The position numbers and the translations under genes were made by a program. A stretch of DNA of 64,000 nucleotides from Cyanobacteria bacterium SBLK (GTDB lineage: Bacteria > Cyanobacteriota > Cyanobacteriia > Cyanobacteriales > Spirulinaceae), in contig JAGHZQ010000029.1 in NCBI GenBank assembly GCA_017746715.1, positions 1 to 64,000 on the forward strand, written 5' to 3'. The notes under the pieces are model-generated. The model was not told where the DNA came from. It made no database searches and worked only from the letters and a program-made list of their open reading frames with translations. Positions 1 to 64,000 of the stretch are shown here, piece by piece; position 1 is the first letter of the stretch, and every line of letters begins with the position of its first letter.

Positions 1-240
1 ACCGGAGATGATGTTGTTTCCGTAGAGAAGAGAACCCGCAACAGGTTCGCGGATACCATCGATGTCAACCGGAGGTGCAGCGATGAAGGCGATGATGAAG
101 CAGGTGGTTGCGGTGAGCAGGCAGGGGATCATGAGTACGCCGAACCAGCCTACATATAGGCGGTTGTTGGTGCTTGTGATCCACTGGCAGAAACGCTCCC
201 ACAAAGACGCGCTTTGTTGGGTTTGAATCGTTGTGGTCAT
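1..240 (-). CDS. psbA: Photosystem II D1 protein, N-terminal part (partial)
   Basis: The first 80 residues of the D1 reaction-centre protein; the rest lies beyond the left edge. D1 binds the P680 chlorophylls, pheophytin, QB and the Mn cluster in the thylakoid membrane. Visible hallmarks are the N-terminal segment with [21 protein letters not shown], the first transmembrane helix (about residues 29-55), and the lumenal stretch [21 protein letters not shown], all strongly conserved in D1. The start is the only ATG before the divergent cofG gene. Cyanobacteria usually carry several psbA copies; which one this is cannot be told from the fragment. Confidence 0.97.
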
Positions 241-293
241 TTTTATGATTATTGCGAGAATAGATTCTGAAGCCGTTTGACTTCATTAACTGA

Positions 294-323
294 ATGATAG
301 CTCTAGATATTACGTTTCGTAAA
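294..323 (-). promoter_or_regulatory. Putative psbA promoter
   Basis: Reading the minus strand, a TTTACG box (318-323) and a TATCAT box (294-299) are separated by 18 bases and lie about 55 bases upstream of the psbA start. The leader between them and the gene can fold around TGAAG/CTTCA. Sigma70-type promoters with a short leader are usual for psbA. This is a motif reading only. Confidence 0.4.
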
Positions 324-367
324 CTATTTTTAATAAAGATTTGTTGCTCGATCGATAAGAGAAAATT

Positions 368-1336
368 ATGAATCGCACGATTACCTACAGCCCTGCATAC
401 ACTCTCGTTCCCACCTATGAATGCTTCAATCATTGCAGCTATTGCAATTTTCGGGCCGATCCGGGGGGTGACGAGTGGTTAACTTTACCCACAGCAGAAA
501 TAATCTTGCACGATCTGCGGGAGACGGGAACGATTGAAATACTTATATTAAATGGCGAAGTTCACCCCCAAAGTCCCCGTCGGGAGGAGTGGTGCGATCG
601 CATCAGCGATCTCTGCGATTTGGCGTTGAATTTTGGATTTCTCCCTCATACCAATGCCGGACCGTTGAGTTTGGCAGAAATGGCACGATTAAAAGAGGTT
701 AATGTTTCGATGGGGTTGATGATAGAGCAGATTAGCCCTAAGCTCCTGCAAACCGTCCACAAACGCGCCCCGAGCAAAATTCCCGAAGTTCGCTTGCAAC
801 AACTGACACAAGCGGGAGAGTTGCGAATTCCCTTCACGACGGGGCTATTATTGGGACTTGGAGAAACTCGGGCGGACTGGCGAGAGAGTTTAGAAGCGAT
901 CGCTGCCCTACACGGCCGATACGGTCATATTCAAGAAGTTATTTTACAGCCCCACAGCCCCGGTAAGCGGCAAATTTATGATGCAGGGGTATTGCAGTCC
1001 GAGGACTTATTAGCAGCGATCGCATTGGCACGAGAAATTCTTCCCTCAGCGATAACGTTACAAATTCCCCCCAATTTAGTTCCCGATTCTGACTTTTTAT
1101 TGGCTTGTTTGGAGGCAGGAGCAAGAGATTTAGGGGGAATCAGTCCCAAAGATGAAGTAAATCCCGATTACGACCATCCTACGCCAGAATTTATCGCTAA
1201 TATTATCGAACCTGCGGGGTGGAAATTAGAGCCTCGCTTGCCCGTTTATCCGCAATATTACCATTGGCTTCCGATGCGATTGCAAGCAGCAATTGAGAGT
1301 TTAATATTACGATCGCCTTGTAGCGTTGGATTGTAA
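368..1336 (+). CDS. cofG: 7,8-didemethyl-8-hydroxy-5-deazariboflavin (FO) synthase subunit CofG
   Basis: Radical SAM enzyme of 322 residues that, with CofH, makes the deazaflavin FO, the antenna chromophore of some cyanobacterial photolyases and precursor of F420. The [4Fe-4S] motif CxxxCxxC is present near residue 18 (CFNHCSYC). Length and the downstream NGEVHPQ and TGLLLGLGET stretches fit CofG of cyanobacteria. It is divergent from psbA, with about 130 bases between. cofH is not in the window; in cyanobacteria the two genes are commonly unlinked. Assignment to CofG rather than CofH rests on overall resemblance. Confidence 0.88.
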   Translation: MNRTITYSPAYTLVPTYECFNHCSYCNFRADPGGDEWLTLPTAEIILHDLRETGTIEILILNGEVHPQSPRREEWCDRISDLCDLALNFGFLPHTNAGPLSLAEMARLKEVNVSMGLMIEQISPKLLQTVHKRAPSKIPEVRLQQLTQAGELRIPFTTGLLLGLGETRADWRESLEAIAALHGRYGHIQEVILQPHSPGKRQIYDAGVLQSEDLLAAIALAREILPSAITLQIPPNLVPDSDFLLACLEAGARDLGGISPKDEVNPDYDHPTPEFIANIIEPAGWKLEPRLPVYPQYYHWLPMRLQAAIESLILRSPCSVGL

Positions 1337-1361
1337 AAATGCAGAGCGCGATCGCTACTCT

Positions 1362-1781
1362 TCAACTTTCCTTCAATAACGTGGGTAAATCTTGCAAAAT
1401 TTCTTTAAGTTCGGGTTCTTGAACCGACGCGATCGCTTCTTCTAAACCCATCCACTGGCGTTTCCTAAAACTGGCTTCCAACCAATCCTCTAAAACCTCA
1501 GTAACGCGCAATAAAAACACTTGCACTTGGCAGGGATAACCTTTTTTCTCATAGTAATACGTTCCCCTCAAAGTCTTATCCAATTCTCCAATCGCTCCCG
1601 CTTCTTCCCATGCTTCTTTAGCAGCAGATTCAGCCGCATCAAGCTCGGGTTCGATTTCACCTTTGGGAATAATCCAACGTTGATTTGTGCGGGAAGTAAT
1701 CAACAAAATTTCTATTGTTTCCTCATTAAAACGATAGGGAATGACACCAGAACGATAGAGAATATCGGTAAATTGAAACAT
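1362..1781 (-). CDS. Nudix hydrolase
   Basis: A 139-residue single-domain Nudix (NTP pyrophosphohydrolase-like) protein. The Nudix box lies around residues 40-62 and includes GEIEPE...KEAWEEAGA. The usual Arg of REUxEE is Lys here and the first Glu is offset by one, as in some diadenosine/diphosphoinositol-type members, so the substrate cannot be named. It lies 42 bases downstream of mutS on the same strand and could be cotranscribed with it. It converges with cofG. Confidence 0.85.
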   Translation of the reverse strand: MFQFTDILYRSGVIPYRFNEETIEILLITSRTNQRWIIPKGEIEPELDAAESAAKEAWEEAGAIGELDKTLRGTYYYEKKGYPCQVQVFLLRVTEVLEDWLEASFRKRQWMGLEEAIASVQEPELKEILQDLPTLLKES

Positions 1782-1823
1782 AACTATATTATTGTTTAAT
1801 TTTGAATTGATTGGGCAATCTCC

Positions 1824-4469
1824 CTATTCAAAAATATCTAATTGTTCCATTATTGTTCTATTTTCTAATGTTGCCTTATTTTCCTTTTTCTTAATTCCTT
1901 TTCGCAATCCTAAAGCAATTTTACTGTGTTTTTCAATCTGTCCCATCACTTGCTTGGCACGGTTGATGACAGAATCCGGCAAACCTGCCAATCTTCCCGC
2001 CTCAATGCCATAAGAGCGATCGGCGCCTCCGGGACGAACTTGATGCAAGAAAACAATTTTATCGGGCAATTCTTTCACGGTAACTTGATAATTTTTCACA
2101 TTCTCTAAGATTGATTCTAATTCGTTTAATTCGTGATAATGGGTAGCAAAAATAGTGCGAGATTTGATTTCAGAAGCGAGATATTCTGCCACTGCCCAAG
2201 CAATAGATAGTCCATCAAATGTTGCTGTCCCTCGACCGATTTCATCCAGTAAAACTAAAGATTGAGGTGTAGCGTGATTGAGAATATTAGCCGTTTCATT
2301 CATTTCTACCATAAACGTCGATTGACCTGTCGCCAGATCGTCTACTGCACCAACGCGAGTGAAAATGCGATCGCAAATTCCCAATTTGGCAGAGGTTGCA
2401 GGAACGTAACTCCCGGTTTGCGCCATAATTTGAATTAAGCCAATTTGCCTAAGATAACAACTTTTTCCACTTGCATTAGGACCCGTTAAAATAATTAAAT
2501 CAGGATTTTCTGACTCTGTTTTGCCATATCCCATTTTTGTAGAATTGGGAACGAAAAACCCTTGTCCCAATCTTTTTTCAACCACGGGATGGCGACCTTC
2601 AACAACTTCAATGATTCGATTTTGTGCGATCTCCGGTCGGCAATATCCCTGCAAAATTCCAATTTCTGCCAATCCTGCCAAAACATCGACAGCAGCAACA
2701 GCCCGAGCAATATTGCGAATTTCTTGCGCTTTTTCTGCAACTTCCAAGCGCAATTCTGTAAAGATTTCGTATTCTAAATTATTAAGGTCTTCTCTAGCAC
2801 TTAAAATGCGCGTTTCTCGTTCTTTTAATTCAGAAGTAATATAGCGTTCTTCATTGGTTAAAGTTTGCTTGCGAGTATAGTTTTCCGGAGCATCTTCTGC
2901 CCTGCTGCGAGGCATGCTAATATAATATCCGAAAGTTTTATTATACCCCACTCGTAATTTAGTAACTCCCGTTCTTTCTCGTTCAGTAACTTCTAAATTT
3001 GCGAGCCATTGTCGATCCTCTTCGAGTTGCTGCCTGCGTTCGTCTAATAGGGAGTTAATTCCATCGCGAATCAGTCCTCCTTCTTTAACGTGAAGAGGAG
3101 GAGAGTCCACCATATTTGCTAAAACATGCCGACCCAATTCTTGCAATCCTTGGGGAATTTTGTGCAATCTTCGTAAATAAGGAGAATTGCCTAAACACGC
3201 GAGTTCTTCGAGGTCGGATAATCGTACTAAAGAATCGGCTAAATTAACCAAATCCCGAGCCGTCGTTCGTCCCGATCCCACCCGTCCCGAAAGGCGTTCC
3301 AAGTCGTAAAATTGCCGCAGCATTTGCTGTAAATCATCTCGCAAGGCATGATTTGCCATCAGTTCGCGAATGGTTTCCTGACGTGCCTGAATACCCTTAA
3401 TATCCAACAAAGGCTCGACAAACCAACGCCGCAATGCCCTTGCTCCCATTGCTGTATTCGTGCGATCGATCGCCCACAATAAAGAACCATTAAAACTGCC
3501 ATCTCTGACCGTTTGATTGATTTCCAAATTACGACGGGTTTGTGGGTCGAGAATGAGATAATCGGCAAGGGAATAGGTGCGTAAGGTTTGTAGGGGAACT
3601 TGGTTGGCTTTTTGGGTATCTTCGAGGTATTGCAATAACCCTCCTGCCGCCCGAATTCCTAATGTTAAATGCGCGCATCCCATTCCTTCCAAAGAACGGA
3701 CGTTAAAGGTTTCTAAAAGTCGGTTTTTGGCTTCGGTGGCGTGAAAGTATTTTTGTGGGCGTAAAGAGTAACAAAAGTCATCGGGAAGACAGTCGGGAAG
3801 TTCTTCGGCTGTTTCTCCCGGACGCAATAAACGACCGATATCGATCGCATCGGCAGGATACAATATTTCTGAGGGGTGCAAGCGTTGCAATTCAATGCTG
3901 AGAGATTCTAAATTTTGGGATTGAGTGGTGTAAAATTCCCCCGTCGAGATATCGGCATAAGCGAGTCCCCAATGGGTTTTCGCAATAACCACAGAGGCAA
4001 GATAATTATTCCGTTTTGCCGTTAGCATTCCGTCATCGGTGAGGGTGCCTGGAGTAAGAATTTGCTGAACTTCTCGCTTAACCATGCGCTTTTCTGCTGC
4101 CGCAATAGAAGCATCCTCCGCTTGATCGCAAACGACGACAGCATAGCCTTTTTCGACTAGCATAGCCGTATAGCGTTCTAAGGCATGATGGGGAACCCCC
4201 GTCATGGCAACCCTGCCAATCCCTTTTCCTCCTTCTTTACTGGTGAGAACCAGTTCTAATTCTTGCGCGATTTTAACGGCATCTTGAAAGAAACATTCAA
4301 AAAAATCCCCCACTCGATAGAGTAAAAGTGCGTTGGGATGCGCGTCTTTTGTGGCGATATAATGCTGCATCATGGGCGAGAGTTGCTCTCGATCCAAGTG
4401 TCGATAATCTTCGTGAGGGGGAGTTTTTGCGGCTTTTGTTTTTGCCGATCGCTCGGAAGATGCACTCAT
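1824..4469 (-). CDS. mutS: DNA mismatch repair protein MutS
   Basis: An 881-residue MutS homologue that binds mismatches and signals with its ABC-type ATPase. The N-terminal mismatch-binding motif is GDFFECF (Phe-x-Glu). The core/lever domains follow, then Walker A GPNASGKS near residue 663, Walker [16 protein letters not shown], and a C-terminal helical dimerisation segment. A roughly 20-residue Lys/Ala-rich extension precedes the conserved part. Full length, with no frame disruption. The Nudix gene follows on the same strand. Confidence 0.97.
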
Positions 4470-4699
4470 TGCAGCAAGAAAATGATTTAAGGACAGGGGG
4501 ATCGATTAAAATACCCAATTTTGCGATTTTGACATATTTTCCCGCATCCTGACAATATTCTTCGAGCCAAAACGATGCGCGATCGCCGATTTCTGACCTT
4601 CCCGAGTTCATTTTGGGTTGAGTTTTCCTCTCGTTTGCTTCAACCCAATTACATCTGGCGATCGCGCTCGTTTCTCAAAACAAAATCAACTTGCCGTTA

Positions 4700-4915
4700 T
4701 TATCGCAAAAGAGCTTTAACTAACTTTTCATGCAATTGATCTGCCGTAAAAGCAGGTTCGTTGGGAGGATAGAGTTCGTCTTCAGGAAACGGAAATCCAT
4801 ATTCTCCAGCCAAGGCAACTAATTCTTTCGCCCGTTCGCAATTTTTTAATTTTTCTTGCAGTTCCGGGTCGGCTTTTGCTTTGTCAGAGAATGATTTAAT
4901 TTGAGTAAATGACAT
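4700..4915 (-). CDS. Nif11-like leader-type small protein
   Basis: A 71-residue protein with the Nif11 pattern: an N-terminal amphipathic helix, DPELQEKLKNC, then LAGEYGFPFPEDEL. Nif11 domains occur in cyanobacterial proteins of unknown role and as leader peptides of ribosomal natural products. This one has no double-Gly cleavage site with a Cys-rich core, and there is no lanthionine synthetase nearby. It is therefore better read as a stand-alone Nif11 protein than as a precursor. Confidence 0.75.
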   Translation of the reverse strand: MSFTQIKSFSDKAKADPELQEKLKNCERAKELVALAGEYGFPFPEDELYPPNEPAFTADQLHEKLVKALLR

Positions 4916-5234
4916 AATTCTTACCTCATCTAATTTCAGAGATAAATCGGTGTTCGATCTTGAATTCTAAAAAAAATGCCTCATTTTAGTCAAGCCTCAA
5001 ATAGCAAAAATTTTTGTCATTTTCCAAACATTTCTTTACAATTGTTACAATACTTTATTCAAAACAAAAGAGTAAACATCGGTGAGAAAAATTTAAGATT
5101 TTCTTCCTTTTTGTTGCGAGCTACAAGACTTCAATTAATTAAAAAATAATTAAGCACTTTTCAACGTATTGATGAATACAGAAAGCTCCCGACCCGATCC
5201 GAAACCATAAACTTAAGATTTAGAGGTATGGCTC
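4916..5234. other. AT-rich intergenic region between divergent genes
   Basis: A 319-base spacer between the Nif11-like gene and the ferredoxin gene. It is strongly A+T-rich with several T and A tracts, and must hold both promoters. I see no ORF, tRNA or convincing operator. A SD-like AGAGG at 5222-5226 sets the ferredoxin start. Confidence 0.5.
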
Positions 5235-5531
5235 GTGCAAACATATAAAGTCACTTTAATTAACAAAAGCAAAAATTTTGAGCAGACAATTGACATTCCA
5301 GCAACTGAAGCTATTTTAGGAGAAGCATTCGAGCACGGGATTAAAATTCCGTTTGAATGTGTTGTGGGAGCTTGTGCGGCCTGCGAAGGGAAACTATTAT
5401 CGGGTTCGGTAGATCAGTCCGAACAAATCTTCTTGGATGACGAACAACTTGCCCAAGGTTATGTTATGACTTGTGTGGCAAAACCAACCTCCGATTGCAC
5501 GATTGAAATCGAAATCGGCGACTATATTTAG
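5235..5531 (+). CDS. [2Fe-2S] ferredoxin (plant type)
   Basis: A 98-residue soluble electron carrier. The cluster ligands are seen as C-x4-C-x2-C (CVVGACAAC) plus a fourth Cys in VMTCVAKP. The loop VVGACAAC differs from the RAGACSTC of photosynthetic PetF, so this is probably an alternative ferredoxin, partner unknown. The start is GTG: AGAGG lies 8 bases upstream, whereas an ATG at 5228 sits one base after AGAGG and opens only a six-codon out-of-frame ORF that overlaps the start. Confidence 0.9.
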   Translation: MQTYKVTLINKSKNFEQTIDIPATEAILGEAFEHGIKIPFECVVGACAACEGKLLSGSVDQSEQIFLDDEQLAQGYVMTCVAKPTSDCTIEIEIGDYI

Positions 5532-5545
5532 AAACGCGATCGCGC

Positions 5546-5587
5546 AAATAATCTTGCTGCTCTTCAGTCAAGCAAGCAAGATTATTT
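5546..5587. terminator. Bidirectional hairpin terminator
   Basis: A perfect 13-bp inverted repeat (arms 5546-5558 and 5575-5587, AAATAATCTTGCT and its complement) lies just after the ferredoxin stop and before the end of the convergent gene. The A/T ends of the stem give a U-run in either direction. Confidence 0.75.
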
Positions 5588-5597
5588 TAGAGATTAT

Positions 5598-5909
5598 TTA
5601 TTGTTTTTCTGTCGCTAATAAATCGACTTGTGGTTGAGTGGCGATCGCCGTTGATGCGGATCCTCTAGCGATCGCTTGCTCCAATAAATGGGTTGCGTCT
5701 TCAAGGGTTAATTGGGGTTTACTCCACACAAGCGTCCAAGTCCCATCTCCCCCCATCATTTCTAAGTCGCTATCTTTACCGGGTCGTCCCAGTACCTCAA
5801 TCGCTTGTCTGGCAAGAATGCAAGAGCTGGGAACGTCTGAAATCGTGGCAATGGTTATCGTGCTATTGGTGTCAATATCGAGTTCTCGAGCGATCGATTC
5901 GAGTTTCAT
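5598..5909 (-). CDS. Conserved hypothetical protein
   Basis: A 103-residue soluble protein that I do not recognise. It starts MKLESIARELDID, has a central GDGTWTLVW segment and an Ala/Thr-rich C-terminus. No signal peptide or membrane segment. It converges with the ferredoxin gene. The clean start and the terminator between the genes support it being real. Confidence 0.6.
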   Translation of the reverse strand: MKLESIARELDIDTNSTITIATISDVPSSCILARQAIEVLGRPGKDSDLEMMGGDGTWTLVWSKPQLTLEDATHLLEQAIARGSASTAIATQPQVDLLATEKQ

Positions 5910-6248
5910 AATAATACCGAGGAGTTTTCAAAAGAGTAAATCGTGAAATCGCTTCGATAACAATTTCACATCGTAATAAGTTGCTATCCTCTAGATTAAT
6001 CTTTAGCTCCTGTTCTCTACAGTTAGAATTGTTACGAATTCCAAGATGGAGTTTAAAGGGATAGAGTTACCTTGTGGGTTGAAAACTATCATCATTTTTC
6101 TTTTCGCGTGCTTTCTCTGCTCAACTCAATCTAATTTGACCTTTTTTGTGCGATCGCGATACTTTATGCTATCGTCCACCGTTAAGCTGACATAGCGATC
6201 GTATTTTATGTTACAATCCAAGCAATTTGATAATCTCTGAGAGAAAAA
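5910..6248. other. Intergenic region without gene
   Basis: A 339-base AT-rich spacer containing HIP1-like octamers around 6150 and 6195. No ORF, RNA gene or strong hairpin seen. It separates an ordinary gene from the debris patch at 6249-6818. Confidence 0.4.
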
Positions 6249-6728
6249 ATGCTAAAAAATATTACAATAGAGGGATACAAATCGATTAAAAAACTCGATC
6301 TTGAATTAACCAACCTCAATGTTTTTATCGGTGCAAATGGTGCGGGAAAATCAAATTTTATTTCTTTTTTCAAACTTCTCAAATGGATGATACAATCTCC
6401 CGGACAACTTCAATACTTTATTGGTCAATCAGGAGGAGGCGATCCATTTTTATTTGATGGACTTCAAACAACATCTCGATTCCAAGCTGAATTGAATTTT
6501 GAAACGAGTATGGGAAGAAATGATTATTTTATAATATTATCCTATGCCAATCCCGAAATGACTCGTTATGACGAATTACTAGAAAAGAATCAAGCCACAC
6601 AATTAACCGGTGACGAACGATTAGAATTAACAGAATTACGAAAAGAAGCCGATCTTTTTATGTTACGAAAAGCCCAAGCTATTGTCTTACTTCGATGGCG
6701 AGGTCATCAAATTATGGATATCGGATAA
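6249..6728 (+). pseudogene. Truncated AAA/RecF-type ATPase fused to a small-protein C-terminus
   Basis: An ORF of 159 codons built from two unrelated pieces. Residues 1-98 are the N-terminus of an SMC/RecF-like AAA ATPase (MLKNITIEGYKSIK, Walker A GANGAGKSN), a family normally 350 residues or more with Walker B far downstream, which is missing. Residues from about 100 on (YDELLEKNQ, then RLELTELRKEADLFMLRKAQA, LLRWRGH) match the C-terminal half of a small cyanobacterial protein that typically precedes an HNH endonuclease gene. An HNH remnant does follow at 6735. It most likely arose by deletion between two loci; an active product is unlikely. Confidence 0.65.
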
Positions 6729-6734
6729 GAGTCA

Positions 6735-6818
6735 ATGTCTGTTTATATTCCTGTCGATCTTCGCAAAAAAGTTCGTGCAGCCGATCGCGATCGCACTATC
6801 CTTAACAAAGAAACCTAA
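6735..6818 (+). pseudogene. HNH endonuclease N-terminal remnant
   Basis: Twenty-seven codons reading MSVYIPVDLRKKVRAADRDR and then stopping after seven more. The stretch resembles the start of cyanobacterial HNH endonucleases that sit behind the small RWRGH protein. The zinc-binding and HNH parts are absent, so only a stub remains. The stub lies 6 bases after the preceding chimeric ORF, the spacing expected of the original gene pair. Confidence 0.6.
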
Positions 6819-6831
6819 AATTACAATCGTT

Positions 6832-7437
6832 TTAGCTGGGCATCAGATCGTCGAGTTTCAGTTGTAAATCGGGAAAGAGGTAAGAAGAAATAGGCTCTCC
6901 CAAACGATATCGCTGTTGCTGATAAACCCCATTGACTAACTGACAAATTGTTAAAGTCGGTTGTTTGGGATTGCCAATAAACTGTAAGCCACCCAAACCG
7001 CGAAAATCTACAATCCAATATTCGGGGATATTTAAAAACGCATATTCTTCTACTTTTCGCGCATAATCATCCTGCCAATTCGTACTCACGACTTCTGCCA
7101 CTAATGCGATCGCATTTCCATTACAAATAACGGGTTCTTTTTCCCAGAGCGGTTCTTGACTCAACGCATCTCGATCCAACACAATAACATCGGGACGTAA
7201 AGCTGTTGCTTCAGCAGCAAGCGGTTTAATTAAACAAGTTTTGGGGATGAGCCAATTCAAATGAGAGCGAAAAATCTCGACGTAAATTCTCCCTGCAATA
7301 CTTCCCGCAACGGCTTCATGCGGTCCCGTCGGTTCCATGTCCCTCAATTCTCCATCGATAAGTTCGTAGCGCGTATTATCTCCGTATCCCTCGATAAATT
7401 CTTCAAAACTGAGTGGTTTGGGTAAAGTATAAGTCAT
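6832..7437 (-). CDS. Uma2 family endonuclease (DUF820)
   Basis: A 201-residue PD-(D/E)XK-fold protein of the Uma2 family, very numerous in cyanobacteria and of unknown physiological role. Visible family features are FEEFIEGYGDNTRYELIDGEL, the nuclease residues in RPDVIVLD and AEVVS, the Lys in ARKVEEY, and IPEYWIVD. Full length. It converges with the gene debris at 6249-6818. A second family member lies at 44479. Confidence 0.88.
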   Translation of the reverse strand: MTYTLPKPLSFEEFIEGYGDNTRYELIDGELRDMEPTGPHEAVAGSIAGRIYVEIFRSHLNWLIPKTCLIKPLAAEATALRPDVIVLDRDALSQEPLWEKEPVICNGNAIALVAEVVSTNWQDDYARKVEEYAFLNIPEYWIVDFRGLGGLQFIGNPKQPTLTICQLVNGVYQQQRYRLGEPISSYLFPDLQLKLDDLMPS

Positions 7438-7537
7438 TGTTTTTCTAACTTATTTGCTTTCTCTCTTTCCTCATTATATCAAACATGACGAACCGCGATC
7501 GCGGCAATGAAAAAGACAGAATGTAAATTCGAGAGCT

Positions 7538-9265
7538 TCAACTTTCAAATTGTTGGGCGTAAAATTGAGCGTAACGACCATTTTGAGCAATCAACTCCTC
7601 ATGAGTTCCCAACTCGATAATCCTGCCATTTTCCAACACGAATAGGCGATCTGCTTTGCGGACCGTGGCGAGGCGATGGGCGATGACAAAGACCGTGCGA
7701 TCGCGCATAATACGTTCTAGGGCTTCTTGTACCAACGCCTCCGATTCCGAATCCAACGCCGAAGTTGCCTCGTCGAGAATCAGTAAGTGAGGATTGAAAA
7801 AGACCGCCCGAGCGATCGCAATGCGCTGTCGCTGTCCTCCCGATAAAGTCGTGCCGCGCTCTCCGACATAAGTATGGTATCCTTGAGAAAATTGACTGAT
7901 AAACTGATGGGCATTAGCAATTTTAGCGGCTTCCTCAATCGCTGCAAAATCTAAATCTTGTTGCCCGAAAGCAATATTTTCCGCGATCGTGCCGGAAAAC
8001 AACATGGTTTCTTGAGGCACAATGCCAATTTGTCGCCGCAAACTCTTCAAAGATACATCGCAAATATTCGTTCCATCAATGGAAATCTCTCCCTCATCGG
8101 GGTCGTAAAAACGAGGCAGCAGATTCACCAACGTTGTTTTTCCCGCCCCAGAATGCCCGACTAAGGCGATGGTTTCTCCCGGACGGGCAGTAAAATCGAG
8201 ATCGTGCAAAACCCGCTTTTCTGGCGAATAACTAAAACTCACCCGGCGAAATTCTACTTTTCCCGAAGTGGGAGGCAAAGCGATCGCGTTTGCTTTTTCT
8301 TCAATGGCGGGTTTGATATTTAAAATCTCAAAAATGCGATCGACTGACGCTTCCCCCTGCTTAAATTCATTGTAATTGTTCGTGGTAATGGTAATCGGAT
8401 CGATTAACATCCCTACAGCCGCTAAATAACCGATAAATTCACTCCCCGTAAGATTATTTCGGGAGATTTGCCATGCCCCCAAGAAGAAGACAAAAATAAA
8501 ACTGCAAGCATACAAAAACCCGACCACCACCATTTGAAAGGCTTTAATTCGTTCTGCGGTATATTTTGCCCGTCGATTGGCTTCTGCTTCCCTCATAAAA
8601 CGACTTAGGGTAAACTCTTCGGCGGCAAATCCTTGCACGAGACGAATCCCGCTAAAAAACTCGATTAATAAGGCCGATAAATTCGAGATGCGACTCTGGG
8701 CGCGATGGGAATATTTTAATAAGCGATCGCCAAATAATCCCACTAATATCGCCATGGCTGGGGCGACGATGAAAGCCGCAAGGGTTAATTGCCAATTTAA
8801 ATAAATCATCGAAGCCAAAACCACAATCAGTTGTAACACGCAGGGAACGAACTGATGAAAAAGTTGATTGATGACCTCGCCAATGCGATCGATATCTTCT
8901 GTTAAACGATAAGATAAATCCCCGGTTTTCGTCGTTTCAAAATAACTCAATCCCAACTTTTGCGCGTGAGTATAGACTTTTTTTCGCAGATCGAGGGCAA
9001 TTTGTAACGCTGCTTTCGCCATGAGAGAATCTTGACCGTACAGGGCGATCGCGCGAATAAAAAATACCCCCATCGATAACCCGGCAATTTGAGCGCTGGC
9101 ATCGATATTTCCCTCACCAACCGCATGGGCTAAACGTTCTGCCAGCCAAATTAAAGCCGGCCAGCTTGCCGTAAAAACAAGGGTACAAACTAATGCCAAA
9201 GCAATAGTTGCGCTTTGGGGCAAAATATAGGGAGGCAGCAGCCAATAATTCGAGCGAATTTTCAA
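7538..9265 (-). CDS. ABC exporter, fused permease and ATPase (MsbA-like)
   Basis: A 575-residue half-transporter. Residues 1-300 form the six-helix type-1 exporter domain. Residues 330-575 form the ATPase with Walker A GHSGAGKTT, signature LSGGQRQRIAIARA, Walker B LLILDEATSALD and the switch His in VIAHRL. It would work as a homodimer in the inner membrane exporting lipid, glycolipid or peptide. Cyanobacterial relatives include HepA-like heterocyst and polysaccharide-associated exporters, but the substrate cannot be told. It is downstream of accD on the same strand with a repeat-filled gap. Confidence 0.92.
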   Translation of the reverse strand: MKIRSNYWLLPPYILPQSATIALALVCTLVFTASWPALIWLAERLAHAVGEGNIDASAQIAGLSMGVFFIRAIALYGQDSLMAKAALQIALDLRKKVYTHAQKLGLSYFETTKTGDLSYRLTEDIDRIGEVINQLFHQFVPCVLQLIVVLASMIYLNWQLTLAAFIVAPAMAILVGLFGDRLLKYSHRAQSRISNLSALLIEFFSGIRLVQGFAAEEFTLSRFMREAEANRRAKYTAERIKAFQMVVVGFLYACSFIFVFFLGAWQISRNNLTGSEFIGYLAAVGMLIDPITITTNNYNEFKQGEASVDRIFEILNIKPAIEEKANAIALPPTSGKVEFRRVSFSYSPEKRVLHDLDFTARPGETIALVGHSGAGKTTLVNLLPRFYDPDEGEISIDGTNICDVSLKSLRRQIGIVPQETMLFSGTIAENIAFGQQDLDFAAIEEAAKIANAHQFISQFSQGYHTYVGERGTTLSGGQRQRIAIARAVFFNPHLLILDEATSALDSESEALVQEALERIMRDRTVFVIAHRLATVRKADRLFVLENGRIIELGTHEELIAQNGRYAQFYAQQFES

Positions 9266-9299
9266 ATTTTGTTGTTAGTTATTAGTTATTTGTTGTTGG

Positions 9300-9378
9300 T
9301 TATCCCCCCTAAACCCCCTTAGTAAGGAGGGAAAAGAAGGGGGGATCTCCTCTCTTGGGAGGGGCTGGGGATGGGTTG
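9300..9378. repeat. C/G-run hairpin repeat and degenerate heptamers
   Basis: ATCCCCCCT (9302-9310) pairs with AGGGGGGAT (9338-9346), with an inner CCTT/AAGG. This is typical of dispersed cyanobacterial CCCCCTTA-type repeats. It runs into GGGTTAT/GGGTTGT heptamers that continue into the 3' end of accD. It may also end the accD transcript. Confidence 0.55.
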
Positions 9379-10317
9379 TTATGGGTTATGGGTTATGGGT
9401 TGTTGGTGACTGGTAACTGATGACTGGTGAGTGAGGGAAAGTTTGGCATTGACAGGATAAAAGGGTTGATGCAAGCCGATTAATTGGGCGAGAGTTTTCT
9501 TTAACTGCAAGCGGGAAACGATCGCATCGACAAATCCGTGTTGCAATAAATATTCGGAGGTTTGGAAATCATCAGGGAGTTTTTCTCGCAAGGTTTGTTC
9601 GATCACCCGCCGTCCGGCAAATCCGATCGCTGCGTTGGGTTCTGCTAAAATAACATCGCCCAACATGGCAAAACTGGCTGTCACGCCTCCCATGGTGGGA
9701 TGAGTTAAGACGGGAACATACAACAATCTCGCACGACGATGGCGTTCTAGGGCACCAGATATTTTCGCCATCTGCATTAAACTCAACATGCCTTCTTGCA
9801 TTCTCGCGCCGCCTGATGCACAAACAATAATAACTGTCAATCCCTCATTCGTCCCATATTCAATTAAACGACAGAGTTTTTCCCCGACGACGGAACCCAT
9901 ACTGCCCCCCATAAAGCGAAAATCCATGACCCCGAGGGCAACAGGCAAGCCGTCAAGGAGTCCGGTTCCAGTTTGTACCGCGTCTTGTAATTGAGTTTTG
10001 GCTTGATAATCTCGCAGGCGATCTTTGTAGGGTTTGCGATCGCGAAAGTTGAGGGGATCGAGGGGTTGAATCTCTTCATTTAAAGGTTTCCATGTTTTGG
10101 TATCGATCAATTGGCGAATGCGTTCGTCGCTGTCTACTCTCATATGATGACTGCATTCGGAACAAACCATGAGATTGCCCCGTAAATCTTTGGTATATGT
10201 TAAAACTCCGCAATTGGGGCATTTTGTCCACAATCCATCGGCAATTTCTCGTTCTTGGTGTTGTCGATCTGCAATTTCGGATTTTTCCCGATTGGCAAAC
10301 CAGTCTAATAACGACAT
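9379..10317 (-). CDS. accD: Acetyl-CoA carboxylase carboxyltransferase beta subunit
   Basis: A 312-residue AccD, which with AccA transfers CO2 from biotin to acetyl-CoA in the first step of fatty-acid synthesis. The N-terminal C4 zinc finger is seen as CPNCG and CSECSHH. The carboxyltransferase core includes [21 protein letters not shown] and [12 protein letters not shown]. The last ~18 residues (Ser/His/Gln/Thr-rich) are encoded by heptamer repeats and are not part of the usual family end. Confidence 0.96.
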
Positions 10318-10355
10318 AATCTAATTAAAAATTTTTATCTTTTGTTTTGAAACGA

Positions 10356-10580
10356 TTACTCGGGTTCGAGTTCTTCTTCCTTGGGACTCAATAACAGCAA
10401 TGCCGTCCATTGGTCTTGGGGAAGCACTTGGATGGCAGCTTGTCCGGAGAGAAAACAACCGCTTGCCCCTACATTAACGATGCGACAAGGGATGTCATAA
10501 CTAACAAGGATTTGCTGCATGAGTTCGGCTTCCCAGCGCGTACTGGTGGTTCTCAAGGTAATCCAAGATACAGAATTCAT
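10356..10580 (-). CDS. DUF2007-like putative signal-transducing protein
   Basis: A 74-residue protein resembling the DUF2007 family: WITLRTTSTRWEAELMQQILVS followed by IPCRIVN and a C-terminal acidic tail. Family members are small PII-like-fold proteins of unknown function. It lies 38 bases upstream of accD on the same strand and may share its transcript. Confidence 0.65.
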   Translation of the reverse strand: MNSVSWITLRTTSTRWEAELMQQILVSYDIPCRIVNVGASGCFLSGQAAIQVLPQDQWTALLLLSPKEEELEPE

Positions 10581-10676
10581 CTTATCATCGAGTGAACTAC
10601 TGCTATCAAATCAAAGATTATGATAGCGGCTTCTCTCTTCGCTGGGGATTGCGCTAGAGGAAAGAAACCGCCGCCG

Positions 10677-10910
10677 GTGCAACGGATCGACATCAACGAT
10701 CTCGGCGAATAGCTGGAATATCGACCGCCGAAGACAAATTGCTTTCTCGATCGGAGCAGTTGCGAGAGCATATTGCCAAAGAGCGAGACCGTCCGTATTT
10801 TGTCGATCGATGGAAAGCGCGATCGCCCGACAAGAAAATTGCCAAATACGATCTCTTCAAAGATTCAATTCGACTTCAAAGAAGTTATTGATACTTTGAA
10901 AAAAGTTTGA
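10677..10910 (+). pseudogene. Frameshifted remnant of a small gene
   Basis: Three consecutive reading frames give one plausible protein: VQRIDINDLGE (from 10677), then TAEDKLLSRSEQLREHIAKE...YFVDRWKARSPDKKIAKYDL, then FDFKEVIDTLKKV ending at TGA 10908-10910. Codon-like composition and HIP1 content match neighbouring genes, but each frame is closed by stops. I do not recognise the family. The rest of the 10581-11026 gap shows nothing else. Confidence 0.35.
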
Positions 10911-11026
10911 GGTTGACATTGTAACTTTTTGCACTTGCCCGCTACAATTAAGTAGAAGTGAGTAATGTTGAAAAACGCAGGATTGGTAACTCCCTGAAAG
11001 ACTTATAATTAAACCATTTTTATTAA

Positions 11027-11099
11027 CGAGCGTGGAGAGAGTCGAACTCCCGACACCCAGAACCGGAATCTGGTGCTCTATCCACTGAGCTACACGCCC
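11027..11099 (-). tRNA. tRNA-Arg (CCG)
   Basis: A full 73-base cloverleaf on the minus strand. Acceptor GGGCGTG pairs with CACGCTC (one G-U), the anticodon loop is TTCCGGT with anticodon CCG reading CGG, and the T-arm contains GTTCGACTC. Discriminator G. CCA is not encoded. Confidence 0.95.
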
Positions 11100-11170
11100 T
11101 TACATTGAGTTAATATAGCATAAAATAGAGGCGCATGGGGATTGCGCCTCAAAATGGATTTGACTTGGAT

Positions 11171-11770
11171 TCAAGCGCGATCGCGATCGGCCTGATTTAA
11201 GGCTTGGGTTAGTGCATAATTGGCGATTTTCAACGTATACCGCGCTCGCTCGACCTCGGAAAGTTCCTCCCACGGTTTCACCTCTGATTCCTCAAAATTC
11301 GTCCCGCGCATGGCATAAGCAAGGGGACGCGCAAATACTTGTAAATCTTCATCCGTCCACTCGGATAGCAGGGGTTTGACGCATTCAACCAAGCGATCGA
11401 TGGGAGATAAACCCGCATCGGTTAACTCTTGTACTCTTGCCGAAATCGCGTTCAACCAATCGGTCGGGACGCGATCGCCAAACTTTGCTTGCAGAGACGA
11501 CAATAACCCCACAGTGGGAGTCGGGAACTTTTCCCAACAGCGATCGAGTCCGGCAAAGAAATCTTGCGATCGCGTCAAAATCTCTTCTGACTCCAAGCGA
11601 TCGCCCAAATTAAAATGACCTTCAATTGCGCTTAAATAGTTATCTGTTGAGGGGTCTGCCGGATTCCAAGGAAAAAGGGTTTCCTCAGATAAAATTGCCT
11701 CTAAGAATTCCCCTTGAATTTGTGCGAATTGTTCTTCGCGCCCGAGACTGTTTGTATTGCGATCGTTCAC
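11171..11770 (-). CDS. Conserved hypothetical protein
   Basis: A 199-residue, acidic, mostly helical soluble protein that I do not recognise. It has no signal peptide or membrane helix. Recognisable stretches are FPWNPADPSTDNYLSAIE near residue 33 and LQVFARPLAYAMRG near residue 143, which look like a conserved cyanobacterial family. It stands alone between tRNA-Arg and the HU gene. Confidence 0.7.
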   Translation of the reverse strand: MNDRNTNSLGREEQFAQIQGEFLEAILSEETLFPWNPADPSTDNYLSAIEGHFNLGDRLESEEILTRSQDFFAGLDRCWEKFPTPTVGLLSSLQAKFGDRVPTDWLNAISARVQELTDAGLSPIDRLVECVKPLLSEWTDEDLQVFARPLAYAMRGTNFEESEVKPWEELSEVERARYTLKIANYALTQALNQADRDRA

Positions 11771-11895
11771 GATCTTCCTCCTGTCGTTGTTGCTTGCACC
11801 TGATGGATTGCTGGAGGTATCTACACGCTCCCCCGATGACGTTCCGCAGCAGTTTCTAAATTAGACATCAATGACATAAGCTCAAAATAGCGATC

Positions 11896-11912
11896 GCCCC
11901 TCGATAAGGGGC
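11896..11912 (-). terminator. Possible terminator of the HU gene
   Basis: On the minus strand GCCCCT/AGGGGC forms a 6-bp stem with a five-base loop, followed by a short T-containing stretch, about 55 bases after the HU stop. The T-tract is weak. Confidence 0.4.
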
Positions 11913-11966
11913 ATTTATCGGCGTTTGGCGATCGCCGGTCGTTACCGGGATCGAGAAAATCAAGGA

Positions 11967-12257
11967 TTATTCCTCGGATTTCTTGCTGGCAACTTTCTCT
12001 TTAAAGAGTTTTCCGGGGCTAAAAGCAGGCACTGTGGTCGCGGGGATAATAATCTCGGCACCGGTTTGAGGATTGCGTCCGGTGCGCTCTTTTCTATCCC
12101 TACCTTCAAATGTCCCAAATCCTACGAGAGTGACCTTTTCTCCATCAGCGACCGTTTCCATAATCGTTTCAATGGTTGCGGTCAATACCTTATCAGCCTC
12201 TTTTTTAGTCGTGGTTGCTTTGTCGGAAATAGCACTGACTAATTGTTCTTTATTCAT
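11967..12257 (-). CDS. hup: HU family DNA-binding protein
   Basis: A 96-residue nucleoid protein. The family signature is clear: MNKEQLVSAIS, VTLVGFGTFE, RTGRNPQTG and AFSPGKLFKEKV. The dimer bends and compacts DNA. The C-terminal SKKSEE tail is slightly longer than in E. coli HU. Single gene with its own upstream region. Confidence 0.96.
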   Translation of the reverse strand: MNKEQLVSAISDKATTTKKEADKVLTATIETIMETVADGEKVTLVGFGTFEGRDRKERTGRNPQTGAEIIIPATTVPAFSPGKLFKEKVASKKSEE

Positions 12258-12323
12258 AGTTGCTCGATCGCGAAAGGTGTTTGAATCTGGACTAGTAGCC
12301 TATTGTATAGGACGAAAGCGTTA

Positions 12324-13112
12324 TCAGTTGGAGATTTGAGATAAATTTTGGCTTTTTTGAGCGATCCCGTACAATTGGCAAATATCTAGGGCTGTCAGGG
12401 TTTTACCGTAATAGGGGGTTATATCTATTCCTTCTCTCCCTCGAGCGCAGGCTTGAAAATATTGCTGTAGCTTGATTTTAGGGTATTTCGTTAGTTGTTG
12501 GATCTCATCGAGAGATCGACCTTGGCGGTGTAAGGCAAGGACAAGGTAAATTTTTCCTTTAGAAATTTTTTGCGGCGCGGTTAAATAACGGTAGGGTTGC
12601 AGCAGATAGGCGGGCATATCGGAATGCGATCGCACCCGTTTGAGGGAAAGACCGATCCGTGCGGTGGCAAATACGGAACGTTCTGGCATCTCTGCGGGTT
12701 GAAGAAAAAGGGGTAAATTTCGATCGCGAACGTTGCGATCGCCAATCGCTGCATCGAGTTCGGCAACAGTTTCATAATTCGTGCGTTGCAAAATATAGTT
12801 AACGCAATTACAAGAACCGTTAACAATGTTGCCGTCGGGTTGTTCGAGGGAACGCAATAAAATTCCTCCATAAGCGCGATCGTCGCCAAAAGTCAGATCG
12901 ACCCCTTTAAATGTTCCTCCCCGATAACTCTGACCCCGACGATGAAAATACCAGCGATTCTCCGTTCGTTGCAGGGGATGGCAATGAGTAAAAGGATCCG
13001 GGTGTTCGGCATTGTGATAATAAAATTCAATTTCAACGATGCGATGATTTTCTCCCGCGATCGCGAGATGAGTTTGGTTGAGAATTTGCTGGGCGATCGC
13101 TTCAAAATTCAT
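12324..13112 (-). CDS. Conserved hypothetical protein (unrecognised family)
   Basis: A 262-residue soluble protein. A His/aromatic-rich N-terminal block (EIEFYYHNAEHPDPFTHCHP, WYFHRRG, YRGGTFKGVDLTFGD) looks catalytic or DNA/metal-binding and resembles an uncharacterised family I recall in both bacteria and fungi. The second half is basic (LSLKRVRSH, AYLLQPYRYLT) with a helical end. No pathway context: neighbours are HU and the maturation protease. Function not assignable. Confidence 0.7.
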   Translation of the reverse strand: MNFEAIAQQILNQTHLAIAGENHRIVEIEFYYHNAEHPDPFTHCHPLQRTENRWYFHRRGQSYRGGTFKGVDLTFGDDRAYGGILLRSLEQPDGNIVNGSCNCVNYILQRTNYETVAELDAAIGDRNVRDRNLPLFLQPAEMPERSVFATARIGLSLKRVRSHSDMPAYLLQPYRYLTAPQKISKGKIYLVLALHRQGRSLDEIQQLTKYPKIKLQQYFQACARGREGIDITPYYGKTLTALDICQLYGIAQKSQNLSQISN

Positions 13113-13114
13113 TT

Positions 13115-13168
13115 TGTTATTGGTTCTTGGTTGTTGGTTGTTGGTTATTGGTTATTGGTTGCTCGTTA
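13115..13168. repeat. TTGGTTA/TTGGTTG heptamer-type repeat array
   Basis: Tandem degenerate heptamers (TTGGTTG, TTGGTTA) cover the end of the maturation protease gene and the gap to the next gene. This matches the short tandemly repeated sequences described in cyanobacteria. A related array lies at 14330-14352, inside the next upstream gene. Confidence 0.75.
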
Positions 13169-13602
13169 CCTATTATTTCTTCTATCTTTTTCAGGGCAAT
13201 TTTGATTCCTTGCTCTGTAATCGGGGAAAATTTCTCGCCAAACTCGAAGTTAACCGCAGGAATGAGAATCCAATAGGCTTTTGGTGCTGCGTGATAAAGT
13301 TCTTTGGCTAAAGAGAGAAGATATTGAGGCGTGCTGTTATGACCTAATGAAGAAGCAATCGCGAGGGGTTCTAACAATTGCACTTGCACTCGGGCGGGTG
13401 TTGCTGAAGTTACGGGAGTTGCATCGATAAAAATGGCGATATCGGCTCGGGAAATCTCGTCGGCAAGTTCTGGAGTTAGTTGATGAAGAGGAAGCGATCG
13501 CACGTCTTTACGATGCCAGTTCGCTACGAGTTCTGCCACTTTTTGCCCCGCTCCGTCATCGCTTCGCAAAGGGTTGCCATAGCCGATCGCCAAATAAGTC
13601 AT
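13117..13602 (-). CDS. Hydrogenase maturation protease-like peptidase (HoxW/HyaD family)
   Basis: A 161-residue protein starting MTYLAIGYGNPLRSDDGAG, the diagnostic nickel-binding start of [NiFe]-hydrogenase maturation proteases, which clip the large-subunit C-terminus after nickel insertion. A second conserved Asp is in IFIDATPV. A longer in-frame start upstream exists but overlaps the neighbouring gene, so 13602 is preferred. No hydrogenase structural genes are in the window. The C-terminal NEQPITNNQQPTTKNQ is repeat-encoded. Confidence 0.82.
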   Translation of the reverse strand: MTYLAIGYGNPLRSDDGAGQKVAELVANWHRKDVRSLPLHQLTPELADEISRADIAIFIDATPVTSATPARVQVQLLEPLAIASSLGHNSTPQYLLSLAKELYHAAPKAYWILIPAVNFEFGEKFSPITEQGIKIALKKIEEIIGNEQPITNNQQPTTKNQ

Positions 13603-13604
13603 TA

Positions 13605-14402
13605 TTATAATCGTAATCTTCTTAAAATTCCAACAATAATTTTTTTCAATTGATAGTTTTGAGATAATCCACCTGAAAGCATTTGTTTGAGTAAAAAACG
13701 CCAAATCTGACTCATGAAAAATTTCAAAAAGTAGCGAAAGATAATTTGGATTACCCAAGATGATAAGCTCATACCTATAAAAGTCAATAAATCTAACCGA
13801 TTTTGCACCCAAAATTGAATCAAATACGGTATAATTGTAGAAAGAGACAATGACCAAGAAAGAAAGCCCAACAATAATTTTCCCTCCAACTGCAATCTTC
13901 CCAATAATTGCGCGATCAACCAATAATGAGCGGCAGTTAGAGCAATGGCGAGTTCGGGTTGTTCTAAATAGCGGCGATCGACTTGATACAAAATATCCCC
14001 ATCCAAAGAAATCAAACTCCGCACGACGGTTTCTTCTGCTTTGCTCGTATTCTCTAGATAATGGGTCGAGACATCAATCCCACAATGCAAGGCACTATAT
14101 TCATCAAACAAAAGATAATAGCGCAAATCTGCCAGAAATTTAGGTTTAATAAAAAGAGAGCGACCTTGCAATCGCGCTTGCTGAATTTGTTCTAAAACCT
14201 CCTCATTTAGATGAAAGCGAATGCCATGATAAACAACCCGGCGATCGGGTTTGCGTTCCTTCAAAAAGCGAATATATTGTTCTAAATGGAGTTGTTGTTT
14301 GCCTGCCCCGAGCAACGTCGAAGTGTTATTTGTTATTTGTTGTTGGTTGCTTGCCTCGAGCAACGTCGTCGAGGTATTGGTCGATAATGTTACATTTTTC
14401 AC
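13605..14402 (-). CDS. Hypothetical membrane protein
   Basis: A 265-residue protein. The first ~40 residues are low-complexity Asn/Thr/Gln and repeat-encoded. Residues 50-150 form a soluble domain containing RFLKERKPDRRVVYHG. The C-terminal ~100 residues have two or three hydrophobic segments (around 170-205 and 212-245). Its stop is 2 bases before the maturation protease start, so the two are probably cotranscribed. Family not recognised. Confidence 0.6.
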   Translation of the reverse strand: MKNVTLSTNTSTTLLEASNQQQITNNTSTLLGAGKQQLHLEQYIRFLKERKPDRRVVYHGIRFHLNEEVLEQIQQARLQGRSLFIKPKFLADLRYYLLFDEYSALHCGIDVSTHYLENTSKAEETVVRSLISLDGDILYQVDRRYLEQPELAIALTAAHYWLIAQLLGRLQLEGKLLLGFLSWSLSLSTIIPYLIQFWVQNRLDLLTFIGMSLSSWVIQIIFRYFLKFFMSQIWRFLLKQMLSGGLSQNYQLKKIIVGILRRLRL

Positions 14403-14432
14403 TGTTCGCTAATAACTGATAACTGAAATTGT

Positions 14433-15332
14433 TTATCGACGCAGAAAATCAAAAAATCCACCTTCGCGTCGTTCGACAGCTTGCTGGACTAAATTTAGGA
14501 AGAATTGGAAAAGTCCCCGCCATTGTTTTTCTCCAGAATCAACACTCTGTTGGTGGAGTTGTAAAATTAATTCTCTTTGGGGATGATCGAGAATTTCCTT
14601 CGCATAGCGATTGATCATATCTCCATCTAATTGCACGATAGTTTGAGCGTAAATCATATCCATATTCATAGAATCGTGCAAATCTTCACGAGCGCGATCG
14701 GGATTGATGGCTTTAAGACGTTCGACTTGACGCTTTCGATTATCCAAACAGGCTTTTAATTCTCCCGTTTTTCGCAAAGCTCTCAAAAAACGACCATTGG
14801 CCAGTAATTTCTGCACTCGCAGAACTTCGGATTTGCCCAACTGGTTGTATTCGGGTGGGTGGGGGTTGGGAAGAGGAATACTTTCGGGGGATTGACTCAG
14901 CAATTCTAACATGCGCTCGTCATACAGAGAAGATGACGGTTCCGAAGCAATCAACGCATACTCAAATGCTAATTTACTGCGTAATGATAAATAGCGAGGG
15001 CGTTCGCTGTCGGGAATATTACGGCGACGGAGATCGGCATCATTGATATCATAAATACTGCGATAGGTTTGCCAAGGAACGAATTTATCTCCCGTAATGC
15101 GATCGACCACCATTGTATTCACTTCTAAAGCCGTAATATCAACTAAAACTTCACCAATGGAACGAGTAAAATTTTGAAAAATTTCCCCCGTTTTTGCTCC
15201 CGCGTTAATTGTGGTTTTGTCTGCTTTTTCGATCGCTTTGGCATCTCCCGCTTCTCGCTGTAAGTTTTGCCGCTCTCGAGGCGGATTTTGACGAGTTCTA
15301 GAATTATAGGAGCGTTGTGGTTTCTCAAACAT
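14433..15332 (-). CDS. Conserved hypothetical protein
   Basis: A 299-residue protein that I do not recognise. The N-terminal 40 residues are basic and disordered (Arg/Gln/Asn). A helical body follows (VDITALEVNTMVVDRITGD, then RYLSLRSKLAFEYALIASEP), ending in GGFFDFLRR. No signal peptide. It lies just downstream of the large acidic protein on the same strand, so a shared transcript is possible. Confidence 0.65.
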   Translation of the reverse strand: MFEKPQRSYNSRTRQNPPRERQNLQREAGDAKAIEKADKTTINAGAKTGEIFQNFTRSIGEVLVDITALEVNTMVVDRITGDKFVPWQTYRSIYDINDADLRRRNIPDSERPRYLSLRSKLAFEYALIASEPSSSLYDERMLELLSQSPESIPLPNPHPPEYNQLGKSEVLRVQKLLANGRFLRALRKTGELKACLDNRKRQVERLKAINPDRAREDLHDSMNMDMIYAQTIVQLDGDMINRYAKEILDHPQRELILQLHQQSVDSGEKQWRGLFQFFLNLVQQAVERREGGFFDFLRR

Positions 15333-15365
15333 GATTTTGCCTGAATATTGTGATGAATAATAAAT

Positions 15366-17459
15366 TTAGCTATTGTGTTGGCGCTCTGGTTTAACTTCTA
15401 CCTCCAGCAAACTTGAAGGCATATCTGCTTCGTCGGATAAAGAAATATCAAAATTAAATTCATCTCCGAATAATTCTTCATCCCAAGCGCGATCGAGTTC
15501 GCTTTCGGAAAACTCGGCAATTTCTTCATCAATTAATTCGGGAGGGTCGTCTAAGATTTCATCAATGCTTGCCGTGGCGACAGTCTCCTCGAGAAGCGGG
15601 TCTTGCCACGATGCTCCCTCGGGCTTGGGATAGGGCTCGAGTTCTTCAATGGCAAACTCCTCCCAATCTTCTTCTACGATAGAGGTGTAGCTCTCGCTAT
15701 CCGACTGGGACGTTGCAAAAGGATCGAGTTCTGAGGAAGTATCCCAACTTTCTTCGAGAGCGATCGCCTCTTCGAGAGAGCGTTCTGTCATGGGTTCGGT
15801 TAATGGCGCGTCGCGATCGCTTTCCTCGTCAATTGTAAAGGGATCGAGATCCGGTTCGCTTGAGCTGTCCGTCTCTTGCTGAGAGGCAGGGGGAGAGGCA
15901 TCGGTTCCGGATAAATCTTGTTCGACAAATTTAACAAAATCTCCCCAATCTTCCTCCTCGTCTTCTTCTTCCGCGACTTTATTGTTTTCTAGCGTGTTGT
16001 TTTCTAGCGTGTTGTTTTCTAGCTCGCGATCGTCTTCATCGAGGGACAATGCCTCGAGGCTTGACCTTTCAGGTTCGGAGACATCCCAAGGATTATCGAT
16101 TTCTGCAAATGACGCGGCATCTTCCTCTGATTCGAATTGGCTTTCTGAAGTTAACTCCGAAGCTAACGCATTTAAGTTGACTTCGCTGGTTGCCATTGGC
16201 GTTAACTCTTCAATTTCCAAAGACTGCAAATCCGAGGTCACTTCTCGATCTTGAAAATCGTCACTTTCCATTTCCCCCGATGAAAATTCCCAATCTTCCA
16301 AATCCAACTCTTCTTCGGACTCGGATAAAGCGTCAAGATTTTCAATTTGAAAAATATCGGGTTCGGATGTTTCCGGAATTTCCTCGGTGGAAGGAACGAT
16401 CGGTTCGCTAAGGTGAAGGTTGGAAGAACGATCCCAACCTTCAATTTCCAATTGTTCGGCAGGAGTGGAGATATCCGAGTGTTCTATTCCAGGGGTGGAA
16501 GAACTCAATTCAGGTAATTCTTCTTCAATCCAATCATCGCTGCTAAAGAGGGTATCGATGAAGGCTTCGGTTTGATTGTCTGCGGCTTCTGAATCTTGAA
16601 TATCTTGGAGATCTCGGGCGGTTTCTTCGGCTTCAAAGAATGATTCTGGGGGTGAGTCGCTTGGGGTATCATCGACATTTGCGGGAGAGGGAGATGTTTC
16701 TTCCTCAAGCCAATGGTCGGAAATATCTAGATTTTCATTTTCGCGATCGCTCGCTTCTTCGGAAAGGGAAATAGTAGCAGAAGATTCTTCTTCTGCAAAA
16801 AGAGGAGGTAACGCTTCCGCTTCAGTTTCGCTTAATTCGGTGTCTGCGGGGGCCAAATCCGATCGCGCCTGCTGGAATTCTTCGTCAGCGAGGGCAAGGT
16901 TGTCTAAAACGCCGTCGCTAAAGGGTTCTGCTGCGGTTTCCGAGGTCTCTGCGTCAAAAGAATTTTCTGAGAATCGATGCTCCTCCGTCGTCGATTCTAT
17001 TTCCGCAAGGGGTTCTGTTTCGGCTTCCTCTAGAGCGATCGCGGCTGGGGTAGAGTCTGACGGGGAGGTTTTGAGGGAAGTAACGAGGGAAAAAATTTTT
17101 TGCAGGCTGTGAATATTTTGCTCGATGATTTGCTGGCCTTTATCCACTTGCGTAAAGTGAAATTGCAACAATTCGCGATAAGCATTGTTCTGGAGGAAGC
17201 GATCGCCGATTTCGTGTTCGATATCTCCCTGCATGAGATTGATATTCGTGCGAAGGCGATGTCCCGGTTTTGCCTCATCTACCGACCCTCGGGAAGCAAT
17301 GGTCGATGTTGCCTCTCGGGGGGGTGCATCGGCATCGAAATCCGATGAAGATACCCAAGTGGTGATTTTCAACTCGACGGCTTCCGCGAGCGCCAGGGTA
17401 AAGGCTTCTTGGATTTTCCCGGCTTGAAGAGCTTCTCTAAATTCTTGACTTGACGGCAT
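15366..17459 (-). CDS. Large acidic protein with an N-terminal domain shared with its neighbour
   Basis: A 697-residue protein. Residues 1-130 form a folded domain (ALAEAVELKITTWVSS, PGHRLRTNINLMQGDIEHEIGD, then a helix) that is clearly paralogous to the gene at 17538-17960. Residues 140-690 are extremely rich in Glu, Asp and Ser with few basic residues, and are probably disordered. A 15-bp tandem repeat (15985-16029) encodes NTLEN units. Function unknown. The start is supported by a GGGAAAG ribosome site. Confidence 0.75.
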   Translation of the reverse strand: MPSSQEFREALQAGKIQEAFTLALAEAVELKITTWVSSSDFDADAPPREATSTIASRGSVDEAKPGHRLRTNINLMQGDIEHEIGDRFLQNNAYRELLQFHFTQVDKGQQIIEQNIHSLQKIFSLVTSLKTSPSDSTPAAIALEEAETEPLAEIESTTEEHRFSENSFDAETSETAAEPFSDGVLDNLALADEEFQQARSDLAPADTELSETEAEALPPLFAEEESSATISLSEEASDRENENLDISDHWLEEETSPSPANVDDTPSDSPPESFFEAEETARDLQDIQDSEAADNQTEAFIDTLFSSDDWIEEELPELSSSTPGIEHSDISTPAEQLEIEGWDRSSNLHLSEPIVPSTEEIPETSEPDIFQIENLDALSESEEELDLEDWEFSSGEMESDDFQDREVTSDLQSLEIEELTPMATSEVNLNALASELTSESQFESEEDAASFAEIDNPWDVSEPERSSLEALSLDEDDRELENNTLENNTLENNKVAEEEDEEEDWGDFVKFVEQDLSGTDASPPASQQETDSSSEPDLDPFTIDEESDRDAPLTEPMTERSLEEAIALEESWDTSSELDPFATSQSDSESYTSIVEEDWEEFAIEELEPYPKPEGASWQDPLLEETVATASIDEILDDPPELIDEEIAEFSESELDRAWDEELFGDEFNFDISLSDEADMPSSLLEVEVKPERQHNS

Positions 17460-17537
17460 GACCTGCTTTCCCTGCTTTGACTTCTAGCATTCGCGTGTTG
17501 GAGGATGCCCCGCGATCGTGCTTGCGGTTTTGGCGGG

Positions 17538-17960
17538 CTATCGGGGTTGATTCTCGTCAGTGGGGGAGAGAATAGGGGGACGAGAGGTTTTGGGCAAACG
17601 AGAGAGGGTACTGGCCAAAATCACAAACATCTGTTGCAAGTTTTCCAAGTTTTGTTGAATGATATGTCGCCCCTCTTTGACTTGTTGGAGATGAAATTCT
17701 CTCAGTTCGGTATAGGGTCCGTCACCGATAAATTCTGCGCCGATTTCGTTATCGATGTCTCCATCGACGAGGTTGATCCGGGTTCTCATGCGATGGCCGG
17801 GTCCTGGGGTCGTATTCGGATCGGCACTTAAATTATTATCTTCATCAGAAGAAACCCAAGTGGTAATTTCCAACTCGATCGCTTCTCCTAATGCTAAGGT
17901 CAGCGCGTCAAAAATATTGCCGGCTTTGAGTTGTTTTCTAAAATCGTCGCTGGCTGTCAT
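17538..17960 (-). CDS. Paralogue of the acidic protein's N-terminal domain
   Basis: A 140-residue protein. Start chosen at ATG 17960 because GGGAAG stands 8 bases before it; an upstream in-frame start would add 25 atypical residues. It aligns along its length with residues 1-130 of the next gene: LALGEAIELEITTWVSSDED, GPGHRMRTRINLVDGDIDNEIG, EFHLQQVKEGRHIIQQNLENL. The tail is Pro/Arg-rich rather than acidic. It is 78 bases upstream of its paralogue on the same strand, suggesting tandem duplication and joint expression. Confidence 0.75.
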   Translation of the reverse strand: MTASDDFRKQLKAGNIFDALTLALGEAIELEITTWVSSDEDNNLSADPNTTPGPGHRMRTRINLVDGDIDNEIGAEFIGDGPYTELREFHLQQVKEGRHIIQQNLENLQQMFVILASTLSRLPKTSRPPILSPTDENQPR

Positions 17961-18066
17961 ACTCAAACTTCCCTTATTGTTAATTGCCTTGAGTTTAGCA
18001 TGAGAGCAGGGGGGCAAATAAATTGTTCCTCCCATTGCCGTTTCTCGGCTCCCGACTGCCTGCTTT

Positions 18067-18663
18067 TTACCAGAAATCTACAATACTATGGCCGAGTTCG
18101 TTGAGCATTTGATGGAGTAGGGGGAGACTCAAGCCGATAACGTTACTGTGGCAACCTTCCAGTTTTTCTACAAATAGCCCCCCTTGTCCGTCGATGGCAA
18201 AACAGCCGGCACAGTGCATGGGTTCTCCTGTCGCGATATAGGCTTCGATAATGCGATCGCTAATGTCGGCAAAGTAAACTTTTGTGATACCGCACTGGAC
18301 GATTTTCTGGTTCGTGCTGCCATTGAGTAAGGCATGTCCGGTATAGAGCATCCCGATTTTGCCGCGCATCAATTGCCAACGAGCGATTGCTTCTTCTGAG
18401 GATGCGGGTTTACCGTGAATTTCCCCGGCAACGGAGAGGACGGAATCGCAACCGAGAACGAGGGCATTAGGATATTGTTCGGCGACGATTTTGGCTTTAC
18501 ACAGGGCGAGAGTATTGGTTAAATCTTCGGGGTCTTCATTTTGAATGCTAGATTCGTCAAAATTACTCTTGCAGGCGATCGCTTGAATTCCTGCCTGTTG
18601 CAATAATTGTTTTCTAGCGGGAGAAGCAGAAGCCAAAATAAAGGGGGTTTGCGGGTTTGTCAT
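18067..18663 (-). CDS. maf: Maf-like nucleoside triphosphate pyrophosphatase
   Basis: A 198-residue Maf protein, a house-cleaning pyrophosphatase acting on non-canonical or excess nucleotides and linked to septum formation in Bacillus. Family motifs are present: [14 protein letters not shown] at the start, LGCDSVLS in the middle and [10 protein letters not shown] near the end. Start set at ATG 18663; an alternative start eight codons upstream is possible. Confidence 0.93.
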
Positions 18664-18800
18664 AATATATTGAGGAGGCAGTCTCAATATTCATTAAACC
18701 CAATATTGAGACGCTTTACCGATTCAATTGCGATCGGGTTTGCAGTTTCTAAGGTTCGCAACCTGTCAAATATGTTTCACTATCATTCCTTAAAAACATT

Positions 18801-19292
18801 ATGAAAATTGAATTCAGATTAACTGTTAGAGATTATCAAGAAGCATTTAAAGCCCATTGGAAGCAGCAAAAAAAATATTATTTTTATAGGGTCGTGGTGG
18901 GTTTATTGCTAATAACTTCAATATTGACATTTTTGCTTGGCGATCTAGCAGGTAGTATTGTATATTTGTTGTTAGCCATTATCTTTATTCCAGTCGTTAA
19001 TTGGATAAACAATGTTTCGCTTAAAGCTGCTTGGAAGAATCAAACTGATACCCTAAAACAGCCAATGACGATAGAAGCAACAGCAGACTCATTATCGATC
19101 GAAGGAGAAAGTTTTCAGAGCGTCCTACAATGGAAACTATATAATAAATTTATCGAAACAACAAATCTTTTTGTTATTTATGAAGAAAAAAATTTATTAA
19201 GAATCATTCCCAAAAGAGCATTTGCGAATGATGAAGAATTATCAGAATTTAGAAAAATCTTACAAGAGAATATTAATTCAAATAGCTCTTAA
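18801..19292 (+). CDS. YcxB-like membrane protein
   Basis: A 163-residue protein with two adjacent transmembrane segments (about residues 30-72) flanked by soluble ends. The C-terminal half (IEATADSLSIEGESFQSVLQW, FVIYEEKNLLRIIPKRAF) matches the YcxB-like pattern. Function unknown. A+T content is higher than in its neighbours, a weak hint of different origin. Confidence 0.7.
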   Translation: MKIEFRLTVRDYQEAFKAHWKQQKKYYFYRVVVGLLLITSILTFLLGDLAGSIVYLLLAIIFIPVVNWINNVSLKAAWKNQTDTLKQPMTIEATADSLSIEGESFQSVLQWKLYNKFIETTNLFVIYEEKNLLRIIPKRAFANDEELSEFRKILQENINSNSS

Positions 19293-19307
19293 AGAATGAC
19301 GAATCAA

Positions 19308-19859
19308 TCATTTTAAATTTATTGAAAAAGAGCGAACAATCGTTTGAAACTGCTCTTTTCCACTCTGCCAGCGTTGTTCGGTTGTGGAAAGGTTGAAAGT
19401 ATAGAGTTGTTGATTATGGGTGGTTATGCTGGCTAAATCGTGTCTGTGTTGTTTATCGGACAAGGTTACGGCAAATTCGAGAAGATAATAGGTTTGCCCG
19501 ATTTTAGAAAATGTTTCCGCACCCAGCAATTCAATTTTGATATTGGGATCGATCGCATTTCTCTGCTTAAAAAAACGATATCCTACATCTGTCGCCGTTC
19601 CCAAGTCTTGAAGTTGGCGATCGCCGGGAATATCGCTAATAATAACGCTCAGGTTTTCCGTAGGTTCGATGAGATCCCGAAAGACAACATCAACCCCTCG
19701 GGATGCGTTTTGAACGTCTACCTGTATCCAACCGTTAGGATAGTGAAATTGATAGCCATCTTGCAGATCGATATAAGTTGGGAAACCATTCGCAGCGATC
19801 GCACAACTAGATAATATTAAGGCGAGCGCCAGCAGTGCGATCGCGAATCCATACCGCAT
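19308..19859 (-). CDS. PsbP-family photosystem II lipoprotein
   Basis: A 183-residue PsbP-domain protein (CyanoP type) of the thylakoid lumen, where family members associate with photosystem II. The N-terminal signal ends in the lipobox LSSC (Cys at residue 19). The PsbP core shows DLQDGYQFHYPNGWIQVDV, VVFRDLIEPTENLSVIIS and the C-terminal LYTFNLSTTEQRW. It converges with the YcxB-like gene, the two stops being only 15 bases apart. Confidence 0.9.
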   Translation of the reverse strand: MRYGFAIALLALALILSSCAIAANGFPTYIDLQDGYQFHYPNGWIQVDVQNASRGVDVVFRDLIEPTENLSVIISDIPGDRQLQDLGTATDVGYRFFKQRNAIDPNIKIELLGAETFSKIGQTYYLLEFAVTLSDKQHRHDLASITTHNQQLYTFNLSTTEQRWQSGKEQFQTIVRSFSINLK

Positions 19860-19910
19860 CGTTTTGCCTAAACTCTATTTGTTATTTTCTCATACTTTCT
19901 GCATATATCG

Positions 19911-19940
19911 ATAATAAAAAGAGCGATCGCGCGATCGCTC
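19911..19940 (-). terminator. Terminator of psb34
   Basis: A perfect 20-bp palindrome made of two fused HIP1 elements (19921-19940) is followed, on the minus strand, by TTTTTATTAT. It lies 40 bases after the psb34 stop. Confidence 0.7.
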
Positions 19941-19979
19941 CTCCCAAGATTGAATAAATTTATTTTCTCAAAGTGCTGG

Positions 19980-20150
19980 TTAGGAAATCGAGAAGACAAT
20001 AGCCATCGCACCGCTCACTAAGGCGAAAGCACCGATTCCCATAATCAGATAATTCCGTTTTTCGGTGTTGGTGGGAGGTTCGGCGATATACATTTTGGGT
20101 TCTGCGGCGAAGTTATTGAGCCGTCCCCCTTCTTCTCTGGTATAAGGCAT
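19980..20150 (-). CDS. psb34: Photosystem II assembly protein Psb34
   Basis: A 56-residue single-span protein: a soluble N-terminus (MPYTREEGGRLNNFAAEPKM, YIAEPPT) followed by one hydrophobic helix (residues 34-55). This matches the small thylakoid protein Psb34, which binds PSII assembly intermediates near CP47. It is too short for a 60-codon ORF cutoff but has a clean start and its own terminator. The next upstream gene is divergent. Confidence 0.85.
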   Translation of the reverse strand: MPYTREEGGRLNNFAAEPKMYIAEPPTNTEKRNYLIMGIGAFALVSGAMAIVFSIS

Positions 20151-20397
20151 ATTTTAAAGTTCCTTGTCGGTTTTAACTGGGCATATTTTCGGGAATTTTC
20201 TTCCCTTTCTCAAGATTATGTCATGAGTTGTTACATTTTGTTACAAACACGAACTACATTTTAACGGTTGCGACAAATACATAAGCAGAGGTTATGACAA
20301 GGGCGATCGCGCTTTTCTCAAGGGTTAATTTTTCAGGGCGATCGCCGAGCGAGCGAGCGCCTATCATAAAACTATTAAGTTAAGTTATCTATTGGCA

Positions 20398-20619
20398 ATG
20401 TCACTCAAAGTTACCACCATACAAGCTCCCGATGGGGAAGAAATTTACATTCAATACGACGAACTCGATAGCGATGAATTGCAGGCTGTGGGAGCATCGG
20501 ATATTATTGACGATCTTTTGGTACGATCTACATGGTTTGGGTATAAGGTCTGTCTGTTGCGATCGCCTTTTCGCAGAAAGCCGCCAAAATCAGTTAACGA
20601 GAGGAGAGAGCGATCGTGA
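20398..20619 (+). pseudogene. Truncated small protein, possibly trypsin-co-occurring domain
   Basis: A 73-residue ORF. The first 42 residues (VTTIQAPDGEEIYIQYDELD) look like the start of the CU044_2847/trypsin-co-occurring family. From about residue 45 the sequence turns basic and unstructured, as if a deletion had joined noncoding DNA. It overlaps the start of mntA by 4 bases. A real short gene cannot be excluded. Confidence 0.35.
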
Positions 20620-20906
20620 AACGAGAAGACATTCTCAAACAATTACAAGAAAAACACGAAGCGATCGCCAATTACGGCGTTAAATCCTTAGCACTGTTTG
20701 GCTCAGTCGCCCGAGATGAAGCCACAGAAAACAGCGATATCGATATCTTAGTTGAATTTGAAGGTAAAATCACCTTCGATCGCTACATGGATTTAAAATT
20801 CTACCTTGAAGATAGATTGGGAAAAAAAGTCGATTTAGTCAGTCGAAAAATGCTCAAACCCCTAATTCGAGAAAAAATAGAACGGGAGGCGATCGATGTC
20901 TCGTAG
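20616..20906 (+). CDS. mntA: MntA-type nucleotidyltransferase antitoxin
   Basis: A 96-residue minimal nucleotidyltransferase. The catalytic pattern GSxARxxxTxxSDID is present (LFGSVARDEATENSDIDI, around residues 29-46). In type VII toxin-antitoxin systems MntA AMPylates and silences the HepT RNase. It overlaps the next gene by 11 bases, as usual for this pair. Confidence 0.9.
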   Translation: MKREDILKQLQEKHEAIANYGVKSLALFGSVARDEATENSDIDILVEFEGKITFDRYMDLKFYLEDRLGKKVDLVSRKMLKPLIREKIEREAIDVS

Positions 20907-21243
20907 CATTCGCCTCTATTTGGAAGATATTTTAACCAGTGGAGAAAAAATTTTAAACTATACAGCAGGCATGACATTTGATGAATTTATTGCCGATACG
21001 CGCACCTTTGATGCTGTTGCCCGAAATTTACAAATTATTGGTGAAGCTGTCAAAAACATCCCTTCAGAAATTAGAGACCGCTATCCCGCGATCGAGTGGA
21101 GAAAAATTGCAGGATTGCGAGATTTTTTAGCACACGCTTATTTCAGCATTGAAAATGAAATTCTCTGGGATGTCGTCCAAACTAAAATCTCTCCTTTATT
21201 GGCGCAAGTTGAACAAATACTTCAAGATAGTTTTGAGGAATGA
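20896..21243 (+). CDS. hepT: HepT-like HEPN ribonuclease toxin (DUF86)
   Basis: A 115-residue HEPN protein. The RNase motif Rx4HxY is intact (RDFLAHAYF, about residues 75-83), as are DAVARNLQIIGEAVKNI and IEWRKIAGLRD. As a dimer it cleaves RNA unless modified by MntA. It is the partner of the overlapping upstream gene. No transposase is next to the pair, though a possible fragment lies at 21306. Confidence 0.9.
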   Translation: MSRSIRLYLEDILTSGEKILNYTAGMTFDEFIADTRTFDAVARNLQIIGEAVKNIPSEIRDRYPAIEWRKIAGLRDFLAHAYFSIENEILWDVVQTKISPLLAQVEQILQDSFEE

Positions 21244-21305
21244 ATGAGAACAAAGTTTTTAAAAACTTGTAAGAGCGATCGCACTTCCATAGGAGTAACA
21301 ATAAG

Positions 21306-21431
21306 ATGTTTGTAGAATCTCGTCCAGAACAATTATCTTTAGAATTTGAGAAAGAAAAAATTGTTGTCGATATTATCGAACCCAACAGAAGGACACAAAA
21401 CAGGGAAAGAAAAAGTGATTTTTTCGCGTAG
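21306..21431 (+). pseudogene. Short ORF, possible transposase N-terminal stub
   Basis: A 41-codon ORF (MFVESRPEQLSLEFEKEKIVVD...) that stops abruptly. The beginning is reminiscent of IS1380-type transposase N-termini, but too little remains to be certain. No inverted repeats were identified. Confidence 0.2.
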
Positions 21432-21455
21432 AGACGTTCAAGAAAACGCCTCTAC
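21428..21455. repeat. GTAGAGACGTT hairpin repeat
   Basis: GTAGAGACGTT (21428-21438) pairs with AACGCCTCTAC (21445-21455) with one mismatch. GTAGAGACGT-type inverted repeats are common between cyanobacterial genes. Here it lies just after the gyrB stop and could terminate it: an A-run on the plus side reads as T on the minus strand. Confidence 0.5.
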
Positions 21456-21467
21456 ATTGTGACGATC

Positions 21468-23921
<2,454 letters not shown>

Positions 23922-24152
23922 TCAAAATTGAGTTAGGAGCGAGAGTTTCGCCCCTCGATAGCAAAATCTTCAAAAATTATAGCACAAAAGGACTGATGGA
24001 GTCTTAATCCCATTCTGAAGAGATTTTTATTTTGGGATGCACCCCTCTATATTTTTGGGATAGAACAAAGGGAAATTTTGATTTGACCGTGGCGGCGATC
24101 GCAGCATTCAATTATATCAAACGATCGCGTCGGTTTTATCGTCCTACCCGAC

Positions 24153-24175
24153 AAAAAAAACGGGCATTTCGCCCG
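24153..24175 (-). terminator. Terminator of the GpgS-like gene
   Basis: On the minus strand CGGGC-GAAAT-GCCCG is followed directly by eight T residues, 34 bases after the stop of the glycosyltransferase gene. A strong intrinsic terminator. Confidence 0.88.
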
Positions 24176-24208
24176 CTCTACTCCTCATATCGAAATGAGT
24201 CATTCAGT

Positions 24209-25477
24209 CTAAGAAGCGACGGTAAACTCCAAAGGAGAAACCCTTGGCAACGTCAGTAATTTTTTCTTTTCTCGGGCTTCGGCGGCATCGGCTTCGCTGG
24301 CGGCGAGTAAATATTCCCGCATATCCGGCATCACCGCTAATGCCCGCGTCCAGTCGGGGATTTGGTCGCCGGCGGGATTGTTAGAATATTGCTCGGCAGC
24401 TTGTAAGATCACCCGTTCGAAACAATCGATCGCGACTTCTTCTTGATGGCGATCGTAATGGAAACCATTAAAGCGAGCATCGACAAAATACTGACGGGTA
24501 AAGTTTTGCGCTTCCCGTCGGAATTTTACCCGCAAGGCTTGAATGTGATCCATGCTCACGACGACCTGTTCCGTTTCCGTCAGAGTTCGCAACACCGATC
24601 GCAGGATATCCCGACACATCTTTTGCAAGCCGCGATCGGGACTGTCCCCGAGGGTTTGATGTTTGTGATCGAACATGCCCAAATCTACCTGTGCGATGCG
24701 CTTGTGGGAAACATTACGATAGACTTCTGCCAATAAACCGATCTCCAAACCCCAATTTCCCGGAATGCGGGTATTGAGGGCGAGATCGCTCGTGAGGGCA
24801 AATTCTCCCGAAAGGGGATAGCGAAACGAATGCAGATAGCGCAGATAGTTGCGTTCCCCAAAAATGTCCGTTAAGGCACTCAAAAGGGGCGTAACGAACA
24901 ATCGCACCACCCGTCCGTGAAAGCGTTGAGGATTCCCGCCAATGCGGGCGTAATAGGCTTTTGCGAACGCAATCCCCAACTCTTTTTCCATCAACGGATA
25001 GAGGAGTTTGACCGGGTAGAAGGAATCATAGGTGAGAATGTCGGCATCGTGGAGAGCGATCGCATTGGCTTCTAAGGTTGCGACCCCCAAACCCAACCAA
25101 ACCGCAATCCCTTTACCCTTTAACTCGAGCAGATTCAAGCCCTTATCTTTGACTTCTTCGAGCAAGCGCCGCACCCGAGGGCCATTTTCCCAGATAATGC
25201 GGACTTTTTGCGGTAGCGGGGCAAAAAAATCGATGGCTTTAGCATATTGTTCTGCCGTGTTCGCATAGAGGCAAACAACAATGGTATCGATAAACGAACA
25301 AGCCTTTAAATGTTTGCGAATTTGAGCGAGAGCGGGTCTTTCCAGTTCCTCGTACAATGCGGGGATAATGATAGCCGTGGGAGACTCTTCTCTGAGTTCC
25401 AGCATTCGGCTTTTGAGATATTCTAAATCGCAACCATAGTCGTGAATGGTTGTAATTAGATCTTGCTTGTAATCCAT
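24209..25477 (-). CDS. gpgS: Glucosyl-3-phosphoglycerate synthase-like glycosyltransferase
   Basis: A 422-residue GT-A-fold glycosyltransferase. ATAIIIPALYEELERP opens the nucleotide-sugar domain, a DAD metal-binding motif is at LHDADILTYD, and LNTRIPGNWGLEIGLLAEVYR is typical of the GT81 (GpgS/MpgS-like) group. The expected reaction is NDP-glucose + 3-phosphoglycerate to glucosyl-3-phosphoglycerate. The divergent neighbour is a phosphatase of the matching family, which supports glucosylglycerate (compatible solute) synthesis. The sugar specificity is inferred; mannose cannot be excluded. Confidence 0.85.
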   Translation of the reverse strand: MDYKQDLITTIHDYGCDLEYLKSRMLELREESPTAIIIPALYEELERPALAQIRKHLKACSFIDTIVVCLYANTAEQYAKAIDFFAPLPQKVRIIWENGPRVRRLLEEVKDKGLNLLELKGKGIAVWLGLGVATLEANAIALHDADILTYDSFYPVKLLYPLMEKELGIAFAKAYYARIGGNPQRFHGRVVRLFVTPLLSALTDIFGERNYLRYLHSFRYPLSGEFALTSDLALNTRIPGNWGLEIGLLAEVYRNVSHKRIAQVDLGMFDHKHQTLGDSPDRGLQKMCRDILRSVLRTLTETEQVVVSMDHIQALRVKFRREAQNFTRQYFVDARFNGFHYDRHQEEVAIDCFERVILQAAEQYSNNPAGDQIPDWTRALAVMPDMREYLLAASEADAAEAREKKKLLTLPRVSPLEFTVAS

Positions 25478-25662
25478 ACAGCTACCCCCTTTATTTGAGA
25501 TGGATGTTTAGATCGAGATTGATATCGAATGGGTTGAAATCCGAGCGATCGAGCGTAAAGTCGAGGGTTGAATGAGAATTTTCTCGTCGCAATTTGGGAA
25601 TTTCTGCCTAATATTTAAACAAATGTAAATTGTATTGCTGTTCGTCAAGATACATAATTGCC

Positions 25663-26511
25663 ATGACTGGGAAAATTGCCCCCCTTGTTTTTACCGATTT
25701 GGACGGGACGTTACTGGGATCGGAAGATTATCGTTACGATGCGGCATTGCCTCTCATCCATCGTCTCAAATCCGAAAATATTCCTCTCATTCCCGTCACT
25801 AGCAAAACTCGGGCGGAGGTGGCGGAGCTTAGAGAAGCGATCGCCCTCAAAGATCCGTTTATCGTGGAAAATGGAAGCGGTATTTTTATTTCTCTTGACG
25901 ATCCTCGCTTTCCCGTTGCAGGAAGCGAAATTCGGGACAATGACGCAATTTTACAGTTGGGACTGACTTATCCCGAAGTCAGGGCACAATTGAGACGTTT
26001 AGAATCCCGTTTGGGGGTAAAATTGCAAGGATTTGGGGATTTGAGCGTCGCTGATATTCAACGGCTCACGGGACTGCCCTTAGAAGATGCCCGACGAGCC
26101 AAACAACGGGATTTTACCGAACCCTTCGTCACTCCCAAAAATATCCCCGGGTCGCAAATTGCTGCTTCTGTCAAGGAATTAGGTTTGCAAGTGACAGTAG
26201 GCGATCGCTTTTCCCATCTTATCGGAGCCAAAGCTGGAAAAGGGGAAGCCGTGAGAAAATTAGTCGCCAGCTATCAAAAAACTATCGGCGATCGCCAAAT
26301 TTTCACGATTGGTTTGGGCAACAGTCCCAACGATATCCCCATGTTAGAAGCAGTCGATCTGGCGATCGTCCTTCCAAGCAAAAACGGCACGCATCCGGGC
26401 CTAGCAGGACGGGGATGGCAGGTTGCCCCTTCTCCCGCCCCTGAAGGATGGGCAGAAGCCATAAGAGAGAGATTAGATCGAATCCGCTTAAATCATCATA
26501 CTTTCCGGTGA
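25663..26511 (+). CDS. HAD phosphatase, glucosyl/mannosyl-3-phosphoglycerate phosphatase-like
   Basis: A 282-residue HAD hydrolase of the mannosyl-3-phosphoglycerate phosphatase group. The nucleophile motif is VFTDLDGTLLG at the N-terminus, motif II lies in IPVTSKTRAE and motif IV in GLGNSPNDIPML. It would dephosphorylate the product of the divergent GpgS-like enzyme to release the free solute. Start at ATG 25663 (MTGKIAPL); an upstream in-frame start adds 11 residues with no family match. Confidence 0.87.
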   Translation: MTGKIAPLVFTDLDGTLLGSEDYRYDAALPLIHRLKSENIPLIPVTSKTRAEVAELREAIALKDPFIVENGSGIFISLDDPRFPVAGSEIRDNDAILQLGLTYPEVRAQLRRLESRLGVKLQGFGDLSVADIQRLTGLPLEDARRAKQRDFTEPFVTPKNIPGSQIAASVKELGLQVTVGDRFSHLIGAKAGKGEAVRKLVASYQKTIGDRQIFTIGLGNSPNDIPMLEAVDLAIVLPSKNGTHPGLAGRGWQVAPSPAPEGWAEAIRERLDRIRLNHHTFR

Positions 26512-26693
26512 GGAAGCGGGGGGAGCGGAGGGAAGAAGAATTTTGCACGAAAAGCCTAAGTGATGATTTTGATAACTTGGTGAGTGAATTATTGGGCATT
26601 TTTCGATGAAATACGAGAATCCTTTATCCTTTAAAAAGAGGAATCGTAAATGTTAAGGGTGAACCGAGGATCGACGATGCTCGGAAATAAGCT

Positions 26694-28967
26694 ATGAAAA
26701 ACGAATCTGTTGGTAATGCCAAGCTGACACGCAATATTGTTGGCTTCTATGCCCTCTTTAGCGGTCTTGGGGTCTTCTGGTTGGATAATATTCTGTTGGC
26801 ACTGGCCAAAACCCCCGGGCAGTTTGAAGCCTTGCAAGTCGGTACCGGTATTTTCTACGTCCTGATTACCAGCATTTTGTTGTTTAAAGTCCTGCAACTG
26901 TACGCGAGAGACGCAGAAAAAAAACGCGCTCCCCTCGAAGACTTAGTACGACGCTATCAGACCCTCTTTGAAAAAAATCCCCAACCCATGTGGGTTTACG
27001 ATACCCAAACCATGGCCTTTTTAGCGGTCAATAATGCCGCGATCGCCGCTTACGGCTATTCTCGGGAAGAATTTTTGCAAATGACCCTGCAAAATATTCG
27101 CTCTCCCGAAGACATCCCCATTGCTCCTTTTACCCTCAGCGAAAGTCTACCTGGAGTTTGGAAACACTATCGCAAAGATGGTTCGATTATGGAAGTGGAA
27201 ATCGAGGTGTTTCCGTTTCTCTTTGACGAAAGACCCGTAAAACTCGCCCTCCTACAAGATGTCAGCGATCGCCAGCGTACTTTAGAAGATATCAAACATA
27301 AAGAAGAACAATATCGTACTTTAGCCAGCAATTTTCCCAATGGTTCCGTCTTTCTCTACGATAAAGATTTGCGCTACACCCTAGCAGAAGGGATGGAGAT
27401 CGGTCGTTTGGGATATACCCGGCAACAAATCGAGGGTAAAACCTTGCGGGAAATTATGCCGGATGAAACTTATGAATTGCTCGAACCCCTATATCGAGAG
27501 GCTTTAACGGGAATGCCCGTAACGGCGGAACTGCCCTTGGGAGAGAATATTTATCTGACTTATATCCTGCCTGTTTTTAACGAAAAGGGAGAAGTGGCAA
27601 GCGGCATGAGCGTCACGCAAAATATCACCCAACGCAAGCAAATGGAGGAGCAATTACAAAGATATGCCTATTACGATACCCGCACCGAACTCCCCAATAA
27701 AACGTGGTTTCTCGAGCGTTTAAACGAACAACTTTCTCAAACGCGAGCCGGAAATCGGGGCTTTTTTACAGTGTTATTTTTGCAGTTAGAACGGTTTAGC
27801 ACGGTGAAATACAGCCTCGGCCACCGTTTGGCGGATTGGTTGATGCTGGCGACAAAAGACCGTTTGGATTCGTGTTTGAATTTGGTCGAACCCGTAGCAC
27901 GGGTGGGGGATAAGGCACTGGCGACAATTCTCGATAACATTCATACCTCCCTCGATGCGGCAGCGATCGCGGAATACGTTCAGCAACAACTCTCCCAACC
28001 TCTGGAGGTAGACGGACAAGAGTTATTCTCTCCGGTGAGTATCGGCATTGCGATCGTAGATTCCCCAGAATTGGCGGAACAGGAGGCAGAAACTTTACTG
28101 CAAGCGGCAGATACGGCGATGAATCACGCCAAACATGAAGGAGCGGTCAATTATGCCATTTTCGAGCCGACCATGTACGATCGCGCTGTAGGACGCTTTC
28201 AGTTAGAGACCGATCTGCGCTTAGGACTCAAGCGAGAAGAATTTACGGTGTTTTATCAGCCGATCGTTTCTATGGAAACCGGCACTATTTCAGGATTTGA
28301 GGCGGTCGTACGCTGGTCTCATCCTTCGGAAGGGTGGATTTCCCCAGGGGAATTTATTCCAGTGGCAGAAGACACGGGTTTGATCGGGTTCATTGATTGG
28401 TGGGTTTTAGGAGAAGCCTGCAAGCAGTTGGGAAAGTGGCAAAAACAATGGGAAAAACCCTTGACGATGAGCGTCAATGCCTCGGGATCGTTACTGTCTC
28501 AATTGGGGATTATGGAACGTTTGCGACAGGTCACAAAAGGCAATCGTTTAGTGCGAGGGAGTTTGCGCTTGGAGGTGACGGAACGGGTGATGATGGAACA
28601 TCAAGAGGCTGCTTCCGGACTGCTCGATCGCATTAAAACCTTACAAATCAAACTTTCGGTAGATGATTTTGGGACGGGTTATTCTTGTTTGCAAAGGCTG
28701 CATCAATTGCCCATCGATACTTTGAAAATCGATCGCTCTTTTGTCAGTCGGATGTTAGAGGATGATGATAGTTTGGAAATCGTGCGGACTATTGTGACTC
28801 TCGCTCACAGCTTGAAGATGGACACCGTGGCAGAAGGGACGGAAACCAAAGAACAGTTATCGGTTTTGCGAGCGATCGAGTGCGAATACGGTCAGGGATT
28901 TTATTTTTCTCCTCCGGTATCGGGAGAAGAAGCAGAACAGCTACTCGAAAATCAATGGGATTGGTAA
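26694..28967 (+). CDS. Membrane PAS-PAS-GGDEF-EAL protein (c-di-GMP phosphodiesterase candidate)
   Basis: A 757-residue protein. Two transmembrane helices (about 12-32 and 47-67), two PAS domains (about 80-200 and 205-320), a GGDEF domain and an EAL domain (about 500-750). The GGDEF signature reads VGDKA, so cyclase activity is unlikely. The EAL residues look intact: EAV for EAL, the Asn in SVNASG, ExTE in LEVTERV, DDFGTGYS, the Lys in LKIDRSF, and the Glu in VAEGTET. Likely a membrane sensor that degrades c-di-GMP, with the GGDEF part regulatory. Confidence 0.92.
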   Translation: MKNESVGNAKLTRNIVGFYALFSGLGVFWLDNILLALAKTPGQFEALQVGTGIFYVLITSILLFKVLQLYARDAEKKRAPLEDLVRRYQTLFEKNPQPMWVYDTQTMAFLAVNNAAIAAYGYSREEFLQMTLQNIRSPEDIPIAPFTLSESLPGVWKHYRKDGSIMEVEIEVFPFLFDERPVKLALLQDVSDRQRTLEDIKHKEEQYRTLASNFPNGSVFLYDKDLRYTLAEGMEIGRLGYTRQQIEGKTLREIMPDETYELLEPLYREALTGMPVTAELPLGENIYLTYILPVFNEKGEVASGMSVTQNITQRKQMEEQLQRYAYYDTRTELPNKTWFLERLNEQLSQTRAGNRGFFTVLFLQLERFSTVKYSLGHRLADWLMLATKDRLDSCLNLVEPVARVGDKALATILDNIHTSLDAAAIAEYVQQQLSQPLEVDGQELFSPVSIGIAIVDSPELAEQEAETLLQAADTAMNHAKHEGAVNYAIFEPTMYDRAVGRFQLETDLRLGLKREEFTVFYQPIVSMETGTISGFEAVVRWSHPSEGWISPGEFIPVAEDTGLIGFIDWWVLGEACKQLGKWQKQWEKPLTMSVNASGSLLSQLGIMERLRQVTKGNRLVRGSLRLEVTERVMMEHQEAASGLLDRIKTLQIKLSVDDFGTGYSCLQRLHQLPIDTLKIDRSFVSRMLEDDDSLEIVRTIVTLAHSLKMDTVAEGTETKEQLSVLRAIECEYGQGFYFSPPVSGEEAEQLLENQWDW

Positions 28968-29038
28968 AATAAACGCCTATTACAAATTTTATCCATTTCT
29001 CCAGAAATGTGTCTTTAATTCAAAGGTTCATCAGATAA

Positions 29039-29689
29039 TTAAGATGAATCTCGCTTAAATTTTTGCTGTTTAGCTGCATCTTCAATCTGCTCGCGAAACT
29101 TCTCAATCATGCCGATAACTTCCTTATGTAACTCTATGTATTTTTTTCTGTCAGTTAACGAATAATTACCATGTGCAATAGTATTTCTCGCACCTAAAAG
29201 TTGTTTATCAATTAATACCTCTTTGCTTGAATAAAATGAAAAATCTAGTCCTAAAATCTGTGTTATTTCTTGTAAAATTTTAGAAGAAAGATTTGATGCT
29301 GTAGATATTTCATCCTTTGGCAATCTGGCTTTTTCCTCTAATTCGGAAAGAAAGAAATTGCACACGGGTATATACAAAGATGGTTTATTTGTTTCTTTCG
29401 CTTCGTTAAGTTTTTGTTTCATCGCCAAGGCTAAAAAATTACTAGATAGTTCTTTATATTTTAGTTTTTTCAGTCTAACATATTCCAGATAAGAATTAGC
29501 TGCTAATTTAACAAAACCTTCCCAATGAGAATACAATATACATATCCCACTCCGAAGTAAGACTCTCTGCTTTTGTGGCGAGAAATCATTCCTTTCTATC
29601 AAAGATTTAATGGCTGAAAGTTCCTTTTTTCGCCATACAATCTCTTCAGCTAGTTTATCGGTCAGTTGTTCGTCAGTTCGTATACTCAT
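29039..29689 (-). CDS. HEPN-type nuclease (MAE_28990/MAE_18760-like)
   Basis: A 216-residue all-helical protein. The HEPN RNase motif Rx4H is seen in GARNTIAHGNYS (about residues 166-178), and LYSHWEGFVKLAANSYLEYV is typical of the MAE_28990/MAE_18760 family. It overlaps the end of the upstream DUF262 gene by 4 bases (ATGA-type coupling), so the two proteins are probably made together. It is AT-richer than the neighbours, consistent with a transferred defence or toxin module. Confidence 0.85.
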   Translation of the reverse strand: MSIRTDEQLTDKLAEEIVWRKKELSAIKSLIERNDFSPQKQRVLLRSGICILYSHWEGFVKLAANSYLEYVRLKKLKYKELSSNFLALAMKQKLNEAKETNKPSLYIPVCNFFLSELEEKARLPKDEISTASNLSSKILQEITQILGLDFSFYSSKEVLIDKQLLGARNTIAHGNYSLTDRKKYIELHKEVIGMIEKFREQIEDAAKQQKFKRDSS

Positions 29690-30792
29690 GATGGAGAAAA
29701 TATTTTTCTACCTAGGGGAATAAGATAAGGTAAGCGCTTTTCTGCTTTGACTCCCGATCCTGACCATTGTTTATAGATTTTATCTGACCATATCTTTTGT
29801 ATTTTACTACGAATTTCGCCGCTTGGAAGCAGATTTTTAGAGTTATATCCAATTCCCAGTGCGATCGTTTCATAAGCAGCTAGTGAGAAACCTCCACTAA
29901 ATTTCTTATTTTCTGCATCATATCGCTTAAAGCTATCATCTCCCATCTCTTGACTCAAAAGCTCAAAAGTTTTATTAAATGTTTCCTCAAGAGAAAGCAT
30001 CGTATCCAAATCGATTTTAGTTGCTATTTTACGAGCTTTTTCAGTTAAAAAAACATTAACATCTCCGAGTCCTTTTAATTCTTTTTCATCTTCACTAAAG
30101 AAAAGTATAAATCGCAATACTAATTCTATATCATATTGTTCGTCGTAAAATCGCTCTGGTAAAGAAATACAGTTTTTGAATTTCTCATTATCTGCAAGAG
30201 AACGTATCATCTTAAATAAATCTTTGTTGAGCATTAAAACAAGACAACTTCGCACTTCTTGTGGCGTAGCAATTGAGCCTCCAGCATTGAGTCGCTGAAA
30301 TAGTTCGTATTTAATCATTTTGTCGCTTTCCTTTTGCAGAATATTAACGGGTATTTTTGCTCGTTTTATCAATAGTCGCTGTGTTTGTGTTAAGGAATTT
30401 TCTCGATCGCCTGAATCGTTCCATTTTTTTCCACTTAAAGACGGTAGGTAGGTTGTTTCTTGTAAAACAAAGGGGTCAAAACGATTTCCTTTTTCATCTT
30501 TTAGAATACCGACAAATTCATATATTGTTGACAGTCTTTGTAAACCATCTATAACATCCCAAATACCATCATTTCTCTGGTTTACAAAGATAGGAGGCAG
30601 TGGAATTCCCAAAATAATTGACTCTATAAAAGTCGATTTTTGGTGTTCTGACCACCGGAAAAATCGTTGAATATCAGGATGAATATCAATCTCATTATCC
30701 TGATAGAGATTGAGCCACTCACCAACAGACATGGAATAACCATCTGTCTGAATTTCTTGTCTTGTTTTGTCAATTTCTTCTTGTAGAGACAT
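29686..30792 (-). CDS. DUF262 (GmrS/ParB-like) protein
   Basis: A 368-residue protein of the DUF262 group. The N-terminal ParB/sulfiredoxin-like NTPase motif appears as VIDGLQRLSTIYEF, preceded by GIPLPPIFV, with a helical C-terminal region after it. The family includes the GmrSD modification-dependent nuclease, whose DUF1524 HNH half is missing here. The coupled HEPN protein may be the effector. Start at ATG 30792 (MSLQEEID) rather than eight codons upstream. Confidence 0.85.
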   Translation of the reverse strand: MSLQEEIDKTRQEIQTDGYSMSVGEWLNLYQDNEIDIHPDIQRFFRWSEHQKSTFIESIILGIPLPPIFVNQRNDGIWDVIDGLQRLSTIYEFVGILKDEKGNRFDPFVLQETTYLPSLSGKKWNDSGDRENSLTQTQRLLIKRAKIPVNILQKESDKMIKYELFQRLNAGGSIATPQEVRSCLVLMLNKDLFKMIRSLADNEKFKNCISLPERFYDEQYDIELVLRFILFFSEDEKELKGLGDVNVFLTEKARKIATKIDLDTMLSLEETFNKTFELLSQEMGDDSFKRYDAENKKFSGGFSLAAYETIALGIGYNSKNLLPSGEIRSKIQKIWSDKIYKQWSGSGVKAEKRLPYLIPLGRKIFSPS

Positions 30793-30866
30793 GATTTTAG
30801 ACTGGTATTTTACCAAGCAAGTGATATCATTCGGATATTATACACCAACACTTGACTGATTCAATC

Positions 30867-32585
30867 TCATTCAACGCTCAAAGCACGATCGCTCTTTACA
30901 GACAAACTTCGCAGACGATTCAAAGCGGCCGCCAATTCAAAGCGCCGAAATTTTGCTAAATCTCCTTGAGGATATGCGATGAGAATATCGAGTCCTTTAC
31001 TATCGATATCTCGTACTATTTTATCAAGAATTTGGGAAAGCGATCGCTTATCATCAACGTACTTTTCTTTGGCAACAATTAAAGCCTCCGCGATCGCTCG
31101 TAATTGCCCCGGATTTACAATTTGTTCGACAGCAGAAAGATCGATATCTTCGCTTCCAAAAGCAACCTCATCCACATCGCGAACTTTAACTTTAACCGCG
31201 CGATCGCCTCGACTGGGATCGATACTGCTTCCTAACGGGATGCGAGGGGTAATTCGACCGAAACTATCTCCCCCTTCTTTTTGACGCTCTGTGGCGCATT
31301 CTCGAGCGATTTCCTTAGCTTTTTTCGTCACATTGAAGGGTTGATAATTTTCCATCGCGATTACCGTATCGGCAACATCGAAATAATCCCCACTTCCTCC
31401 CATTACGAGGATCGTAGAAACACCATAATCTTCATATAATTGGCGAATTTTGTCGATAAAAGGCGTGATGGGTTCTTTTTCTTTACTAATCAATTGCTGC
31501 ATCCGGCGATCGCGGATCATAAAATTAGTCGCGGCGGTATCTTCATCCACCAATAAGACATTTGCACCGGCTTCCAATGCCTCGATAATATTTGCCGCTT
31601 GGGAGGTACTCCCGCTCGCATTGGAGGTGGAAAAATTACCAGTAGAACGACCTTGAGGCAGTCGATTGATAAACGGGGAAATATCAACTCCCGCGACACT
31701 GCGCCCATCTTCCGCGCGAATTTTGACCGAGGTCGGATCGCTGACGACAAATTCCCGACCATCCCCCATAATGCGATTGTAAACACCTAGGGCGATCGCT
31801 TTTAATAAAGTCGATTTACCATGATATCCGCCCCCGACAATTAAAGTAATGCCTTGAGGGATTCCCATGCCTTTAATTTTGCCAAGATTGGGAGCATTTA
31901 ACTCAACTTCTAAAGAGGAGGGAGATTGAAAAGCGATCGCATTCTTCAATAAAGGTCCCTCGTCTGCACCGCTCCGTCGGGGTAAAATCGCACCATTCGC
32001 GACAAATGCCACGAGATTATTTTCCGATAGTTGCGATCGCAAAGCATCGGCATCTTCTACCGTTTCCACCCAAGGGAAAATTTCTTTCGGATTTAAAGCA
32101 TCGTAAATGAGAGCGCGATCGACCAATTCCGGGATATCTTCGCAAAGTAATTCCGCCGCCTGACGGCCTAAAATCCGCCGTCCTCGTGCCGGAAGTCCTA
32201 CCACAAAACGAACTTCAATCTCGTTTTTACTGACAAAAGCTGCCGTTCTTTCTAAGACCTCTTGACCGAGGGAAGTCACGCCAATAAGGCCGCTTTTTCC
32301 CGTACCGCGATGAGAACTTAAATCTTTAGCCGCGCGATCGAATTGGCGGATTAAATAATCTTCGAGGGCAACTTTCCGACTGGGAGAATTGTAAAGTTTA
32401 GGAGGAAATCCCGCGATAGATTGAGGGACTTTGACTCGCAATTTACTCGGGGCGGCAAACGGATCCCCTTGGACGCGATCGATAATCAAAGTAAAGTCGG
32501 AAAAGTTATATTTTCCCTTAATATCTTTGTAGGCTTTATAACTTGCACCGTCGAGTTTGAGTAGAGTTGATTTTAGAGCATTCAT
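30867..32585 (-). CDS. ABC-class P-loop ATPase (COG3044-like)
   Basis: A 572-residue soluble ATPase of the predicted ABC-class group. Walker A is GGGYHGKSTLL (about residue 249-259) and Walker B NVLLVDEDTAATNF; no membrane domain. An N-terminal domain contains FTLIIDRVQGDPFAAPSKLR. A distant eukaryotic relative is the trypanosome RNA-editing protein MRB1590, which suggests RNA binding, but the role in bacteria is unknown. It lies upstream of the DUF262 gene on the same strand. Confidence 0.85.
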   Translation of the reverse strand: MNALKSTLLKLDGASYKAYKDIKGKYNFSDFTLIIDRVQGDPFAAPSKLRVKVPQSIAGFPPKLYNSPSRKVALEDYLIRQFDRAAKDLSSHRGTGKSGLIGVTSLGQEVLERTAAFVSKNEIEVRFVVGLPARGRRILGRQAAELLCEDIPELVDRALIYDALNPKEIFPWVETVEDADALRSQLSENNLVAFVANGAILPRRSGADEGPLLKNAIAFQSPSSLEVELNAPNLGKIKGMGIPQGITLIVGGGYHGKSTLLKAIALGVYNRIMGDGREFVVSDPTSVKIRAEDGRSVAGVDISPFINRLPQGRSTGNFSTSNASGSTSQAANIIEALEAGANVLLVDEDTAATNFMIRDRRMQQLISKEKEPITPFIDKIRQLYEDYGVSTILVMGGSGDYFDVADTVIAMENYQPFNVTKKAKEIARECATERQKEGGDSFGRITPRIPLGSSIDPSRGDRAVKVKVRDVDEVAFGSEDIDLSAVEQIVNPGQLRAIAEALIVAKEKYVDDKRSLSQILDKIVRDIDSKGLDILIAYPQGDLAKFRRFELAAALNRLRSLSVKSDRALSVE

Positions 32586-32663
32586 GAGAGCATCGGGAGC
32601 ATCGGGAGCGGGGGGAGCTTCGGGGATAGAATATAAACTTCTATCCCTCAGTCTTTACTATTT

Positions 32664-34055
32664 CTAATGTCGGGCAACGCCATCCTCTCGTGCTGCTTTT
32701 TGTACGGCGGCCGAAACTGCCGGTGCGACGCGTTCGTCAAAAACAGAAGGAATGATATGTTCTCGGTTTAACTCCTCAGCAGATACGAGAGACGCGATCG
32801 CGCCTGCCGCTTCTAAATACATTTTCGAGGTTAACGCTTTAGCGCGACAGTCCAACGCCCCGCGAAAAACCCCAGGAAAAGCCAAAACATTGTTAATTTG
32901 GTTGGGATAGTCGCTGCGTCCGGTAGCAATCACTGCCGCATCATTTTGAATTAATTCCGGTTGAATTTCCGGGATGGGATTGGACATGGCAAAAACAATC
33001 GCATCTTTCGCCATCGTCCGCACCATTTCCGGCGTGAGAACTCCCGGTACGCTCACCCCGACGAATACATCCGCATCCTTGACCGCATCGGCGAGAGTTC
33101 CCGTCTCATCCACGGCAAACTCTTGCTTTTGAGGTGTGAGTTTCTCTCGTTGGGTAGAAATAATCCCCTTCGAATCGCACATGACGAAATTTTGCGCCCC
33201 TGCCAAGCGCAAGAGACGGGCAACAGCAACCCCGGCCGCCCCGGCCCCATTAAAGGCAAGTTTCACCTCTTCTATGGGCTTCTGTACCAATTTCAGAGCA
33301 TTGTAAAGCGCCGCTAAAGTCACGATCGCCGTGCCGTGTTGGTCGTCGTGAAAAACGGGAATGTCCATCTCTTCGCGCAATCGCTTCTCGATTTCAAAAC
33401 AACGAGGAGCACTAATATCTTCTAAGTTCACGCCGCCGAAAACCGGCGCAATATTCTTCACCGTTTCGATAATTTTCTCCGTATCTTGCGTCGCCAAACA
33501 AATGGGAAACGCATCGAGATCGGCAAACTCTTTAAATAGCATCGCTTTCCCTTCCATCACCGGTAAAGCGGCCTCCGGTCCCAAATTACCCAATCCTAAA
33601 ACCGCACTCCCATCGGACACGATCGCTACCATATTCCCTTTGACCGTGAGAGAAAAAACTTGCTCGGGTTCTTCCGCGATCGCCTTAGAAATGCGCCCCA
33701 CTCCCGGAGTATAAGCCATAGCTAAATCCGATTGTGCCTTTAAACCAATACGAGCCACCGTGTGAATTTTCCCCCCGCGATGCAGGTCGAACGTGCGATC
33801 GGATACCTTGACAATATGAACATCCGGCAGCTCCTCGATCGCTTGGGTAATGGTTTCCGCGTGTTCCTCGCTCGAGGCATCCACCACAAACTCCCGTAAA
33901 GAGAGCTTGCGGGTTTGTTCCACCAAACTGATTTGACCGAGATTGCCGCCGTGAAGCGCGATCGCTTGGGTCACATCCGCCAATTTTCCCGGCTGGTTGG
34001 GAATTTCAATGCGAATGGTGAGGCTAAAGCTAGGATTGGGGGTTAATTTGGTCAT
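32664..34055 (-). CDS. Malic enzyme with N-terminal ACT domain
   Basis: A 463-residue enzyme that oxidatively decarboxylates malate to pyruvate. Residues 8-90 form an ACT domain (IEIPNQPGKLADVTQAIALHGG), probably allosteric. The catalytic part shows MAYTPGVGRISKAI, the Lys/Asp site in DDQHGTAIVTLAAL, and a Rossmann motif FNGAGAAGVAVARLL. Cofactor preference (NAD or NADP) is not certain from reading alone. Full length and intact. Confidence 0.93.
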   Translation of the reverse strand: MTKLTPNPSFSLTIRIEIPNQPGKLADVTQAIALHGGNLGQISLVEQTRKLSLREFVVDASSEEHAETITQAIEELPDVHIVKVSDRTFDLHRGGKIHTVARIGLKAQSDLAMAYTPGVGRISKAIAEEPEQVFSLTVKGNMVAIVSDGSAVLGLGNLGPEAALPVMEGKAMLFKEFADLDAFPICLATQDTEKIIETVKNIAPVFGGVNLEDISAPRCFEIEKRLREEMDIPVFHDDQHGTAIVTLAALYNALKLVQKPIEEVKLAFNGAGAAGVAVARLLRLAGAQNFVMCDSKGIISTQREKLTPQKQEFAVDETGTLADAVKDADVFVGVSVPGVLTPEMVRTMAKDAIVFAMSNPIPEIQPELIQNDAAVIATGRSDYPNQINNVLAFPGVFRGALDCRAKALTSKMYLEAAGAIASLVSAEELNREHIIPSVFDERVAPAVSAAVQKAAREDGVARH

Positions 34056-34237
34056 TACCTAATTTTTTCGTCAGAATGAAATCAAATTTTAACTCGCAAT
34101 TTCAGTCTCTCTCGATAGCTAGCCGACAGAATCTTAGATATATCGAGAGAGAAAGTCACGATTCCGTTAAAATACCCTTGAGAATTTGTGGTCTGGAACT
34201 CAGCAGCCCCTCTGTCCCATTCGTAAGGATGCTAGTC

Positions 34238-34744
34238 ATGTTCAATCGCTCGCCCCTGACAACTTTTGCGACTGTTGCTCTCCTGTCTTTAATGGCAGGA
34301 TGCGATACATTGAGCGCCCTCAATCCCTTTGGAGGCGGCTCTTCAGAACCGCCTCCCCCAGCCCCGGTTGCCCCCCCTGCTGCTGCTCCTCCGGCAGGTC
34401 AGGCTCCCGCTAATGCTCCTGCTGCTGCTCCTCCGGCAGGTCAGGCTCCCGCTAATGCTCCTGCCGGTCAACCCCCGACTGCTGCCCCTCCTCCTAACGT
34501 TCCCCCATCTCAAACCCCCTTCCGCGATGCCGTCAATAGTGCTATGGCTGCAGCCAATGCCGTCCAAACTGCAAAAACGGCGGCAGAGTGGCAAAATGTG
34601 ATGACCCTTTGGCAAACGGCGATCGCCCTCATGCAGCAAGTCCCGGAAGGAGACCCCAATCGTACCGTCGCGCAACAAAAAGTTACGGAATATACCGGTT
34701 ATCTTCAGTACGCACAAACCAATTTCACCCGAGCGGGTCAGTAG
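34238..34744 (+). CDS. Pro/Ala-rich lipoprotein
   Basis: A 168-residue exported protein. The signal peptide ends at lipobox LMAGC (Cys about residue 22). A Pro/Ala/Gln linker follows, containing a perfect 42-bp duplication, and then a ~75-residue helical domain (FRDAVNSAMAAANAVQTAKTA, WQTAIALMQQVP). The C-terminal domain resembles short cyanobacterial helical repeats and has no assigned function. Start chosen at 34238 because AAGGA sits 8 bases upstream; a longer frame exists upstream but lacks a signal peptide. Confidence 0.75.
   Translation: MFNRSPLTTFATVALLSLMAGCDTLSALNPFGGGSSEPPPPAPVAPPAAAPPAGQAPANAPAAAPPAGQAPANAPAGQPPTAAPPPNVPPSQTPFRDAVNSAMAAANAVQTAKTAAEWQNVMTLWQTAIALMQQVPEGDPNRTVAQQKVTEYTGYLQYAQTNFTRAGQ
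34379..34462 (+). repeat. Perfect 42-bp tandem repeat (2 copies)
   Basis: Two identical 42-base units, 34379-34420 and 34421-34462, encode AAAPPAGQAPANAP twice in the lipoprotein linker. Identity at every base implies a recent duplication by slippage or recombination. Confidence 0.95.
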
Positions 34745-34776
34745 GGAACCTTAAAGCATTACCCGCGATCGCCAGT

Positions 34777-34822
34777 TTTGGGGATTTTGAGGAGCTTGTG
34801 GCTCTTTCCCCAATATTTTTTT
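34777..34822 (+). terminator. Intrinsic terminator after the lipoprotein gene
   Basis: TTGGGGA (34777-34783) pairs with TCCCCAA (34806-34812), with an inner GAGC/GCTC stem, followed by a run of eight or more T. It lies between the lipoprotein and tRNA-fMet. Confidence 0.75.
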
Positions 34823-34871
34823 CGCGAAACTTGTTCATCGGGTGAATTGTTTGCTATACTCGAAAAGACGA

Positions 34872-34945
<74 letters not shown>

Positions 34946-34959
34946 TCTAATTTTAAATT

Positions 34960-35055
34960 TTATTGTAGGGACATTGCATGGGATATTGCAGGCAGTGTCC
35001 CTACAAGATTTTTCCCTACAAGATTTTTCCCTACAAGATTTTTCCCTACAAGATT
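34960..35055. repeat. Inverted TGTAGGGACA repeat with 15-bp tandem array
   Basis: TGTAGGGACA at about 34963 is complemented by TGTCCCTACA at about 34996. The second arm starts an array of CCCTACAAGATTTTT, with units at 34999, 35014 and 35029 and a partial fourth at 35044. It fills the gap between tRNA-fMet and the stop of the YdcF-like gene. Confidence 0.85.
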
Positions 35056-36100
35056 AAAGGCGATAAAGCCATCCTCGCAACCAATAATAAATCGTTGCCA
35101 GATATTCATCAACAATATCCGTTGTAGTGGCCAATGCTTTCACAGAAGGCAGTAAATCTTGTACGGTAATGCGTTTTTTGGGAGTAGAATCTTTTTGGAA
35201 TGTATAAAAATCTGTTGGTGCTGGAATGACCCGAATTTTAACCTTTTGGAAAGTCTGTGTTGCCCGACGCATTTTTATTCCCGAAGCAATCAAAAAAATG
35301 GGTTGATTTAAAAGTCCTTGTTCTCCTAAAATTCTCTCTACTTCTATAGCATTCATGCGTAAATTCAACCCTCGCGTTTCTTCAAGAATTTGACCCTCCG
35401 GAACCCCAAATCGTCGTAATGCTCCGGCAATATCTCTGGCTTCGCTCACTTGGTTCGGCGTTCCTGCTAAATCGTTTCTCCGACTCGCACAGACGATAAT
35501 TCTGGGAAAATTGCCCAAACTTCTTTGTCGATAATAAAGTTCTGCCGCATAGAGAATTCGACTGCCAATTCTCGTAAACTGTAATTGAGTTCTATAGGGA
35601 ATATACGGTTCTGTCGTACCTTTTCCCAGCAAAACGATCGCTCCGACTCGTTGCTGCGTGGGAGACTCTGCGGCCAAACAATTCTCAACGCAAATCTCTC
35701 GCAAATCTTTTTGCGTTTCAATGGTATAGTTTTCAACGGTATAAGCAATTTGATAGGCAGCATAAGGATTGCTGGAAACAACCAACACGATCAGAGCGAT
35801 CGCGAAAAAAATATGACCGGGTTTTTTAATAGATTCTCCTTTTTTAAAATCAATTTTATTGGCAGCCAATAAAAAGAACAAGAGTGAAAATCCGAGAGGT
35901 TTTAAGGGAAACGAAATCAGTCCCCAAAATTCGGAAACTGGAGAAAAACTCGGTTTAAAATAGGAAATGACAATAACGGCAACTAAAAACAAACCGCCCA
36001 GAATTGTTAGGGCTTGTCTGGGAATGATTTTTATAATCAGCAAATAAAAGAATACTAAAATTAAAATCGAAAGTAAAATAATAGAGAGAACTTCGATCAT
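35054..36100 (-). CDS. YdcF/SanA-like DUF218 membrane protein
   Basis: A 348-residue protein. Four hydrophobic segments occupy residues 1-115 (MIEVLSIILLSILILVFFYL and others). The DUF218 domain follows (GAIVLLGKGTTEPYI, NFPRIIVCASRRNDL, then EARDIAGALRRFGVP and LETRGLNLRMNA-type residues). DUF218 proteins (SanA, ElyC, YdcF) are linked to envelope maintenance. The acid and Arg residues of the family pocket appear present. The gene's end abuts the 15-bp repeat. Confidence 0.85.
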   Translation of the reverse strand: MIEVLSIILLSILILVFFYLLIIKIIPRQALTILGGLFLVAVIVISYFKPSFSPVSEFWGLISFPLKPLGFSLLFFLLAANKIDFKKGESIKKPGHIFFAIALIVLVVSSNPYAAYQIAYTVENYTIETQKDLREICVENCLAAESPTQQRVGAIVLLGKGTTEPYIPYRTQLQFTRIGSRILYAAELYYRQRSLGNFPRIIVCASRRNDLAGTPNQVSEARDIAGALRRFGVPEGQILEETRGLNLRMNAIEVERILGEQGLLNQPIFLIASGIKMRRATQTFQKVKIRVIPAPTDFYTFQKDSTPKKRITVQDLLPSVKALATTTDIVDEYLATIYYWLRGWLYRL

Positions 36101-36187
36101 TTTGAGTAGAAAAAATAATAATAAAGGACGAGATTGAACGAACAGCCAATCTCGATCCCAGTTTATCGCGCAATTTCCGATCGCGAA

Positions 36188-37684
36188 TTACGACTTGCGA
36201 ATGGCTTTGAGTTTGGCCTCGATCGCCTCGATAACCGTTTCCAGTACGAACGTCCGAGCATAATATTTATCGTCTCCGGGTACGAGAGTCCAAGGTGCCG
36301 CAGGGGTCGCGGTACGGGCGATCGCATGATTGACGGCAACTTCATACAAATTCCATTTTTCCCGATTGCGCCAATCTTCTTCCGTGAGCTTGTAGGCTTT
36401 AAACGGATCCTGCTTTCTTTCCTCAAAACGCTTTAACTGTTCTTCGCGAGAGAGATGCAGCCAAAATTTAACCAGCACGCAACCATCGCTTGTCAATTGC
36501 GATTCAAATTCGTTAATCTCGCGATAGGCCCGTCGCCATTCCCGTTCTGTGGCAAACCCTTCTACTCGCTCGACCAATACCCGACCATACCAACTGCGAT
36601 CGAAAATGCCAAATTTTCCCGCTTCCGGCAACCTGTGCCAAAACCGCCAAAGATAGTGATATTTCTTCTCTTCCTCTGTTGGAGCAGCGTAAGCATTAAC
36701 TTTATAACTGCGAGGATCCAAACTATCGGTCAAGCGCTTGATCGCGCCACCTTTTCCCGCTGCATCCCAACCTTCAAACAGCAAAACAACAGGAATCTTA
36801 TGCTGGTGAATTTTGAGCTGTAACTTTTGCAGTTCGATCTGCGCCTTTCGCAAGCGCTTTTTGTAATCATCCCGATTTAAAGCGAGACTCAAATCCACTT
36901 TCCCTAAATAATCCGGTTCTGTGGGAAGTAACTCTGCTTGAGGCGATGCAAGTATTTCCGGATGAGCGATCGCGTTGCGATCCAAAGTTTCTCTCAAGAC
37001 GGCAACTAATTGAGAAAGTACCTTAATTCTCGCCCAATACTTGCAATTAGCCTCCACCAAAATCCACGGTGCCGCTCCCGTGCTCGTATGCAGCAGCATT
37101 TCCTCAGCAAGGGTGCGATACTCCTTGTAGCGCTCCTCCTGATACCAATCTTCCGGACGCACCCGCCACGCCGTTAAATCGTCCTCAGCAGTTTTTTTCA
37201 GGCGCTTTTTTAACTCTTTGCGTCCGAGATGGAGGAAGAATTTAGCGATCGCTACCCCATCATCGCTTAATTGCCGCTCGAAGGCATTAATCGTCGCCAT
37301 TGCTTGCGGGACTTTTGCCGCCGCAACGCGATCGAATAGTCGATCTTCTAGTAAGTGAATGTACCAACTATGATAAAAAATCCCAATACTGCCGTGAGGG
37401 GGCAGTTGCTGCCAAAATCGCCATAAAAAAGGATACTTGCGTTCTTCTGGAGTCGGGGGCAAAGTGGGATAAACCGAGAATCCTCGCGGATCCAGATAAT
37501 TAACCATTTTTTTCAATAACCCCCCTTTTCCTGCCGCCGCCCAACCTTCCAACACCACGACAAACGTTAATTTTTTTTCCCAACAGGCTTGTTGCAGCGA
37601 TCGCAACTGGCGCATTAATTCCTCAATTTGAGTTCCATAGGTTACTTTATCGAGAGACCGATCTAAATCTAAAGTATCTAACAT
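36188..37684 (-). CDS. PPK2-type polyphosphate phosphotransferase, two fused domains
   Basis: A 498-residue protein with two tandem PPK2 domains (about 1-245 and 255-498), as in polyphosphate:AMP phosphotransferase (Pap). The C-terminal domain has a complete Walker A GWDAAGKGG, Walker B-like FDRSWYGRVLVERV and lid Arg residues. In the N-terminal domain the equivalent Walker B region reads FYHSWYIHLLEDRLF, suggesting a non-catalytic half as in known double-domain enzymes. The likely reaction is polyP + AMP to ADP, but direction and nucleotide are inferred. Confidence 0.9.
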   Translation of the reverse strand: MLDTLDLDRSLDKVTYGTQIEELMRQLRSLQQACWEKKLTFVVVLEGWAAAGKGGLLKKMVNYLDPRGFSVYPTLPPTPEERKYPFLWRFWQQLPPHGSIGIFYHSWYIHLLEDRLFDRVAAAKVPQAMATINAFERQLSDDGVAIAKFFLHLGRKELKKRLKKTAEDDLTAWRVRPEDWYQEERYKEYRTLAEEMLLHTSTGAAPWILVEANCKYWARIKVLSQLVAVLRETLDRNAIAHPEILASPQAELLPTEPDYLGKVDLSLALNRDDYKKRLRKAQIELQKLQLKIHQHKIPVVLLFEGWDAAGKGGAIKRLTDSLDPRSYKVNAYAAPTEEEKKYHYLWRFWHRLPEAGKFGIFDRSWYGRVLVERVEGFATEREWRRAYREINEFESQLTSDGCVLVKFWLHLSREEQLKRFEERKQDPFKAYKLTEEDWRNREKWNLYEVAVNHAIARTATPAAPWTLVPGDDKYYARTFVLETVIEAIEAKLKAIRKS

Positions 37685-37996
37685 TATTCATTTTTTGGTT
37701 TGTTAACTTTTAATTATACATTACTTCTTTTTTCAATCATTCAATACTAGAGAAGTCAATAAAAAGCTCACAAAAAAACGCATGCTTCATAACCATTTAT
37801 TAATAATCAATCTTTCGTTTCGATCTCCTGCTCGAGCAGCTCGAGGATGCGCTCAGAGATTAATCTTTACGCATCGTAATATAAAAGAGCAAACCTCTCT
37901 CATGAATTTATTCCGCATCGAGATCTCGATCGCTCGTTTCCCAGACTGAAAAAGCTAAAGTAGGTTTGGCCTTGGCGTTGGGAAAGTGACGAAAAA
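37685..37996. other. Intergenic region between divergent genes
   Basis: A 312-base spacer between the PPK2 gene and the hybrid kinase, presumably holding both promoters. A 12-bp palindrome CTGCTCGAGCAG lies near 37830 and CTCGAG recurs just after it. It could be an operator or a small hairpin; nothing else stands out. Confidence 0.35.
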
Positions 37997-40900
37997 ATGC
38001 AAAATAAGCGATTGAATTCACCGTTTCGCAAACTTCCCATTCGGATCGTCTTAATCGTACCGTTTGTCGTGCAATTGGTCGGGACGGTAGGATTGGTGGG
38101 CTATTTATCCTATCAAAGCGGTCGGAGTGCCATCGCTAAGCTGTCCGATCGCTTGATGGCAGAAGTCACGGCAAGAGTGAATTTATACGTTCGGCAGCAT
38201 TTTCAAACCGCCATCCAGATCAATCGCATGAATCTTGAAGCCGTTCGCCGAGAAGCCCTGAATTTAAACAATTTGGCTGCGATCGAAAAATTGCTTTGGT
38301 TGCGCCTGAAGCAATTTGACAGCGCCACTAGCATTCTTTTGGGTTTGCCAGACGATACCTTTCGCGTCACCCATCGCAGCCTTGTCAGACCGGGACAAAT
38401 TGAAGGTTCTTTATCCGATCCCGAACGTCCGGAGCGATTGATTATCAATTTTTTAGACGATCGCGGTAATTATGCCGAACGACTGTCAACGATCGACCCC
38501 TTTCCCGTTCGAGAACGGCCTTGGTATCGAGGGGCAGTCCGCGATCGCGCTCCGGGTTGGACGAAACCCTTTCAAGTGGGAAAAGCGCCCCTACTGGCAA
38601 TTAGCAGCTACTTTCCCTTCTTTGACGATCGCGATCGCCTGCAAGGCGTTTTCGCCGTTAATCTGGGTTTGACGCAAATCCAAGATTTTTTACACTCCCT
38701 CCAAATTTGCCCGGGCTGTCGTATCGTTCTCGTGGATGAGGACGGTTGGGTGCTGGCAAGCTCAGCAGAAGAGAGTCCCTTTCTCACTCCCGAACTCATC
38801 GATTTACAAGATCGCAAAAAAGGATATCGCAATGCTTTCGAGAGATTGCAGCCAGCAGATAGCACGGATCCGGCCATCGCCGCCGCCGCAATCCACTGGC
38901 AAACCCTAACCCGAGAGAAAGATACCGCAACGCGATCGCAATTCCAGCTCGAGGGAGAACGATATTGGTTGCAATTAAACCCTTTAGAATTCGCAAACTC
39001 CGAAATCTCCCATCCCAACTGGACGATCGCCATTATCGTTCCGCAATCGGAATTCATGGCCGAAATTACGGCCAACACGAGGCGGACTTTTTTGCTGTGC
39101 GGTTTAGCAGCGATCGCTGCCATTGGCTCGGGCATTCTCACTGCGGCTTGGATCGGCCGGCCGCTTTTGCGTTTAAAACAATCTTCCGAAGCGATCGCGG
39201 GGGGGAATTTGGACGAGGAGATCGTTCCTGAAGGCATCGGCAGCATTTACGACCTCAGTACGGCATTCCAGCTCATGCAGCAACAGTTACGAGATTCTTT
39301 CGATGCCCTGAACGAAAATCGACAGCAACTGCAAACTATTGTCGAAAGCATCCCGATGGGAGTGGGTGTATTCAGGCCGCAAGGACGCTTGCTCTTAATG
39401 AATCGTTGGGGTCGCGAACTTTTGGGCGATCGCCCCTTCTCCGTTCTCCCCGAGGAAGCCCACCGCATTTATCGGGCGGGAACAAATAGCCTCTACCCCG
39501 TGGAAAAATTGCCCGTCATGCAGGCATTGCAAGGAGAAACGGCAGGAACTGACGAGATTGAGATTGAAGTGGGGGGCGATCGCATTCCCTTAGAAGTCTA
39601 TGCTGCCCCCATTCGCGATCGTCAAGGCAAGGTTATCTATGCAGTCAATGTCTTTCAAGATATTCGCGATCGCAAGCGGATGGAAACACTATTGAAAGAT
39701 TACAATCGCGAACTCGAAGCCGCAGTGACGCAAAAAACCGCCGAACTCCTGACCGCCAAAGAAGAAGCCGAAGCAGCCAATCGAGCCAAAAGCGCTTTTT
39801 TAGCCAATATGAGCCACGAACTTCGCACCCCGCTCAATGCCATTTTGGGCTATCCCCAACTGTTACTCGAAAGTTCCGATCTCTCTCCTCGCGATCGCAA
39901 GTATATTGCCACCGTGGTGAAGAGCGGCGAATATTTACTGGGTTTGATCGATCGGATTCTGGATCTGTCCAAAATTGAAGCGGGTCGCATGACCCTCAAC
40001 CCAGGCAGGTTTGAGTTGAGAACGATATTGGCAGATCTCGAGATTCTTTTGCAACCCAAGGCCAAAGCTAAAGCGATTGCGTTGCAAATCGAAGCCGATT
40101 CCGATATTGCCAACATGCTCTATACTGATGGGGTAAAGTTACAACAAGTTTTAGTTAATCTGCTCAATAATGCTATTAAGTTTACCCCCTCGGGTTGGGT
40201 AACGTTGCAAGTCCGACGGGGGGCGATCGCAGAACGCTTGCATTTTGCCGTTGCCGATACAGGGGTCGGCATTGCCTCGGAAGAATTAGATTATCTATTT
40301 GAAGCCTTCGTGCAAACCCAAAGCGGTCGCCAAAGTCAAGAAGGAACGGGTTTGGGTTTGGCAATCTGCGATCGCTTTGTCAAGTTGATGGGAGGAGAAC
40401 TCAAGGTGGAAAGCACTGTGGGAGAAGGCACGACATTTCAGTTTGAAATCGATGCCTATCTCGAGGGCCCCGCTTCCACTCCAGAAGAACGGCCTCTCGT
40501 CCGAGGCAAACTCCTTGCTGCGGGGCATTCTCCCGATAAAATTCTCGTGGCGGACGATAATGCCGAAAATCGGGAAATTTTAACGGCATTACTCCTGCAA
40601 TTGGGCTTTGAGGTGCGCGAGGCGAACAATGGCAGAGAAGCGATCGCCCAATGGCAAGATTGGCAGCCGGATCTAATTTTTATGGATATTCGCATGCCAG
40701 AATTAGGAGGGGATGCTGCCATTCGCAAAATCAAGGCCATCGATCGCGATGCAAAAACGGCGATCGTTGCAGTGACAGCCAGTGCATTTGTAGAAGAACA
40801 AGCGGATATCTTAGCGACGGGTTGCGATGGTTTCATTCGCAAACCCTTCAAAATGGAAGAAATCTTGGCAGAAATTGCCACGCATTTAAATGTGCGTTTC

Positions 40901-41173
40901 GCTTGCGAAAATTCTCCGCCACCCCTGCCAACGCCAGAGAATTCTGCTTCTGTGACCGCCGATACCCTCGCTAAGTTTCCCTCGGAATGGTTGCATCGAT
41001 TGCAGGGAGCAGTCGAAGCCGCAGACGAGAAACAAATCGCTCTTCTCCTGAGGGAACTTCCGACCTCTGAAGGGGCGATCGCGACGGCCATTAAAGAATT
41101 AATCGCAGAATTTCGCTTCGATCTCCTACTGGAATTATTGGACGAAGTTGCCCGCAAATCGCAAATTCGCTAA
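37997..41173 (+). CDS. Hybrid sensor histidine kinase (Cache-HAMP-PAS-HisKA-HATPase-REC)
   Basis: A 1058-residue membrane kinase. TM1 (about 14-37), a periplasmic Cache-like sensor (50-350), TM2 (354-376), HAMP, a PAS domain (440-560), HisKA with the phospho-His in NMSHELRTPLNAI (about 610), HATPase with N and G boxes ([18 protein letters not shown]), and a receiver with Asp in FMDIRMP (about 897). An ~80-residue helical tail follows, shared with the kinases at 52228 and 56526. It is 28 bases upstream of the secreted haemagglutinin-like gene on the same strand. Confidence 0.94.
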   Translation: MQNKRLNSPFRKLPIRIVLIVPFVVQLVGTVGLVGYLSYQSGRSAIAKLSDRLMAEVTARVNLYVRQHFQTAIQINRMNLEAVRREALNLNNLAAIEKLLWLRLKQFDSATSILLGLPDDTFRVTHRSLVRPGQIEGSLSDPERPERLIINFLDDRGNYAERLSTIDPFPVRERPWYRGAVRDRAPGWTKPFQVGKAPLLAISSYFPFFDDRDRLQGVFAVNLGLTQIQDFLHSLQICPGCRIVLVDEDGWVLASSAEESPFLTPELIDLQDRKKGYRNAFERLQPADSTDPAIAAAAIHWQTLTREKDTATRSQFQLEGERYWLQLNPLEFANSEISHPNWTIAIIVPQSEFMAEITANTRRTFLLCGLAAIAAIGSGILTAAWIGRPLLRLKQSSEAIAGGNLDEEIVPEGIGSIYDLSTAFQLMQQQLRDSFDALNENRQQLQTIVESIPMGVGVFRPQGRLLLMNRWGRELLGDRPFSVLPEEAHRIYRAGTNSLYPVEKLPVMQALQGETAGTDEIEIEVGGDRIPLEVYAAPIRDRQGKVIYAVNVFQDIRDRKRMETLLKDYNRELEAAVTQKTAELLTAKEEAEAANRAKSAFLANMSHELRTPLNAILGYPQLLLESSDLSPRDRKYIATVVKSGEYLLGLIDRILDLSKIEAGRMTLNPGRFELRTILADLEILLQPKAKAKAIALQIEADSDIANMLYTDGVKLQQVLVNLLNNAIKFTPSGWVTLQVRRGAIAERLHFAVADTGVGIASEELDYLFEAFVQTQSGRQSQEGTGLGLAICDRFVKLMGGELKVESTVGEGTTFQFEIDAYLEGPASTPEERPLVRGKLLAAGHSPDKILVADDNAENREILTALLLQLGFEVREANNGREAIAQWQDWQPDLIFMDIRMPELGGDAAIRKIKAIDRDAKTAIVAVTASAFVEEQADILATGCDGFIRKPFKMEEILAEIATHLNVRFACENSPPPLPTPENSASVTADTLAKFPSEWLHRLQGAVEAADEKQIALLLRELPTSEGAIATAIKELIAEFRFDLLLELLDEVARKSQIR

Positions 41174-41201
41174 AATTGAGACTTTTAGGGAAACTGCACC
41201 C

Positions 41202-44200
41202 ATGTCTCCTGCGTCCTCATTCCTCCTCAAACTGCCGTCACGAATCGGTCGAGTCTGGATCGTTGCCCTATCCCTCCTCCTTGCCAAAACCTCTATTGCC
41301 CATTCTCAATCCATTGTTGCCGAACCCAACAATGCGGGAACTGCGATCGCCATCGACGGCAACACCTACAACATTGGCGGAGGAAACCAAGTTGGAGCAA
41401 ACCTCTTCCACTCTTTCCAAGAACTGGGACTCAACCCCGACGAAATCGCCAATTTTCTCTCCAACCCCTCGATTGTCAATATTTTAGGGCGAGTGACTGG
41501 AGGCAACCCCAGCATCATCGAAGGACTCATTCGAGTTACAGGAGGCGACTCGAACCTGTTCCTCATGAATCCCGCCGGATGGATATTCACCAATGGAGCG
41601 GGTCTCGACGTACCGGGTAGTTTTGGCGTTACCACGGCAACCCGGATGGGTTTCGAGGGCGGATACTTCAACGCCACCGGAGCAAACGATTACGGCGTTT
41701 TAACAGGCAGTCCGACGAGTTTGCTTTTTGAGCGTCAAAACCCCTCAATCATCCTTAACGAAGCCGATTTGAGCGTTCCTAACGGGAGTCTGTGGATGGT
41801 GGGAGGAAGCGTTATCTCGACAGGAAGCATGGAAACTCCCAACGGCACCCTTACTCTTGCTGCCATACCGGGAGAGAATCAAGTCAAGTTGACCCATGAA
41901 GGGATGAAACTGGGACTCGTCCTCAATGCCGTCCCGATAGCAGAAGGGGAAAACCCGGTTTCGACTTCCCTCGACTCGAGGGTGACGGGATTGAAGGTAA
42001 CGGATATCCCTCGTTATTTGACAGGAGGAAACATCACGTCAGCAACGAGAATCGCTTACGATGCAGAGGGGAATCTGTTGTTAGTGGGGTCGAATGCCAC
42101 CTTGCAAGATGGAGAAGTCGTCGTGGCAGAGCGTCCGATCGCTGCCGCAAATATTGCTTTGATGGGAAGTGGCGTTAAAGTCATCGATTCGAGTCAAGTA
42201 CAAGGGGATATGACGGTGGTAGTATTTCCAGAGAATGGAGGAGAAGGGCTGGCATTGGCGGCGATCGATACAACAGTAGACGATTACCAAGACTTTCTCT
42301 TTGGAGGCAAGGCGGGGACGATCGCCTTTAGCGTGGATGCAGACGAGCATGGAATTTCAGCGATCGCGACACGGTTGGAGGCGATCGCCGAACAAGGCGG
42401 AGAAGTCGGCGAAGTTCACATCGTCTCGGAAGGAAATGCAGGGAATTTCTGGCTGGGGAAAGATTTTGTCTCCCATGAAAATATCGAGGATTATCGGCAA
42501 CAGTTGCAAGGGTGGGGAATCAATCTCACCCCAGAGGCAGAAGTTCTGCTCTACAGTTGTTTGACGGGATGGGGAGCGGTCGGGGACAGTCTCATTAACA
42601 GTTTGGCGGCGGCGACGGGAGCAGATGTCGCGGCATCGACGACTCTAACGGGAAATGCTGCATTGGGAGGAGATTGGGTACTCGAAGCCAGCACGGGAAA
42701 TATTGAATCGAGCTTGGCGTTTCAGCACGATATCCTCAATAGTTATGACGATACTCTAGCGATCGTCACCGTCACCAGTAACTTGGATAATACGACGACG
42801 GGGGATGGTCTGGTAACGCTACGAGAGGCCATTAATGCCGCTAACAATGATGCCAATACTGCGGATACTTCGGCAACAACAACAGGGGTTTTTGGTGATG
42901 ATGAAATTCGCTTTTCTGGCGATATGACCATTAACCTAGGCGGGACGACACTCGGTATCAACGATAATGCTGGTAACTTGACAATTGATGGACAAACTAA
43001 CCAGATAATTGTTGATGGTTCGGCGACTAGCACTGTTTTTACAATTAATAGTAATGGTGGCGGTGCCACTATCACCTTCAAGAATTTAACCGTCCAAAAT
43101 GGTAATATTGGAGGAAATGGAGGAGGGATTCTCAACAGTAGCAACAGTGCAACTTTGACCCTCGAAAACGCCACGGTTACGGGTAACACGGCTGGAACGG
43201 GTGGCGGTATTCACAGTCAAAATGGTGATGTAAACTTAATCAATAGCACCATTTCCGGCAACGTTGCGACGGGAAGCGGCGGGGGCATTTTCGCTCCCGG
43301 TGGAACGATTGAAAACAGTACCATTACTAACAATACTGCCGCCAGTGCGGGTGGGTTTGGTGATGGGGGGGGGATTTATAGTCCAACTTCAATAACAGTT
43401 CAAAACAGTATTATTGCTGGGAATGCCGATAATAATGCAACCAATCAACATCTAGATGTTTCGGGTACGTTTGTTGATAACGGCAATAATCTAATTGGCA
43501 TCAGCAACGGTAGCTCTAATTTTACTAATAGTACCTTGGTGGGTACCCTTGCAAATCCTCTCGACCCCGTTTTGTCGACCCTCGGGAACTATAGCGGTCC
43601 GACCCAAACCCATGCGCTATTACCCAGCAGTCCGGCGATTAATGCCGGTGCGGATATTGCCAGCATTACCACCGACCAAAGGGGACAACCCAGGGTAAAT
43701 GGTTCTTTTGATATTGGTGCCGTTGAAGTCAGTGCCGACTTGGCTGTCAGTCAAACGGTTAGCAATGCGAGTCCTAGTCCGGGGGATAGCGTTACTTTTA
43801 CGATTTCGATCGCGAATAATGGCATTGATGCAGTGGGGAATGTTTCCCTCAATGCTCTCCTCCCAACCGGTCTGACCTTGACCAATGATACCCCCAGCAC
43901 GGGAAGCTATGACCCCAGCACGGGCGATTGGACGATCGGAGACTTGGATGGTAATTTTAACCTCATTATCGCAGATAACACCGTCAGCCTGAGCCTCATT
44001 GCGACGGTTGATTCCAATGCAAGCGGAACCCTGACGAATACAGCCCAAAACTTGACGGGAACTGGGGAAGATAGCGATTTAACGAACAATTCAGCGAGTG
44101 CCGCCATCGCTATTAATATCGTTAATACCGTTATTAGCATTTCTAGCGAAGTTAGCACTTCTAGCGAGGTTAGCACTTCTAGCGAGGTTAGCGGCGTAGA

Positions 44201-44354
44201 TTTTAACAGTATTGTCGAATCTTGGGAAAGGCGAGATTATTCCGCTTCTTGTTCTTCCATACCCGAATTCAATGTAATCGAAGAGAATGAAGAAGAAGAA
44301 ACAGAAGACCCATTGCAATTAGATGAAAAATGCTACCCCCAAAATGGAGAGTAG
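41202..44354 (+). CDS. Secreted haemagglutinin-N/DUF4347/DUF11 multidomain protein
   Basis: A 1050-residue exported protein. Signal peptide (to about residue 35, ending TSIAHSQS); filamentous-haemagglutinin N-terminal (TPS) domain with LFLMNPAGWIFTNGAGLDVP; DUF4347 (about 350-513); a CSLREA-like segment VTLREAINAANND (about 540); a Gly/Asn-rich parallel beta-helix (560-800) ending in SPAINAGADI and DIGAVEV; a DUF11-type Ig-like domain (846-970); and a Ser/Glu tail. Probably a surface or released adhesin. No TpsB partner is in the window. Start at ATG 41202; an upstream in-frame start would overlap the kinase gene. Confidence 0.88.
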   Translation: MSPASSFLLKLPSRIGRVWIVALSLLLAKTSIAHSQSIVAEPNNAGTAIAIDGNTYNIGGGNQVGANLFHSFQELGLNPDEIANFLSNPSIVNILGRVTGGNPSIIEGLIRVTGGDSNLFLMNPAGWIFTNGAGLDVPGSFGVTTATRMGFEGGYFNATGANDYGVLTGSPTSLLFERQNPSIILNEADLSVPNGSLWMVGGSVISTGSMETPNGTLTLAAIPGENQVKLTHEGMKLGLVLNAVPIAEGENPVSTSLDSRVTGLKVTDIPRYLTGGNITSATRIAYDAEGNLLLVGSNATLQDGEVVVAERPIAAANIALMGSGVKVIDSSQVQGDMTVVVFPENGGEGLALAAIDTTVDDYQDFLFGGKAGTIAFSVDADEHGISAIATRLEAIAEQGGEVGEVHIVSEGNAGNFWLGKDFVSHENIEDYRQQLQGWGINLTPEAEVLLYSCLTGWGAVGDSLINSLAAATGADVAASTTLTGNAALGGDWVLEASTGNIESSLAFQHDILNSYDDTLAIVTVTSNLDNTTTGDGLVTLREAINAANNDANTADTSATTTGVFGDDEIRFSGDMTINLGGTTLGINDNAGNLTIDGQTNQIIVDGSATSTVFTINSNGGGATITFKNLTVQNGNIGGNGGGILNSSNSATLTLENATVTGNTAGTGGGIHSQNGDVNLINSTISGNVATGSGGGIFAPGGTIENSTITNNTAASAGGFGDGGGIYSPTSITVQNSIIAGNADNNATNQHLDVSGTFVDNGNNLIGISNGSSNFTNSTLVGTLANPLDPVLSTLGNYSGPTQTHALLPSSPAINAGADIASITTDQRGQPRVNGSFDIGAVEVSADLAVSQTVSNASPSPGDSVTFTISIANNGIDAVGNVSLNALLPTGLTLTNDTPSTGSYDPSTGDWTIGDLDGNFNLIIADNTVSLSLIATVDSNASGTLTNTAQNLTGTGEDSDLTNNSASAAIAINIVNTVISISSEVSTSSEVSTSSEVSGVDFNSIVESWERRDYSASCSSIPEFNVIEENEEEETEDPLQLDEKCYPQNGE
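44141..44194 (+). repeat. 18-bp tandem repeat in the secreted protein gene
   Basis: Three 18-base units (TTCTAGCGAGGTTAGCAC and near copies) at 44141, 44159 and 44177 encode the SSEVST-type tail of the secreted protein. Confidence 0.9.
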
Positions 44355-44355
44355 T

Positions 44356-44404
44356 GAAGAAGGAGAAGAGCGATCGCAAGGGGCATTTATGGCAATGCGA
44401 TCGC
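44356..44404 (+). repeat. Imperfect direct repeat, copy A (of 44356 / 45076)
   Basis: Forty-nine bases starting GAAGAAGGAGAAG and ending at a HIP1 octamer match 45076-45124 at 44 positions. Copy B is the 3' end of the Uma2 gene; copy A lies downstream of the secreted protein. It looks like a leftover Uma2 3' end. Confidence 0.8.
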
Positions 44405-44478
44405 CAGGCCAATGAAGAGAAAACAGAAAAATTGAGATAAAATACAAGAGTACGAATCAACTCATCCCGAGAAAGCTC

Positions 44479-45105
44479 ATGATTGCCCTTGCTCAATCGC
44501 CTCTGATGTCCCCCCAAGAGTACTTGGAATGGGAAGAAAGACAACCGATCAAACACGAATATGTTGACGGTGAAGTTTTTGCAATGGCTGGGGGAACGCT
44601 AGCGCATAATGAAATTGCCATTAATTTAACAACTGCCCTAAAAAGCCATCTGAGAGGCAAGCCATGCAAAGTTTACATGACAGATGCCAAGGTCGGTATA
44701 TCGCAACGCGGTCCGTTTTATTATCCCGATGTCATGGTGACTTGCGATCGCCGCGATCGGCAAGAACAAAAAGTTATCTATCATCCTTGTTTAATTGCTG
44801 AAGTTTTGTCCTCGAGTACGGAAGGAAAAGATCGAGGCATTAAATTTCGCAACTATCGCCGCATCGATACTTTTCGAGAATATGCCCTGATTAGTGCGGA
44901 AACGATGGCAATTGAAATCTATCGTCTCAACACCCAAGGGAAATGGGAACTCAGCACCTATTCCCCCGAAGAAAACAACACTTCTCCAGAAGAAATAGAC
45001 GTTCATTTAACGACAGTAGATTTACATTTGCCCCTTGCTTCGTTCTACGAAGATGTTATTTTACCCGCACCCGAGGAAGAAGGAGAAGCGCGATCGCAAG
45101 GATAA
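44479..45105 (+). CDS. Uma2 family endonuclease (DUF820)
   Basis: A 208-residue Uma2 protein of the MSPQEYLEWEERQPIKHEYVDG type, with the nuclease residues in YYPDVMVTCD and IAEVLS and the Lys/Arg in IKFRNYRRIDTFREYAL. It is of a different subfamily from the protein at 6832. The acidic tail EEEGEARSQG is encoded by the 49-base repeat copy B. Biological role unknown, like most of the family. Confidence 0.88.
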   Translation: MIALAQSPLMSPQEYLEWEERQPIKHEYVDGEVFAMAGGTLAHNEIAINLTTALKSHLRGKPCKVYMTDAKVGISQRGPFYYPDVMVTCDRRDRQEQKVIYHPCLIAEVLSSSTEGKDRGIKFRNYRRIDTFREYALISAETMAIEIYRLNTQGKWELSTYSPEENNTSPEEIDVHLTTVDLHLPLASFYEDVILPAPEEEGEARSQG

Positions 45106-45151
45106 TTTACGGCAATGCGATCGCGCTTTTCTCTTAGTCGAAAAACCCCTC

Positions 45152-46354
45152 TTATTGGCGAGTTCGTTCCGACCACACTCGCGTCGGCAAACCCCAAATA
45201 TAAATGAATCCCTCTGCTGCTTTATGATCGAATTGGTCGTCTGAGGTATAGGTTGCCAAATCGGGAGAATAGATAGAATATTCGGACTGACGACCGACAA
45301 TTCTGGCACTGCCCTTAAACAATTTAACCCGAACGATTCCCGTCACCCGTTCTTGGGTGTTCTGAATGAAAGCATCGAGAGCTTCCTTTAAAGGAGAGTA
45401 CCAGAGTCCTCGATAAATTAAATGACCATAAGTATCTTCAACTCCTCGCTTGTATTGAGTTACGTCAGCAGTAAGAGTGAGACTTTCCAAATCTCGGTGA
45501 GCGTCAATGAGTAACAATAACGCTGGAGCCTCGTAAATTTCCCGCGATTTAATACCCACGACGCGATTTTCAATCATATCAATGCGTCCGACCCCATGTT
45601 TCCCGGCGATCGCATTCAGTTGGGAAATGAGTTCCACGGGGGCATAGGGAGTGCCGTTAACATGGGTAGGAATGCCGCGAGTAAAACTAATTTCCACGTA
45701 TTCCGGCTCGTCTGGAGTCTCCGCGATCGCGCTTGTCATGGCAAAAACTTCTTCTAGGGGTTCCGTCATGGGATCTTCGAGGGGCCCTGCTTCAATACTG
45801 CGACCGAGAAGATTGCGATCGATACTGTAGGGAGAGGATTTTTTCACGGGCGAAGGAATGCCGAAACGTTCCCCGTAAGCGATGGTTTCTTCCCGACTCA
45901 TTCCCCATTCCCGAGCCGGAGCGAGTACTTTAATTTCGGGATTGAGTGCCATAATGGAAACGTCAAAGCGCACTTGATCGTTACCTTTTCCCGTACAGCC
46001 GTGAGCAACGGCATCGGCCCCGTATTTCTCCGCTGCTTCCACGAGCATTTTAGCAATGAGAGGACGGGCGAGGGCAGTAGAAAGGGGATAGCGATTTTCG
46101 TAGAGGGTATTCGCTTGGATGGCGGGAAAAGCATAATCTTTCACAAAACTTTCCTGTCCGTTTTCCACCAAAGAGATAGAGGCTCCCGAGTCGAGAGCTT
46201 TTTGTTTGATGGGGGCGAGTTCTTCCCCTTGTCCCAAGTCCGCAGCAAGGGTAATGACTTCCTTTACGCCCCATTCTTCCTTAAGATAGGGGATGCACAC
46301 GGAGGTATCGACTCCGCCAGAATAGGCAAGAACGACTTTATTGGCGCGACCCAT
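45152..46354 (-). CDS. argG: Argininosuccinate synthase
   Basis: A 400-residue enzyme joining citrulline and aspartate with ATP in arginine synthesis. The P-loop-like start [13 protein letters not shown], the citrulline/aspartate site in [14 protein letters not shown], and [20 protein letters not shown] are clear. Start at ATG 46354 (MGRANK), where family members begin; an ORF extends 72 codons upstream without family resemblance. Divergent from argD with a 279-base spacer that must hold both promoters. Confidence 0.97.
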
Positions 46355-46633
46355 GATTGTTTTCCCAAAAACGACTAAGGGGCTATTGTAGCCTATTGCT
46401 TTCCTTTGCTTAGATTCTTTTATAGCAATTCGCAATCGAGATCGCGTCGTTCTCGATACTGTAGTCAAGGCTGCAATTAATGTTAAATATAGAAGTTTGG
46501 GAAATTTTACCGCGTAAGATAAAACATTCCGAGACTTCCACAAGATGCTCGTGTTAACGTGGGAGAACATTCCCCAAAGAAAAATGGCGATCGCGATCGC
46601 TCAACCCATTCTATCTCGATTAGGAGTGAGCCT

Positions 46634-47908
46634 GTGAGTCCGAATACCCTCGTCCAAGAGCCTGCTACCCCCCCTCAACCCACTACAACGGCCTTTGATG
46701 CCGACCGCTTTAATGCCAGCGTCATGACCACCTACGGGCGCTTTCCTATTGCTTTGGAGCGAGGGAAGGGCTGTCGCGTTTGGGATGTTGACGGGAAGGA
46801 ATATCTCGATTTTGTTGCCGGTATTGCTACTTGTACCCTCGGTCACGCCCATCCCGCTCTCGTGGAAGCGGTGACGCAACAAATTCAAAAATTGCACCAC
46901 GTTTCTAACTTATATTACATTCCGGAGCAGGGAGAATTAGCAGAATGGATTGCGAGTCGTTCTTGTGCCGATCGCGTTTTCTTTTGCAATTCCGGGGCAG
47001 AGGCCAATGAAGCGGCAATCAAACTGGCTCGCAAGTACGCCCACAAAGTGCAAGAAATTCAATATCCCGTTATTTTAACCGCTAAAGCCAGCTTTCACGG
47101 GCGCACCCTCGCCACGATTACGGCGACGGGTCAAGCCAAGTATCAGAAAGGGTTTGAGCCGTTGGTGGATGGGTTTGCCTACGTACCGTTTAACGATGTG
47201 CGGGCCTTGGAAGACGCGATCGGAGATATTGACGAGGGAAATCGTCGCGTGGGGGCGGTTTTATTGGAACCTTTACAAGGAGAGGGGGGCGTGCGTCCGG
47301 GGGATGCCCGCTATTTTCAAGAGGTGCGCCGAGTTTGCAATGAAAATGGCTTGCTGTTGATTCTCGATGAAGTACAGGTAGGCATGGGGCGTACGGGGAA
47401 ACTCTGGGGCTATGAAAATCTAGGCATCGAACCGGATATTTTCACCAGTGCCAAGGGTTTGGCCGGGGGCATTCCCATCGGTGCGATGATGTGCAAGAAG
47501 TCCTGTGATGTATTTGAACCGGGAAATCACGCGAGTACCTTCGGGGGAAATCCTTTTGCTTGTGCGGCGGGGTTGGCTGTGGGTAAAACGTTATTGGATG
47601 AAGATCTCTTAAATAATGCTCGCGTGCGAGGTGAACAATTGCGAGAAAAATTGAATGGGATTTTGCAACGCTATCCCGATACCTTTACTGAGGTGCGGGG
47701 TTGGGGTTTGATTAACGGGTTGGAAATTGCGGGCGATCGCGATATTACTTCCATTGATATCATTAAAGTCACCACGGAGAAAGGCTTGCTGTTAGTCCCG
47801 GCGGGTCCAAAGGTCTTGCGTTTCGTGCCGCCTTTAATTGTCTCGGAAGCAGAGGTGAATGAGGCGATGGAGAAATTAGAAAGCGCGATCGCTTCTCTGT
47901 TGGGATAA
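46634..47908 (+). CDS. argD: Acetylornithine aminotransferase
   Basis: A 424-residue class-III PLP aminotransferase converting N-acetylglutamate semialdehyde to N-acetylornithine. Motifs: FCNSGAEANEAAIKLARKY, FHGRTLATITATGQ, ILDEVQVGMGRTGKLW, and the PLP-binding Lys in TSAKGLAGGIPIGAM. The start is GTG 46634 because AGGAG lies 7 bases upstream. The frame is open further up but the added 25 residues are atypical. With argG it makes a divergent arginine-biosynthesis pair. Confidence 0.94.
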   Translation: MSPNTLVQEPATPPQPTTTAFDADRFNASVMTTYGRFPIALERGKGCRVWDVDGKEYLDFVAGIATCTLGHAHPALVEAVTQQIQKLHHVSNLYYIPEQGELAEWIASRSCADRVFFCNSGAEANEAAIKLARKYAHKVQEIQYPVILTAKASFHGRTLATITATGQAKYQKGFEPLVDGFAYVPFNDVRALEDAIGDIDEGNRRVGAVLLEPLQGEGGVRPGDARYFQEVRRVCNENGLLLILDEVQVGMGRTGKLWGYENLGIEPDIFTSAKGLAGGIPIGAMMCKKSCDVFEPGNHASTFGGNPFACAAGLAVGKTLLDEDLLNNARVRGEQLREKLNGILQRYPDTFTEVRGWGLINGLEIAGDRDITSIDIIKVTTEKGLLLVPAGPKVLRFVPPLIVSEAEVNEAMEKLESAIASLLG

Positions 47909-47963
47909 TGGTTTACAGCGATCGTGAATCCACCGAGGGTTAAAACCCCCGTCTCATAGCTAA

Positions 47964-47981
47964 AACCCGTTTTAACGGGTT
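47964..47981. repeat. Short hairpin AACCCGTT/AACGGGTT
   Basis: AACCCGTT (47964-47971) pairs with AACGGGTT (47974-47981). It lies between argD and the convergent broken pentapeptide gene. There is no T-tract, so it is more a repeat than an intrinsic terminator; a related GGGTTAAAACCC lies just before it. Confidence 0.55.
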
Positions 47982-48021
47982 CGCCCCTGCGATCGCCGTC
48001 CTCTCATTTGAGCTCGATAAT

Positions 48022-49820
48022 TTATAGACCGAAAATTGAGGCGATCGCGGGAATAATTTTCTCGCAAGTCTCGGCTAATTTCGCGGCGGCGGGCAATCCG
48101 GTTATAATTCCTTTTAACATAGTTGTGGCATCGTCAGCGATTTCTTTCATGGCGTTATTTTTGGGATATTTACCTGCTTCGGCGAGATTTTGTACCTGTT
48201 TGAGAGCTTTATTTTTGTTCTTGTCGCTCAAGTTATTATCGGCATTGATGGTGGTTTGGAGTTGTGAAAGCAGTTCTTTCATTCCGGGGCGATCGGGTTC
48301 TGAAGTTGCTGGGAGTTTGTTAATTTGATTGGTAATGGTACTGTTGAGATTATCGATGTTTAAGATAGCATGACTGGCGTTGAAATCTCCTCCTACGCTC
48401 CCGCCTTTTACGTCAACTGTTTGGATGTTCTGATTGTCGCTCATGGTTTTACTTTCTGCTGTTGCTGTAATTGTAGTTTGAGGTTGACGAACTGCCAAAG
48501 CGAGAACAATTTCTCTCATATCTTGGATACGAAGAGTTTGTAACTCATCGATTTTGGCTTCTAATTTGGCAATTTTAGCTTCATAGTTGGTCTCAAAAGT
48601 ACGTTGAAATTGACCTTTATTAGTGTTGGGAGGAACAGCAATTTCAATGAGGACATCCTCTCCTTTTCTCTCAAATTTTTGGATAGAATTGGGAGTTATT
48701 TCGGGGTTTTCTACCATAATTTGTTGAAAGGCTTCTCAGAAGGCTTCAGGATTAACACCATTTTTCAAAAGCAATTGTACAGTATCCATTAACTGTTGGT
48801 AGAGTTTCTCAAAATCACCCGGATCGAAGGTTTTATAAGAATCGTGAGGACGACGTTCTCTGCTCCCTCTAACATTACACTTTTCTAGAAGAAAAATGTA
48901 CTGGCAATCGACACGATCAAGGATAGTACTGGAGTCAATATTCCACGCTTCGAGACAAGCTCCAGTTAAATATGCTCCCGTGAAATCTGTGCCAATAGCG
49001 AGAGTGTCAGTTAAATTGACATTTTTAAGATTTGCATCATGCAATATCGCATCGCTGAGATCGGCTTGTTTTAAGTTTGCTTCTTCAAGGTTTACCCCCT
49101 TTAGATATGCTCCGTGCATATCAGCTTTAAGGAAAGATTTTTCATATCCATTACCTGTTTGGAGTAATTTCCTGACTTGGGGCTGTTGCAAAATCGTGCT
49201 TCCGGGGCGAACAAAATCAAGTTTGTTTGTGTTTTGCCAGCAAGTTCGATTTACAAGAGCTCCTCGTAAATCAGTGTTTTTAAGTGTTGCTCGGGTAAAG
49301 TCGGTATCAGTAAGATTTGCTTTGCGGAAGCTAGTCCCTCCTATAGCAGCAAAAACAATAGCTGCATGACGAATCCATTCTTCTCTTGGATCTTCTTTTA
49401 TTGCACGCCAGCTAAGATAGAATCCCAGTGAGTTAAAAACGACAACTCCAACAAGACAGTTACCAAGAATAGAATTGAAATACTAAAACTAACCCATCCA
49501 ATAATACTACTTGTGGGATTACTATCTAAAATGAATTCAACGAAAGAACCTGCAAAAAGTGAGCAAGCTCCTGATAATCCAGCCAGTATCCAAGAAATCG
49601 CAAGTAGGATAGCCACCCATCGCTTTTGTAGTCCTGCTTGTGCCCCTCGAAACTTTGCCCCTGTCAAATTTGCCCCGCTAAAATTGGTTTCCCGAATATC
49701 CGCCTCGCTAAAATCTGCCCCAGACAGATTTTCCCCTTTAAAAGACAGCCCTCGCAGGTTCATTCGCTGAAAATTTCGCTCTCCTGCTGCATAGCGTCGT
49801 AAAACCTCACTTGCTCTCAT
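48022..49820 (-). pseudogene. Broken pentapeptide-repeat membrane protein gene
   Basis: Three ORF pieces of one gene on the minus strand. Piece 1 (49398-49820): pentapeptide repeats (LSGADFSEADIRETNFSGAN) and two to three membrane segments. The reading then continues in another frame: from about 49440 the frame without stops gives SLGFYLSWRAIKEDPREEWI and RKANLTDTDFTRATLKNTDL, so one indel separates the pieces. Piece 2 (to 48736) holds more pentapeptides and DFEKLYQQLMDTVQLLLKNG, and ends at an in-frame TGA (48736-48738). Piece 3 (48022-48717) continues in the same frame with VENPEITPNSIQKFERKGED, a coiled coil and a helical tail. Intact relatives are single proteins of about 600 residues. 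Confidence 0.85.
48736..48738 (-). other. In-frame TGA interrupting the pentapeptide gene
   Basis: On the minus strand the codons run NPEAF-TGA-EAFQQIM-VENPE. Both sides are in one frame and the flanking protein is continuous, so a single base change (for example from CGA) explains the stop. There is no sign of recoding. Confidence 0.8.
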
Positions 49821-49853
49821 TTCGTTTCCCGAAACAAATAATTTCTCTCTCAA

Positions 49854-50268
49854 TTTAACTGAAATTGCCGAAAATTCAGAACGAAACTAGAAAAGCGATC
49901 GCACTTCTCAGCGCAAAAGAATAGTGCAAGTTTAAAAACAGTTCTGAAACACACAACTCTGGATCGAGCCAATTCCTTAAAAAATACACCAAACCTACTG
50001 AGAAGCCGAAGGGTGCGCGGGGGGTTTGGGGGCGGCGCTGCGCTCCCAATGGGGGGTCTGGGGGGCTAGTCCCCCAGAAAACTTATGATTTTCACCAAAA
50101 ATTTATCAATACGCTCAACTTTTTAGCACTTGAAGAAAATAACAAGATAATCCCTCATCAACCTTCCCAAAATCTGATAAAATAAGCAATTATAAAGAGT
50201 CGGGCGATCGCAAAAATCATTCCAAACGAAAGGCAAATATTGCCAATAAAATCAGGAATTACACTAAA
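49854..50268. other. Intergenic region with dispersed repeat
   Basis: A 415-base stretch without genes. It holds the G-rich repeat copy at 50010-50095 and HIP1 sites; the remainder is AT-rich and featureless. Confidence 0.5.
50010..50095 (+). repeat. G-rich dispersed repeat, copy 1
   Basis: GGGGTTTGGGGGCGGCGCTG and then TGCGCTCCCAATGGGGGGTC are followed by CTAGTCCCCCAGAAAACTTA. A closely similar sequence lies at 59911-59990. Internal complementarity (GGGGG...CCCCC) allows a hairpin. This is a noncoding family likely present elsewhere in the genome. Confidence 0.8.
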
Positions 50269-50339
50269 AGCGGGTGACGGGAATCGAACCCGTGTCTTTT
50301 GCTTGGAAGGCAAAGGTTTTACCATTAAACCACACCCGC
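50269..50339 (-). tRNA. tRNA-Gly (TCC)
   Basis: A 71-base cloverleaf on the minus strand: acceptor GCGGGTG/CACCCGC, anticodon loop CTTCCAA with anticodon TCC reading GGA, T-arm GGTTCGATTCC. CCA is not encoded. Confidence 0.95.
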
Positions 50340-50487
50340 AAAAAATTGCGCTTTTCTCATAATAACATATTTATCCGAAATTGGGAAAAAACTTTTAGAT
50401 TTTCTTTCCCAGAAGGCAAAAAAAAACCCGCGAACGTGCAGTTATGATGAGATTGGGAGCATTCCCCTGTAGCGAACGGAGTCAATC

Positions 50488-52155
50488 GTGCGGAACTTTG
50501 ACAACATCCAAGAGCAAACTTACGATTTAATCGTTATCGGCGGTGGCGTTAACGGTGCGGGAGTGGCGCGAGATGCCGCTCTGCGGGGTTTAAAGACCAT
50601 TCTCATCGAAAAAGGCGATTTTGCAAGCGGGACATCCAGTTGGTCGAGTCGCCTCATTCATGGCGGTTTGCGCTATTTGGAATATTTTGAAGTCCCCCTA
50701 GTCAGGGAATCCCTGCGCGAGCGAGAAGTGTTATTAAAAACTGCCCCTCATTTGGTAAAACCCTTACTTTTAACCATTCCCATCTATGCCAAGCGATCGC
50801 GCCCCTACTGGAAAATTTGGGCGGGGATGTTCCTCTATGACCTCCTCAGCTACGATAAAACCGTCCCCCCTCATCGAATGCTTCCCCCCGCAGAATTCAA
50901 ACAGGTTTTTCGCTCCCTCGATCCCGAAGGACTATCGGGAGGGGCGCAATATTACGACGGGCAAGTGACCCTGGCGGAACGCTTGTGCTGGGAAAATATT
51001 CTCGCGGCGAAAGAAGCGGGAGCAACAGTATTAAATTATGTTGAAGTCATGGAATTGGTGCAAGAAGGCGATCGCATTGCCCGAGTCCATTGCAAAGATA
51101 TCCTCGATGGTGCGGAATTTACCATTTCTGGCAATGAAAATGCCGTCATTATCAATACTGCCGGTCCTTGGGTGGATCGCGTTGACGAACGAGTAACAAA
51201 AGGAACGACAAAACAGAAAATCGGCGGTACAAAAGGCAGTCATATCATCGTCGATCGCTTTCCCGGAACCCCAGATACCAGCTTATACGTCGAAGCCAAG
51301 AGCGACGGGCGTCCTTTCTTTATCATTCCTTGGTTGGATAAGGTTTTGATCGGCACCACAGATATTCCCTTTAATGGCGATTTAGATCGAGTCAAAGCCG
51401 ACAATGCAGAGATCGATTACTTAATAACAGAAACCAACAATATTATTACCACTGCCAGCTTAACGCGCAAAGATATCGTGTTTACCTACTGTGGCGTGCG
51501 TCCCCTCCCCTATCACGAAGGGAAGAAACCGGGAGCATTAACCCGCAAGCATATCCTTTACGATCGTGCCACAGAAGGCATTCATAATATCATCTCCCTC
51601 ATTGGCGGCAAACTCACCACCTATCGCCACGTCGGCGAAGAAATGGTAGAGGCGGCATATGCGAAAATGGGACGCAAAGCCCCACCCTGCCCCACTCTAA
51701 CAACTCCCCTTCCAGGCTGCATCCTTGCAAGCGATCCCCGTATTCAAAAAACCGCGCGAGAATATAGCGATCGCATCTCTGGGAAAACAATTTATCATCT
51801 CTTCAGTCTCTACGGTACAAAAGCGACGGAAGTTTTGGCCCTGACGCAAGACAACCCCGAACTTGGCCATCGCATCTGTGCCGACCTCCCGGATATTAAA
51901 GCCCAAATACTCTATGCAGTCCGCTCGGAAATGGCACAAACGGTATTGGATATTTTGCGCCGTCGCACCACCATCGCCATGCAAGATAATTATGGCTTAG
52001 ATGCGTTGCCCGTTGTTATCGATATTCTCTCTCGCTATTGCGGTTGGAGTCGAGAACGATGCGAACGAGCGATCGTCAATTACCATACCTATATGCGCGA
52101 AAACTGCATTCCCGATTATATTCTTGCCGCCGAGAAAGAACTGGCAGCGATCTAA
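50488..52155 (+). CDS. glpD: Glycerol-3-phosphate dehydrogenase (FAD)
   Basis: A 555-residue membrane-associated flavoenzyme oxidising glycerol-3-phosphate to dihydroxyacetone phosphate, feeding electrons to quinones. The N-terminal FAD motif is DLIVIGGGVNGAGVARDAAL, followed by GDFASGTSSWSSRLIHGGLRY; the substrate region includes GTTDIPFNGD and GGKLTTYRHVGE. Start is GTG 50488, with CGGAG 6 bases upstream. Full length. No glpF or glpK nearby. Confidence 0.95.
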   Translation: MRNFDNIQEQTYDLIVIGGGVNGAGVARDAALRGLKTILIEKGDFASGTSSWSSRLIHGGLRYLEYFEVPLVRESLREREVLLKTAPHLVKPLLLTIPIYAKRSRPYWKIWAGMFLYDLLSYDKTVPPHRMLPPAEFKQVFRSLDPEGLSGGAQYYDGQVTLAERLCWENILAAKEAGATVLNYVEVMELVQEGDRIARVHCKDILDGAEFTISGNENAVIINTAGPWVDRVDERVTKGTTKQKIGGTKGSHIIVDRFPGTPDTSLYVEAKSDGRPFFIIPWLDKVLIGTTDIPFNGDLDRVKADNAEIDYLITETNNIITTASLTRKDIVFTYCGVRPLPYHEGKKPGALTRKHILYDRATEGIHNIISLIGGKLTTYRHVGEEMVEAAYAKMGRKAPPCPTLTTPLPGCILASDPRIQKTAREYSDRISGKTIYHLFSLYGTKATEVLALTQDNPELGHRICADLPDIKAQILYAVRSEMAQTVLDILRRRTTIAMQDNYGLDALPVVIDILSRYCGWSRERCERAIVNYHTYMRENCIPDYILAAEKELAAI

Positions 52156-52227
52156 ATAAATTGCCAACAGAGAGGAAGGGTAAGGATATCTCTATTGGGG
52201 AACGGGACAAGGAGAAAACGAAGGAGG

Positions 52228-55059
52228 TTAAACCGATAACCAATCAAAAACTTTCTGAAATTCAAAGCGATTGCAGTATTGTTGCAAGGCTTCCGCCAAG
52301 GAATCATCGGAGTGGCGGATTTCCGCAATCTCGCGGGAAATTTCTTCTAAATTGCCGATTATTATTGCGTCTCTCAGTTTGACTTTCAAGATTTGAGGCA
52401 ATGCTCGCATCTTTTCTTGAATAGATGCTTCGGTTTCTTCTTGGCTCGGTGCTTGCGCGAGTTCTTCGTAGAGAAAACGAACTCCGATATGTTCGTGCAT
52501 GGCGGCAAAGATATCTTCTTCTCGAAATGGCTTCCGCATAAACGCATCGCACCCTGCGGACAAAACAACCGCTTTTTCTTCTTCCAAAACACTGGCAGTC
52601 AAAGCAATGATGGCTGTTGCTCGTCCTCGAGCCATCGCTTTAATTTTCTGAGTGGCTTCGTAACCGTTCATAACCGGCATCCGCATATCCATCCAAATCA
52701 AATGGGGCCGCCATGTCTCAAAAACCTCTACGGCTTCTTTGCCATTGCTGGCTTCTTTCAGTTCAAATCCGAGGGGATCGAGCAATTTCACAAACAGTTG
52801 GCGATTGATGACTTTATCATCGACAATGAGGATGCGATAGTGTGGTTGGTTGGGGGCTAGAGCGATGACTTTCCGTTTGTTTTTTTGACTGTCTAGGGTT
52901 TCGGCTTCCACCTCTTCAGCTTGAATCTGAAAGCGAAAGGTCGTTCCTCGGCCAACTTTCGAGGTCACTTGAATATCCCCACCCATCAACTGCACGAATT
53001 TGCGGGAGATGGGCAATCCCAAGCCAGTTCCTTCTTGCGATTGTTTTCCGGTTTCGGTTTGCACGAAGGCTTCAAAAAGCTGGTCGAGTTCTTCCGGGGC
53101 GATTCCGGCCCCAGTGTCTTCTACGACAAAGCATATTTTAATTGTTCGCTCCCCCCTGTCTCCTGAAGTATTGGGAGGATGGAGGGATTGATTGGTGACT
53201 GACAGGATAATGCCCCCCTCCTCAGTGAATTTGATGGCATTGTTGAGCAAATTAATCAACACTTGGCGCAGTTTGACCTCATCGGTGCGAAGGTGGCGGA
53301 TTGTATTGTTTTCTCTCTCTAACAACAATTGCAACCCTTTTGCCTCGGCTTTGAGTTGGAACATGTCGTGGATATCGTTGAGAAGGCAATGTAAGTCAAA
53401 GTTCTTTTCGTTAAGGGTGATTTTGCCAGCTTCGATTTTGGAGAGGTCGAGGACGTTGTTGATGAGAGAGAGGAGGTGTTCGCCACTGCGAGAGATGATA
53501 CGGACATTTTCTTGGTGGTCGCGGGGGAGGGTTGGGGAACGGGTCATGATTTGAGAAAAGCCGAGGATGGCGTTCAGGGGACTCCTCAATTCGTGACTCA
53601 TGTTAGCAATAAATAAACTTTTTGTTTGGTTGGCAACTTCCGCTTTTTCTTTGGCTGCTTCGAGTTCGGCGGTACGTTCTTCCAAGGAGAGAGTCCGTTT
53701 TCGAACCTTCTGTTCGAGATTGACAAATTCTGTTTTGAGTTGAGTTGCCATGTCATTGAATGCTTGACCCAAAACATTCAGTTCTGAGATCGCGCCTTTG
53801 GGTACTTTTTGGTCTAAATCCCCTCGGGACATGGCTTGTGAAGATTGAACCAATCGTAAAATCGGTTGGGAAATCCAACGAGAGGTGTATAATCCCACTC
53901 CGATAACCCCGACCAAGGAAAGAAGCATCAGTAAAATTGTGTTGCGCGTGTTGACGTAAATTTGTGCCATGAAATCCCGTTCGGGAACGACAGTGACGAC
54001 CAACCAATCAATGCCTATACCTCGTTCGTCCGTGTAGGGGAAAACCCGGAGATATTGCGACTCCCCTTCCAAACGAAATTGTAATTGTTGTTCTGCTTCG
54101 ATCTGGTCGAGCCGGCCAAATCGTTCTCCGAGATATTGAGCGCTGGTTTTGACAAGCGGATCGTTAAGCTCTGTCACTGCAATGCGTTCTAGTTTGTCTC
54201 CGTTGGAATCGATGTGAAAAGGCCGTTCGTCAACAGACGCGCCCACTAATAGCCCATTGCGTTCGATAATAAAGATGCGACCGTTCTCGCCAATTTTGAT
54301 GTCCCGTAAAAAATCGCCGATTCCACTGAGGCTTAAGTCGGCGGCCATAACGCCGATAAATTCTCGTTCTTGGTTGTATAGAGCCCGACCTGCTGAAATC
54401 ACAAGAGCTTGAGGATTAATAGTCGGGAAAATATCTGTCCAATAATCGGGTTGTTCGACAGATTGTCGGGCTGCGGCTCGATACCAAGGGCGTTGGCGAT
54501 GATCGTAATTGGGCAGGCTTCCAACTTTGATAAGTTTTGGAAGGTTTGAGTCTTTATCTACCATTGTGTCGAATTTAAAGTAAAGTAACCCGGTACCTGC
54601 TTCTGTATTCCATGTCGATATTCGCTGGTTTCCTCCTTTAGCATCGATCTTGTTAGATTCTTCTGGAGTAAAGGTTATATCGACATAGTTGGGTTCTTCT
54701 GTAGCAAAGGATATCCAGAGAAGCTCTTCAAAATTTTGGTGTTGTCGCAGAAAGTGTTGGGCAAGAATGATATTACCTTGGGGAGACATATCCAAAATTC
54801 CGAGGTCAAAAGCATCACTATTGATGCGATTGAACAAATGAGGAATTTTGAGATAGTCATTGAGTTTACTATCAACCTGTTTCGATGTATCGGCGATCGA
54901 TTGTTGCGCCAGATCTCGCACTGCTTTTTGCCCGTTACGAATGCTTAAATAACCCGTTAAACCCACGGCGATCGCGATCTGAACGACAAAAGGCACGGTT
55001 AATACCGTCCGTAGCTGCCATTGTTGGCGCGTTGGCGAATGGGATTCTCTGGCAGACAT
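52228..55059 (-). CDS. Hybrid sensor histidine kinase (dCache-HAMP-HisKA-HATPase-REC)
   Basis: A 943-residue kinase. TM1 (20-42), a double-Cache sensor with [12 protein letters not shown]2 (about 370-392), HAMP, coiled coil, HisKA with [18 protein letters not shown] (His about 486), HATPase (600-720), and a receiver with Asp in [11 protein letters not shown] (about 790). A ~75-residue helical tail ends in [12 protein letters not shown]. No DNA-binding domain, so the output partner is unknown. Very similar to the kinase at 56526; the RR-kinase gene lies between them on the same strand. Confidence 0.94.
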
Positions 55060-55088
55060 GAGATGATGGCATTTAAAATACTAGTTTG

Positions 55089-56492
55089 TCAATTAAATGA
55101 TACATCACTTGAAGATAAAGGAAGCGCGATCGCAAATTTTGTTCCTTGTCCTGCTTCCGATTCCAACCAAATTTGACCCCCGTGTTTTTCCTCGATAATT
55201 TCTCGCGCGATCGCGAGTCCCAAACCCGTTCCTTTGCCAACTTCTTTCGTCGTAAATAAGCGATCGAATACTTTATTTTTCACTTCCTCAGACATTCCCA
55301 TACCATTGTCTTCAATCCAAATCGTTGCTTGCTCTTTTTCTGCACTGATTTCAGTTTTAACAATAATTTGTTGGGGTTGACAATGGGAAGGATTGTTTAA
55401 AGCCTCATCGAGTGCATCGATCGCATTAGATAAAAGATTCATAAAAACCTGATTGAGCTTTCCCGGAAAACACGCAATTTCTGGCAAATCTCCATATTTT
55501 TTCACGATTTCGATCTCCGGACGCACTCCATTATCTTTAAGACGATGTTTCAAAATCAATAAAGTGCTGTCAATTCCCTCATGAATGTTAAATTTAATGG
55601 GGCGATCGCTATCTCCCCGAGAAAACGTGCGTAAAGAGTAACTAATATTGCGAATGCGATCGGCTCCTTCTTTCATGGATGTAATTGTTTTAGGTAAATC
55701 CTCAATCAGAAAATCTAGATCGATCGCTTCTGTATAATTTCGAATTTTATCATTCGGATCGCCCACTTGCTCTTGGTAAAGTTCGACGAGAGAAATTAAA
55801 TCTCGAACGTATTCTAAAGCATGATGAATGTTGCCATCGATAAAAACTACAGGATTATTAATTTCGTGAGCGACACCAGCAACTAATTGACCCAAAGTTG
55901 CCATTTTCTCATTTTGAACTAATTGGAGTTGAGTGCTTTGGAGTTGCTCCAAATTTAATTTTAATTCTTGATTGGCAATTTCTAATTTATGATTTGTGCT
56001 CTCTAACTGCTCCACTGTATCTTCTAAAATAATATTTTTTTCCCGAATTTGTCGCGCTTGATCTTCTGTTTTACTTTTTAGCTTTTTTTGCAATCGAGAG
56101 AGGGTTAAATGCGTTCTAACCCGCAGAAAAACTTCTTCAGCTTGAAAGGGTTTGGCAATATAATCAATTCCCCCAGCTTCAAAGGCTTTGACCTTATCAA
56201 AAAGATCGTCGAGAGCGCTGATAAAAATAATGGGAATCTCTCGCGTGCGCTCGTCTGCTTTGAGTTTTTGACATACCTCATAGCCATTGAGATCGGGCAT
56301 TTGAATATCCAGTAAAATCAGATCGGGATAGTCATCGAGGTGAATTCCCTGCAGTGCTAAGGTTCCGCTCGGCATCGGACAAACTTCATAACCCCGTTCC
56401 GATAATAACCCCATTAATACTTGCAAATTAGCAGGTGTATCGTCGATGACTAAAATGCTACCTTGTTCTGAATCGATAGAGAGATTATTCAT
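55089..56492 (-). CDS. Response regulator-histidine kinase fusion
   Basis: A 467-residue cytoplasmic protein without membrane helices. Residues 12-130 form a receiver (phospho-Asp D62 in LILLDIQMPDLNG, Lys in FISALDD...YIAKPF). A coiled coil follows (135-205), then a kinase core of the GVAHEINNPVVFIDGN type with HATPase boxes (LNQVFMNLLSNAIDAL, GKGTGLGLAI). It could receive a phosphoryl group from the flanking hybrid kinases. It lies 33 bases downstream of the kinase at 56526 and 29 bases upstream of the one at 52228, so an operon is likely. Confidence 0.93.
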   Translation of the reverse strand: MNNLSIDSEQGSILVIDDTPANLQVLMGLLSERGYEVCPMPSGTLALQGIHLDDYPDLILLDIQMPDLNGYEVCQKLKADERTREIPIIFISALDDLFDKVKAFEAGGIDYIAKPFQAEEVFLRVRTHLTLSRLQKKLKSKTEDQARQIREKNIILEDTVEQLESTNHKLEIANQELKLNLEQLQSTQLQLVQNEKMATLGQLVAGVAHEINNPVVFIDGNIHHALEYVRDLISLVELYQEQVGDPNDKIRNYTEAIDLDFLIEDLPKTITSMKEGADRIRNISYSLRTFSRGDSDRPIKFNIHEGIDSTLLILKHRLKDNGVRPEIEIVKKYGDLPEIACFPGKLNQVFMNLLSNAIDALDEALNNPSHCQPQQIIVKTEISAEKEQATIWIEDNGMGMSEEVKNKVFDRLFTTKEVGKGTGLGLAIAREIIEEKHGGQIWLESEAGQGTKFAIALPLSSSDVSFN

Positions 56493-56525
56493 TTTCCTTG
56501 TAGAGTTATTGTTTCTAGCAATCCA

Positions 56526-59303
56526 TTAAGTATCGTTCAACCAGCTTAAAATTTTCTGATATTCAAAGCGATCGCAGTATTTTTGCAGGGTTTCGGCGAG
56601 AGTGTCGTCGCCTTGGCGAATCGTCGAGATCGCGTCGGCAATTCTGGGTAATTTAGCCGTCATCAAGGCAAATTCTAACTGTTCTTTTAATTCTGGCGAG
56701 AGTCTCTTGACTTTCTCTTGAATTGATGCGCGTGTTTCTCGCATGTCTTGCGATCGCGCGTCCAATTCTTCATAAAGAAAGCGCACGCCTAAATATTCTT
56801 CCATTGTCTTAAAGATATCTTCTTCGCGAAATGGTTTTCTCATGAATTTATCGCATCCTGCCGACAAAACCACGGCTTTTTCTTCTTCGAGGATGCTAGC
56901 CGTGAGAGCAATCACGATCGGCGCTTGTTCTCGAGTTGCGGATTTAATCGTTCGCGTTGCCGTAAATCCGTCCATCACTGGCATTCGCATATCCATCCAA
57001 ATTAAATGCGGTCGCCAACTTTTCCAAATTTCGATTGCTTCTTTACCATTATTGGCTTCTTGGAGTTCAAATCCGAGGGGAGAAAGCAATTTAATTAATA
57101 ATTTACGATTGAGGAGTTTATCGTCCACAACTAAGATGCGATATCGCGGTTGATTGGGTTCGAGGGCAATAACGCGACGTTGGGGTGTGGGAGTTTCGAT
57201 ATCGTTTTTCGCCACGAGAACGGCATTAATTGAAAAAGAAAAGATCGTTCCTTTCCCGACCTGCGATGTTACCTCAATCTCTCCTCCCATTAATTGTACG
57301 AATTTTCGAGAAATGGGCAATCCCAACCCCGTTCCTTCTTGTGCTTGTTTTCCCGTTTCCGTTTGCGAGAATGCTTCAAATAGTTTATCCAACTCTTCCG
57401 GTGCAATTCCCGCTCCCGTATCTTCCACCTCAAATTTTATGGTTGTCGATCCCCCCTGCTCTCCTCGATCGGAGGGGTATCGGTCGGACGGGGGGATTTG
57501 GCGAGCGATTCTCACCGATATGCTGCCTTCTTCAGTAAATTTAATGGCATTATTAATTAAATTGATTAAAACTTGGCGCAGTTTCATGGCATCGGTACGG
57601 ATATATTGCGGAACTTCACCAATTTGCTCGAATAAAAGTTGCAAATCTTTGGTTTCTGCTTTCAAGTGCAGCATATCTTCAATATCCCCGAGCAAGCGAT
57701 GCAGATCGAAATTTTTCTCATTAAGCGTAATGCGTCCGGCTTCAATTTTGGACAGGTCGAGAACGTTATTAATTAAAGTTAGAAGGTGCTCGCCACTGCG
57801 ATTGATAATACTGACATTTTCTTGATGTTCTTTGGGTAAGGTTGGGGAACGAGTCATAATTTGCGCGAAGCCGAGAATGGCATTGAGGGGGCTTCTCAAT
57901 TCATGGCTCATATTGGCAACAAAAGCGCTTTTGGCTTGATTGGCGACTTCCGCTTTTTCTTTGGCGATCGCCAGCTCCGCAGTTCTCTCTCGAACTCGAC
58001 TTTCAAGGGTGTCAAAAGAGGCCTTGAGTTTGAGTGCCATGCGATTAAAGGCACTGGCAAGGGTATTGAGTTCGGCGATCGTCCCACCAGAGACTTTGCG
58101 ATCCAAATCTTCCCGAGAGAGCGCTTCTGCCGATCGTGCCAAACCTAAAACCGGTCGAGTTACCCAACGGGAGGTATACAGCCCGAGGAGCGCGGCGGCA
58201 ACGAGGGCGAAAAAGCACAGTAAAATCGTATTGCGGGTGTTGACATGGATTTGCTCCATAAAGTCGGCTTCGGGGACGACGACGATGATGAGCCAATCCA
58301 AACCATAATCGTCTTGGAAAGGGGAAATACTGGCAAATTGGCGCTGGCCGTCGATGGTAAATTCGATTTGATTTTCCTTCTCAATGGATTCGAAATCGTC
58401 AAACTGTTCTCGTATCGAGAGAGCTGTCTGGCGAATGAGGGGAATCTTGCTCTCCATCGCCGCCAGTTTTTCTGCTTCTTCTCCTTCTGGGGCTTCGATA
58501 TAGGGCAATTCTTCGGTGGAACTGCCCACTAAAAAGCCATCGCGCTCGATCGCAAAGACTTTACCCGTTTTTCCCACTTCGATCTGACGCAAAAATTTAC
58601 CAATCCCCTCGAGGGAAAAATCGACGGAGGCAACCCCGAGGAGTTGTCCTGTATTATCGTAAAACGGCTGGCTGGCCGTGATGCCCAAAATTCCTTCGGC
58701 ATAGATATAAACATCCGTCCAAGCGGCTTTTTTCGCTTTGATGGCGGCGCGATACCAAGGACGCTGACGCGAATCGTAATTGTTGGCGACGATCGCGCCA
58801 TCTTCTTCGTAGTAGGGCTGTGAAGTCTCATAACCCTTTTTATCGGCGACATAACTATGCAAATCCCCGGGTTGGAAATTGGGTGTATAAGCCAGTTCGA
58901 TATTGTTTTCGCTCAGATCGAATAATCCCGCTCCTGCATAACCGCCAACGGCATTGCCAAAATAAATAAAAAGCGGGACGTTTTGACCAAAACTTTGACT
59001 CTGATTCCAAAAATGTCGCATCAATTCTGCGCGATCGTTAATATCAACTAAACCCAGATGAATTGCCCTTGCATTCATTTGGTTGATTTCAATGGGTTTG
59101 GCCATAAAACTCGTCAAGTGGAGTGTAACGCGAGAGGCAACTTCTCGACGCAATTGGCCGGCAACATCATTCACTGCTTTTTGACCGTTACGGATGGAAA
59201 AGTAACCCGTTAGGCTCACTGCTATGATAATTTGCGCGATAAAAGGAATGACGAGAATGAGGCGCAAAGGAAAGAAATGATGGGTTTTTCGTTGAGAAGC
59301 CAT
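56526..59303 (-). CDS. Hybrid sensor histidine kinase (dCache-HAMP-HisKA-HATPase-REC)
   Basis: A 925-residue kinase with the same order as its paralogue at 52228: TM1 (RLILVIPFIAQIIIAVSLTGY), Cache with RPWYRAAIKAKKA, TM2 (TILLCFFALVAAALLGLYTSR), HAMP, HisKA with [19 protein letters not shown], HATPase, receiver with [11 protein letters not shown], and a C-terminal helical tail ending EYQKILSWLND. A TTG two codons upstream (59309) is an alternative start with better spacing from AGAGG. The first gene of the downstream three-gene cluster. Confidence 0.94.
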   Translation of the reverse strand: MASQRKTHHFFPLRLILVIPFIAQIIIAVSLTGYFSIRNGQKAVNDVAGQLRREVASRVTLHLTSFMAKPIEINQMNARAIHLGLVDINDRAELMRHFWNQSQSFGQNVPLFIYFGNAVGGYAGAGLFDLSENNIELAYTPNFQPGDLHSYVADKKGYETSQPYYEEDGAIVANNYDSRQRPWYRAAIKAKKAAWTDVYIYAEGILGITASQPFYDNTGQLLGVASVDFSLEGIGKFLRQIEVGKTGKVFAIERDGFLVGSSTEELPYIEAPEGEEAEKLAAMESKIPLIRQTALSIREQFDDFESIEKENQIEFTIDGQRQFASISPFQDDYGLDWLIIVVVPEADFMEQIHVNTRNTILLCFFALVAAALLGLYTSRWVTRPVLGLARSAEALSREDLDRKVSGGTIAELNTLASAFNRMALKLKASFDTLESRVRERTAELAIAKEKAEVANQAKSAFVANMSHELRSPLNAILGFAQIMTRSPTLPKEHQENVSIINRSGEHLLTLINNVLDLSKIEAGRITLNEKNFDLHRLLGDIEDMLHLKAETKDLQLLFEQIGEVPQYIRTDAMKLRQVLINLINNAIKFTEEGSISVRIARQIPPSDRYPSDRGEQGGSTTIKFEVEDTGAGIAPEELDKLFEAFSQTETGKQAQEGTGLGLPISRKFVQLMGGEIEVTSQVGKGTIFSFSINAVLVAKNDIETPTPQRRVIALEPNQPRYRILVVDDKLLNRKLLIKLLSPLGFELQEANNGKEAIEIWKSWRPHLIWMDMRMPVMDGFTATRTIKSATREQAPIVIALTASILEEEKAVVLSAGCDKFMRKPFREEDIFKTMEEYLGVRFLYEELDARSQDMRETRASIQEKVKRLSPELKEQLEFALMTAKLPRIADAISTIRQGDDTLAETLQKYCDRFEYQKILSWLNDT

Positions 59304-59554
59304 TGCCAAGTTTAACCTCTAAGAATAGGGGATGAATTCACGATTTAAATTTCTGACACGAGCCGCACCTGAAAAATAATTTGATTGGGATTCAGCGAGA
59401 TTTTTTCTACATTCTATTTTAACCAGATCGATTCATCTTGCCAACAGTTACCCCGTATTAGAATTGTCGATTTTCAAGTGAATTCGGTCTTGTCTTAAAT
59501 TTTCAACAATAACAATAAAATTGCGATGGCAGTCGAACGAAAAAGTTATTAGAA

Positions 59555-59693
59555 TAGGACTTACGCAGTGTCATGCAATTTCGCCCCCCTAGCCCCACAA
59601 ATCTGGGGGGAATCGGAGTCAGAGACGGCGAATCAAATTCGCCAAGTTCAATCGGTCTGTTGGGAGATTTAGGGGGCGGATGCGTAAGTTCTA
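59555..59693 (+). mobile_element. MITE-like element with 13-bp inverted ends
   Basis: TAGGACTTACGCA (59555-59567) and TGCGTAAGTTCTA (59681-59693) are inverted repeats with a single mismatch. Inside, CGCCCCCCTA and TTAGGGGGCG add a further inverted pair. The 139-base element has no transposase gene. GGACTTACGCA ends are typical of cyanobacterial insertion sequences and derived MITEs. Confidence 0.7.
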
Positions 59694-59910
59694 AGACAAT
59701 CAAAAATATCTCAATTTTTTATTTTCTCCCGTCAAAAAAATTATCGGTAGGCGATCGTGAAGTAATATCAAATCCGTTTAATGAGCAAACATTCATGAAA
59801 CCTCTGAACTGAGGTATAGCGCTCATTCTTATGGATTAGAAAAGCACTTTTCGGGATAGAGACAATCAAAATATAGCGAAGCCCTGCGCGGAGGTCACTG
59901 AGCGATGCCG

Positions 59911-59990
59911 AAGTGGGGGTTTGGGGGCGGCGCTGCGCCCACAATGGGGGGGGACTGGGGGGGAGATCGCCCCCCCATAAACTTTGGATT
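59911..59990 (+). repeat. G-rich dispersed repeat, copy 2
   Basis: GTGGGGGTTTGGGGGCGGCG continues through GCGCCCACAATGGGGGGG and CGCCCCCCCATAAACTTTGG. It matches 50010-50095 through most of its length, including the flank ACTTNNGATTT. Confidence 0.8.
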
Positions 59991-60076
59991 TGGAGAGGAT
60001 GTTAATGACTATTCTAACCTTAGATTTTACCCAACATTAATGATAATCCATTTTCCGGATTTGATATAAATTATCT

Positions 60077-62149
60077 TTAAACCAGTTTATTGGCTCGATC
60101 CAGTCGAGGGTTTGAAGTATTGGAAAACTGATGTAAGGGAATTTCAATGATAAATTCCGTTCCCTTTTCCAGACTGGAAGTGCAATGGAGTTTACCTTTA
60201 TGTCGTTCGGTAATAATGCGATAACCAATCGACATTCCCATGCCCGTCCCTTTGCCGATCGCCTTGGTGGTAAAAAAGGGATCGAAAATGTGCGGTAAAA
60301 CCTCATTGGGAATGCCAGAACCGTTGTCTGCGATCGCGATTTGAATCCATTTTTCTGCGATAGTCCGCGTGCGAATTTTAATGCAGCCTGGAGATAACTC
60401 TACTTCTTCAGGAGTGAGTCGTTCTGTTTTTTCTTCGATCGCATCGATCGCATTATTGAGAATATTCATAAACACCTGATTGAGAGCACCGGGACAGCAC
60501 TCCACTTGCGGCAATTCCCCGTAGTCTCTAATCGTTTTAATGGCGGGTTGCCCCGGTTTTGCATTCAAACGGTGTTGCAAAATCATTAAGGTACTGTTAA
60601 TCCCTTCATGAATATCTGCCAACTTGATTTCCGATTCATCCATGCGGGAAAAATTCCGCAGCGATCGCACGATTTCGCGAATGCGTTCGCTTCCCGTTTG
60701 CATAGAGGCCAGCATCTTGGGTAAGTCCTGTTGCAGAAACTCCCAATCGATGGCTATCCCTCGCTCTTCAATTGCCGATACGGGTTGCGGATAGTATTCT
60801 TCGTAGAGTTTTACAAAAGCGAACAAATCCTCAACATAAGTTTGAGCGTGAATGAGATTTCCATGAATGAAGCTCGCGGGATTATTGATTTCGTGGGCGA
60901 TTCCCGCCACGAGCTGCCCCAAACTCGACATCTTTTCGCTATGAATCATCTGAGCTTGGGTATTTTTCAATTGAGTCAGAGTCGTTTCTAGTTCGGAAGT
61001 CCGCTCCCGCACTCGATTTTCGAGTTCCTCAAAAGCGGTTTTGAGTTGAACGGCCATTTGATTAAACGTATGGGCGAGCAAGCCGACTTCATCTTCCGTC
61101 GTCACGGGCACGGTTTGGCCGAGATCTCCGGCGGCTAATTTCTTAGCCGCTATCCCGATCGCTTCGATGGGACGGACGATATTGCGAGAGAGCAAGTATA
61201 CCCCCACCAGCAATACGCCCACGGAAACGATCCCGATGCCGATAATATTGCCCGCCAATTCCCGAGCGGGGGCCAGTGCCTCGACTTGCGATATTTCCGC
61301 CAGCAACGCTAAATTTTGGTCGGGAAGCCATCGATAAACGCCAATGACGGGAATGCCCGCATAGTTGCGATAGAGCGCAAACCCGTCTTGGCGGGAAATC
61401 GCGCGCTCGATGCCAAGGCTCATCGCACCCCCTGCCAGTTCTGCCTCTCCTTCCCCGGCGATCGAGACGGCATTGTCGCCGCTCGTCCCCACCAAATAGG
61501 TGGCCCCCGTATCCCCCAAACCCGTGTTATTGCGAATGAGAGCGTCTATCTCTGCCAATTGCAAATCCACCGTTAACGCTGCCATTTTTACGCCTGTATC
61601 GTCAAAAATGGGAGTGGCGAGGGTTATTGCGGCTTGACCCGTTGCTTTGGAGATGTAGAAGGTGGGAATGATGGTCTCTGCCGCTTCTGGTGGAAAGTAA
61701 GTGGTGGGACTGCCCAAGGGTCGAAACTTACCTTCGATTTCAGGTGTATTGGCGGCAAGAATGACAAAACCCCCATTAGTAGTAATGCGAATATCCCGCA
61801 TATTGGGCTTGGCTGCCGTCCAATCGACGAGATATTCCTTGAGGGTTCGATCGGCTTCGCGATAGGCTGGCTCGTCGGGATTCACCGTCAGCAGAACGGC
61901 AACGGCTTCTCGCAATAACGGCTGTTTGCTGGTGAGGAGAACATCTCGCAATTGATTGTTTTGCCATTCCTCAAGCTGATAGCTTTTGAGGGAAGTGGCA
62001 ACAGTCAAGCGATCGCGAATATCTTCAAGGAGAACTTTTTGAGCCTGCAATTGGGCAGCGGTTGCCACGACTCCCACTACGGTTGCCGATAAGACGGAAA
62101 AAGAGAGAACCAATTTGGTCAAGAGGCTTTTTCTGTTCTGCAATGGCAT
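60077..62149 (-). CDS. Cache sensor histidine kinase
   Basis: A 690-residue membrane kinase. TM1 (about 8-30, [21 protein letters not shown]), a Cache sensor (35-290), TM2 (295-318), HAMP (320-375), coiled coil, kinase core of the [16 protein letters not shown] type (His about 427), and HATPase with [16 protein letters not shown] and [10 protein letters not shown]. No receiver. Start at MPLQNRKS (62149), 7 bases after the solute-binding gene, so the two are almost certainly cotranscribed and the kinase may respond to the bound solute. Confidence 0.92.
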
Positions 62150-62156
62150 CTCTTCT

Positions 62157-63581
62157 TTAACTCCACTGGGCGAAAATATCTTGAATTTGCGTAATCGCGC
62201 GATCGGCGGCTTCTTCTGGGGAAAGGCCATCTTGGAGAATGCTCAGAAGGGTTTTTTGCCAGATTTTCTGGGCGTTCACCTCGCTATAGGCGGGATGCAA
62301 GACTTGCCACGGCGGACGCGTCGCGCCGCGTTGTATGGCGATCGCGGCGGCAAAATGGGGATCGTCGGGATCGTTCCAAAAGGCACTTTCGAGGAGGGGT
62401 TGCAAGGGAGGAAGAAAACGACCTTTGAGACTTTCCAGCCAGAGGCTCAGATGTTCGGGTTGTAAAAAGTAAGCTAAAAACTGTTTGGCCAGTTTTGGGT
62501 GAGGGGCATCGGCGAAAATAGCGGTTTGTTTGACTTCAATCTCTGCGGTCATGGGAGTACCATCCAGTTTATCCGGCCAGCCTCGGGTTGCAATTTGCCG
62601 GTAATAAAGATTGCGAGAACGTTGATTGTAGGGATTATTGGGCAACTTTTGCGTGAGGGGAATGGAAAGATTGCCATTGAAAACCATTAAGGATTGTCCT
62701 TCGAGAAAACTGATATTATTGCCAGAATCCCGCCATTCTGTTGCGCCAAGGGGGACGTAACCCTCCTGATAAAAGCCCGCATACTCGGCGAGGGCATCGA
62801 TTAACCCCTGACGATTGGACGGGTGCTCCAGCAGCAACGCACCGCTTTTATTGAGAATGCGAACGTTACGAGCATCGAGAAAATGAACGAATCCCCGGGC
62901 CATATCGTTACCCTTGTCAGACATGGACAAGCCCATGCCAAAGACATCTTTCCGTCCGTTTTGGTGCAAGCGATCGCTCGCTTGCTGCCAAAATGCCCAA
63001 AATCCCTGCCAATCTCGGGGAATATCGGTGTCGTCCAATCCCATTTCTGCCAAGAGATTGCGCCAGTAGTGAATGTTGGTGGTTGCGACTCCCAAAGGAA
63101 CGGCATAATAACTGCGCTCTTGGCTGACATGATTTTGATAGTAGACTCCCGATAGGGCAATTTCGTTAAAGGAGTCTTGCAAGGGTTCGAGGAGTGCCGT
63201 CACGTCGGCGAGTTTGCCCTGCCAAGCCCAACGGGGAAATAGGCTGCCGGGTCCGGCATTATCGGGGTAAGCGATATCGGGAACGCTCCCCGTGGCGATC
63301 GCTTTTTCTAACTCGGAGGCGATCGCCGTTCTGGGAATGAGTTTGAGGTTGACGCTCATCCCTGATTGCCGCTCCCATTCGTCCGTTAATTTCACGATTG
63401 CTTCGTTTTCTTCTGGCAGCAAACCTTGAGTCCACCAAATTTCCAGAGAATTTTGCGCCTTTGCCTCGGGATCGATAGCAGAAGTGCTAGGTGGGGATTG
63501 AATTTGAGTATGGGAACAAGTAACAATTCCTAATGCAAAACCAAAGAGAAAAAAAAGAGTTAGTATATTTTTGATTTTCAT
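62157..63581 (-). CDS. ABC-type sugar solute-binding lipoprotein
   Basis: A 474-residue extracellular solute-binding protein of the family-1 (carbohydrate) type. Signal peptide with a lipobox-like GIVTC (Cys about residue 22, Thr before it being slightly atypical). The binding fold shows LEIWWTQGLLPEENEAIVKLTDEW, GSVPDIAYPDN and YAVPLGVATTNIHYWR. No permease or ATPase genes follow; instead it is immediately upstream of a Cache kinase. It may supply that sensor, or an ABC permease encoded elsewhere. Confidence 0.9.
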   Translation of the reverse strand: MKIKNILTLFFLFGFALGIVTCSHTQIQSPPSTSAIDPEAKAQNSLEIWWTQGLLPEENEAIVKLTDEWERQSGMSVNLKLIPRTAIASELEKAIATGSVPDIAYPDNAGPGSLFPRWAWQGKLADVTALLEPLQDSFNEIALSGVYYQNHVSQERSYYAVPLGVATTNIHYWRNLLAEMGLDDTDIPRDWQGFWAFWQQASDRLHQNGRKDVFGMGLSMSDKGNDMARGFVHFLDARNVRILNKSGALLLEHPSNRQGLIDALAEYAGFYQEGYVPLGATEWRDSGNNISFLEGQSLMVFNGNLSIPLTQKLPNNPYNQRSRNLYYRQIATRGWPDKLDGTPMTAEIEVKQTAIFADAPHPKLAKQFLAYFLQPEHLSLWLESLKGRFLPPLQPLLESAFWNDPDDPHFAAAIAIQRGATRPPWQVLHPAYSEVNAQKIWQKTLLSILQDGLSPEEAADRAITQIQDIFAQWS

Positions 63582-63815
63582 CTAAGTGTTTCGATCGTTT
63601 GCGAGTTGTTATAAAAAAATGTTAACCCGATGCAATAATTTTGCGATCGGTCAATAGGGAGAGCAAAAATTTTATTATGGGCAGATCTGAGTCAATAATG
63701 CTCAAATCTAAAGTTTACGGGGAAAATGATTTACACTAAACCCTTCTTAAGAAGATTTAACGCTTTCTTGTAAAAATAAAGCAAAATTGTGAAAAACTCG
63801 TGAAGGAACAGCGTC
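63582..63815. other. Intergenic region upstream of the solute-binding protein
   Basis: About 230 bases, AT-rich, presumably carrying the promoter of the solute-binding protein/kinase operon. No clear motif, ORF or RNA gene seen. Confidence 0.4.
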
Positions 63816-63846
63816 AAAAAAGCCCGTTCTTGGTAAGAATCGGGCT
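63816..63846 (-). terminator. Terminator of mtnA
   Basis: On the minus strand AGCCCG-A-TTCTT pairs with AAGAA-CGGGCT across a short loop and is followed by six T. It sits 25 bases after the mtnA stop. Confidence 0.88.
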
Positions 63847-63870
63847 GTCAAATATTTGTATTGACTCGAA

Positions 63871-64000
63871 TTAAGTCCGTAAGCCCCGTAATTCTTCTGG
63901 TTTGACCGCACCTTTTTCGGTGATAATCGCCTCGATTAAAGCCGCAGGAGTTACATCAAAAGCGGGATTGTAAAAATCAACGCCGTCCGGACAAAGCCGC
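63871..64000 (-). CDS. mtnA: S-methyl-5-thioribose-1-phosphate isomerase, C-terminal end (partial)
   Basis: The last 43 codons of MtnA, which isomerises methylthioribose-1-phosphate in methionine salvage. The family end [20 protein letters not shown] is clear and the protein stops with ELRGLRT. The rest is beyond the right edge. Confidence 0.87.

Follow-up and report, generated by a model that had tools for sequence, protein, structure and literature searches.

Solute-binding proteins (SBPs) of the sugar type belong with ABC importers, and the occurrence of such a protein directly ahead of a sensor kinase raises the question of whether it serves a transporter or a receptor. This arrangement is found in Cyanobacteria bacterium SBLK, within the 64,000-nucleotide stretch analyzed here (the window; contig JAGHZQ010000029.1, positions 1 to 64,000).

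Organization of the locus

Five open reading frames, predicted with our own script, lie on the minus strand between positions 52228 and 63581. The first encodes an SBP lipoprotein of 474 aa (62157..63581) that matches SBP_bac_8 (E = 2e-20) and SBP_bac_1 (E = 2e-12), and its stop codon is followed after exactly 7 bases, as the first-pass annotation had given, by the ATG of a 690-aa histidine kinase (60077..62149). An alternative start of this kinase (ATG 62230) was rejected, since the homologs also begin at the position of ATG 62149. The kinase carries dCache_1 (E = 5e-9, below Pfam's cutoff), HAMP, HisKA, and HATPase_c domains, and its ectodomain with the two membrane helices (61175..62149, minus strand), here CacheA, is the candidate partner domain of the SBP. 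Beyond a 767-bp gap (59310..60076) come the hybrid kinase HHK1 (56526..59309; dCache-HAMP-HisKA-HATPase-REC), for which, judged by eye, the ATG at 59303 is a more plausible start codon than the TTG listed, the soluble receiver-histidine kinase REC-HK (55089..56492; REC-HisKA-HATPase), and a second hybrid kinase of the same architecture, HHK2 (52228..55059). In the proteins of the block, the H-box, the G-boxes, and the Asp motifs of the receivers all lie where they would be expected. The description of four consecutive kinases holds for reading frames, strand, and coordinates, but the four are not evenly consecutive because of the gap, which contains no open reading frame of at least 100 aa and only one degenerate inverted-repeat pair and is a probable boundary between two transcription units. 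A domain search of the five-gene block detected neither permease nor DNA-binding domains, as had been claimed from the first reading. Between the SBP gene and the gene upstream of it, which we take to be mtnA-like, a stem followed by a T-run (63822..63845, minus strand) suggests that the SBP gene begins a transcription unit; this is a weak element, read by eye and absent from the pattern scan, and the promoter and terminator pattern scans did no better than with shuffled sequence.

The AF2 model of the SBP (pLDDT 88.7) has oligosaccharide SBPs as its closest structural neighbors (Z scores of 34 to 37), and the N terminus carries a hydrophobic segment, in keeping with an exported protein of the SBP fold. 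Cys22 is invariant across the five paralogs of this genome. The earlier name, sugar-binding lipoprotein, is based on fold and family and is overstated as regards the ligand. A PDB sequence search with the SBP profile returned distant sugar SBPs and many maltose-binding-protein fusion constructs, which are uninformative as to the ligand, and naming the ligand from these matches was dropped. The AF2 model of the CacheA ectodomain (pLDDT 88.1) has the dCache fold and resembles the ectodomains of chemoreceptors and kinases with Z scores reaching 19.4; the corresponding PDB sequence search yielded only chemoreceptors at low similarity, plus two irrelevant hits to Mediator. The R-x-W-Y sequence, part of the dCache_1AA binding motif (R126, W128, and Y129 in PctA; PMC10104139), is found in none of 63 CacheA sequences, and CacheA does not qualify as an amino acid sensor of this type.

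Conservation of the SBP-CacheA pair

The genome, of 7.44 Mb and with a minimum of 154 matches to HATPase_c, contains five copies of the SBP at four loci, each of which ends in a same-strand CacheA kinase. Because a kinase follows at all four loci and does so again across cyanobacteria, the link between SBP and kinase is more than chance. Elsewhere in this genome, one additional locus encodes a fusion of CacheA with a cyclase. A second SBP copy with permeases and without kinase linkage, which the first-pass annotation had named as the refuting case, was sought and not found, and a permease-linked paralog of this family in the genome was rejected, all copies being kinase linked. A MalF/MalG-type permease pair occurs at none of the four loci; one of them, on C28, has a single divergent OppC-type permease.

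The recurrence of the link in other cyanobacteria, which had been proposed as a check, is evident: CacheA is the next same-strand gene at 71 of 95 distinct cyanobacterial SBP loci, a set of loci that are not mutually independent and that may favor linked cases, because the search for relatives was seeded with five kinase-linked SBPs and the best 80 of 98 relatives were kept. Two of the 24 loci without an adjacent CacheA are contig ends. Among the 71 linked loci, the CacheA gene has a kinase core in 64 and lacks it in 7, and dCache_1 is detected in 69. Four loci in which another frame hid the SBP (L099, L103, L105, and L110) are outside the 101-locus count and were handled in a separate reading of neighbors, and L115 and L127 were removed as duplicates of L041 and L087. 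Five Nostoc loci have a solitary SBP, and those read are preceded by a ROK gene and have an OppC-type permease in the vicinity.

A scan of the phylum, blind to neighbors and with the window SBP as the sole query, found 27 matches in 18 of 292 genomes. CacheA follows on the same strand at 18 of the 20 loci outside the SBLK genome (12 kinases and 6 transmitter-less proteins). In these 292 genomes, the SBP is present in 18, CacheA in 22, and both in 17 (Fisher P = 3e-22). At the family level, the SBP was found in 5 of 13 genomes, including that of SBLK, and the other four all have a CacheA kinase next to it. The pairing of the SBP with this kinase has strong support.

Co-divergence and exchange of output modules

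Over 63 loci, SBP distances correlate with those of the ectodomain (r = 0.60) far more than with those of the kinase core (r = 0.19), with a bootstrap range of 0.32 to 0.50 for the difference; this set leaves out 8 of the 71 linked loci, which have no kinase core or are too short, and the correlation shares a species-tree background for which the kinase-core comparison controls only in part. On a quick SBP tree (LG+G4, SH-aLRT only, with L094 left out as too short), there are at least 8 switches of transmitter type, and at least 9 gains or losses are needed for the SBP-CacheA link itself. The outputs at CacheA loci comprise kinases, hybrid kinases, and transmitter-less Cache proteins beside adenylate cyclases (transmitter-less CacheA proteins occur at L118-L120, L122, L128, and L129). 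An exchange of this kind is seen inside the SBLK genome: the C28 kinase is 58% identical to the window kinase in its ectodomain, while its transmitter and receiver are 67% identical to those of HHK2 and 61% identical to those of HHK1, and C28 is, as judged from sequence, a module swap. Since a cyclase and a receiver follow in six related operons, the missing DNA-binding output may mean that cAMP carries the signal. In the Arthrospira-type operon L049, the order is SBP, hybrid kinase, cyclase, and receiver.

A probable two-part receptor

Outside the cyanobacteria, permeases lie downstream of the SBP in 8 of 10 relatives. A lipid-anchor motif, scored heuristically, is present in 83 of 91 cyanobacterial members versus 1 of 10 noncyanobacterial ones. 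The best explanation, with a probability of roughly three in four, is that the SBP and the CacheA kinase make up one two-part receptor. The SBP would have originated as the binding component of an ABC importer for sugars, would have gained a lipid anchor, and in cyanobacteria would have lost its permeases. Held at the membrane, it would bind a small molecule, probably an oligosaccharide or a glycoside, and the liganded form would dock onto the dCache domain that the neighboring kinase exposes in the periplasm, thereby changing kinase activity. The contact between SBP and CacheA would be conserved while the cytoplasmic part is swapped among kinases, hybrid kinases, adenylate cyclases, and transmitter-less membrane Cache proteins. 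At the window locus, phosphate may pass in trans, with REC-HK as a candidate acceptor, and the related operons suggest cAMP as the end signal. The sequence data support the original suggestion, in which the lipoprotein hands its ligand to the kinase and not to a transporter: adjacency is conserved, the ectodomain codiverges with the SBP, the outgroup is permease linked, and the lipid-anchor motif is present. Together, these data suggest that an SBP of the ABC sugar type has become the lipid-anchored co-receptor of a Cache receptor.

Extent of the signaling unit

The first reading went further and saw a phosphorelay hub, in which the SBP and all four kinases would form one unit and the hybrid kinases and REC-HK would process the SBP signal. 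All five genes lie on the same strand, a hybrid kinase and then a receiver-kinase also follow the SBP at the C28 paralog, L036, L106, and L113, and 16 of the 71 CacheA-linked loci have a further same-strand kinase within three genes; however, none of these 16 has a neighbor of the ectodomain type found in HHK1 and HHK2 (CacheB). CacheB is common, with 25 matches in 22 proteins of this genome, one of which adjoins an SBP gene, and R-x-W-Y is present in 12 of the 15 CacheB loci examined among these matches; HHK1 and HHK2 both carry it as R-P-W-Y. Because of the noncoding gap, the commonness of CacheB, and the fact that the trio does not adjoin the SBP in any of the four family-level relatives with this protein, a single hub is unsupported, and we consider it unlikely; the trio is probably a neighboring unit separate from the SBP-kinase pair.

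A weaker form of the claim survives in the recurrence of a hybrid kinase and then a receiver-kinase behind the SBP at C28 and the three other loci named above. HHK1 and HHK2 each have HisKA, HATPase, and a receiver with its phospho-acceptor Asp, and the domain search found no Hpt domain in the five proteins, a further point against the hub. REC-HK, two genes beyond the SBP-linked kinase, may receive phosphate from the hybrid kinases, and other SBP loci have receiver genes as well. The two hybrid kinases, first described as near-identical, are 56% identical over their full length (40% in the ectodomain and 66% in transmitter plus receiver).

Relation to transport

Maltose-binding protein serves both transport and chemotaxis, and by analogy the SBP could feed a transporter in trans and also signal through the Cache kinase. 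SBPs are said to coordinate transport with signaling (PMC11113362), and orphan permeases exist in this genome, but no permease was seen to travel with the SBP at the 71 CacheA-linked loci except the divergent OppC-type one on C28, and such dual use seems rather improbable. We regard as still harder to sustain the view that the SBP remains a transport protein for permeases encoded elsewhere, its place beside a kinase reflecting co-regulated uptake and sensing. The permease-linked outgroup is in its favor, as are two orphan single permease genes (C27 and C49), which are about 30% identical to the permeases of the outgroup and on whose contigs no SBP_bac_1 or SBP_bac_8 match was found. However, none of the five SBP copies stands beside a family-1 permease pair, SBP divergence follows the receptor ectodomain, and a more typical SBP_bac_1 protein without a permease neighbor (C60) is an equally good candidate partner for the orphans. 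Other SBP_bac_8 proteins of the genome do have permeases (C46 and C4). Although neighboring genes need not interact (PMC11113362), it is very improbable that the adjacency is an ancestral gene order passed on incidentally, with no contact of functional meaning, since the SBP-CacheA pairing is kept through the changes of transmitter type, also in the SBLK genome, and the SBP correlates poorly with the kinase core but well with the ectodomain.

Comparison with known systems and implications

The principle of an SBP as co-receptor is already known from XylFII-LytS and CuaDSR. The two-part receptor proposed here is similar also to LuxP-LuxQ, in which an SBP-like periplasmic protein is paired with a hybrid kinase, but LuxP is soluble and binds autoinducer-2. 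LuxQ does not appear in the list of 50 fold matches for CacheA, which excludes nothing. The CuaDSR system of Ruminiclostridium cellulolyticum likewise places a lipoprotein family-1 SBP beside a histidine kinase with two membrane helices; this SBP binds the extracytoplasmic domain of the sensor, and a second SBP serves transport (PMC10384115). CuaDSR differs in belonging to a Firmicute with an ordinary response regulator in the operon (PMC10384115), whereas the cyanobacterial system has a dCache ectodomain, no DNA-binding regulator in the block, and exchanged output modules. In XylFII-LytS, also of Firmicutes, the SBP is dedicated to the sensor kinase and the complex is a heterotetramer in which two SBPs join two sensor domains, but the sensor domain is a four-helix bundle and not dCache (PMC10384115, PMC9769921). 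GlnH-GlnX-PknG of Corynebacterium glutamicum combines a lipoprotein SBP with a kinase-less membrane relay protein, resembling the SBP with transmitter-less CacheA, but its output is a Ser/Thr kinase, and GlnX has helical-bundle and CHASE3-like domains (PMC9769921). On the other hand, for the Pseudomonas aeruginosa kinases AgtS and AruS, the SBPs encoded nearby showed no binding to the sensor domains (PMC11113362).

Prokaryotic pentameric ligand-gated channels occur as fusions with, or as gene neighbors of, PBP-I, PBP-II, or Cache domains (PMC549065). On a side branch of the family, L126 and L090 have an SBP, a PBP-I domain, and a channel together next to this SBP family, a likeness that is absent from the window locus.

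We found no description of this cyanobacterial SBP-CacheA family in the open-access literature searched. In the parts covered, PMC9602780, which has Synechocystis and Anabaena among 49 model strains, contains nothing on it, and PMC4795631 contains nothing on PBP fusions. SBP-driven receptors are considered widespread, but characterized couples are few: a 2021 review counted 11 SBP-kinase couples, as cited in PMC11113362, and the groups listed for them in the covered part of that source are proteobacteria, firmicutes, and archaea.

The gene order, the co-divergence, and the natural domain swaps point to one directly testable contact surface, in a phylum rich in sensors without known ligands. 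If the two-part receptor is real, it would exemplify how a component of a transporter becomes a component of a receptor, with the transporter-linked relatives still extant, and SBP-CacheA would be a ready-made exchangeable receptor head. A broader picture, which we offer tentatively as possible rather than probable, is that of a portable head set upon phosphorelay kinases, upon class III adenylate cyclases (as fusions or through membrane Cache subunits that lack a transmitter), and, within one branch, beside a PBP-fused pentameric channel; photoautotrophs would have built oligosaccharide or glycoside sensors from a pump-less ABC importer, and cAMP would be a common end signal. Should the ligand prove to be a sugar or a glycoside, the system would bear on how filamentous cyanobacteria sense neighbors, hosts, or mat polysaccharides.

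Organization of the locus

The window covers the initial 64 kb of its contig (C41, 135.6 kb, in a genome of 7.44 Mb and 123 contigs) and carries a minus-strand series of genes whose most upstream member encodes the sugar-type solute-binding lipoprotein (SBP; 62157-63581, minus). The dCache-HAMP-histidine kinase gene (60077-62149, minus) begins 7 bases past the SBP stop, and this spacing, already proposed in the first-pass annotation, is borne out by the two gene boundaries. A gap of 767 bp, devoid of coding ORFs, separates the linked kinase from the hybrid kinase HHK1 (56526-59309, minus), which is followed by the receiver-kinase REC-HK (55089-56492, minus) and by a second hybrid kinase, HHK2 (52228-55059, minus), the last gene of the series. 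Beyond HHK2, on the opposite strand, lies a gene for an FAD-dependent oxidoreductase whose C-terminal domain is of the glycerophosphate-oxidase type. The catalytic motifs of the window kinases are present where expected. The four kinases had been read as one phosphorelay hub, which is not established, the series being split by the gap; nor are the hybrid kinases near-identical, as HHK1 and HHK2 share 56% identity overall (40% for the ectodomains, 66% for the parts that follow them). The gap holds a degenerate 38-nt inverted repeat (59760-59797 and 60035-60072) as well as C/G-rich repeat-like sequence.

The SBP is linked to one type of Cache ectodomain

The genome has five SBP copies at four loci (the window, a tandem pair on contig C28, C61, and C80), and at 4/4 loci the next same-strand gene encodes a Cache-HAMP kinase. 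The other four SBPs are 38 to 44% identical to the window copy, and Cys22 is invariant. The four SBP-linked ectodomains (CacheA) share 35 to 58% mutual identity, versus only 23 to 27% with the ectodomains of HHK1 and HHK2 (CacheB). As scored from the coordinates of SBP_bac_1 and SBP_bac_8 matches, 4/5 CacheA copies in this genome adjoin an SBP versus 1/22 CacheB proteins (25 hits, three proteins being split in two; Fisher P = 0.0014). Contig C60 (L183:6659-11068, minus) has a second, independent kinase-SBP neighborhood, in which a typical SBP_bac_1 gene comes after that of a CacheB hybrid kinase in the same orientation and the vicinity lacks a permease.

The adjacency recurs in other cyanobacteria, where the first-pass annotation had proposed searching for it. 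The SBP is present in 18 of 292 cyanobacterial genomes scanned (27 matches, none falling between 1e-70 and 1e-20); at the loci from other genomes, CacheA is the next same-strand gene in 18/20, comprising 12 kinases and 6 proteins that terminate after the second membrane helix. SBP, CacheA, and both occur in 18, 22, and 17 of the 292 genomes, respectively (Fisher P = 3e-22). Within the organism's taxonomic family, 5/13 genomes (own included) have the SBP, and the other four all have a CacheA kinase next to it. A scan of named genomes (best 80 of 98 relatives) left 79 loci, 69 cyanobacterial and 10 non-cyanobacterial. In the pooled cyanobacterial loci, duplicates removed, CacheA is next in 71/95, at a median gap of 60 nt (longest-ORF starts); Pfam finds dCache_1 in 69 and HAMP in 42 of these 71 proteins (first 480 residues). 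Two of the remaining 24 loci are contig ends. The other 22 (L033, L048, L050, L051, L053, L063 to L065, L070 to L073, L077, L079 to L081, L083, L090, L094, L096, L126, and L130) mostly lie within nested branches of a quick SBP tree, so the absence of CacheA reads as secondary loss, which such a tree cannot prove. SBP arrays of two or more copies exist at 18/101 loci; in Nostocales cyanobacterium HT-58-2 (L056), five tandem SBPs precede one CacheA hybrid kinase at 10983.

At two loci the gene overlapping the SBP end is of another kind. L126:5993-8302 (minus) encodes Peripla_BP_6 and, C-terminal to it, a GLIC-like pentameric ligand-gated ion channel, and the C-terminal part of L090:9155-11494 (plus) matches GLIC-like channels weakly. 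Four proteins of the own genome (C27, two on C62, and C108) are 48 to 55% identical to the channel part; fusions of this kind (PBP-I-channel) have been described (PMC549065). Upstream of the SBP locus in Arthrospira (L049:547-3800), 82-codon ORFs recur regularly every 151 bases in what looks like a long repeat array.

SBP divergence follows the ectodomain

Pairwise SBP distances at 63 loci correlate with those of the ectodomain (Spearman, 0.60; reached by 0/999 permutations) versus 0.19 for the kinase core, with a bootstrap difference of 0.32 to 0.50. Pairs whose SBPs are more than 0.35 apart give 0.54 and 0.06, respectively, and the contrast shrinks inside one core type (HK2, 49 loci; 0.64 versus 0.40). 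Thus, the SBP tracks the ectodomain, not the kinase. The SBP tree requires at least 8 changes of core type and at least 9 of the CacheA link itself. On C28, the SBP-linked kinase has a CacheA 58% identical to that of the window and a transmitter plus receiver 67% identical to HHK2 and 61% to HHK1; judged from these identities, it is a natural swap of the output behind a window-like CacheA.

Outputs vary and include cyclases. A fifth CacheA of the own genome is joined via HAMP to a Guanylate_cyc domain (631 amino acids, C61), and CacheA-cyclase fusions exist in genomes G157, G262, G255, G131, and G211. The order SBP, CacheA hybrid kinase, cyclase, receiver is found in six loci (L032, L049 of Arthrospira, L054 of Roseofilum, L111, L112, and L117); the L112 cyclase carries GAF domains, and the L111 kinase is seemingly split. 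L128 and L129 have, in this order, the SBP, a transmitter-less CacheA, and a cyclase, and in L130 the SBP precedes a cyclase. The window SBP is closest to that of L111 (50% identity, G129). The L111 cyclase has an orthologue on own contig C71 (53% identity), which is flanked by a PAS hybrid kinase and a receiver and is accompanied by no SBP of this family. The receiver gene behind the hybrid kinase in L055 (Nostoc) encodes a REC-PAS protein, and a nearby receiver protein in L087 has DNA-binding, Hpt, and GGDEF domains. Given these cyclases and receivers, absence of a DNA-binding regulator is common in this SBP family, for part of which cAMP is a plausible final signal.

Ancestry and ligand

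The 10 non-cyanobacterial relatives (Bradyrhizobium, Burkholderiaceae, NC10/Methylomirabilota, Rokubacteria, and an archaeal MAG) have BPD_transp_1 permeases directly downstream of the SBP in 8/10 cases, the exceptions being a contig end and a Bradyrhizobium locus with no permease. Cyanobacterial SBPs separate from this outgroup (SH-aLRT 99, quick maximum likelihood tree), and N-termini are lipoprotein-like in 83/91 of them versus 1/10 in the outgroup (simple regular expression). The plain reading of these sequences is that a transporter SBP was turned into a lipid-anchored, kinase-linked protein. The SBP may work in transport in trans, because orphan permeases on own contigs C27 and C49 resemble those of the outgroup. 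Solitary SBPs in Nostoc (L063, L065, L070, L071, and L077) follow genes for a ROK-family protein (sugar kinase type) and an OppC-type permease (domains tested in L070 only), which hints at a sugar ligand.

The predicted SBP model (pLDDT 88.7) matches cello-, beta-gluco-, and malto-oligosaccharide binding proteins (Z 34 to 37), nearly tied matches that single out no ligand. CacheA is predicted to have a dCache fold (pLDDT 88.1; Z 18 to 19 to McpB, vpHK1S-Z8, and relatives). The motif R-x-W-Y, described in one account as part of an amino-acid-binding motif (PMC10104139), occurs in 0/63 CacheA ectodomains, so CacheA is probably no direct sensor of amino acids; the motif is present in CacheB at 12/15 own-genome loci checked, including HHK1 and HHK2, which may be such sensors. 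In L117:4302-7475 (minus), and also in L043:3747-4787, the CacheA ectodomain carries a peptidoglycan-binding insertion near its membrane-distal loop; PG_binding_1 was detected in 4/71 SBP-linked CacheA proteins.

Proximity of an SBP and a kinase is no proof of signaling, because AgtS and AruS of Pseudomonas aeruginosa, as described in one report, were unresponsive to neighboring SBPs (PMC11113362). The SBP-to-kinase principle is already known from CuaDSR, XylFII-LytS, and LuxPQ; the cyanobacterial SBP family is a variant of it, marked by a constant SBP-ectodomain pair, changing outputs, and permease-linked relatives.
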